Source: Candidatus Pacearchaeota archaeon
Lineage (GTDB): Archaea > Nanobdellota > Nanobdellia > Pacearchaeales > GW2011-AR1
Reading direction: 5' to 3'
NCBI GenBank assembly: GCA_017608305.1
Contig: JAFCGC010000001.1
Coordinates: 1 to 38,743, forward strand
Length of the DNA: 38,743 nt
Shown here: in pieces, positions 1-38,743 of the stretch
How the letters are laid out: each line of letters opens with the position of its first letter
Position numbering within the stretch: position 1 is the first letter of the stretch
Translations under genes and position numbers: made by a program
Notes under the pieces: model-generated
Seen by the model: only the letters and a program-made list of their open reading frames with translations
What the model was told of the DNA's origin: nothing
Database searches by the model: none

Positions 1-402
1 GGAGAAATTAAAGATAATGAAGTTATATTGGGAAAAAATCCTCAAGATGAAAATTATGCTTGGCTAGGAGTTGGATTTATTGATACTGGAGGAGGAGTTG
101 TAAACAGGATTTTTAATTTTATGTCTTCATTTAAAAAACCTCATGTTTATTATGAGTCAAAAATAAAGGCTGGAGAATTTATTTATAATCTTTTGTGGTG
201 GTTAATTTTAATAAGTATTAGTATAGCCCTGGTGAATATGCTTCCTGTTGGAATTTTTGATGGGGGAAGATTCTTTTATTTAACAATGCTAGGAATAACA
301 GGTAGTGAGATAAAGGCGAAAAAAACTTTTTCATTCATGACCAAACTATTTTTATTTTTGTTGGTGGTATTGATGTTTTTCTGGGCAAAAAGTTTTTTCT
401 AA
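1..402 (+). CDS. Site-2 protease (M50) family membrane protein, C-terminal part (5' truncated by window)
   Basis: Frame is open from base 1. Contains LVNMLPVGIFDGGRFFY, matching the second S2P metal motif (N-x2-P-x4-DGG), in a hydrophobic context. Confidence 0.8.
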   Translation, partial: GEIKDNEVILGKNPQDENYAWLGVGFIDTGGGVVNRIFNFMSSFKKPHVYYESKIKAGEFIYNLLWWLILISISIALVNMLPVGIFDGGRFFYLTMLGITGSEIKAKKTFSFMTKLFLFLLVVLMFFWAKSFF

Positions 403-434
403 ACATTTAAATTTGCTTTAATTCTAATTCTTGC

Positions 435-1415
435 ATGATTCCAAATAAGATCAAAAATATTTTAAAAAAACAACACTACGAATTAGTTGGGGGCCATTCT
501 GCTGTTCAGATTTGTAGGTGGACAAAAAATTCACTTAGAGATCAAGGAGTTTGTTATAAAGAGAAATTTTATGGAATAAAATCTCATTTGTGTTGCCAAA
601 TGACTCCTGCTTTAATGTGGTGTGATAATAAATGTGTTCATTGTTGGAGAGCCATTGAATTAACTCTTGGAAATAAACTACCAAAAAATATTGATAGTCC
701 AAAACAAATTATTGATAAATCAATAAAAGCACAACAAAAACTTCTTTTTGGGTTTAAAATTGATCCTAAGAGTAAAAAGAAACAACTTAGTAAAGCCAAT
801 CAAAAAAAATACTTAGAATCTCAAGAACCAACACAATTTGCAATTTCATTATCTGGAGAACCAACACTTTACCCATTAATTGGAGAATTAATTAGTGAAT
901 TAAGGAAAAGAAAAAAAACAAGTTTTCTTGTGACTAATGGTTTACATCCTGAAAAACTTAAAGAACTTGCTGAAAAAAATCAATTACCTACTCAACTTTA
1001 TGTTTCTGTAAATACCCCAAATAAAGAAATGTATCAAAAATTTCATAGAAGTTCTTTACCAGATGCCTGGGAAAAACTAAATCAAACTCTAGAACTAATG
1101 GCTAAATTAAAATGCAGGACTATTTTTAGAATGAATTTAGTTAGAGATTTAAATATGGAAGAGAAATATTTGAAAGATTATGCTAAATTAATAAAAAAAG
1201 CAAAACCCATGTTTGTTGAAATTAAAGGTTACATGTCAGTTGGATTTGCGCGTCAGCGTCTAGGATATAACAGAATGCCAACTTACAAAGAAATGTTAGA
1301 TTTTTCGCAAAAACTTGCAAAACAAGCAGGATTAAAATTATTAGATTCGCATGAAAGAAGTAGGGCTTTTGTTCTTGGGAAGGATAAAAGTAAGTTGAAG
1401 ATTCAGAGGGTTTAG
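435..1415 (+). CDS. taw1: tRNA 4-demethylwyosine synthase (TYW1/Taw1-like radical SAM)
   Basis: MTPALMWCDNKCVHCWRAIE gives the CX3CX2C radical-SAM motif with the TYW1-type CxHCWR; also AISLSGEPTLYP, LVTNG and EIKGYMSVGFARQRLGYNRMP. Confidence 0.9.
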   Translation: MIPNKIKNILKKQHYELVGGHSAVQICRWTKNSLRDQGVCYKEKFYGIKSHLCCQMTPALMWCDNKCVHCWRAIELTLGNKLPKNIDSPKQIIDKSIKAQQKLLFGFKIDPKSKKKQLSKANQKKYLESQEPTQFAISLSGEPTLYPLIGELISELRKRKKTSFLVTNGLHPEKLKELAEKNQLPTQLYVSVNTPNKEMYQKFHRSSLPDAWEKLNQTLELMAKLKCRTIFRMNLVRDLNMEEKYLKDYAKLIKKAKPMFVEIKGYMSVGFARQRLGYNRMPTYKEMLDFSQKLAKQAGLKLLDSHERSRAFVLGKDKSKLKIQRV

Positions 1416-1432
1416 TAAATAATCATCTGGTT
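1415..1432 (+). repeat. 18-nt repeat GTAAATAATCATCTGGTT, copy 1
   Basis: Identical to 7228..7245; both lie between convergent genes. Confidence 0.6.
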
Positions 1433-1434
1433 GT

Positions 1435-1725
1435 TTATTTTTTATCTTTCCACTTACCAATTAATGATCCAATCACAAAGAAGATTGTTATATTTATTAG
1501 ATAACCCAGCACGGAGATACTAATTATAAAGGGTAAGGATATATCAGTGACTCCAATAAGATAGAGCGAATGAGGCCAGGGAGCCGCAGGCCAGAACAAA
1601 ATAAGAGCACACAAATCAGCATTGCAGTTGAAGTAAGAAATTAATAATAACATACAAATTACAATGTAAATAGATATTGCAATAACTCCTCCTTTCAACC
1701 AAGTAGGAAAATTTTTCCACCGCAT
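1435..1725 (-). CDS. Small membrane protein of unknown function
   Basis: 96-aa ORF with hydrophobic segments and a CNADLC pair after the first predicted TM segment. Confidence 0.55.
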   Translation of the reverse strand: MRWKNFPTWLKGGVIAISIYIVICMLLLISYFNCNADLCALILFWPAAPWPHSLYLIGVTDISLPFIISISVLGYLINITIFFVIGSLIGKWKDKK

Positions 1726-1847
1726 ACTTTACTTAAGAAACTTTAATATATAAATCTGACTAAAAAATCAGGTGATTATTCATTTTTTAATTCCTTTTTA
1801 TGAGGGAATATATTGATTTAAGGGGGTAGATTATTTACTCAAGAATT

Positions 1848-2198
1848 CTACAAATCAATAACCCCATCTTTAGTTAAAGCAGCAAATCTAATTCCAACAG
1901 GCAGATTAATCAAAGCAGATACTAATGCCATGTGTTCCTTTCCATTACCAGAAGCAATACTCAAGGCAACTTCAACTCCATCAATTTTTCCCTTGAGTTT
2001 TTCCTTTAATTCATCTCGAAGATCTTGGAGTTTTTTATTTAGATCAACTTTAACAAACTCAAACTTTGCATCATGAGTAAATTGTTTTGAAAAATCATCC
2101 CCAATAAGAATTACTTTTCCCCACTCACCATGTTTCATGAGTCCAGACACCTGCGCCCATGTTCCTTTTCCAGAAGATAATAATGCTACTAGTTCCAT
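1848..2198 (-). CDS. Conserved-looking hypothetical protein
   Basis: 116-aa ORF with a globular, non-repetitive composition; overlaps the upstream ORF by 10 nt. Confidence 0.6.
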   Translation of the reverse strand: MELVALLSSGKGTWAQVSGLMKHGEWGKVILIGDDFSKQFTHDAKFEFVKVDLNKKLQDLRDELKEKLKGKIDGVEVALSIASGNGKEHMALVSALINLPVGIRFAALTKDGVIDL

Positions 2199-2467
2199 TT
2201 TACTTTCTTAATCGTATTCCTCCCCCTCCACTTAACACTATTAATTCTTATAGCATATTCTTGTAGTTTGAAAAACTCGTTTTTAGTGATTTCTTTAATA
2301 AAATAACTTTTGTCTACAACTAAATTGTCCTCCATATCAAATCTACATCCTAACCTCGAAGCACTCAATCGTCCAAGCACACTTGTAATTTCTTTTCCTT
2401 GAACCTGAACAACATTCTGAGTTACTGTGTTATTAATTAAATAATATTTTGTTTTTTTAAAAGTCAT
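2189..2467 (-). CDS. Hypothetical protein
   Basis: 92-aa ORF coupled by overlap to 1848..2198; divergent from the uL1 operon. Confidence 0.55.
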   Translation of the reverse strand: MTFKKTKYYLINNTVTQNVVQVQGKEITSVLGRLSASRLGCRFDMEDNLVVDKSYFIKEITKNEFFKLQEYAIRINSVKWRGRNTIKKVKWN

Positions 2468-2512
2468 ATGAAAAAGAAAAAAAAGAACTATTTAAGAATT
2501 ATTATAGTAAGG

Positions 2513-2523
2513 TTTATAAATTA
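2513..2523 (+). promoter_or_regulatory. Putative TATA box of the uL1-uL10-P1 operon
   Basis: GTTTATAAATT about 95 nt upstream of the uL1 ATG, implying a leader of about 70-75 nt. Confidence 0.5.
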
Positions 2524-2614
2524 AAATTATCTCAAAGATTTGTCATTGACTACATCATTAAGGATCTTACAAAAGTTCTAGGTTCTTGGTGCGTCGGTAG
2601 TAGACATTAGGAAA

Positions 2615-3232
2615 ATGAAAGAACAATTAAAAAAAGCTTTAGCTGAATTAAGAAAAGATAAAGAAAGAAAATTTGATCAAACAATAGACTTAATTGTAAA
2701 TCTAAAGAAGTTTGATGCAAAAAAAGAAACTGTTAATTTAATTGTAAATGTCCCTCATAAAATAAAAGATAAAAAAATAGCTGGATTTTTAGAAACAAAA
2801 AATTCTAAAGTTGAAACAATTACTCTAGCAGAATTTAAAAAATATTCTGATAAAAAACTTTTAAAAAAATTAGTAAAAAAATATGACTTTTTTATTGCCC
2901 AAGCAAGTTTAATGCCAAAGGTAGCTACAACTTTTGGGAGAGTCTTAGGGCCTGCTGGAAAAATGCCTTCTCCTCAATTAGGCATTATGATGAAAGTTGA
3001 TGATGAATCAATAGAGGGTTTAAAGAAAAAAGTAAATAGTTCTATAAAAATAAAAACAAAAGAAGCGAGCATAAAACTTGCTGTTGGAAAACAAAGTATG
3101 AAAGATGAAGAAATTCTTGAAAACATAAACATAATTTACGAAGCCTTATTAAAAGCCCTTCCAAAAAATAAAGAGAATATCAAAAATATTTCTATTAAAT
3201 TCACTATGACTAAACCTATAAAAATAAATTGA
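2615..3232 (+). CDS. rpl1: Large ribosomal subunit protein uL1
   Basis: 205 aa; GRVLGPAGKMPSPQLGIM is the uL1 signature. Confidence 0.95.
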   Translation: MKEQLKKALAELRKDKERKFDQTIDLIVNLKKFDAKKETVNLIVNVPHKIKDKKIAGFLETKNSKVETITLAEFKKYSDKKLLKKLVKKYDFFIAQASLMPKVATTFGRVLGPAGKMPSPQLGIMMKVDDESIEGLKKKVNSSIKIKTKEASIKLAVGKQSMKDEEILENINIIYEALLKALPKNKENIKNISIKFTMTKPIKIN

Positions 3233-3234
3233 AA

Positions 3235-4164
3235 ATGACTCCAAAAATAAAAGCCCAAGTATCTGATGCAAAAAAAGAAATAGTCAAAGACTTAATAAAT
3301 TTAATAAAAAATAAAAAAACTATTCTAATCGCTTCTATAAAAAATATCCCTGGTTCGCAATTTCAAGAAATTGTGAAAAAACTTAGGAGCAAAGCGATAG
3401 TAAAAGTTCCTAAAAAGAACCTTATCTTTAGATCATTAGATTCTTCAGAAAATGCAGATATTAAAAAATTAAAAGAACAAATTGAAAATAGTGTGGCTAT
3501 TTTATTCTCAGATTTAGATAGTTTTGAACTTGCTGCAGAATTAGTTAAAAATAAAAGTCCTTCTAAAGCAAAAACAGGGCAAGAAGCTCCAGAAGATATT
3601 GAAATTCCAGAAGGCCCAACAGAATTAGTTCCTGGCCCTGCAATAAGTGAATTAGGTGGTTTAGGGATTCAAATTCAAATCCAAGACGGAAAAATTCACA
3701 TAAAAGAACCAAAAGTAATTGCAAAAAAAGGACAAAAAATTTCTCAAAATGCAGCAGAAATTATGAATAAGTTAGATATTAAACCTTTTTCAATTGGTTT
3801 TACTCCTTTGGCTTCTTTTGATACAAAAGAAAATAAATTATATTTAGATATAAAAATTGATCCAGAAGCAACTATTGAAGAATTAAAAATCTCTTTTGGA
3901 AAAGCATTAGCATTTTCTGTTGAAATAGATTATATTTGTGAGGATACAGTTAAGCTTTTGATAGCTAAAGCAGGAGGCCATGAAAAAGCTTTGGAAAAAT
4001 TTGCTGAAGTTGGAACTTCAGAAGATAAGGATAATGTTAATAATAAAAAAGCTTCTGAAGATATTGGGAATAATAGTAAAGATCAACCGAGCGAAGCGAG
4101 TGAAAATAAAGAAGAGAATATTCAAACTCCTCAAGAAAATAAACCTGAAGGAGAAGGAGATTAA
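3235..4164 (+). CDS. rpl10: Large ribosomal subunit protein uL10 (P0)
   Basis: GPTELVPGPAISELGGLGIQIQIQDGKIHI and adjacent region are P0-type. ATG at 3235 preferred over TTG at 3229. Confidence 0.93.
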   Translation: MTPKIKAQVSDAKKEIVKDLINLIKNKKTILIASIKNIPGSQFQEIVKKLRSKAIVKVPKKNLIFRSLDSSENADIKKLKEQIENSVAILFSDLDSFELAAELVKNKSPSKAKTGQEAPEDIEIPEGPTELVPGPAISELGGLGIQIQIQDGKIHIKEPKVIAKKGQKISQNAAEIMNKLDIKPFSIGFTPLASFDTKENKLYLDIKIDPEATIEELKISFGKALAFSVEIDYICEDTVKLLIAKAGGHEKALEKFAEVGTSEDKDNVNNKKASEDIGNNSKDQPSEASENKEENIQTPQENKPEGEGD

Positions 4165-4165
4165 A

Positions 4166-4489
4166 ATGGGAATTTATCTTACAGAATATAGAGAAGGACT
4201 AAAAAGAATGAATGAGTTGCGTAAAAGAACAAAAGATCCAGAAAAGAGAAAAGAAACAGAGGATAAAATATATAATCTTATCTTTGCTAATAACCAATAT
4301 CAAAGACAATTAGCCAATAGAATTAATGAATTAAAAGCAGGAGTTGAACATCCTGAATTAAAAAAGAACTTGCAAGGAATACTTTCTATATTAGAGAAAA
4401 GAATAAATAAGGATGGAAAATTTCTAAATAAAGTGGCTAAATTGCAAATTCAATGTTCATTAGAAAATTCTAATGGGGGTAATAAATAA
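4166..4489 (+). CDS. Uncharacterised, largely helical charged protein between uL10 and P1
   Basis: ATG 4166 directly follows the uL10 stop. 107 aa (MGIYLTEYREGLKRMNELRKRTKD...). The longer ORF call from 3980 only extends it back through the uL10 coding region in another frame. Confidence 0.7.
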   Translation: MGIYLTEYREGLKRMNELRKRTKDPEKRKETEDKIYNLIFANNQYQRQLANRINELKAGVEHPELKKNLQGILSILEKRINKDGKFLNKVAKLQIQCSLENSNGGNK

Positions 4490-4493
4490 AACA

Positions 4494-4778
4494 ATGGAAT
4501 ATACATACGGAGCTTTATTGCTACACAAATTAGGTCAAGAAGTTAATGAAGAAAACCTAAAAAAAGTTATTGCAGCTGCTGGTACAGAAATTGATGAATC
4601 AAAAGTGAAATCAATGATTGCCAGTTTAAAAGACGTTGATATAGCTAAAGAGCTAGAAAGTGCTTCTATGGTTAGTGCGCCTTCACCTGGAAAACCAGCT
4701 GAAGAAAAGAAAGAAGAAAAGCCAAAAGAAGAGAAAAAAGAAGCTGCAGCAGAGGGTTTGAGTGCACTATTTGGATAA
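4494..4778 (+). CDS. rpl12: Large ribosomal subunit protein P1 (archaeal L12)
   Basis: MEYTYGALLLHKLG...EGLSALFG: archaeal P1 N-terminal dimerisation domain, acidic/charged hinge and C-terminal motif. ATG 4494 chosen over GTG/ATG 4473. Confidence 0.93.
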   Translation: MEYTYGALLLHKLGQEVNEENLKKVIAAAGTEIDESKVKSMIASLKDVDIAKELESASMVSAPSPGKPAEEKKEEKPKEEKKEAAAEGLSALFG

Positions 4779-4874
4779 TTTTTATTATAAACACTCAAAT
4801 CCCCAATAATTTCTAGTTAGAACTATGTTTTAAGGGACAATAATTTTTAAAAAGTAATTTAATTAAAAATTTAT

Positions 4875-5207
4875 ATGAAAGATTGGAATAAACAAAACTT
4901 AGATAAATTAGAAAAAGAATTAAACAGGGGGGGATATTTCATTCAAGGAAGTTGGATTAATCATAAAGAAAGTCATACCCCACGTATTGCAGATTTGAAA
5001 AATGATGGAACAGCCCAACTTAATTATGAAATAATTCATTCATTTAAAACTGATGCATACTCTAGGTATCTCCTCCATGTTTTAAATGTAAGAGATATTC
5101 TCTTTAGAGCCAAAGTCGAATATGTTGAAGAAGGAAAATCACTAGAAATAAAACAAGCCTTAGAAATTAAGTCAAAACAAATAAAAAGTCTAATAAGTAG
5201 ACTCTAA
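4875..5207 (+). CDS. Hypothetical protein
   Basis: 110-aa ORF with plausible protein composition; TATA-like TTTTTAAAAAG 22-32 nt upstream, compatible with a leaderless mRNA. Confidence 0.55.
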   Translation: MKDWNKQNLDKLEKELNRGGYFIQGSWINHKESHTPRIADLKNDGTAQLNYEIIHSFKTDAYSRYLLHVLNVRDILFRAKVEYVEEGKSLEIKQALEIKSKQIKSLISRL

Positions 5208-5247
5208 CATCTAAAGATTTATTAGCAATCTTATTTTTGAGAATTCC

Positions 5248-7203
5248 ATGGCATGGAGTTTATATGAAAAAGGGAGGTTCTTAAAACCATTAGTTTTTTC
5301 AAACAACAAAACACAAGAGGACGTTGTGAATGAGGTTTTAAGTGAAATAAAAAAAGGAGAAAAGATAATTTTTATTAAGGGTATTTGTGGAACAGGAAAA
5401 AGTGCAATTGCATTAAACTTAGCTAAAAAATTAGGAAAAACTTCTATTATTGTTCCTGGAAAAAATTTGCAAGCACAATATAAAAAAGATTATGAAAAAA
5501 ATAAATATGTTTTAAAAAAAAATAAAGAAAAATTAAAAATAAGTGTTATCACAGGTAGGAATAACCACCCATGTAAATTTTTGCAAGATAAAAAAAACTC
5601 TATTCCAAAAATAACCCGGGAAATAAATTCAAAACTTTATGATATTTTTGACAGAAAAGAAGAAGAAAAGAAAAAAATTTTAAAAGACGAATCAGCTGAT
5701 AATTTTTTTATTCCATGCAAAATTGAAATTAAGGAAAAAAACTGGAATAAATTAAAAAATTATTTGAGGGAAAATAAATATATTGATTATACTCAACTAA
5801 ATGATATTAAAAATGTTAAAAGAGTTTCTGTAGCAAGCATCTGCCCTTATTGGTCTCCTGTTTTTCCATCTAAATATGAATTTAAAGGCCCAATTTTTTC
5901 AAAAGCTAAAAAACATATGTATTATGGTCTTGAAAAAAATGAATTTATTTTTTATGAAAGAAAAGAAGGGTGTAAATTTTATGAACAATTTCATTCTTTT
6001 ATTGAATCAGATGTAATTATATTTAATGCTTTAAAGTATAAATTGGAATCTGCTATGAATAGGAAGCCCTTCACAGAAGTAGAAATTATCGATGAATGTG
6101 ATGATTTTTTAGATAGTTTTGCTAATCAAAAGAATATTAATCTTGATAGATTGCAAAATTCCCTTATCCATTTTATAGGAAAAAGTGAATCAACTGAGAA
6201 GGAAATAACAGAATTACTGGAAATAATAAAACATATAAAAAAAGATCAAACAATCTCCGATGCGCTTTTTGCAAAAGAAATAATTCCTCTTAAAAAAACA
6301 GGAGTTTATGATCTTTTAAAAATCATTTCAAGTTCAATAAGTATTTTTGAGGAAGCAGATGATGAAAGCTATTTATTTGAAATTAATGAAATTGCAAGAA
6401 CTTTTGAAGGTTTTATGAATGAAACTTATTTAACTTTAGAAAAAAGAGATAAAAATTTAATTGTAAATCTTGTAACAATTAATTTGGCAAAAAAATTAAA
6501 AGAAATTATTGAAAAGAATAAAACCCTAGTTTTAATGTCAGGAACACTTCATTCCAAAGAAGTATTAAAAAATATCTTTGGATTAGATAAATTCAAATTT
6601 ATTGAAGCTGAAATTCAACAACAAGGAAATATTAAAATTAGAAAAACAAGTTTAGAAAAAGATTTTAAATATTCTAATTTTTCAAATGGGAATTTTTCAA
6701 GGCAAGATTATCTTTTAGCCTTAAATAAGTGTGTTGAAATTGCAAAAAGACCTTGTTTAGTTCATGTTAATGCATTTAAAGATCTTCCAGATAAAGAAGA
6801 GTTAAAAGAATATAATTTGAAAAATCTAATTAGCAGAGAAGAATTAAAAGAAATTCAGCTAAATGATCTAGAAGGGGAAATTGTTTCAAGATTTAAATCA
6901 GGAAATATTGATGTTTTATTCTCCACTAGAGTTTCAAGAGGAATTGATTTTCCTGGAGAAGAATGTAATTCAATTCTTTTTACAAAATATCCTAATCCAA
7001 ATGTCCAAGATGCTTTTTGGAAAATTCTCTATAGAACTAAACCTTATCATTATTGGGCTTTTTACAAAGACAAAGCAAGAAGAGAATTATGGCAGAAAGT
7101 TTACAGAGGTTTAAGATTTAAGGAAGATAAAGTTGAGGTTTTAAGTCCTGATTTAAGGGTGTTGGATGCTTTTGAAAATAACACTCAAACAAATATATTA
7201 TAA
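5248..7203 (+). CDS. XPD/Rad3/DinG-type superfamily 2 helicase, probable Fe-S helicase
   Basis: Walker A FIKGICGTGKSAIAL; DECD box (VEIIDECDDFLDSF); VLMSGTLHS; STRVSRGIDFPG; four cysteines (NHPC, FIPC, SICPYW, EGCKFYE) between motifs I and II. Confidence 0.8.
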   Translation: MAWSLYEKGRFLKPLVFSNNKTQEDVVNEVLSEIKKGEKIIFIKGICGTGKSAIALNLAKKLGKTSIIVPGKNLQAQYKKDYEKNKYVLKKNKEKLKISVITGRNNHPCKFLQDKKNSIPKITREINSKLYDIFDRKEEEKKKILKDESADNFFIPCKIEIKEKNWNKLKNYLRENKYIDYTQLNDIKNVKRVSVASICPYWSPVFPSKYEFKGPIFSKAKKHMYYGLEKNEFIFYERKEGCKFYEQFHSFIESDVIIFNALKYKLESAMNRKPFTEVEIIDECDDFLDSFANQKNINLDRLQNSLIHFIGKSESTEKEITELLEIIKHIKKDQTISDALFAKEIIPLKKTGVYDLLKIISSSISIFEEADDESYLFEINEIARTFEGFMNETYLTLEKRDKNLIVNLVTINLAKKLKEIIEKNKTLVLMSGTLHSKEVLKNIFGLDKFKFIEAEIQQQGNIKIRKTSLEKDFKYSNFSNGNFSRQDYLLALNKCVEIAKRPCLVHVNAFKDLPDKEELKEYNLKNLISREELKEIQLNDLEGEIVSRFKSGNIDVLFSTRVSRGIDFPGEECNSILFTKYPNPNVQDAFWKILYRTKPYHYWAFYKDKARRELWQKVYRGLRFKEDKVEVLSPDLRVLDAFENNTQTNIL

Positions 7204-7227
7204 AATATATATTAAAGAATATAATTG

Positions 7228-7245
7228 GTAAATAATCATCTGGTT
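7228..7245 (+). repeat. 18-nt repeat GTAAATAATCATCTGGTT, copy 2
   Basis: Identical to 1415..1432. Confidence 0.6.
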
Positions 7246-7269
7246 ACATTCATTCTACTTCAAATAATA

Positions 7270-7497
7270 TTAATCCAAAGAAGACTCTACTAAAGAAACC
7301 ATCTTTTTTTTATATCTCCCTAAATTTTTTGTGTTTCTTTCATATTTCCTATGATAATAATCTGCTATTGGGAACTCGTGAAGAGGAGATGCGTTTAATA
7401 CTGGAAGATTAAATGAACAATCTGCGATTTTCTTTTCAGTTTTTTCTATTTTTCTACTCAACCTGCTTAATTGCTTGGCTTTTTTAGTAAGTCCCAT
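7270..7497 (-). CDS. Small basic hypothetical protein
   Basis: 75-aa ORF. Confidence 0.4.
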   Translation of the reverse strand: MGLTKKAKQLSRLSRKIEKTEKKIADCSFNLPVLNASPLHEFPIADYYHRKYERNTKNLGRYKKKMVSLVESSLD

Positions 7498-7646
7498 AAT
7501 TTACCCTTGTCTATCCTGTTTTTAAATATTTCTACAGAAACAGTATCTCCGAATACAGTTAATTCGGAATATTTTAAATTGTGCTCGTTGGCACTCACAA
7601 TATCTTGGAATAAGTTAATAATCTCACAAGAATATTTCTCTTCAAT
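7467..7646 (-). CDS. Possible small ORF not in the supplied track (non-ATG start)
   Basis: 59 codons open in the minus frame (IEEKYSCEIINLFQDIVSANEHNLKYSELTVFGDTVSVEIFKNRIDKGKLWDLLKKPSN*) with TATAAATA just upstream on the minus strand. The start would be ATT or an internal GTG. Confidence 0.3.
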   Translation of the reverse strand: MEEKYSCEIINLFQDIVSANEHNLKYSELTVFGDTVSVEIFKNRIDKGKLWDLLKKPSN

Positions 7647-7751
7647 GATTTATTAGTAATTACTTATTTATACGAACGAATAGTGTGGGTGAGCTAATTT
7701 TTTGACAACCAAATTACTAAAAGAAATTCTATGCAGAGATACTGAGAAATA

Positions 7752-7875
7752 CGCCCCCGCCCCGAATCGAACGGGGATGGCCCGAAGGCCCTCGGTCTCG
7801 TGGCAAATAAGACACGAGTGGGAGATTCGTGATCTCGCTCTCAAGCCGAGTGCAATACCATTATGCGACGGAGGC
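7752..7875 (-). tRNA. tRNA-Ser(UGA) with a 43-nt intron at canonical position 37/38
   Basis: Minus strand: GCCTCCG acceptor paired with CGGGGGC, D arm GCA/TGC, anticodon arm CTCGG-CTTGAG|A-CCGAG once the intron is removed, variable arm GGCC-TTCG-GGCC, T arm CCCCG-TTCGATT-CGGGG, discriminator G. Intron is complement(7797..7839). Confidence 0.92.
7797..7839 (-). other. tRNA intron (bulge-helix-bulge type)
   Basis: Insertion interrupts the anticodon loop after CTTGAG. BHB-like fold: central helix CTTG/CACG (3 of 4 pairs), 3-nt bulges GAGa and AGa, intron helix GCGAG/TTTGC. Confidence 0.8.
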
Positions 7876-7899
7876 ATAGAAGATAATATAATGATAGAA

Positions 7900-8172
7900 T
7901 TATGATTTAAAAAGCTTCTTCCACCAAGGTTTTTTTATTTCTACAGGATTATCATATTCATCGACAATTTCATATTTTATCACAGGTTTTGTTTTTAAAA
8001 CAGGTGCTTTTTGCGCAAGTTCTTTGGTTGTTTCATTAACTGCCCTTTCAACTATTGCCCTAGAATAACCTTGATTTAATAAAGCATATTTAAGAGAATC
8101 AAGAGTATATCCTTTTTTCAAATTTTTCTTAAAATATTCAACAAGATTCCTAATTTGTGAAATTCCTGTCAT
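7900..8172 (-). CDS. Hypothetical protein
   Basis: 90-aa ORF (MTGISQIRNLVEYFKKNLKKGYTLDSLKYALLNQGYS...). Confidence 0.6.
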   Translation of the reverse strand: MTGISQIRNLVEYFKKNLKKGYTLDSLKYALLNQGYSRAIVERAVNETTKELAQKAPVLKTKPVIKYEIVDEYDNPVEIKKPWWKKLFKS

Positions 8173-8211
8173 AAAAAAGCAAGAAAAACCAGGTTTAAAA
8201 GATTAGTTGTG

Positions 8212-9681
8212 TTATTTTATCCTAATTATTTTTTCAGATTTATAAAACTTAACTGCCTTATTTAGTCTTGATTTTGTTTCAGAATAAAGGGTCATAATTT
8301 TCTGGCCTTTTTTTACCTTCTGACCCTCATGATAGTTTAAATAAATTCCAGCAAATTTATCTTTAGGACATCCCAATGTTCTTGCTAAGTGGTTTATTTT
8401 TTTATTATCTATATCAATAATCTTTCCTGACCTAGGAAAAGAAAGAGATTTTTGAAATTTAGCTGTTTTTAGAGTTTTGATTTTTCCTTTTTGGGCTTTG
8501 ATAATTTCTTTAAATTTATCAAAAGCTTTGCCAGAATCTAAAATTGTTTTAGCTAATTCTAAACCTTTTCCTTTTTTTGCTTTTCCTGTTAATTCTAAAA
8601 GTTCTGCAGATAACACTAAAGATTCTTCTTCTAATTTGTGACACTTATCTTCACGTCTAAGAACCTTAATTACATCTATCATCTCGAGTGCGGGCCCAAT
8701 TCCATTTCCAATCGGACCATTATTTTTAACAAGCAAACATTTTATTTTCTTTTTAAAATGTTTTCCCAGGATTTCAAACTTTTTCTTTAATTTTAATGCT
8801 TTTTGTCGAGTTATTTTAGCTGTTCTGCCATAAGGAAGATGTATTAATAGATGGGTGCTTCCAACAGCTAATTTTTTAGCCATAATAGAAGCAAGTAATT
8901 GGGCTTCAGGATCTATATTAAGCTGTTTTTCTACTTGAATTATTTTTGAATCGGCAGGAACCATTCCTAAAGAACCCCCCCAAACAATACATCCCTTTGT
9001 TTTTTTGATTATTTGCTTAATTTCTGACATTGTAAAATCAACTTGGGTGAGGGTTTCAATTGCATCAACTGTTCCTGCAGGAGTTGTTATTGCTCTCGAA
9101 GAGGTCTTTGGAACCACTAAACCCGCAGCAACACAAATAGAAACAACTATCGGGGTTGTTCTTCCTGCAATCCCTCCTATGGAATGTTTATCTGCAATTA
9201 TTTTGCTCTTTAAAGAAAGTTTATTTCCTGTTTTTAATATTGCCTTTATCAAATAAATTGTTTCTTTTATACTCATTCCTTGTTTATACATCCCTGAAAC
9301 AAAAAGAGCAATTTCAGATTCAAATAAAGAATTATTTGCAACATCTTCTATTATTTGGTAAATCTCTTTTTCAGATAATGGGGTCTTATTTAATTTTTTC
9401 TTAATTAAACTTAAACTCTTTGGAGAAGAAGTAAGAAGCACATCTATTTTTTGTGCTTTTTTTAAATTCATTCTTTGCCTTATTTCAGAAGATACTGCAA
9501 TTTCATTTTTCTTTATCAAATTTCCAGTAATAATATCAAGAACTGTAAACATTTCTTTTGATTTTGATTTAATAACAATTCTTTCTTTAGCATGCACTCC
9601 TACTTTATCTGCAGCTGTTTTATGTAACATTGCAACAGGAAGTCCTGCAGACCACTTAAGAAATTTAACTTTTAATTCCAT
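8212..9681 (-). CDS. AMP phosphorylase (archaeal thymidine-phosphorylase-like family)
   Basis: IADKHSIGGIAGRTTPIVVSICVAAGLVVPKTSSRAITTPAGTVDAIETL is the pyrimidine/AMP phosphorylase signature; 489 aa with an N-terminal archaeal extension. Confidence 0.92.
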   Translation of the reverse strand: MELKVKFLKWSAGLPVAMLHKTAADKVGVHAKERIVIKSKSKEMFTVLDIITGNLIKKNEIAVSSEIRQRMNLKKAQKIDVLLTSSPKSLSLIKKKLNKTPLSEKEIYQIIEDVANNSLFESEIALFVSGMYKQGMSIKETIYLIKAILKTGNKLSLKSKIIADKHSIGGIAGRTTPIVVSICVAAGLVVPKTSSRAITTPAGTVDAIETLTQVDFTMSEIKQIIKKTKGCIVWGGSLGMVPADSKIIQVEKQLNIDPEAQLLASIMAKKLAVGSTHLLIHLPYGRTAKITRQKALKLKKKFEILGKHFKKKIKCLLVKNNGPIGNGIGPALEMIDVIKVLRREDKCHKLEEESLVLSAELLELTGKAKKGKGLELAKTILDSGKAFDKFKEIIKAQKGKIKTLKTAKFQKSLSFPRSGKIIDIDNKKINHLARTLGCPKDKFAGIYLNYHEGQKVKKGQKIMTLYSETKSRLNKAVKFYKSEKIIRIK

Positions 9682-9734
9682 TTTATTCCTCTTTTATCCA
9701 TAGTTAGAAAAAATGATTTTTATATTTATCTAAA

Positions 9735-10769
9735 CTATTTTTTTGATTTATCCACAAAGATGTCTGATCTTTTCTTTCCCCGATAAATTTCAAGAACAAT
9801 TAAAAGATAGGCGAGTATTAAAGGACCCATAATAAATCCTAAAACTCCAAATAAAAAGATTCCTCCAATCATTGAAATCAAAATTAATCCTGTATGGATT
9901 TTAGTTCTTTTTGAAACTATTAATGGTCTGAGGAAATTATCTATATTTGAAGAAATAAGCCCAAAAATAAGAACAATTATTGCTGCTCCTGTACTTCCTT
10001 TAATCAGAAGATAAATAAAAACAGGTACCCAAACCATGATTGTGCCTACAATAGGAAAAATACCTATTAGTGCTGCAATAATAGTAAGTAAAAGAGCATT
10101 AGGAACTCCTGCTAAAAAGAAACCAATTCCAGCAATAATTCCTTGACCCATTCCAACAATTACTTGGCCATAAAGAACAGAGGCAGTAATATCTTTAGAT
10201 GCTTCAAATAATTTAGATTTTACCTCTTTTGAAAAAGGCAATAAACTTTTTATGTAATTTAGTAAAGCATCTCTATCTCTTAAAACAAAAAATAAAGTGA
10301 AAAAGACCACTAATAGTTGAAGAATAAATGTTGGCAAATTAAATATTAACTCGGATAATGTATTCACAAGAGAATTCGTAATATCTGTTACAAATGAATG
10401 AATTATAGAACCTATTTCTGCTGAAAACTCTGAACCAGCTAAAGAAGGAAAAATTTTCTGAAGCGGAGTAATATAATCTACTTTTTGAGATGCTAAATAA
10501 ACTTTAAAGGATTGGTCTATTGCAACAGGGGTTAAAAACCAAATAGGAATCACTATTAATATTATCAATAAAAGACATATCAAAAAAGCTGAAAAGTTAG
10601 TGGATTTAAAAGCTCTTACAAACAAATTATAGACTGGTGCAAAGATAAAAGCTAAAAAAAATGCAACTAAAATAGACAATAAAATTGGTTTTAATAGAAA
10701 AAAGGTTAGAACAAGCAGTATGATTAACATTCCTGCAGTGATTATTTTGTTGAAAAAAGGAGAGTCCAT
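9735..10769 (-). CDS. AI-2E family (PerM/UPF0118) transporter
   Basis: Multi-TM protein with GMGQGIIAGIGFFLAGVPNALLLTIIAALIGIFPIVG, typical of the family. Confidence 0.85.
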   Translation of the reverse strand: MDSPFFNKIITAGMLIILLVLTFFLLKPILLSILVAFFLAFIFAPVYNLFVRAFKSTNFSAFLICLLLIILIVIPIWFLTPVAIDQSFKVYLASQKVDYITPLQKIFPSLAGSEFSAEIGSIIHSFVTDITNSLVNTLSELIFNLPTFILQLLVVFFTLFFVLRDRDALLNYIKSLLPFSKEVKSKLFEASKDITASVLYGQVIVGMGQGIIAGIGFFLAGVPNALLLTIIAALIGIFPIVGTIMVWVPVFIYLLIKGSTGAAIIVLIFGLISSNIDNFLRPLIVSKRTKIHTGLILISMIGGIFLFGVLGFIMGPLILAYLLIVLEIYRGKKRSDIFVDKSKK

Positions 10770-10865
10770 TTTCTGAATATAATATTAATAATGAGAAGGA
10801 GATGAAATTTATAAGTCTTGTTATTTTTCCAAAAAATTTAAAAGCAAATTTGAACAAGAATATAT

Positions 10866-11573
10866 ATGAATTTTATAAAAAAGATTTTTGATAAGGAGAT
10901 TGACCCAAATACACATTTACAATTTCAAAAATTTAGTAAAGGAGAATTTAGGAATAGGGCCATAATTAAGGCAAAAGTCTCTGGAACCAAGTATACTACA
11001 GTAACTACTGCTGAATTTGTAAATGAGATGGTTAGAATAGTTGCGGAAAAGTTAGGAGAATCTAAAACAAGGATTACTGGAGCTATTATCTCTACAAATG
11101 ATTTAACAGGAGAGTTAGAATTTAAAGATAAAGAACAGTTTCAAGGAGTCAAGAGATATTTAATTGACAAAGAAATATCTGGAAAAGAAATAATTGAACT
11201 CTTGAATAAATTTCCAAAAAGTTTTTTTGCTCTGAGTTTTGAATCAGATGATACAAAGTTGAAAATTAAACCAAAGGCTCCAAAATCAGGAAAATCAAGT
11301 TCTAAGAAGGGAGAAGCTCCAAAACCAGATTTTTGTAGATTAGTTACAACAGACAAAGAATTAGGGCAGAGTTTTGTGTTTGAAAAACCTGATTTTAAAG
11401 ATGCTGAAGTAAATCATACTTTTATTATAACTGGTTTAATAATTTCCGATGAATTAAAATCAAGCAATGATTTTGCTAAAATAAGAGAAGAAGCTAAGAG
11501 AAAGGGTAAAATTATTAGAAAAACTATTATTGATGGGCAAGAATCAACACAAGAATTTGATTTTGAGGCCTGA
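10866..11573 (+). CDS. Hypothetical protein
   Basis: 235-aa ORF immediately upstream of the ribosomal super-operon. Confidence 0.65.
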   Translation: MNFIKKIFDKEIDPNTHLQFQKFSKGEFRNRAIIKAKVSGTKYTTVTTAEFVNEMVRIVAEKLGESKTRITGAIISTNDLTGELEFKDKEQFQGVKRYLIDKEISGKEIIELLNKFPKSFFALSFESDDTKLKIKPKAPKSGKSSSKKGEAPKPDFCRLVTTDKELGQSFVFEKPDFKDAEVNHTFIITGLIISDELKSSNDFAKIREEAKRKGKIIRKTIIDGQESTQEFDFEA

Positions 11574-11597
11574 TTGAGAAAAAAACTTTCCCATAAC

Positions 11598-11607
11598 CTT
11601 TATAAAG
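11598..11607 (+). promoter_or_regulatory. Putative TATA box of the uL3-to-SecY operon
   Basis: CTTTATAAAG about 70 nt upstream of the uL3 ATG in the gap after 10866..11573. Confidence 0.5.
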
Positions 11608-11671
11608 CAAATATTTCTATCTATTTTATCCAGGGTAGGTAAAATGATAATATCCGCAAAACTAAAAACAA

Positions 11672-12616
11672 ATGCCTACAAGAAAATCACCAAGAAAGGG
11701 AAGTTTGCAATTTTGGCCCAGAAAAAGGGCTGTTAAATTTCTACCTAGTGTTAACTGGAAAGCTATTAATTCTGGGAAAAATCTTAAAGGATTTATTTGT
11801 TATAAAGCAGGAATGGCTTCTGCTGAAATTAAAGATAATAGTCCTAATTCGATGACAAAAGGCAAAAATATTATTCTTCCTGTAACAATTCTTGAATGTC
11901 CTCCTATGAAAATATTCTCTATAAGATTTTACAAAAATAACAAAGTTGCTAAAGAAATTCTAATTGAAAATCTAGACAAAGAATTGAAAAAAAAGGTCAA
12001 ATTGCCTAAGAAAGCAGGACAAAAATTAGACACAATAAAAACAGAAGAATATGATGATACCAAAGCAATCTTTTATAGTGTTGTTAAAAGAACAAATATA
12101 AAGAAAAAGCCAGATTTAATAGAAATAGGTCTTGTGGGAAACTTAGAAGAAAAACTAAAATTTCTCAAAGAAAATTCAAACAAAGAAATCTCTGTTTTAG
12201 ATATTTTTGAAAAAGAAGAACTTGTTGATTTAAGAGGATTGACAAAAGGAAAAGGTTTTTCAGGCCCTGTAAAAAGATTTGGAATCACCCTTAAACAATC
12301 TAAATCCGAAAAAGGAAGGAGAAGACCTGGAAGTCTAGGTCCATGGCATCCAGCTCGTGTAACATTTAGGGTTCCACAAGCAGGCCAACTTGGAATGTTT
12401 ACAAGAGTTATTTATAATAATAAAATAGTTGATTTGGGAAAAGCAAGTGATAAACCAATTAAAAATATAAAAAATTTTGGAAATATTAAAACAGATTATA
12501 TAATTGTTAAAGGGTCTGTTCAAGGTCCTGCAAAAAGACAACTTCTTTTAACTTCTTGTCTTAGAAAAACCAAAAAACAATCAAATAAAAATTATGAATT
12601 TATTGAATTAAAATGA
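11672..12616 (+). CDS. rpl3: Ribosomal protein uL3
   Basis: RKSPRKGSLQFWPRKRA...GFSGPVKRFGI...GSLGPWHPARV...RVPQAGQLG. Confidence 0.96.
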   Translation: MPTRKSPRKGSLQFWPRKRAVKFLPSVNWKAINSGKNLKGFICYKAGMASAEIKDNSPNSMTKGKNIILPVTILECPPMKIFSIRFYKNNKVAKEILIENLDKELKKKVKLPKKAGQKLDTIKTEEYDDTKAIFYSVVKRTNIKKKPDLIEIGLVGNLEEKLKFLKENSNKEISVLDIFEKEELVDLRGLTKGKGFSGPVKRFGITLKQSKSEKGRRRPGSLGPWHPARVTFRVPQAGQLGMFTRVIYNNKIVDLGKASDKPIKNIKNFGNIKTDYIIVKGSVQGPAKRQLLLTSCLRKTKKQSNKNYEFIELK

Positions 12617-13425
12617 AAGCTGCAATTTTAGATATAAACGGAAAAGAAAAATCAAAAATTGATCTTCCTAAATATTTTTCAGCAAAAATTAGAGAAGACA
12701 TAATCCAAAAAGTTTTAGAAATAAAAAAGAAGCAACAACCTTATTCTCCCTCTCCTGTTGCTGGAAAGCAACATGCTGCTAAGGGAAAAGTTGTACACAG
12801 AAGACATGTTTGGAGAAGTGGGTATGGAAGAGGAGCATCAAGAGTTCCTAGGAAAATATTTTCTAGAAGAGGAAATAGATTTAATTGGGAAGCTGCAGAA
12901 GTACCTCAAGCAAGAGGAGGTATGAGGACCCATCCTCCAAAAGTTATTTCAATGATAAATTTTCAAAAAACTAACAAAAAAGAATTAAAAAAAGCCTTAA
13001 TTTCTGCTTTAAGTGCAACAGCAAATTCAACAAAAGTTTCTGAAAAATATGAAAGGTTAAAAGATAAAAAATTAGAAAATTTTCCATTTATTGTTGAATC
13101 AAAATTCATTTCCTTAAAAATAAAAGAGTTAATTTCTAGTTTAAAGAAAATTCTAGGCAAAAATTTATTTGAATTATCTCAAAAAAAGAAGAGTATAAGA
13201 AAAGGGAAGGGAAAATCAAGAGGAAGAAAATACAAAACTAGTTCTGGGCTGTTAATAGTTGTTGGAAATAAAGAAAAATTAAAAACAAAACAGTTTGATG
13301 TTGTAAATGTTAAAAAATTAGGCATATCTGATCTTGCTAGAGGTGGTTTAGGAAGATTAACTCTTTATACTGAAAATGCAATTAAAGATTTGGAAGAAAA
13401 ATTCGAGGGAGGAGATTCAAAATGA
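12613..13425 (+). CDS. rpl4: Ribosomal protein uL4
   Basis: QPYSPSPVAGKQHAAKGKVVHRRHVWRSGYGRGASRVPRK; ATGA overlap with uL3. Confidence 0.95.
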   Translation: MKAAILDINGKEKSKIDLPKYFSAKIREDIIQKVLEIKKKQQPYSPSPVAGKQHAAKGKVVHRRHVWRSGYGRGASRVPRKIFSRRGNRFNWEAAEVPQARGGMRTHPPKVISMINFQKTNKKELKKALISALSATANSTKVSEKYERLKDKKLENFPFIVESKFISLKIKELISSLKKILGKNLFELSQKKKSIRKGKGKSRGRKYKTSSGLLIVVGNKEKLKTKQFDVVNVKKLGISDLARGGLGRLTLYTENAIKDLEEKFEGGDSK

Positions 13426-13658
13426 AACCAGTAGTAACTGAAAAAGCCGTAATGATGGTTGAATTACAAAATATTTTAACTTTTGAAACTACTAAGAATA
13501 AAACAAAAGTTCAGATAAAAAAAGAGGTAGAAGAAATTTTTAATGTGAAAGTAAAAAAAATAAGGACATTAGTCAGAGCAAATAAAAAATATGCTTATGT
13601 TAAATTAAAAAAGGAATTTCCTGCTATTGATATAGCTACGAAATTAGGATTGATGTAG
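13422..13658 (+). CDS. rpl23: Ribosomal protein uL23
   Basis: PVVTEKAVMMVE...VKVKKIRTL...; ATGA overlap with uL4. Confidence 0.94.
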   Translation: MKPVVTEKAVMMVELQNILTFETTKNKTKVQIKKEVEEIFNVKVKKIRTLVRANKKYAYVKLKKEFPAIDIATKLGLM

Positions 13659-13665
13659 AAACACA

Positions 13666-14364
13666 ATGGGAAAAAGAATAATTGTTCAAAGACGAGGAAG
13701 AGGAACTAGCACTTACAGAGTTAGGAAAAAGGCTTTTAGACACAAACTAAAATATCCTTCAAAATTAGAAGGAGAAGGAAAAGTGCTAAAACTTTTCAAT
13801 TCTTCAGCACATACTGCACCATTAGCAAAGATCCAATATGAAAAAAGGGTTTTCTCTATTCCTGCGTTTAAAGGAATGATTGAAGGTCAAAAAATAAATT
13901 TTATGAAAAAAGAAATCAAAGACGGGAATATTTTAAAGCTAATAGATCTACCTATTAAAACATCTGTTTATCAAATAGAATCAAAACCAGGAGACGGAGG
14001 AGTTTTTATCAAGAGTGGAGGGGGTTCTGGAGGTGTTAATAGAATTGTTGGAAAAAATGTTTTTATTTCAATGCCTTCAAAAAAAGAAAAAAAATTCAAT
14101 GGAAATTGTAGGGCAATTGTTGGAGTAATCGCAGGAACAGGAAGATTAGATAAACCTGTAATTAAAGCAGGAAAGAAATATCATATTAAAAAATCAAAAA
14201 GTAAATTATGGCCTAGAACTTCTGCAGTAAAAATGAATGCAATAGATCACCCTTTTGGTTCAGGAAGAGCAAAAAATCCAAAAAGTAAGATTGCAAAAAG
14301 AAATGCTCCTCCTGGAAGAAAAGTAGGATTAATTAGGCCTAAGAGGACAGGAAAAAGAAAATGA
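13666..14364 (+). CDS. rpl2: Ribosomal protein uL2
   Basis: GKRIIVQRRGRGTSTYR...WPRTSAVKMNAIDHPFGSGRAKNP. Confidence 0.96.
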   Translation: MGKRIIVQRRGRGTSTYRVRKKAFRHKLKYPSKLEGEGKVLKLFNSSAHTAPLAKIQYEKRVFSIPAFKGMIEGQKINFMKKEIKDGNILKLIDLPIKTSVYQIESKPGDGGVFIKSGGGSGGVNRIVGKNVFISMPSKKEKKFNGNCRAIVGVIAGTGRLDKPVIKAGKKYHIKKSKSKLWPRTSAVKMNAIDHPFGSGRAKNPKSKIAKRNAPPGRKVGLIRPKRTGKRK

Positions 14365-14756
14365 TTGTAAAGAAAAAAGAATTCACATATAAAGGGAAAA
14401 CATTGAAAGAGCTGCAAGAGCTAGATGTTAGAGAGTTTGCAAAGTATCTAAGATCAAGACAAAGGAGAACTGTTCTCAGAAATTTTCAAGAAATTGAAAA
14501 ATTTGTAAAAAGATCTAAAGAAAAAATAAAGAAAGATAAAAAAGTAAAAACCCATCAAAGAGATCTTGTCGTTGTTCCTGATATGGTGGGAATGAGAATT
14601 CAGGTCTATAATGGCCAAAATTTCATTAGCTTTGATATTACTGGAGAAATGTTGGGGCATAAATTAGGAGAATTTGCACTAACAAGAGCCAGAATAAAAC
14701 ATGGTAAAGCAGGAGTAGGAGCAACTAAAGGAAGTAAACATAAATCCAAAAAATAA
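14361..14756 (+). CDS. rps19: Ribosomal protein uS19
   Basis: VVPDMVGMRIQVYNGQNFISFDITGEMLGHKLGEFALTR. Confidence 0.95.
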   Translation: MIVKKKEFTYKGKTLKELQELDVREFAKYLRSRQRRTVLRNFQEIEKFVKRSKEKIKKDKKVKTHQRDLVVVPDMVGMRIQVYNGQNFISFDITGEMLGHKLGEFALTRARIKHGKAGVGATKGSKHKSKK

Positions 14757-14757
14757 A

Positions 14758-15423
14758 ATGACTAACACAGAAAAACCAACAGGAATAACAGAACAGAAAA
14801 AACAAGATAATGTTGGAAAAATACCAAAAACAAAAGAAAAATTCCGGGAAGAAAAAAAATCAGTTCCAGAGACTAAAGAAGAAGTAAAAAAAGAAGAAAA
14901 AGACTCTGAAGGAAAACCTCAGGTCTCGTCCGCCAAAAAGGTCGAACGAAAACAAGAACAGAAAAAACCTAAAATCAAAAAAACAGAGGCTAGTGTAAAC
15001 TCATTTAGTCTTCCAATTTCTACAAAAAAATCTGTTGGTATCAGTAAATTCATTAAAAATAAAAGAATAGATCAAGCAATTTTAGATTTAGAAGAAGTTC
15101 TAAAATTCAAAAAAGCTGTTCCTATGAAAGGAGAAATTCCACATAGAAAAGGTAAAGGAATTATGTCTGGGAGTTTTCCAAAAAAAGCAACAGAACATTT
15201 TATAAAATTATTAAAAAGTCTTGCAGCAAATGCTAATGCGAATGAATTAGAAAACCCAATAATCTCAGAGGTTATAACAAATATGGCTTCAAGACCCTAT
15301 GGGCGGTTTGGAGCAACTAGAAAAAAAAGAAGCCATGTTAAAATAATTGCAAGAGATAAAAAAGAAAATAAACCTAAGAAAGGAGGGAAAAAACAAGACA
15401 ATGGAAGAAAGAAACATAGTTAG
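14758..15423 (+). CDS. rpl22: Ribosomal protein uL22 with a long charged N-terminal extension
   Basis: Core VPMKGEIPHRKGKG...LKSLAANANANELENP...; first ~80 residues are K/E/Q-rich. Confidence 0.92.
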   Translation: MTNTEKPTGITEQKKQDNVGKIPKTKEKFREEKKSVPETKEEVKKEEKDSEGKPQVSSAKKVERKQEQKKPKIKKTEASVNSFSLPISTKKSVGISKFIKNKRIDQAILDLEEVLKFKKAVPMKGEIPHRKGKGIMSGSFPKKATEHFIKLLKSLAANANANELENPIISEVITNMASRPYGRFGATRKKRSHVKIIARDKKENKPKKGGKKQDNGRKKHS

Positions 15424-16063
15424 ATTAAAAAAAGAAGAATTTAGAATTAGAGAACATATTAAAAAATCATTGGGAAAAGGAAAAATAAGTAAAGTAAAAA
15501 TTGAATATACTCCTGTTGGAGAAAGAATAATTATTTCAACAAATAGGCCAGGACTAGTTATTGGGAGAGGTGGAGAAAAAATAAATGAATTAACAGACAT
15601 TCTTAAAAGAAAATTTAAGTTAGAAAATCCCCATATTGAGATAGATGAAATAAAAGAAGCAGAATTTGATGCTCAATTAATGGCAGACGAAATTGCTCTT
15701 GGATTAGAAAGATTTGGGCCAATAAAATTTAAAGTTATTGCATACAGGGCCTTACAAAAAATAATGGATGCAGGAGCACAAGGTGCAGAAATAAGATTAA
15801 ACGGAAAACTGCCTGGAGCAAGAGCAAAGCCATGGCGTTTTGCACAAGGATATTTGAAAAAAACAGGAGATAGTGCAAAAGTAGTTGATAGGGCACAAGC
15901 AAGAGCCCAAACTAAACCAGGAACTGTGGGGGTTAAGGTAAGTATTTTGTCTCCTCATGCTGTTTTGAAAGACAAAATAAAAATTGATGAAGAACTCATT
16001 AAAAAATTAAAAGAAAATTTAAAAAAACAGGATCAAGCAATTAAAAAAACTAAAAAGAAATAA
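15401..16063 (+). CDS. rps3: Ribosomal protein uS3
   Basis: KH domain RPGLVIGRGGEKINELT; GAQGAEIRLNGKLPGARAKPWRFAQGYLKKTG. ATG 15401 preferred to 15347. Confidence 0.95.
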   Translation: MEERNIVRLKKEEFRIREHIKKSLGKGKISKVKIEYTPVGERIIISTNRPGLVIGRGGEKINELTDILKRKFKLENPHIEIDEIKEAEFDAQLMADEIALGLERFGPIKFKVIAYRALQKIMDAGAQGAEIRLNGKLPGARAKPWRFAQGYLKKTGDSAKVVDRAQARAQTKPGTVGVKVSILSPHAVLKDKIKIDEELIKKLKENLKKQDQAIKKTKKK

Positions 16064-16065
16064 AA

Positions 16066-16293
16066 ATGGCATTATTAAAAACAAAAGAAATCCGGGAAAT
16101 GGGTAAAGAAAATAGAGAGAAAAAGTTGAAAGAATTAAAATTAGAATTGGTAAAATCAAAAGCAAATGTGTCTAAAAAAGGGAGTGCAAAAACAAAAGAA
16201 ATAAAAAAAATAATTGCGCGGATACTCACAATCAACAAATCCCAAGAACCTAAAAAGAAATCAGGAATTAGGGAGGAGTTGAACAAAACTTAA
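16066..16293 (+). CDS. rpl29: Ribosomal protein uL29
   Basis: LKTKEIREM...ELKLELVKSKA...IKKIIARILTI; operon position. Confidence 0.9.
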   Translation: MALLKTKEIREMGKENREKKLKELKLELVKSKANVSKKGSAKTKEIKKIIARILTINKSQEPKKKSGIREELNKT

Positions 16294-16296
16294 ACA

Positions 16297-16593
16297 ATGG
16301 AAATATGTCCAAAATGTGGCTTGCCTGAGCAAGCATGTGTATGTGAACAGATCGAAAAAAGTTCACAAAAGATAAATGTGACAACAGACAGAAAAAGGTA
16401 TGGAAAGATAGTGACCGTTGTTACGGGATTCAGCGATGGAGTTGATGTAAAAAAAACCGCAAAAGCTCTAAAAAATGAGCTGGCTTGCGGGGGAACTTAC
16501 AAAGACAACACAATAGAACTCCAAGGAGACCACAGAAAGAGAATAAAAGAAATGTTGGTCAAACTTGGGTTTGATGGAGAATCCCTCGATTAA
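16297..16593 (+). CDS. Translation initiation factor aIF1 (SUI1)
   Basis: ICPKCGLPEQACVCE zinc motif; GKIVTVVTGFSDGVDVKKTAKALKNELACGGTYKDNTIELQGDH. Confidence 0.94.
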   Translation: MEICPKCGLPEQACVCEQIEKSSQKINVTTDRKRYGKIVTVVTGFSDGVDVKKTAKALKNELACGGTYKDNTIELQGDHRKRIKEMLVKLGFDGESLD

Positions 16594-16614
16594 TACACAG
16601 TAAACAATTGAAAA

Positions 16615-16971
16615 ATGGAAAAGAAAAAAACAAAAACAAGTGGAAGAGAGAAAAGTGTAGCTGGGCAAGACCTAGAATGTAAAAATAGAGATTGTCCAAA
16701 GCATGGAACATTGAAAGTAAGAGGAAGAATGTTCAAAGGCAAAGTAATAAAAAAATTTCCAAAAAGAATTGTTATTGAATTTGAAAGGATGGTTTATGTT
16801 AGAAAGTATGAAAGATATTTTAAATCAAAAACAAAGATACATGCAAGACTTCCAGTTTGTATGGAAAATACAATTAATGTGGGAGACCTTATCAAAGTTC
16901 AAGAATGTCGACCATTAAGTAAAATTGTTCATTTCGTAGTGATTGAAAAAATAAAGGAGGGAAAAAAATGA
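16615..16971 (+). CDS. rps17: Ribosomal protein uS17
   Basis: GKVIKKFPKRIVIEFERMVYVRKYERYFKSKTKIHARLPVCM. Confidence 0.94.
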   Translation: MEKKKTKTSGREKSVAGQDLECKNRDCPKHGTLKVRGRMFKGKVIKKFPKRIVIEFERMVYVRKYERYFKSKTKIHARLPVCMENTINVGDLIKVQECRPLSKIVHFVVIEKIKEGKK

Positions 16972-17027
16972 AGACAAATATGAAATTCTCATTCATCCGA
17001 ATTAAACACGAGGAAAAATTCAAATGA
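16968..17027 (+). CDS. Mini-ORF copy A: MKTNMKFSFIRIKHEEKFK*
   Basis: ATGA overlap with the uS17 stop at its 5' end and ATGA overlap with copy B at its 3' end; similar to copies B, D and E. Confidence 0.5.
   Translation: MKTNMKFSFIRIKHEEKFK
16999..17021 (+). promoter_or_regulatory. SD-in-loop hairpin, copy A
   Basis: GAATT-AAACACGAGGAAA-AATTC: 5-bp stem, 13-nt loop containing GAGG, 2 nt before the next ATG. Confidence 0.45.
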
Positions 17028-17077
17028 AAGTAAATGCAAGATTTTTATTCATTCGTTTTCAGGAAGAAATCAAATGA
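17024..17077 (+). CDS. Mini-ORF copy B: MKVNARFLFIRFQEEIK*
   Basis: ATGA overlap with copy A and with the uL14 start at 17074. Confidence 0.5.
   Translation: MKVNARFLFIRFQEEIK
17055..17071 (+). promoter_or_regulatory. SD-in-loop hairpin, copy B (shorter variant)
   Basis: GTTTT-CAGGAAG-AAATC: 4 of 5 pairs, 7-nt loop containing AGGA (two codons shorter than other copies). Confidence 0.3.
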
Positions 17078-17475
17078 AAGCAATATCGGCAAAAGCTACA
17101 GCTGGGTTAAATCTTGGAGCATGGATGATTTCATCAGACAATAGTGGAGCAAAAATGGTCAAGTTAGTCTCTGTTAAAAAAAGCAAAGCAAAAAAAGGAA
17201 AACAAGTAGCAGCAAAAATTGCTGATTGGGTTAAAGTTAGTGTTAAAAAAGGAATTCCAGACATGAAAGGTAAAGTTTTTGATGCAGTTATAATCAGACA
17301 GAAAAAACCTTTTAGGAGATTAAATGGAGAAAGAGTTGGATTTGAAGATAATGCTGTTGCTATTTTAAAAGATGATAAAGGAAATCCAAAAGGAACTCAA
17401 ATTAAAGGACCAATTGCAAGGGAGGTAATGGAGCGATGGCCCCAAGTGGGCAAAATTGCTTCAATTGTATATTAA
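17074..17475 (+). CDS. rpl14: Ribosomal protein uL14
   Basis: MISSDNSGAKMVKLVSVK...VFDAVIIRQKKPFRRLNGERVGFEDNAVAIL. Confidence 0.95.
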   Translation: MKAISAKATAGLNLGAWMISSDNSGAKMVKLVSVKKSKAKKGKQVAAKIADWVKVSVKKGIPDMKGKVFDAVIIRQKKPFRRLNGERVGFEDNAVAILKDDKGNPKGTQIKGPIAREVMERWPQVGKIASIVY

Positions 17476-17517
17476 ATGAACCTTTTAAAAAGGTTCCCAA
17501 ACCATAATAAAAAATAA
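17476..17517 (+). CDS. Mini-ORF F between uL14 and uL24: MNLLKRFPNHNKK*
   Basis: ATG directly abuts the uL14 TAA; TAA ends 1 nt before the uL24 ATG. Not obviously homologous to copies A-E. Confidence 0.25.
   Translation: MNLLKRFPNHNKK
17478..17496 (+). repeat. Perfect inverted repeat GAACCTTTT-A-AAAAGGTTC
   Basis: 9-bp arms around a single central base in the uL14-uL24 gap. Confidence 0.7.
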
Positions 17518-17518
17518 A

Positions 17519-17971
17519 ATGAAAAAGAAATTCAGTACTAAGTGGAAAGCAAGCAAACAACCTAGAAAACAAAGAAAATATCTAGCAAATGCTCCATTGC
17601 ATCTAAAAAGAAAACTTTTGGCAGTCAATCTTTCAAAAGAATTAAGAAAAAAATATGAAAAAAGAAACATTGTTTTAAGAAAGGGAGATATTGCCAAAGT
17701 CATGAGAGGAAAATTCAAAAAGAAACAAGGAAAAGTTAGTGAAATAAAAACCAAACTATTGAAAGTTTTTGTGGAAGGAATTCAAGTTAAAAAACTAGAT
17801 GGGTCAAAAGTTAATGTTAGCCTTAAACCCTCAAATCTACAAATAGTTGAATTAAATTTAGAGGATAATAAAAGAAGAAAATCCTTGGGAATTAAAACTA
17901 AAAAAGAAGAAGTAAAAAAAGAGACAAAAAAATCAGATACTCAAAAAAAATCACCTGAGGTGAAAAAATAA
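17519..17971 (+). CDS. rpl24: Ribosomal protein uL24 with a charged C-terminal extension
   Basis: APLHLKRKLLAVNLSKELRKKYEKRNIVLRKGDIAKVMRGKFKKKQGKV. Confidence 0.94.
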   Translation: MKKKFSTKWKASKQPRKQRKYLANAPLHLKRKLLAVNLSKELRKKYEKRNIVLRKGDIAKVMRGKFKKKQGKVSEIKTKLLKVFVEGIQVKKLDGSKVNVSLKPSNLQIVELNLEDNKRRKSLGIKTKKEEVKKETKKSDTQKKSPEVKK

Positions 17972-17972
17972 A

Positions 17973-18620
17973 ATGCACCTAAAAAGACAAAAAATACCAA
18001 AAATCTGGCCTCTTGCTAGGAAAGGAACAAAATATGTAGTAAGAGCTAATTTTAATTTAAAAGAAGGAATTCCCATATTAGTCGCTTTAAGAGATATGAT
18101 AAAGATAGCCCAAAATAGAAAAGAAGTAAAAAGGGCCCTACACAACAAACACATCCTACTTAATAATAAAGTTGTGAGAAATGAGAAAAATAGTTTGACT
18201 CTATTTGACAAATTGACAATTTCTCCTCTCAAAAAACACTATAAATTAAATTTATCTAAATTTGGTAAGTTTGAATTTGAAGAAATAAAAGAAAGTGAGG
18301 TTTATCACAAAATATCAAAAATAGTTGATAAAAAAATTTTGAAAGGGAAAAAGATTCAATTAAACCTAAGCGGGGGGAGAAATTTTCTTTCAGATATTAA
18401 ATGTAATGTTAATGATTCTGTAACAGTTGATTTTAAACAAGGAAAAATAATTAAATGTTTGCCTTTAGCTCAAAAAGCAAAAGTCATTGTTTTTGCAGGT
18501 AAACACACTGGAGTAAGAGGAATTATTAACAAAATAAAAACAGAAAGGAAAATGGCAGAATTAGAAGCAAATAAGAAAAAAATCAATGTTTTAATTAAAC
18601 AAATAATTGTAATAGAATGA
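17973..18620 (+). CDS. rps4e: Ribosomal protein eS4
   Basis: MHLKRQKIPKIWPLARKGTKYVVRAN...VFAGKHTGVRGIINKI. Confidence 0.93.
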   Translation: MHLKRQKIPKIWPLARKGTKYVVRANFNLKEGIPILVALRDMIKIAQNRKEVKRALHNKHILLNNKVVRNEKNSLTLFDKLTISPLKKHYKLNLSKFGKFEFEEIKESEVYHKISKIVDKKILKGKKIQLNLSGGRNFLSDIKCNVNDSVTVDFKQGKIIKCLPLAQKAKVIVFAGKHTGVRGIINKIKTERKMAELEANKKKINVLIKQIIVIE

Positions 18621-19120
18621 AAGAAAAGAATATTATGAGAAATATAAAAATAGAAAAAGTAGTATTAAGTGTAGGTGGAATTGGAGATTCTCTGGAAAAA
18701 GGAGTTAAACTTCTTGGAATTTTAACTGGAAGAAAAGCAGCAAAAATGAAATCTAAAAAAAGAATTCCTTCTTTAGGGATTAGACCTAATTTAGAAGTTG
18801 GTGCAGTTGTTACCCTAAGAAAAAATAAAAAAGAAATTCTAAAAAAAATGTTGGTCACAATAGATAACACTTTAAAGAAAAAACAAATAAGTGAAAATAA
18901 TTTTTCATTTGGGATAAAAGAATATATTGAAATTCCTGGAATAGAATATCAAAGAGACATAGGAATTATGGGCTTTGACATTACAGTTGTTTTCAAAAGA
19001 AGTGGAAGAAGAGTTAAACTAAAAAAAATAAAAAGAGGAAAAATACCCAAAAGACAAAGAATTAGTAAAGAAGAAATAATTAAATTTATGGAAGATAACT
19101 TCCAAGTAGAGTTTATTTAA
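18617..19120 (+). CDS. rpl5: Ribosomal protein uL5
   Basis: MRNIKIEKVVLSVGGIGD...SFGIKEYIEIPGIEYQRDIGIMGFDITVVFKR. Confidence 0.95.
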   Translation: MKEKNIMRNIKIEKVVLSVGGIGDSLEKGVKLLGILTGRKAAKMKSKKRIPSLGIRPNLEVGAVVTLRKNKKEILKKMLVTIDNTLKKKQISENNFSFGIKEYIEIPGIEYQRDIGIMGFDITVVFKRSGRRVKLKKIKRGKIPKRQRISKEEIIKFMEDNFQVEFI

Positions 19121-19121
19121 A

Positions 19122-19226
19122 ATGAAAGCAAGACAAAAATCAAAGATTTTAGCTCATTCGTCTAAAACCCAAATGAATCAAAGATTTTCATTCATTCGAA
19201 TTAAATATGGAGTAAAATTCAAATGA
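19122..19226 (+). CDS. Mini-ORF copies C+D fused in frame: [34 protein letters not shown]
   Basis: 34 codons; internal ATG at 19173 begins copy D ([17 protein letters not shown]). Stop overlaps the uS14 ATG as ATGA. Confidence 0.45.
19198..19220 (+). promoter_or_regulatory. SD-in-loop hairpin, copy D
   Basis: GAATT-AAATATGGAGTAA-AATTC: 5-bp stem, 13-nt loop containing GGAG, 2 nt before the uS14 ATG. Confidence 0.45.
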
Positions 19227-19453
19227 CCGCATCAGATTGGAAAAAAATATTAAAACAATTGAAAAATAAACCAGAAAAGGTTGCAAAATTTTTAAAACAC
19301 AATAAACCCAAGGATAGAAAAATTGGAATAGCCGTGAAGAAGTGTGAAAGGTGTGGAAGGTTTGGAGCTCATATCAAATCATATGGATTAAATTTATGTC
19401 GACATTGCTTCAGAGAAATTGCTGAAGAAATCGGCTTTAAAAAATACAGTTAA
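19223..19453 (+). CDS. rps14: Ribosomal protein uS14 (zinc type) with an N-terminal extension
   Basis: [37 protein letters not shown]. Confidence 0.94.
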
Positions 19454-19454
19454 A

Positions 19455-19835
19455 ATGTCACAAGATATTGTTAGTGATGGATTAAATATGATAAAAAATG
19501 CCAAAAAGGCAAGAAAAGAATTTATCACAATTAAGAGAATTTCTAATTTACTAGTGGAAATCTTAAAAATAATGAAGCAAAAAGGAGCTATAAAGAAGTA
19601 TAAAATTGATGGAAAATCTAAATCATTAATAATAACAATAGGAGAATTGCATGAATGTAAGGCAGTTAAACCAAGATTCACAGTAAAAAAAGATCAAATT
19701 GAAAAATATAAAAGAAGGTATCTTCCTGCACGAAACATTGGGAATCTGATAGTTTCTACAAATAAAGGATTAATGACTCATGAAGAAGCTCAAGAAGAAG
19801 AAATAGGGGGATGCTTAGTAGCATATTTTTATTAA
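19455..19835 (+). CDS. rps8: Ribosomal protein uS8
   Basis: DGLNMIKNAKKARKEFITIKRISNLLVEILKIMKQKG...LPARNIGNLIVSTNKGLMTHEEA. ATG 19455 preferred. Confidence 0.94.
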   Translation: MSQDIVSDGLNMIKNAKKARKEFITIKRISNLLVEILKIMKQKGAIKKYKIDGKSKSLIITIGELHECKAVKPRFTVKKDQIEKYKRRYLPARNIGNLIVSTNKGLMTHEEAQEEEIGGCLVAYFY

Positions 19836-19838
19836 AAA

Positions 19839-20381
19839 ATGAAAAAAGAATTATTTGAAAAAATTGAGATTCCTGAAGGAATTGAAGCAAACATAGAAGA
19901 TTCTACAATAATTATAAAAGGTCCTGGAGGGGAAAATAAAAGAAAATTTGAATTTCAAAATCTAGAATTTGAAAAAGAAGGTAAATATATTAAAATTGGA
20001 CATAAAAAAGCCACAAAAAGAGAGAAAAAGATGATAAATACAATTGCCTCACATATTAGAAATATGATAAAAGGAATTCAAGAAAAATTTGAATATAAAT
20101 TAAAAGCTTGTTTTAGTCATTTTCCTATGAGCATAAATATTGAAAAAAATGAAGCTACTATAAAGAATTTTTTAGGTGAAAAAATACCTAGAAAAGTAAA
20201 AATTCTAGAACAAGTAGATGTAGAATTGAATAAAGATATAATTACCATAAAATCAGTAGATCGAGAACTAGCTGGACAAACTGCTGCAAATTTCGAGGCG
20301 GCTACAAGAATAAGGGGAAAAGATAGAAGAGTCTTCCAAGATGGAATTTTCATTACAAGTAAATGTGGTAAAGAAATATGA
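19839..20381 (+). CDS. rpl6: Ribosomal protein uL6
   Basis: IEIPEGIEANIEDSTIIIKGPGGENKRKF...; operon position. Confidence 0.93.
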   Translation: MKKELFEKIEIPEGIEANIEDSTIIIKGPGGENKRKFEFQNLEFEKEGKYIKIGHKKATKREKKMINTIASHIRNMIKGIQEKFEYKLKACFSHFPMSINIEKNEATIKNFLGEKIPRKVKILEQVDVELNKDIITIKSVDRELAGQTAANFEAATRIRGKDRRVFQDGIFITSKCGKEI

Positions 20382-20824
20382 CTAAGAAATTTTTAAGAAG
20401 AATTTGGAACAGATATTCAAAATTAGGAAAAAGAAGAAAGAAAAAACAAGGCTGGAAAAAACCTACTGGAAGAGATAATAAAATGAGGGAGAAAAGAAAA
20501 GGATATCCTGTTGTAGTTAGTGTAGGTTATAAAAAAGGAAAACAAATTAGAGGAATAATTAAAGGAAAAAAGCCAATTCTAGTAAAAAACATCCAAGATT
20601 TAGAAAAAATAGGAAAAACCCAAATAGCTCTTTTAGGAAAAATAGGAAAAAAGAAAAAAATTGAAGTTGTTAAAAAAGCAAAAGAAATGAAAATCAAGTT
20701 CCATAATATTAATATTAAAACATTTTTAGATAAAAATAAAATTAAAAAAAAGGCCGAGGCAGAAGTAAAAAAAACTAAAGATAAAAAAGAAGAACCAAAA
20801 AAATCTGGAGAAAATAAAAAATGA
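20378..20824 (+). CDS. rpl32e: Ribosomal protein eL32
   Basis: FLRRIWNRYSKLGKRRKKKQGWKKPTGRDNKMREKRKGYP. Confidence 0.92.
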   Translation: MTKKFLRRIWNRYSKLGKRRKKKQGWKKPTGRDNKMREKRKGYPVVVSVGYKKGKQIRGIIKGKKPILVKNIQDLEKIGKTQIALLGKIGKKKKIEVVKKAKEMKIKFHNINIKTFLDKNKIKKKAEAEVKKTKDKKEEPKKSGENKK

Positions 20825-21216
20825 ATCTAAGGAAAAAGAAGGCATTAGCTTCAAAAGTTTTGAAAATAGGGAAAAAGAGAGTTTTATTTATGGAGTCAAG
20901 ATTAGGAGATATAAAAGAAGCTATAACAAACCAAGACATAAGGGATTTACAAAAAGATGGAGCCATATCTATTAAAGAAGCTAAAGGTAAAAAAAAGAAA
21001 ATAAAAAAACCCAAAAGAAGAGGGCCAGGTAAAATTAGAAAAAAAATAAATAAAAGAAAAAGAGAATATGTAAATCTCACAAGAAAATTAAGAAAATATG
21101 TTTCTGAACTAAAGAAACAAGGGAAATTATCAAAGGAAGAAGCAGAAAACATAAGGAAAAAAATAAGAAATAAAGAATTTAGAAGTAAAACTCACCTTAG
21201 GGAGAATCTCAAATGA
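20821..21216 (+). CDS. rpl19e: Ribosomal protein eL19
   Basis: MNLRKKKALASKVLKIGKKRV...ITNQDIRDLQKDGAISIK; ATGA overlaps on both sides. Confidence 0.92.
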   Translation: MNLRKKKALASKVLKIGKKRVLFMESRLGDIKEAITNQDIRDLQKDGAISIKEAKGKKKKIKKPKRRGPGKIRKKINKRKREYVNLTRKLRKYVSELKKQGKLSKEEAENIRKKIRNKEFRSKTHLRENLK

Positions 21217-21710
21217 AAACTTTAAAAAAACGAAGAAAACAAGGAAAAACAAATTATCTAAAAAGACTCAAACTTCTCAAAGGTAGATCTCCTAGAATAG
21301 TTTTCAGGAAAACAAATAAATATATTCTAGCACAATATGTTCAAAGTAAAGAAGCACAAGATAAAGTAGAAGAAGGAATAAGTTCAAAAATTCTGTTAAA
21401 ATATGGTTGGCCAAAAGAGAGTAAAGGAAGTTTAAAATCTATTCCTGCAGCATATCTCACAGGATTTTTAGCAGGTAAAAAAATTTTAAAGGGGAAAAAA
21501 GAAACTCCTATTTTGGATCTTGGAATGATTAGAACCCTACATAAATCAAAAGTCTATGGGTTTGCGAAAGGTTTAGTAGATGCTGGAGTTAAATTAAAAA
21601 TTAAAGAAGAAATTTTCCCTGAAGAAAATAGGATAGAAGGAAAACATATGAAAAAAGATTTTTCAGATGCATTCAAGAAAATTAAATCTAGAATTCAAGA
21701 AAATGAGTGA
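21213..21710 (+). CDS. rpl18: Ribosomal protein uL18
   Basis: RRKQGKTNYLKRLKLLKGRSPRIVFRKTNKYILAQ...AAYLTGFLAGKK. Confidence 0.94.
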   Translation: MKTLKKRRKQGKTNYLKRLKLLKGRSPRIVFRKTNKYILAQYVQSKEAQDKVEEGISSKILLKYGWPKESKGSLKSIPAAYLTGFLAGKKILKGKKETPILDLGMIRTLHKSKVYGFAKGLVDAGVKLKIKEEIFPEENRIEGKHMKKDFSDAFKKIKSRIQENE

Positions 21711-22425
21711 AAATAAAGAAAAAGTTTCAAAAGAAACTGTAAAATCTAAAATAGAAACCAAAAGAGAGATAGAAAAAAAGGAAGCACTAGTAAATTGGGA
21801 TCCAAAAACAAAGCTAGGATCTGAAGTTAAGAATGGAAAAATCACAAATATCGACGAGATTTTAGACAATGATAGGAAGATTCTTGAATCAGAAATCGTG
21901 GATTCTTTAATTCAAGTTAAAACAGATTTAATTTCTATTGGACAGTCAAAAGGAAAGTTTGGGGGAGGAAAAAGAAGAGCTTGGCGTCAAACTCAAAGAA
22001 AAAAGAAAGAAGGTAATGTTCCAACATTTTCAACATTAGCAGTAGCAGGGGATGAAAAAGGACATGTTGGCGTTGGACAAGGTAAAGCTAAAGAAACTCT
22101 TCCTGCAAGAGATAAAGCAATAAGGAAATCCAAACTTAATATTATAAAAGTTAATAGGACTTGTGCAGGATTTGATTGTGCATGCAAAGAACCACATTCT
22201 ATTCCGTTTAAAGTTACTGGAAAAGCCGGAAGTGTGAAAGTTACATTAATTCCTGCTCCACAAGGAACAGGATTAGTTGTTGGAAATGAATTAAAAAAAA
22301 TTTTGAAGCTTGCTGGAATTAAAGATGTTTATAGCAGAACCACTGGAAGAAAAAGAACAACATTTAATCTAGTAAAAGCTTGTATGGATGCTTTAAAGAA
22401 AACAACAATGAGGGATAAAAAATGA
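21703..22425 (+). CDS. rps5: Ribosomal protein uS5
   Basis: GGGKRRAWRQTQRKKKEGNVPTFSTLAVAGDEKGHVGVGQGKAKET. ATG 21703 within the uL18 3' end. Confidence 0.94.
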   Translation: MSENKEKVSKETVKSKIETKREIEKKEALVNWDPKTKLGSEVKNGKITNIDEILDNDRKILESEIVDSLIQVKTDLISIGQSKGKFGGGKRRAWRQTQRKKKEGNVPTFSTLAVAGDEKGHVGVGQGKAKETLPARDKAIRKSKLNIIKVNRTCAGFDCACKEPHSIPFKVTGKAGSVKVTLIPAPQGTGLVVGNELKKILKLAGIKDVYSRTTGRKRTTFNLVKACMDALKKTTMRDKK

Positions 22426-22481
22426 AAGCAAATACAAGATTTTCATTCATCCAAAATAAACAAAGGAGAAATTTTGAATGA
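22422..22481 (+). CDS. Mini-ORF copy E: MKANTRFSFIQNKQRRNFE*
   Basis: ATGA overlap with the uS5 stop (22423-22425) and with the uL30 start (22478). Confidence 0.5.
   Translation: MKANTRFSFIQNKQRRNFE
22452..22476 (+). promoter_or_regulatory. SD-in-loop hairpin, copy E
   Basis: CAAAAT-AAACAAAGGAGAA-ATTTTG: 6-bp stem, 13-nt loop containing AGGAG, just upstream of the uL30 ATG. Confidence 0.45.
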
Positions 22482-22825
22482 TCGCAATAATAAGAATTGC
22501 TGGACAAGTAGGATTAAAAAAAGAAATAGTTGAAACTCTAAGTAGACTTAGATTAAGGAAAAAATATGCTTGTATAATTATTGAAAAGCCCTCAAAGGAG
22601 CAATTAGGTATGATAAATAAAATCAGAGATTTTGTTGCATTTGGAAATATCAATGATAAAACTCATAAAAAGTTAATAGAAAAGCGAAAAACAAAAATAA
22701 AAAACTTTTTTCGCCTTCATCCTCCAAGAAAAGGAATTGATGCAAAAAAACATTTTGGTGTGAAAAAAGGAGTTTTAGGAAATAATAAAGAGAAGATTAA
22801 TGAATTAATCGAGAGGATGTTGTAA
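22478..22825 (+). CDS. rpl30: Ribosomal protein uL30
   Basis: IIRIAGQVGLKKEIVETLSRLRLRKKYACIII...FFRLHPPRKGI. Confidence 0.93.
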   Translation: MIAIIRIAGQVGLKKEIVETLSRLRLRKKYACIIIEKPSKEQLGMINKIRDFVAFGNINDKTHKKLIEKRKTKIKNFFRLHPPRKGIDAKKHFGVKKGVLGNNKEKINELIERML

Positions 22826-23283
22826 TGAAACTTAAAAAACGTAGAAAATCATCAAGAATGCACGGACAGAATATGGGAAGCCATGGTAGAGGAGCGAGGA
22901 AAAAAGGAAAAGGGACAGGACATAGAGGGGGAAAAGGGATGTCAGGTTCAGGAAAAAGAGCAGACCATAAAAAAACTCTCATAACAGCAAAGTATGGGCA
23001 TTCATATTTTGGAAAACAAGGAATTACAAGTAGAGGAACAAAAAAAGATAAAAGAAAAAGAATAAATCTCCAGGACATTGAACAAAATTTAGCAAAATAT
23101 GGGAAAAAAACAGGAGAAAAATGGGAAATTGATTTAAAAAACTATAAAATCCTCGGAAAAGGAGAAGTAAAAAATAAACTTATTATCAAAGCTAAAGAAG
23201 CTTCAAAATCAGCAATTGATAAAATAAAAAAAGGCGGTGGAGAGATCATACTTAAAAACAATGGAACTAAAAAAGATATTTAA
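22825..23283 (+). CDS. rpl15: Ribosomal protein uL15
   Basis: KLKKRRKSSRMHGQNMGSHGRGARKKGKGTGHRGGKGMSGSGKRADHKK. Confidence 0.94.
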   Translation: MKLKKRRKSSRMHGQNMGSHGRGARKKGKGTGHRGGKGMSGSGKRADHKKTLITAKYGHSYFGKQGITSRGTKKDKRKRINLQDIEQNLAKYGKKTGEKWEIDLKNYKILGKGEVKNKLIIKAKEASKSAIDKIKKGGGEIILKNNGTKKDI

Positions 23284-24700
23284 TTTTATTCCAGAGGTTA
23301 CAAAACCTCCTGAAAAAAAAGTTGATTTTAAGGTTAAATTAAAATGGACTTTAATAGTTCTTGTAGGTTTTTTTGTCCTTGCTAATATCTCTCTTTTTGG
23401 GCTTTCTGAAAACGCATTGTCGAGATTTGAATACTTAGCTATCATACTTGGAACAGATTTTGGGAGCATTATTTCTTTAGGTATAGGTCCAATTGTAATG
23501 GCTTCTATTATTCTACAACTTTTAACAGGTTCTGGTATTTTAAATATAGACACAACAACAGATGAAGGTAAAAAATTCTTCCAAGGAATTCAAAAACTAT
23601 TGGTTTTCTTTTTCATAGTCTTTGAAGCATTTATTTATGTTATGATGCAAGGACTTCAAGCAGTTCCAGGCTTTACAGGAATAGTTATTTTTCAACTTAT
23701 TTTGGGGGGTTTAGCTATTTTTTATATGGATGATCTAACTCAAAAATGGGGATTTGGATCTGGAGTTAGTCTATTTATTGGAGCAGGAGTGTCATGGAGA
23801 TTAATCACATCTGCTTTTCAATTCATTAACACCCAAGGAAGAAACTGTCTGTTAGATTTTAAAACCGTGCCTTGTTCTGGAAAAGTTCTTGTACTTATAC
23901 AATCAATCCTAAATAAATACCCTGTAGAATTTTTATCGGCTTTAGCTGCAATAATTGCAACAATTGTAATATTTTTAGGGGTAGTGTGGGCACAATCTCT
24001 AAAGGTTGAGATTCCTCTATCTTTTGGAAGAATAAGAGGTTATGGAGTTAAATGGCCTTTATCTTTTTTCTATGCATCTGTTATTCCTGTTATTTTAACA
24101 GCAGCCCTGATGGCCAACATTCAATTATTCGGAGGCATGATTGAGAATGCTGCAACTCCTTGTATAACAGGAGAAGGGGTTTGTTCTGGAATGGCCAAAT
24201 TTGCTTCTTATTTTGGTTTTTTAGGACATTTTATAGATGGTCAAGCTGTTTCGGGATTATCATTTTGGATGGGGTCTACGAATGTTTTGGATTTATTTAT
24301 CAAGGGGGGATTTTTACCAAAATATTTATTACAAGGATTTACCCACATGTTATTCTTTATGTTTTTTTCAACAGTCTTCGCTATATTTTGGGTTAAAACC
24401 TCTGGAATGGATGCAAAAGCACAAGCCCATAAAATAGCTTCGTCTGGATTACAAGTAGCTGGTTTTAGACAAGACGAGAGAATCTTAGAAAGTATTTTAC
24501 AGAGATATGTGATGCCTTTAACAGTAATGGGGGGTCTCGCTATTGGTTTGTTGGCTTCTGTCACAAATCTTTTAGGAGCTCTTGTTTCAGGAACAGCCAT
24601 GTTATTAGTAATCATGATTATGTATCAATTCTATCAGAATATTGCACAGCAACATCAGATGGATATGGCTCCTGCAATGAGGAAATTTATGGGGGGTTAA
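23261..24700 (+). CDS. secY: Preprotein translocase subunit SecY
   Basis: GPIVMASIILQLLTGSGIL, WAQSLKVEIPLSFGRIRGYG, multi-TM, operon position. ATG 23261 preferred. Confidence 0.95.
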   Translation: MELKKIFNFIPEVTKPPEKKVDFKVKLKWTLIVLVGFFVLANISLFGLSENALSRFEYLAIILGTDFGSIISLGIGPIVMASIILQLLTGSGILNIDTTTDEGKKFFQGIQKLLVFFFIVFEAFIYVMMQGLQAVPGFTGIVIFQLILGGLAIFYMDDLTQKWGFGSGVSLFIGAGVSWRLITSAFQFINTQGRNCLLDFKTVPCSGKVLVLIQSILNKYPVEFLSALAAIIATIVIFLGVVWAQSLKVEIPLSFGRIRGYGVKWPLSFFYASVIPVILTAALMANIQLFGGMIENAATPCITGEGVCSGMAKFASYFGFLGHFIDGQAVSGLSFWMGSTNVLDLFIKGGFLPKYLLQGFTHMLFFMFFSTVFAIFWVKTSGMDAKAQAHKIASSGLQVAGFRQDERILESILQRYVMPLTVMGGLAIGLLASVTNLLGALVSGTAMLLVIMIMYQFYQNIAQQHQMDMAPAMRKFMGG

Positions 24701-24760
24701 TTAGTTTTTTGAATTTTTCTTAATCACAACCCTTAAAAACAAACTTTCATAATATTTATC

Positions 24761-25159
24761 ATGGTGTTAAAAGAGTGGATGATTATAAATCCTAAATTAA
24801 GTGTTGTTGTTATTTCTTTTACAGTAACCCTTGTAATGACTCTTGTTACTAAAAAGTTTACTAATCAAGGTCGTATGAAGGAACTCAAAGAAATACAAAA
24901 AGCCTGTCAGATTAAACTCAAAGATACCAAAGGAAATCCTGAAGAAATGTCCAAAATTCAAAAACAAATGATGGAATGTTCTCTGGAATTAATGAAACAT
25001 TCTTTTAAACCAATGTTATATACTTTTTTACCACTTATTCTTTTATTCTGGTGGATCAGAGGAATTTATTCAGAGATTTTCTCAAGTTGGATTTGGTGGT
25101 ATATTATAGCAGGTATTGCTTCTAGCCTAATCTTAAGGAAAGTTTTAAAAGTAGTTTAA
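24761..25159 (+). CDS. EMC3/TMCO1 (DUF106) family membrane insertase-like protein
   Basis: Three hydrophobic segments around a charged coiled region with TNQGRMKELKEIQK...MMECSLELMKHSFKPMLYTFLPLILLFWW. Confidence 0.8.
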   Translation: MVLKEWMIINPKLSVVVISFTVTLVMTLVTKKFTNQGRMKELKEIQKACQIKLKDTKGNPEEMSKIQKQMMECSLELMKHSFKPMLYTFLPLILLFWWIRGIYSEIFSSWIWWYIIAGIASSLILRKVLKVV

Positions 25160-25172
25160 TTCTTGATTTCTC

Positions 25173-25580
25173 ATGACACAAGATAATAATCAACAAGAGT
25201 TAATGCTCAAGTTAAGCTTGTTTGAACAACAAATAAGACAATTACACGAACAGCTTCAAGCAGTTGAGCAAGGGATAATAGAAATGAGTTCTTTAAATTT
25301 AGGGCTTGATGAGCTAAAAGGTGCAAAAGATAAAGAGATTCTTGCTCCCATTGGAAGAGGGATTTTTGCCAAGGCAAAACTTCTTTCAGAAGAATTAACT
25401 GTGGATGTGGGAAACAAAAATCTGGTGAAAAAGAGCATCTCAGCTACTCAAGAAACAATTCAAGAACAAATTATAAAATTGAAAAATGTTAAAAAAGAAT
25501 TAAAAGAAAACTTGGAAAGATTAAATCAAGAAGTCACTAAAGTTTTCATGTATGCTCAGAAAAAAAGTGAGAAGAAATGA
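25173..25580 (+). CDS. pfdA: Prefoldin subunit alpha
   Basis: LSLFEQQIRQLHEQLQAVEQGI...EILAPIGRGIFAKAKL...DVGNKNLVKKSI... Confidence 0.88.
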   Translation: MTQDNNQQELMLKLSLFEQQIRQLHEQLQAVEQGIIEMSSLNLGLDELKGAKDKEILAPIGRGIFAKAKLLSEELTVDVGNKNLVKKSISATQETIQEQIIKLKNVKKELKENLERLNQEVTKVFMYAQKKSEKK

Positions 25581-26390
25581 TTACTCCACTTTCTTTAAAA
25601 ATTTATCATAAGTCATTGTTCCTAATTCTGTGATTATTTTTGTTATGTATTTTTTTTCTACAAATTCAAATGCAGGATTCTTAATTCTTATATTTTTAGG
25701 GGCTGTATTCCAAACTTCATTGAGTCTTCTCTGTTCTATAGGCATATTCTTTTTTGTAAATTTCCAAGAATCAGCGACGATATAAACAGGAATTTTTTCT
25801 GATTTTGCTATTTTTGCAATAACTTCACTTCCTACTTTATTAATTATTCCTTTTTTTGTTAAAGCATCTGCTCCTAAAAAAACTTTATCTGCTTTTTTTG
25901 TTCCTTGTTCTTTTGAAAGCGCAATTCCTAAGGCAGAGTCAACAAACATTGTAATTTTTATTCCTGCTTTTTTTAATTCGCGAGCAGTTTTTCTTCCTTG
26001 AAACAAAGGACGGGTTTCTGTGTTATAAACTTCAAAATTCTTTTTTTGTTTTTTAGTATATATTAATGCATCTACGACATTAGTTGAATGACAGTGTGTA
26101 AAAATAACATCTCTTTTTTTTATTGATTTGAAAACATTTTTGTTTATCTTATTTTGAGCAGAATCAAAATGTTTTAAAATTTCTTCATAGGGTTGTTTGT
26201 CGAGTTTATTTAAAACATTCACAAGCATAGGTTCTGTTGGGCGAAGAGACAAAAGTTTTCTCTTTGATTTTTTTGTAGGAATTAAGTTATAAGCATAAAG
26301 TGCTTTTTTAGCGATGTTTCTCGCTCCCTGAATTTTGACCTCTTTTATATTCTTAGATACTCTATTAAAAATCCTCTTTTTATCCATCAT
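25581..26390 (-). CDS. eIF-2B-like family protein, probable ribose-1,5-bisphosphate isomerase
   Basis: VIFTHCHSTNVVDALIYTKKQKKNFEVYNTETRPLFQGRKTARELKKAGI...VFLGADALTKKGIINKVGSEVIA. Confidence 0.82.
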   Translation of the reverse strand: MMDKKRIFNRVSKNIKEVKIQGARNIAKKALYAYNLIPTKKSKRKLLSLRPTEPMLVNVLNKLDKQPYEEILKHFDSAQNKINKNVFKSIKKRDVIFTHCHSTNVVDALIYTKKQKKNFEVYNTETRPLFQGRKTARELKKAGIKITMFVDSALGIALSKEQGTKKADKVFLGADALTKKGIINKVGSEVIAKIAKSEKIPVYIVADSWKFTKKNMPIEQRRLNEVWNTAPKNIRIKNPAFEFVEKKYITKIITELGTMTYDKFLKKVE

Positions 26391-26439
26391 AAAACTATAG
26401 ATCACGAAACTTTAAAAATTCTCTTTTTTTAATAAATGT

Positions 26440-27300
26440 ATGTTAGAATCACTTATTAATCCAAAAAGAGTTGAAAAAGGGCCATGGAAAATGTTTTTTG
26501 TGGGAATCTTATATGCTTCTTTATCTATTTTATTGGTACATTGGTTTTTTGCTGAAGATGTTGTCTTGTCTAAATTTTCAGGTATGATTGTTGTGACTTT
26601 TACTGTTATGTTTTCTTTACCTTTTATGTACTATTTGATAAAGCAAGAGGAAGAACAGGATGAACAAGTAGAGGGTTTTTTTGGAATTTGGAGAGTTCAT
26701 AAAGATGCTTTGTATGGATTTATGTGGTTGTTTCTGGGTTTTATTATTGCTTTTTCAGTATGGCATGTTGTTTTACAAGATGCAAATCTTTTCAATGCAC
26801 AAATAAAAACTTATTGTATGATAAACAGTCCTGGAGATATTGAAGATTGTTTTATACGATACTCTCCACAAGACACAGTAACTTATACAGGAGCAGCTAC
26901 ACAAGGGAAAAGATTTCTTTCCATCATAGAAAATAATGTTTATGTTATGATATTCACGTTAATTTTCTCACTGATCTTTGGGGCCGGGGCCATCTTTGTT
27001 TTAGCCTGGAATGCGAGTGTTATTTCAGCGGCAATTAATATATTTACAAAGTATCAAATTACGAAAATTCCTCTTGGAGTCGCGAGGTACATGATACATG
27101 GTTTTCCTGAAATAGTAGCTTATTTTATTACTGCTTTAGCAGGGGGAATGTTTGGAGTGGGAATTCTTAAAAACGGAATAAGAGACCCCAAATTTATTAG
27201 AATATTGGAAAATGTAGTCATTCTTTTGTTTACATCAATTGTTATTTTGATTATTGCTGCCCTAATTGAAGTCTATTTTACTCCTATTTTATTCAGATGA
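26440..27300 (+). CDS. SpoIIM-family (stage II sporulation protein M-like) membrane protein
   Basis: FVLAWNASVISAAINIFT...GVARYMIHGFPEIVAYFITALAGGMFGVGI. Confidence 0.8.
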   Translation: MLESLINPKRVEKGPWKMFFVGILYASLSILLVHWFFAEDVVLSKFSGMIVVTFTVMFSLPFMYYLIKQEEEQDEQVEGFFGIWRVHKDALYGFMWLFLGFIIAFSVWHVVLQDANLFNAQIKTYCMINSPGDIEDCFIRYSPQDTVTYTGAATQGKRFLSIIENNVYVMIFTLIFSLIFGAGAIFVLAWNASVISAAINIFTKYQITKIPLGVARYMIHGFPEIVAYFITALAGGMFGVGILKNGIRDPKFIRILENVVILLFTSIVILIIAALIEVYFTPILFR

Positions 27301-27358
27301 TTCTATAAATTAATAAAGAAATCTTTATATAGAAACTATTTTTCTTTCCTTTATTAAA

Positions 27359-30214
27359 ATGGAAGAAGATAAAAAAGAGATTACTGAAGATATTAGCAGA
27401 GAAATTCAAGAAAGTGTTCCAAAACAAGAAGAAATTGTTCCAAAAGAGGTTGCAGAAAAAGAAGAAAGAATTGCAAAAGCAGTAGTGGAAATTCCTCAAA
27501 CAACAAGAGAAGGGGATGATTTAGAAAAAAGAAAAAGAAAGATTGTAGGTTATTTAAAAGATAAAAGAGATTGGATTTACTACCTTATTTTAGCATTTAT
27601 TATGTTTATTAGTGTTTATATCAGATCAAGAAATATTCCAAAACTTAAAGACATATCAACCCAAGCATGGATTCTTGGACCTGATTTAGATCCTTTTCTT
27701 TTTTTAAGATGGGCAAAAGATATAGCAGAAAATGGGAGTTTAATGGTCTGGGATATGATGAGAAATGTTCCTTTAGGATTTAATACTGCAGGAGAAATGA
27801 AACTATTATCTTATATGATAGTTTGGCTTCATGATTTTTTATCTTTTTTCTCAAAAGATGTGAGTGTTACTTATACGGCAATCGTGTTTCCAGTATTTAT
27901 GGCCGCATTAACAGCTATTGCTTTTTTTCTTTTTGCTAGAAAAATATTCTATAAAGAAAGTGATTCCACAAAAAATATAATTGCCCTGATAGCTACTGCT
28001 CTTTTTGTGGTTATCCCCTCTTTATTGCCCCGAACAATTGCAGGAATTCCTGAAAAAGAATCTGCTGCTTTTTTCTTTTTGTTTATGGCTTTTTATTTTT
28101 TCTTAGAGGCGTTCACTTCAAAAAAAATGAAAAATAGTTTAATTTTTGGTGTTCTAGCAGGAATTTCCACAGGACTCATGGCTTTAATTTGGGGGGGTTT
28201 TATGTTTATTTTCTTTATTATTCCAACTTCAATATTACTCTCTTTTATAATTGGAAAAGTAAAAAAGAGAGAGTTTTGGATTTATGGTTCTTGGTTAATA
28301 AGCTCCCTCTTAGTCATGGCTCCTTTTTCTACAAGATATTCTCCAATAAAACTAATAACCTCTACTTCAACAGGATTAGGAATTGGGATTTTCTGTATAG
28401 TCGGTTTAAGTTTAATTATTATTAAAATTAATAAATTAGATGAATTAAGAAGAAAAACAAAACTTCCAAAACAACTTTTTTCTGTTATTGTGAGTTTAAT
28501 TGTTATCTTAATTGGGGTGGTGATTTTTTTAGGCCCTTCTTTCTTATACGGACAATCACAAAATGTTAAAGATTCGCTAATTGTTCCAATTAGTGATAGA
28601 TTTAGTATGACTGTCGCAGAAAATAAACAACCGTATTTTGCAAATGATTGGAAAGGAAGTTTTGGTCCTAGCATTTTTAAAATCCCCTTATATTTCTGGT
28701 TGTTTTTTATAGGTTCTGTTGTTTTATTCCATAATTTGATTAAAAAATTAAATAAAAGAGAAAGAATAATTTTAACTTTTGGCTATCTAGTGTTTTTGTT
28801 TTGTTTGATTTTTAGTAGATATTCTCCAAACAGTGTGTTAAATGGAATTAGCGGACTGAGTTTACTTATGTATTTTGGGGGTTGGTTATTTTTCCTAATA
28901 ATTTTTGGTAAAATATATTTCAATAGATACAAAAAGAGGGAGTTTGATATTTTTAAAGAATTTAATTTTGCTTATATTTTATATTTTATGACTTTAACTT
29001 TAGGAATAATAGGGGCTCGAGGAGGGATTAGGCTCATTATGGTTCTTGGAGCAGTAAGTCCTGTTGCAGCAGCTTTTTTAACTGTTAAAATAGTTAAAAA
29101 ATATTTTACTCAAAAAGAAGAAACAATGAAATTTTTTGTTGGGGTCTTGGCATTACTAATCATCTCTGCTTCTATATTTACATTTTGGGCATATTATAAA
29201 GCAGATAAAGCTACTGCAGAAAATTTTGCTCCAGGACCTTATCAGTGGCAATGGCAAAAAGCAATGTATTGGGTAAGAGAGAACACACAAGAGAACGCAG
29301 TATTTGCTCACTGGTGGGATTATGGTTATTGGCTTCAGAGTATTGGAGAAAGAGCCACGATCTTAGATGGGGGAAATGCTATTGGGTATTGGAATCATTT
29401 TATGGGTAGACATGTTTTAACAGGAGATGATCAGATAAAAGCATTGGAATTTTTATATGCCCACAATGGCACCCATCTTTTAATTGATTCTACAGAAATA
29501 GGGAAATATACGGCATATTCAAGTATTGGTTCTAATGAGGATTATGATAGGTTTTCTTGGATCAATACTTTTTTGATGGATGAAAGTCAAACTCAAGAAA
29601 CAAATAATGAAACAAGATTTTTTTATCCGGGAGGAACAACGGTTGATGAAGACATTATATGGCAAGAAAATGGAAGAGAAATTATTTTCCCTAAAAAAAG
29701 AGCAGGCATAATAGGGGTTATGGTTAAGCAAGATCAAGAAGGAAAGATCCTACAACCAGAAGCATTTTTTATATATAACGAAGGAAGATATCAAATTCCC
29801 TTAAGATATATTTATCTTGAGGGGGAAATTCTTGACTTTGAAACAGGATTAGAAGCAGGAGTTTTTATATTTCCAAAATTAAACACGGGATCAAATGGCC
29901 TATTAAATATTAACAAAATGGGTGCATTAATGTATCTAAGCAAAAGAACAATTCATTCTCAAGTAGCAGAACTATATTTGGCAGGCAAAGAGTCTGATTA
30001 TTTTAAACTTGTACATACTGAAAGTAGTTTGTTTATAGAAAATTTAAGAGAACAAGGGGTAGATGTTGGAGAGTTTGTTCAATATCAAGGATTTCAAGGA
30101 CCTATTAAAATCTGGGAGGTTAATTATCCCTCAGGTATAGAATTAAATCCAGAATTTTTAGAAACAAAATATCCTGCAAGTATTAAGATAGCTCAACCAG
30201 GAGAATATAGATAA
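27359..30214 (+). CDS. aglB: STT3/AglB family oligosaccharyltransferase
   Basis: DLDPFLFLRWAKD (DxD), HWWDYGYWLQSIGERATILDGGNAIGYWNHFMGR (WWDYG), multi-TM N-terminal half; 951 aa. Confidence 0.93.
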   Translation: MEEDKKEITEDISREIQESVPKQEEIVPKEVAEKEERIAKAVVEIPQTTREGDDLEKRKRKIVGYLKDKRDWIYYLILAFIMFISVYIRSRNIPKLKDISTQAWILGPDLDPFLFLRWAKDIAENGSLMVWDMMRNVPLGFNTAGEMKLLSYMIVWLHDFLSFFSKDVSVTYTAIVFPVFMAALTAIAFFLFARKIFYKESDSTKNIIALIATALFVVIPSLLPRTIAGIPEKESAAFFFLFMAFYFFLEAFTSKKMKNSLIFGVLAGISTGLMALIWGGFMFIFFIIPTSILLSFIIGKVKKREFWIYGSWLISSLLVMAPFSTRYSPIKLITSTSTGLGIGIFCIVGLSLIIIKINKLDELRRKTKLPKQLFSVIVSLIVILIGVVIFLGPSFLYGQSQNVKDSLIVPISDRFSMTVAENKQPYFANDWKGSFGPSIFKIPLYFWLFFIGSVVLFHNLIKKLNKRERIILTFGYLVFLFCLIFSRYSPNSVLNGISGLSLLMYFGGWLFFLIIFGKIYFNRYKKREFDIFKEFNFAYILYFMTLTLGIIGARGGIRLIMVLGAVSPVAAAFLTVKIVKKYFTQKEETMKFFVGVLALLIISASIFTFWAYYKADKATAENFAPGPYQWQWQKAMYWVRENTQENAVFAHWWDYGYWLQSIGERATILDGGNAIGYWNHFMGRHVLTGDDQIKALEFLYAHNGTHLLIDSTEIGKYTAYSSIGSNEDYDRFSWINTFLMDESQTQETNNETRFFYPGGTTVDEDIIWQENGREIIFPKKRAGIIGVMVKQDQEGKILQPEAFFIYNEGRYQIPLRYIYLEGEILDFETGLEAGVFIFPKLNTGSNGLLNINKMGALMYLSKRTIHSQVAELYLAGKESDYFKLVHTESSLFIENLREQGVDVGEFVQYQGFQGPIKIWEVNYPSGIELNPEFLETKYPASIKIAQPGEYR

Positions 30215-30215
30215 A

Positions 30216-31214
30216 ATGAAAGTTTTATTGCTTACTCCCTTCCTAATTAGTTTTCTAGTTGTTTTATTTATGGTTCCTGTATGGATAAAAAAAGCAAAAA
30301 AAGCAGGGCTTATGGGAAAAGACATGCATAAACCCCACAAAGAAAAAAAAGCAGAAGCAGGAGGAATAATTGTTTTATTGGGTTTTATTCTAGGGATTTT
30401 GATTTATATTGCAATTAAAACATTTTATATTCAATCAACTGAAAATCTAGTGGAGATTTTTGCATTATTGGTTGTAATTTTAATAACCGCTCTTATTGGC
30501 TTAATGGATGATATTCTTGGTTGGAAAATTGGATTAAGTAAAAAAACAAGGATCCTTTTCTTAATTTTTGCAGCAATACCTTTAATAGTAATTAATGTGG
30601 GCGAATCTAGAATGATGGGAATAGAATTTGGATTATTATATCCTTTATTTTTTATTCCTTTAGGGATTATTGGGGCTTCATCAACTTTTAATTTTATTGC
30701 TGGCTACAATGGTTTAGAGACAAGCCAAGGAATTCTAATTCTTTCTGCTCTTTCTTTACTGACTTGGCTAACAGGAAGTTCTTGGCTAAGTTTGATTTCT
30801 CTAATAATGGTTTTTTGTTTAATTGCTTTTTACATATTTAATAAATATCCTGCCAAAGTTTTTCCAGGAGATGTTTTAACTTATTCAATTGGGGCATTAA
30901 TAGCAATTATAGCAATTTTGGGAAATGTTGAAAAAATAGCTGTTTTCTTTTTTACCCCATATATTCTTGAAACTCTCTTAAAAGTCAGGGGGAAATTAAA
31001 AAAAGAGAGTTTTGCGATAGCAAAAAAAGATGGAAATTTGCAAATGCCCTACCAGAAATTTTATGGATTAGAGCATGTAGCCATTTATCTTCTACAAAAA
31101 ATAAAAAAGAATAAAAAAGTTTATGAAAAAGAAGTTGTTTATGTAATTAATATTTTTCAAATAATTATTATAATCCTGGGTTTTATTTTATTCCGAGGGG
31201 GAATATTTAGATGA
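30216..31214 (+). CDS. Polyprenyl-phosphate sugar-1-phosphate transferase (GPT/Alg7/WecA/MraY family)
   Basis: GKDMHKPHKEKKAEAGGIIVLLGF, LMDDILGWKIGLS, FNFIAGYNGLETSQG, KVFPGDVLTYSIGALIA. Confidence 0.9.
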   Translation: MKVLLLTPFLISFLVVLFMVPVWIKKAKKAGLMGKDMHKPHKEKKAEAGGIIVLLGFILGILIYIAIKTFYIQSTENLVEIFALLVVILITALIGLMDDILGWKIGLSKKTRILFLIFAAIPLIVINVGESRMMGIEFGLLYPLFFIPLGIIGASSTFNFIAGYNGLETSQGILILSALSLLTWLTGSSWLSLISLIMVFCLIAFYIFNKYPAKVFPGDVLTYSIGALIAIIAILGNVEKIAVFFFTPYILETLLKVRGKLKKESFAIAKKDGNLQMPYQKFYGLEHVAIYLLQKIKKNKKVYEKEVVYVINIFQIIIIILGFILFRGGIFR

Positions 31215-32137
31215 ATATTAAAAAGTATTTCCCTATAATAGGGATTTTAATCTTTATATATTTGCTTTTAAAATTAGACATCTCTAAAATATTAAAAGAA
31301 ATTTCACAAGCTAATGTTTTATTTATTTTAATTGCAATATTTTTCGTTTTTATTTATCTAGTAACAGAAACGCTAAAATGGTTTGTTATAGCTAGAAAAC
31401 AAGGAATAAAAATTCCTTTTAAAGATTCATTTAAAATAAATCTTATCACAGATTTTTATTCTTTTATTACTCCCTCTAAACTTGGAACTTTATTTAGAGT
31501 GGAATATTTAAAAAAGTATAGTAAAAATAGAGGGAAAGGGTTTAGTAATTTGTTTTTAGATAAATCCCTAGATATTTTTTCAATATTTTTTATATCCATA
31601 TTGTTTCTCTTTATTTTGGGAAATAAATTTAATTTTGTTCCTAAACATCTTCTAATAACTTTCTTTTTGTTGGGCATCTTAATTTTCTTATTATCAATAA
31701 CTAAAGATAGAAGTAAAAAAATTCTCAGAATTTTTTATGTTTATGTTGTTCCTAAAAAAATGAAGAAAAGAGCTAGGGGGGTTTTTGATGCTTTTTATGA
31801 AAAAATGCCAAGAAAAAGAGATATTTTATTATTTTTTGTGTTTAATTTAATAAATTGGTTGATTTTATATTTTATAACCTATTTAGTTGGAAGATCTTTA
31901 GGAATTGATATTCCCTTCCATTATTTCCTTGCAATACTTCCTATTGGAACAATAGTTGCATTACTACCAATAACAATAAATGGGCTTGGAACAAGAGAGG
32001 CCAGTTTAATTAGTTTATTTGGCTTAATTGGAATTAGTGCTACAAAGGTCTTTTCAATGTCTATAATTAATCTTTTTCTTACAGGAGTTTTCCCTGCATT
32101 AATAGCTAGTTTCTTTTTATTTGGGAAAAAAGATTGA
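31211..32137 (+). CDS. Lysylphosphatidylglycerol synthase TM-domain / flippase-like membrane protein
   Basis: Multi-TM with LKWFVIARKQGIKIPFKDSFKINLITDFYSFITPSKLGTLFRVEYLKKY and LPITINGLGTREASLISLFGLIG. Confidence 0.85.
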   Translation: MNIKKYFPIIGILIFIYLLLKLDISKILKEISQANVLFILIAIFFVFIYLVTETLKWFVIARKQGIKIPFKDSFKINLITDFYSFITPSKLGTLFRVEYLKKYSKNRGKGFSNLFLDKSLDIFSIFFISILFLFILGNKFNFVPKHLLITFFLLGILIFLLSITKDRSKKILRIFYVYVVPKKMKKRARGVFDAFYEKMPRKRDILLFFVFNLINWLILYFITYLVGRSLGIDIPFHYFLAILPIGTIVALLPITINGLGTREASLISLFGLIGISATKVFSMSIINLFLTGVFPALIASFFLFGKKD

Positions 32138-32195
32138 TTTAAAAGAGATAGCAGAGCATCATAATCTTTTTAAAAAATAAAAATGAGAAGGATAA

Positions 32196-33161
32196 ATGGA
32201 TAAAGTGTCTATTATAATACCCTGTAAAGAAATAGTAAAAATTACAGAAAAATGTGTTAAAGAGTGTATTAAGCTAAATTATCCTGATTTTGAAATTCTT
32301 GTTCTCCCAGATTTTAAAAATAAAAAAACCTTCAAAGATAAAAAAGTTAAAATAATTGAAACAGGCGCTGTTAAACCTGCATTTAAAAGAAATATTGGAA
32401 TGAAAAAAGCAAAAGGAAATTTTTTTGCGTTTATTGATGATGATGCATATCCTAAAAAAGATTGGTTAAAAAATGCTATGAAATATTTTAGGAGGATAGA
32501 TGTAGGTATTGTGGGGGGTCCAAATCTGACCCCTCCTGGAGCGAATTTTGCAGAGAGAGTGTCTGGAAAAGTATTGGCTAATTATCTTATTTCTGGCCCT
32601 GCGAGTGTTAGATATAAGATTGGTAAAAACAAAATTGTTAAAGAATTGCCTTCTTGTAATTATATTTCCAGGAAGGAAATTTCCCCAAGTTTTGATCCTT
32701 CATTTTTAACAGCAGAAGATTCAAAATTTTGTTTTGATGTTGCAAAAAAGGGTTACAAAATATTATATGCAAAAGATGTAATAGTCTTCCACCATAGAAG
32801 AGATACTCTAAAAAAACATTTAAAACAAATGTATATTTATGGTAGAGATATTGCTTGGCTTACAAAAGATGATTTTTCAATAGATAAATTCTTTTTTTCT
32901 TTACTTAGTCTTTTTGTTATTGGGTTTTTTGTAGGATTAATTGGATCCATATTTAGTGAAACAATCAGAGTTATCTATTTATTTGCTTTAGCATTTTATT
33001 TATTAACTATTTTATTCACTAGTTTTTATAAAAATCTAAGAACTACAATTTATGTTTTCTCTATTTCGGTTTCCACACACTTTGCCTACGGAGCTGGGTG
33101 GTTTATGGGAATACTCTTTAAACAAGAAAAAACAGAAAAGGTTAGCTGGACAAGTAGATAA
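32196..33161 (+). CDS. Glycosyltransferase family 2 with C-terminal TM segments
   Basis: VSIIIPCKE...FAFIDDDAYPKKDWLKNAM...GPNLTPPGANFAERV... Confidence 0.88.
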   Translation: MDKVSIIIPCKEIVKITEKCVKECIKLNYPDFEILVLPDFKNKKTFKDKKVKIIETGAVKPAFKRNIGMKKAKGNFFAFIDDDAYPKKDWLKNAMKYFRRIDVGIVGGPNLTPPGANFAERVSGKVLANYLISGPASVRYKIGKNKIVKELPSCNYISRKEISPSFDPSFLTAEDSKFCFDVAKKGYKILYAKDVIVFHHRRDTLKKHLKQMYIYGRDIAWLTKDDFSIDKFFFSLLSLFVIGFFVGLIGSIFSETIRVIYLFALAFYLLTILFTSFYKNLRTTIYVFSISVSTHFAYGAGWFMGILFKQEKTEKVSWTSR

Positions 33162-33162
33162 A

Positions 33163-34614
33163 ATGAAAATTTTAATTGGATATCCTCCAACAAAATCTAA
33201 AAAAGGTATAGCTTTGCTTTCACAAAATAGACAATTTCAGTGGTTTAGCAATCCTTCTTATATTTATCCTGTAGTGCTTGGAACAGCTGCTACACTATTA
33301 AAGAAAAAAGGAAATGATGTAAAATGGATTGACTGTGTTGCTGAAAAAAAAAGTTTAGAGGATTTTATTAGAATAATTGGAAAAGAAGAGCCAGATATTT
33401 TTGCATTTGAAACAAAAACTCCTGTTATTAAAAAACATTGGGAAATTATTAATCTCCTAAAAACAAAATTTCCATATATTAAAATAGTAATTATGGGGGA
33501 TCATGTTACTTCTTTTCCAAAAGAAAGCATAAAAAATTCTAAAGTAGATTTTGTTATTTGTGGGGGGGATTTTGATTTTTTATTAAATGGTTTAGTTGAG
33601 TTTTTAGATAAAAAAATAAAAAAAATGCCTGAAGGAATTTATCATAAAAAAGGTAAAAAAGTTATTAATTCTGGAAAATTTCAACTAAAACACAATCTTG
33701 ATGATCTTCCAATTATAGATCGGGAATTAACAAAATGGACGCTCTATCAAACAGAATATAATATTAGTAGAAAGCCTTATTTTTACATTATGTCTGGAAG
33801 AGATTGTTGGTGGGGCAAATGTAAATTTTGTGCTTGGCCAATACTTTTCCCTAAATTTAGAGTTAGAAGTGTTGAAAATGTTTTAGATGAAATTGGGGAA
33901 TTAATAAAAAAATATGGGGTTAGAGAGATTTTTGATGATTCTGGAACCTTGATGGTTGGAAAATGGCTAAAAGAGTTATGTGAAGGTTTAATTAAAAGAG
34001 GATATAATAAAAAAATAAAATATTCTTGTAATATGAGATTTGGAACTTTAAAACAAAAAGACTATGATTTAATGAAAAAGGCAGGATTTAGGTTATTAAA
34101 GTTTGGGTTAGAATCTGCTAATCAAACAACTTTAGATAGATTAAACAAAGGGGTAAAGGTTAAAGACATTGTTGAAGGATGTAAAATGGCTAGAAAGGCT
34201 GGTTTAACAGTTCATTTAACAATGATTGTGGGATATCCCTGGGAAACTAAGGAAGATGCTCTTAGAACTTTTGCTTTGGCAAAAAAATTAATGCAGTCAG
34301 GAAGAGCGGATTTACTGCAATCAACTATTTTGATCCCCTATCCTGGAACTCCCTTGTGGAAAGAAGCTAAAAAAAATAAGAATTTTCTATTTAATCCCTT
34401 AGATTATGAAAAATATGATATGCGTGGTCCTGTTTTAAAAACTAAAAATTCAAATGCATATGAAGTTGCTTCTATTTGTGGGCAAATATACACCATATTT
34501 TTGACTCCTTGGTATGTATTTTCTAGAATAAAGGCTATAAAGAATTTAGATGATTTTATATTAAATCTTAGGGGTGTGAAGGCAGTATGGGGTCATTTAA
34601 AGGATTTTAATTGA
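33163..34614 (+). CDS. Cobalamin-binding-domain radical SAM protein
   Basis: MSGRDCWWGKCKFCAWPILFPKFRVRSVENVLDEI (cluster motif CX4CX2C), FDDSGTLM, KFGLESANQTTLDRLNKGV, MIVGYPWET; N-terminal B12-binding-like fold. ATG 33163 preferred. Confidence 0.85.
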   Translation: MKILIGYPPTKSKKGIALLSQNRQFQWFSNPSYIYPVVLGTAATLLKKKGNDVKWIDCVAEKKSLEDFIRIIGKEEPDIFAFETKTPVIKKHWEIINLLKTKFPYIKIVIMGDHVTSFPKESIKNSKVDFVICGGDFDFLLNGLVEFLDKKIKKMPEGIYHKKGKKVINSGKFQLKHNLDDLPIIDRELTKWTLYQTEYNISRKPYFYIMSGRDCWWGKCKFCAWPILFPKFRVRSVENVLDEIGELIKKYGVREIFDDSGTLMVGKWLKELCEGLIKRGYNKKIKYSCNMRFGTLKQKDYDLMKKAGFRLLKFGLESANQTTLDRLNKGVKVKDIVEGCKMARKAGLTVHLTMIVGYPWETKEDALRTFALAKKLMQSGRADLLQSTILIPYPGTPLWKEAKKNKNFLFNPLDYEKYDMRGPVLKTKNSNAYEVASICGQIYTIFLTPWYVFSRIKAIKNLDDFILNLRGVKAVWGHLKDFN

Positions 34615-34650
34615 AGAAAGATTAAAAAAGAAAAAAGATTTAATAAAAGC

Positions 34651-35121
34651 ATGGAAATTAAATTCTCTTTAGCCAAAAAAACAGAGATACTTAGATTATT
34701 AAAATTCTTTAAAGAAAATGACAAAGTTGAAAATAAATTTATAAAAAATAGAATAGAATATTATATCAAAAACCATTTCATTGCACTTGCAAAAAAAGAC
34801 AAAAAAATAATTGGGCACTTATTTTTTCAAGGTAAAGAAAACCCTAGACTTGGAGTTGGAGAATTTGAAACAGTACATATACATAAAAACTATAGGGGAA
34901 AAGGTGTTGGAAAAAGGTTGTTGGAAAAAAGCATTATTTTTTCAAAAAAATATTTTGCAAAAAAGAAAATAAAATTAAGATGTTTATATCTTATGACAAG
35001 ATCAAATAATTTAGCTGCAATAGAAGTTTACAAAAAATTTGGTTTTAAAAAACAAAACAAAATAGGAAAAATATTCAAAGATAATGAACCTGAAGAAATA
35101 ATCATGACTTTATTTTTTTAA
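34651..35121 (+). CDS. GNAT-family N-acetyltransferase
   Basis: FETVHIHKNYRGKGVGKRLLEKSI...NLAAIEVYKKFGFKKQ. Confidence 0.88.
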   Translation: MEIKFSLAKKTEILRLLKFFKENDKVENKFIKNRIEYYIKNHFIALAKKDKKIIGHLFFQGKENPRLGVGEFETVHIHKNYRGKGVGKRLLEKSIIFSKKYFAKKKIKLRCLYLMTRSNNLAAIEVYKKFGFKKQNKIGKIFKDNEPEEIIMTLFF

Positions 35122-36023
35122 CCAATTAAATGTTTTTTATCATATTTTGCTCTTAAACCTAAACCATGATCTTTAATTGTTAAAATCCATGCAGCATATC
35201 TCATAAAACTAAAGACATTTAAATGACCTCTATGGGTTGTAAAATCATTATTTTTTATTGACTTATTTATATCCTGAATAATATTTTCATCTTTATCTAG
35301 CCTAATTTTATTTATATCAAATTCTGTGTAAGCAGTGCCAATATGGGATATTCCATCTGAATCATCATTTGCAATTAAAGGGATATTATTTGATCTAGCG
35401 ATTTCTGCTAAGTGTCTATTATGTTTTCTAGAATAATCTCTAAATTTCCTAATAGGTAAGGTAGCTAAAAATTCAGGAACTGCTATCTTGGCATTATGTT
35501 CTACTGCATCAATTTCTCCATCATTCCATAACTCCAAAAGCAAATTTTCAGACATGGCTCCATGATGTCCTTCTGCAAAAGGATGTTCTGCAACACCTAA
35601 GAGCCCATCATATTTTAAGCGGGCAAAGGTATTTGAAAAAGACATTCCATTAGGTATTTGGTCTGATCCAAAAGTCAATAATTCATATTCTCTATCAGAG
35701 TATCTCACCCTTATGCTTTGTCCACTTAAAAAAACAATTTGGTTTTTACCTCTCTCCATGATAAAAGCATTTTGTCCTAACATATCCATTTTATATTGTT
35801 GTGAAGAAGATCTTGCATAATCCACCATATAACTAAATCTAGATTTTTTTGTAAAATTCCAAAAAGAGTCATTTGTAATTGCGTAAATCCCTATTCCTTT
35901 TCGAAAACATTTTTCTGCTACAACTTCTGCTAGATTTTTGCCTTCTATTCCAAATTGTCTTTTCCACCAAGGCCCAAAATCTGCTAATAAATGTCCATGA
36001 AGATTTACTTTAATAGTTTCCAT
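35118..36023 (-). CDS. PHP-domain-like metal-dependent hydrolase
   Basis: VNLHGHLL, GVAEHPFAEGHHGAM, DAVEHNAKI, PLIANDDSDGISHIGTAYTEF. Confidence 0.7.
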   Translation of the reverse strand: METIKVNLHGHLLADFGPWWKRQFGIEGKNLAEVVAEKCFRKGIGIYAITNDSFWNFTKKSRFSYMVDYARSSSQQYKMDMLGQNAFIMERGKNQIVFLSGQSIRVRYSDREYELLTFGSDQIPNGMSFSNTFARLKYDGLLGVAEHPFAEGHHGAMSENLLLELWNDGEIDAVEHNAKIAVPEFLATLPIRKFRDYSRKHNRHLAEIARSNNIPLIANDDSDGISHIGTAYTEFDINKIRLDKDENIIQDINKSIKNNDFTTHRGHLNVFSFMRYAAWILTIKDHGLGLRAKYDKKHLIG

Positions 36024-36047
36024 AAAAACACCTTAATTTGGGGATTT

Positions 36048-36824
36048 TTAAATATTTAGATGATCCTCTACAGTTCTAAAGATATACTTATTGTTTTTAC
36101 AGAATTTTATGTAATTTTCTAATTTATCTAATAATTTTCCATTTCCTTTGATGAATCTAGGAATTTTAAATTTGGATAAATCAACAAATTCCCAAGGATG
36201 GGAAATAAGCATGGTGTAATCTGAAAATCCAAAATTTATTTTGGTAAATATTTTTGAATAACACAAAGGAAAATTCTTAAAGGCTAACCAAAAAATAGGC
36301 AATCTTACAAAAGGAAGAGTTGAAAGAGGAATTTCAATAATTTTTCCAATTTTATGGGTTTTTCTTGGTTTGAATAAATTAAAATATCTCCCTGGAATAA
36401 AAACAGGATGTAAAGAAGAATCATAAATAAAAGAGAGTTCATTTAATTTTGAAATGTTTTTAATCTCTAATCTCGGGGCCCTAAATCCTTTAATCTTTGT
36501 TTTTGTTATTTTTTCTAATTCTTGTTTTGCTTTTTTTATTTTAGTAAAATTATCCTCTCCAATATATGAGTCTGAATGGATCAAACCGTGACTTGCAATT
36601 TCATGACCTACTTTTTTTAATTCTCTAATTTGTTTAGGGTATTTTTTAGCAAAATTAGTTGTCGTGAAAAATGTTGCCGAGATATTATATTTTGATAATA
36701 AATCTGATAAGAACTTTAATCCTTTTTTAGAAATATCAAATTCATCTTGTTCGGTTAACCGAATACCATAATTTCTAGGAAGATCAAATTCTTCTAGATC
36801 AAAAGTTAAAAGAATTGTTTTCAT
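36048..36824 (-). CDS. Polysaccharide deacetylase (NodB-homology) family protein
   Basis: LLTFDLEEFD, SATFFTTTNFAKKYPKQIRELKKVGHEIASHGLIHSD, FRAPRLEI. Confidence 0.88.
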   Translation of the reverse strand: MKTILLTFDLEEFDLPRNYGIRLTEQDEFDISKKGLKFLSDLLSKYNISATFFTTTNFAKKYPKQIRELKKVGHEIASHGLIHSDSYIGEDNFTKIKKAKQELEKITKTKIKGFRAPRLEIKNISKLNELSFIYDSSLHPVFIPGRYFNLFKPRKTHKIGKIIEIPLSTLPFVRLPIFWLAFKNFPLCYSKIFTKINFGFSDYTMLISHPWEFVDLSKFKIPRFIKGNGKLLDKLENYIKFCKNNKYIFRTVEDHLNI

Positions 36825-37510
36825 TTTAAAAACCTTAATTGAATTAATCTTTTCAACATACTTGGAAGATATTTTAAACTTACTGTACTAAAGCCTCTAA
36901 ATTCAAAAGGAATGTGAAATTCTTTTATGGAAAATTTTAATTTTTTAACTTTGTATAGGAATTCTATGTCAAAATCAAACCCTTTACACAAAAAATTGTC
37001 ATCTATTTTTTCCCAAACTTGTCTTTTAAAAAATTTGGCTCCTGCTTGAGTGTCTGTTAAATTTAATCCAAAAAAAATTCTTGAAAAAATTCCTCCACCT
37101 AAAGAAACAAACCTTCTTAATTGCGAATCTTGAAGCCTAGCACTACCTTTTGTATATTTTGATGCAATAACCATATCAAAATTAGCTAAAAGACAAATCA
37201 TTTTTTTTATTTGTTCTAAATCAAAAGGATTATCTGCATCTAAAAAACCTACAATTTCATTTTTAGAGAGATTGAATCCTCTAACAAGGGCTCTACCTTT
37301 TCCTTTTTTAGGAATTTCTTCTATTTTCAAGGGGAATTCTTTTTTTAGAGAATTGCAGATTTCCACTGTGTTATCTGTGCATCCATTACAAACAACTATT
37401 AACTCAAAAGGATTAAATTTCCTTGCAAAAATCCGATAATATTCTCTTAAAAATGGCTTAATAAACTTCCCTGAATTATGTGCAGGCACAACTAACGACA
37501 AACTATTCAT
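36821..37510 (-). CDS. Glycosyltransferase family 2 (DPM1/GtrB-like)
   Basis: LSLVVPAHNSGKFI...VVCNGCTDNT...KGRALVRGF...VGFLDADNPF...DTQAGAKFFKR. Confidence 0.88.
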   Translation of the reverse strand: MNSLSLVVPAHNSGKFIKPFLREYYRIFARKFNPFELIVVCNGCTDNTVEICNSLKKEFPLKIEEIPKKGKGRALVRGFNLSKNEIVGFLDADNPFDLEQIKKMICLLANFDMVIASKYTKGSARLQDSQLRRFVSLGGGIFSRIFFGLNLTDTQAGAKFFKRQVWEKIDDNFLCKGFDFDIEFLYKVKKLKFSIKEFHIPFEFRGFSTVSLKYLPSMLKRLIQLRFLK

Positions 37511-37611
37511 AAGGATAATGGAGTAGGTTAATATATAAAATTAATTATGGTGCAATAGTGTAAATATTTTTAAAAAGGACCTCGGTTGTTATTCTTTATA
37601 GGTTTTTTAAA

Positions 37612-38743
37612 ATGAGATACACAATTTCTAACCAAGCCAATAAAAAAATTCAAAAAGACATGGATTTTATTTGTAAAGAAATCAAATCAAGGATCAAAGG
37701 AGTATTATCCATTATCCTTACAGGGGGCTTTTCAAGAGGAGAAGGACCAATTAAAAAAATTGGGAAAAAGTTCTACCCATATAATGATTATGATATACAA
37801 GTAGTTTCAAAAGAGGAAATTTCAAAGTTCTTAGCAGATAAAATCTCAACAGAAATTTCTCAAAAATTAGGTTATAAGGGCATAGTAAATTTCTACCCTT
37901 TTAAAAAAGAAGAACAAAAAATGAAAGAAAATTTCTATTTAGATTTAAAATGTAATACTCCAAAAGAACTTACAAAACTCCTTCCTAGAATAAGAAACTA
38001 TGAATTAAAATATAAATCAACAATTTTATGGGGAAAAGATCTAAGATATTTAATTCCTTCATATGATTTAAGAAAATTACCTTTATCAGAAGGGGCAAAA
38101 TTATTACTTGACAGAATGAGTCAAATGATTGAATATTATTCTACTGAAAACAAACATGATAAAGAAAATTTAACTTATTTTATTCAACAAGCTTATGCTG
38201 CTTGTTGTACTTCTCTATTGCAATTAAGTGGTAAATATGAAATAGGATATTCAAAATCTGCAAAAATATTAGAAGGAACATATAAAAAAGATTTTCCAGA
38301 ATTATATGAAAAAATCCCCCTGTTACATAAAAAAATAAAACAATTCATAGAATGGAAACAAAATCCTAAAAAACTTCCAAGTCAAGATGTAAAAAAAGAG
38401 TGGTTTATTGCTAGACAAAATATCCTGGAAGTTTCAAAATATTTTTTTGGAAAATTTTTAAATAGAAAGATAAAAACTCTAGAAGAACTAGCAGATTCTA
38501 TTTCCCATATGGGAAAAAGATTTTATTATCCTTATTTGTATTTCATGATAAAGAATCTCATTAATAATAAATCAATCTCTAGAACACTAGCAAAATTGGG
38601 ATTAATTTTGATCCATTATGAGTTTAGAAGAAGATACAATAAACGATTAAGAGAATTAGGGATTAAAAAGAAAACTTCTCAGAAATCTCCAGATACCGTA
38701 ATTTTTACTTCATTAATATACTTTATTGGATCAATAAGTGAAA
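37612..38743 (+). CDS. Nucleotidyltransferase-fold protein (3' truncated by window; absent from the supplied ORF track)
   Basis: Frame open from ATG 37612 to the window end: MRYTISNQANKKIQKDMDFICKEIKSRIKGVLSIILTGGFSRGEGPIKKIGKKFYPYNDYDIQVV... with a GGFSRGEG...NDYDI NTase-like motif. Confidence 0.75.
   Translation, partial: MRYTISNQANKKIQKDMDFICKEIKSRIKGVLSIILTGGFSRGEGPIKKIGKKFYPYNDYDIQVVSKEEISKFLADKISTEISQKLGYKGIVNFYPFKKEEQKMKENFYLDLKCNTPKELTKLLPRIRNYELKYKSTILWGKDLRYLIPSYDLRKLPLSEGAKLLLDRMSQMIEYYSTENKHDKENLTYFIQQAYAACCTSLLQLSGKYEIGYSKSAKILEGTYKKDFPELYEKIPLLHKKIKQFIEWKQNPKKLPSQDVKKEWFIARQNILEVSKYFFGKFLNRKIKTLEELADSISHMGKRFYYPYLYFMIKNLINNKSISRTLAKLGLILIHYEFRRRYNKRLRELGIKKKTSQKSPDTVIFTSLIYFIGSISE

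Follow-up and report, generated by a model that had tools for sequence, protein, structure and literature searches.

Micro-ORFs between ribosomal protein genes of a Pacearchaeota archaeon as start-site copies of a dispersed palindromic repeat

The window, by which we mean the whole 38,743-nucleotide stretch of Candidatus Pacearchaeota archaeon DNA that was analysed (contig JAFCGC010000001.1), holds four start-type copies (A, B, D and E) of a micro-ORF placed between ribosomal protein genes, together with a frame-shifted fifth copy, C, that is fused to D. The flanking genes S17, L14, L5, S14, S5 and L30 were identified by Pfam. The copies are arranged as follows.

16968..17027, + strand: copy A, a 19-aa micro-ORF (MKTNMKFSFIRIKHEEKFK, then a stop), the first of two at the S17-L14 joint; its ATG lies within the ATGA of the S17 stop and its stop within the ATGA of copy B
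17024..17077, + strand: copy B, a 17-aa micro-ORF (MKVNARFLFIRFQEEIK, then a stop), in tandem with A, with an ATGA overlap between its stop and the L14 start
19122..19226, + strand: the C+D ORF, 34 aa, which makes up the whole L5-S14 gap, with copy C fused in frame to D
19122 to about 19172, + strand: copy C, with the core in another frame (..KILAHSS..)
19173..19226, + strand: copy D, a 17-aa micro-ORF with an ATGA overlap between its stop and the S14 start
22422..22481, + strand: copy E, a 19-aa micro-ORF (MKANTRFSFIQNKQRRNFE, then a stop) at the S5-L30 joint, with an ATGA overlap at either end

An earlier note, made from the letters of this window, had described micro-ORFs between the ribosomal protein genes, and all of its sequences and places held on re-verification. 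Its statement that each copy ends in an ATGA on the following ATG is true of every copy, as is the addition that the starts of A and E lie in an ATGA shared with the stop before them. The L5-S14 gap goes beyond that account in containing two tandem copies, C and D, within a single ORF. A 21-nt core has three matching places, against 0.06 expected from shuffles. On contig C11 of the same genome a further start-type copy lies 5' of apgM and is oriented divergently to an FtsY-like gene; on contig C22, one BLAST match (L026) was set aside as a chance match within an unrelated long ORF.

Sequence comparison identifies these micro-ORFs as start-site copies of a palindromic repeat of ~45-60 nt that is dispersed in one Pacearchaeota/Nanoarchaeota family. 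Three models were used: a covariance model built from six copies (R1), a sequence model restricted to the 5' half (R2), and a model built from intragenic copies (R3). The covariance search of related genomes that the earlier note had proposed as a check recovered the repeat in 63 of 181 family genomes at E<=0.01 and in 76 of 181 at E<=0.1, with at most 20 copies per genome, in a sample that consists mostly of incomplete drafts and with a model that favours its own length classes; R2 matched in 118 of 181 at E<=0.05. Presence among the family genomes is patchy. The order-level search covered 200 genomes, and the 19 lying outside the family gave no match; in a class-level sample of 378 genomes, matches were confined to family members. 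A degenerate DNA pattern run against about 85,000 species returned 25 loci, each of them in a MAG that goes by the name Pacearchaeota, Nanoarchaeota or simply archaeon, and the same pattern was without match in viral contigs. We found no earlier description of this repeat in the open-licence literature.

Sequences related to the repeat (about AAAGCAAATCAAAGATTTTCATTCGTCCGCC..GGACGTCGAACGAAAGC) also lie in frame within long ORFs, in several phases, and one of them is in the window.

14913..14959, + strand: intragenic copy, in frame in the N-terminal extension of uL22 (assigned by Pfam), reading ..QVSSAKKVERKQEQ..

Comparison with solved relatives reveals a clean insert of ~16 residues in a YchF-type GTPase on contig C38 of the same genome (versus 1wxq), an insert of ~26 residues in a thermosome that has two tandem copies (versus 1q3r), and an insert of ~26 residues in GatE (versus 2d6f). 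All three hosts, and uL22 as well, belong to the essential proteins. Because R3 picks up start-type copies too, intragenic and start-type copies constitute one family.

Where relatives lack the repeat, the corresponding joints are mostly compact, overlapping by ATGA or nearly abutting. At S17/L14 a direct ATGA overlap is present at 17 of 30 loci, with spacings of -1 or +1 at three more; L5/S14 joints are mostly TAA-A-ATG or -4; and at S5/L30 the spacing is -4 in 15 of 30. The repeat is placed precisely in the stop-start joint, which is thereby duplicated. In G015, a genome of another genus, the S17/L14 joint is likewise occupied by a copy, and a further genome from another genus (G023) has the same C+D pair at L5/S14. 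Host sequence is duplicated in a few cases, such as the gene start in L251 and L259 and the residues EEDSAR in GatE of L370, and micro-ORF starts are a little closer to the start of their own downstream gene than under permutation (p 0.003, positions 4-12), a resemblance that gives a weak hint of target duplication. The dispersed family-wide copies, the compact empty sites, and the tandem and in-frame intragenic copies give good support to the suggestion in the earlier note of a small repeat whose spread leaves the operon translatable. As its mover, an IS200/IS605-type Y1 transposase was considered and rejected: the association is weak (7 of 12 repeat-rich versus 2 of 14 repeat-poor genomes, p 0.04), no repeat lies near the Y1 transposase genes, and no mobilising enzyme was found.

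Stop-start coupling is retained in 110 of the 118 scorable copies (103 via ATGA, 4 with the stop directly before the next gene, 3 with it one base before); the remaining 8 are uncoupled, and some copies have no ATG. In 104 of 118, the distance from the micro-ORF ATG to the next ATG takes one of the values 47, 50, 53, 56, 59, 62, 68 and 77, each being 2 modulo 3, and although the two commonest of these lengths were part of the search model, 22 of 36 copies with lengths absent from it are also 2 modulo 3. Nine copies have the core in a different frame relative to their own ATG and still keep coupling at -4. Since length changes come mostly in multiples of three and the frame-shifted copies are still coupled, the peptide is not the conserved feature; what these sequence patterns indicate to be kept is the nucleic acid together with a coupled open frame. 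ATGA pairs are tightly coupled in archaea, as reported from work in Haloferax and E. coli (PMC6728339), and with a gap of about 20 nt hardly any coupling remains (PMC10666635), so a 50-nt insert would need an open frame for the gene pair to stay coupled; a micro-ORF bounded by ATGA on either side would let ribosomes continue. The geometry here is the same as in natural archaeal termination-reinitiation between neighbouring genes (PMC6728339, PMC10666635), except that a repeated micro-ORF takes the upstream place, inserted where relatives usually have a direct joint.

Each copy is predicted to be able to form a hairpin that pairs the AUG of the next gene. The hairpins in the window are listed here.

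16993..17027, + strand: hairpin of copy A, with the AUG of copy B in the 3' arm and GAGG within the loop (17010-17013)
17048..17078, + strand: hairpin of copy B, with the L14 AUG in the 3' arm and AGGA within the loop (17061-17064)
19192..19226, + strand: hairpin of copy D, with the S14 AUG in the 3' arm and GGAG within the loop (19209-19212)
22447..22481, + strand: hairpin of copy E, with the L30 AUG in the 3' arm and AGGAG within the loop (22464-22468)

RNAfold predictions for the first six copies are alike in all six, with the CAUU-containing core as 5' arm, the Shine-Dalgarno (SD) sequence in the loop, and the 3' arm closed by the next gene's AUG; relative to A and D, the hairpin of copy E shows compensatory differences. 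Covariation of the arms was assessed over 127 distinct copies (64 distinct arm pairs), which share descent and were mostly detected by a model that had the 3' half and its two commonest lengths built in. Pairing at stem position 9 occurs in 96% of them (A-T 64, T-A 53, G-C 2), compared with 48% when partners are shuffled; position 8 is paired in 87% versus 52%, with A-T, C-G and T-A pairs, and position 6 in 80% versus 58%. Positions 1-3 (CAU with AUG) are near-invariant and so give no covariation signal. With a slid register, positions 8 and 9 lose pairing, whereas positions 4, 6 and 7 do equally well or better when the slide is -1, so that the covariation evidence lies mainly in positions 8 and 9. 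Copies selected by their 5' half only, a choice blind to the hairpin, include unrelated stems in the same register, for example CAUAAAAAU/AUUUUUAUG and CAUUUAAU/AUUAAAUG, with one (L258) of the seven such copies examined showing no stem. In 104 of 127, an SD of at least 4 bases lies 6-11 nt 5' of the AUG. The AUG has a predicted pairing probability of 0.87, versus 0.58 in a control with the upstream segment shuffled. Taken singly, the hairpins are weak, at -3 to -7 kcal/mol with a mean z of about -1. In some copies the micro-ORF's own AUGAAA also folds with UUUUCAUU into a second hairpin, whose arms barely vary.

The genes downstream of start-type copies include L14 (20), S14 (13), apgM (11), L23 (5), S3 (4) and L30 (3), along with a MKGxxxQFRRGR protein (7) that is probably eL33 and many single genes of other function; names outside the Pfam-tested set were assigned by reading the sequences. 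The preceding stop is overlapped by ATGA in 36 of 123 start copies. Among the 35 with no upstream gene end nearby, a simple pattern scan, which carries no background estimate, picks out a TATA-like box in 16, mostly 27-33 nt 5' of the micro-ORF ATG, a spacing that would be expected for leaderless transcripts.

We consider it likely that the repeat is a coding palindrome prone to insertion, and that its copies at gene starts serve as fore-cistrons that relay ribosomes through termination-reinitiation. Ribosomes would come from the upstream gene, or would start on a leaderless transcript, at the ATG of the micro-ORF; translation of the micro-ORF would melt the hairpin, and termination at the ATGA would pass the ribosome on to the next gene. 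Insertion would be tolerated because stop-start coupling persists, and some copies may have been kept afterwards as fore-cistrons, making initiation of the next gene dependent on micro-ORF translation. The earlier note had raised such a relay as a means of tuning ribosomal protein stoichiometry; the relay is supported by the sequence, in the conserved stop-start coupling, the length changes mostly in threes and the placement of SD and AUG, and reinitiation itself, like the gating by the hairpin, we infer. A bolder proposal is possible, if doubtful: a mobile or formerly mobile repeat would provide a natural, portable bicistronic initiation cassette that enters ATGA joints, gates the next start codon with its hairpin, and has, in several genera, been retained on ribosomal protein genes, apgM and others as a layer of translational control that they share.

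Somewhat unlikely, in our estimation, is a selfish or neutral repeat with no translational role, whose hairpin is a DNA feature of its spreading and whose coupled copies are the survivors of selection against broken operons. Such a repeat would account for copies that are intragenic, intergenic and tandem, for their patchy presence, and for the duplication of host sequence at some insertions. Also in its favour, 5' halves are closer to same-genome copies than to same-gene copies elsewhere (25 versus 10); on the question of grouping by genome versus site, the result was mixed. However, start-type copies recur 5' of the same genes across genera, L14, S14 and apgM among them, and the SD at constant spacing and the AUG-pairing register are retained while stem sequences change; survival accounts for the open frame but less well for the placement of SD and AUG.

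That the copies are instead a dedicated, non-mobile regulatory leader of ribosomal protein genes, whether autogenous operator or attenuator, we regard as improbable, even with their strong enrichment 5' of such genes, the covarying structure at the start site and the leaderless-type promoters that precede several of them. Unrelated genes are also preceded by copies, other copies lie in frame within proteins or in tandem arrays, and the same joint has no copy in many relatives. The specificity for one ribosomal operon or protein expected of an autogenous leader was not seen among the copies, and an operon-specific S10/spc leader was rejected, given copies before apgM, ABC transporter, nucleotidyltransferase and other genes, as well as within genes.

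The synonymous TTT/TTC and ATT/ATC changes that had been read as a hint of selection on the peptide proved not to be general across the family: among 86 distinct 5' halves, variation is spread over codon positions with no concentration at the third. A functional basic micropeptide binding the ribosome or rRNA, the first hypothesis of the earlier note, is very improbable. It is true that MK(A/V)Nx(R/K)FSFI and a basic character are common to most copies, and that codons 2-10 give a pN/pS below 1. That ratio, however, is no lower than 0.65, the mainly synonymous variation in a conserved frame and amino acid sequence expected of such a peptide was not found, the DNA core occurs in other frames with coupling retained, and intragenic relatives use several phases; frame shifts and substitution pattern led us to reject a peptide family.

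If the gene-start copies do relay ribosomes, they would be a natural counterpart of engineered bicistronic design (BCD) cassettes, of which a leaderless version has been made in Corynebacterium (PMC10367133), and would allow a direct test of the reach of termination-reinitiation over operon architecture. Both have a short fore-cistron that has its own start, contains the SD for the second gene and ends in a stop joined to that gene's start, and some archaeal copies may share a leaderless start. The archaeal repeat is natural, multicopy and dispersed, whereas BCD cassettes are engineered, and it adds a hairpin that would pair the second AUG; the likeness is one of working, not of descent.

Among natural repeats, prokaryotic MITEs and enterobacterial repeat units with ORFs (PMC10969869, PMC2759123) are likewise small, dispersed, non-autonomous, and sometimes intragenic and translated; the palindrome of the archaeal repeat is internal, and no terminal inverted repeats, constant target duplication or autonomous partner could be found for it. 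Rickettsia palindromic elements (RPE) are multicopy palindromes that lie in frame in unrelated, often essential protein genes (Ogata et al. 2000, reviewed in PMC10969869). The archaeal repeat is also palindromic, hairpin-forming and multicopy, and also adds a peptide segment in frame within unrelated protein genes. RPE are about 100-150 bp and occur in Rickettsia, whereas the archaeal unit is ~45-60 nt, its pattern is found in archaeal MAGs only and has no shown sequence relation to RPE, and a large class of copies sits precisely on start codons as coupled micro-ORFs, a class that to our knowledge is not known from RPE. The archaeal repeat is therefore like RPE and not a member of them. It looks like a variant of the coding palindrome, with a start-codon class resembling a natural ribosome relay. 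Its occurrence places the kind of coding palindrome described in Rickettsia in tiny-genome archaea, where repeats should have little room, and shows a route into the most compact operons that does not break them; the in-frame copies in thermosome, YchF-type GTPase and GatE bear on the origin of new protein segments. RPE, the nearest described analogue, had not figured among the hypotheses of the earlier note.

The gene for a YchF-type GTPase in the window's own genome (G000) carries an intragenic, in-frame copy of the repeat (locus L388, contig C38:50743-50804), which reads KQIIDFHSSANESGIERKQ and lies in a conserved loop of the protein; the solved structure of a Pyrococcus relative, 1wxq, does not contain this insert. 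In thermosome subunits from two genera (L260 in genome G131, L261 in G029) the repeat occupies roughly matching positions, and one of these subunits has two copies in tandem. In GatE of a further relative (L370, G124 contig C47), host sequence is duplicated on both sides of the repeat insert, EEDSARKI ... EEDSARIV, and the duplicated EEDSAR possibly represents a target duplication.

Repeat variants of greater length occur at three loci (L340, L341, L367; G131, G003, G013), where an extra AGCCAAGTAGGTCTA-like segment sits within the 5' box of the repeat. The S17-L14 joint of L050 (G003) holds a degraded repeat-like insert, upstream of which the opening codons of L14 are found in duplicate (MKPVSA*).

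Three genes for Y1 (IS200/IS605-type) transposase are present in G000, on contigs C12, C28 and C30, and no repeat copies were found near any of them. Within the window, L30 (22478-22825) is 115 aa long; in many relatives the match to it is split and the reading frame spans ~140-160 aa, suggesting that the window's L30 lacks a middle segment.
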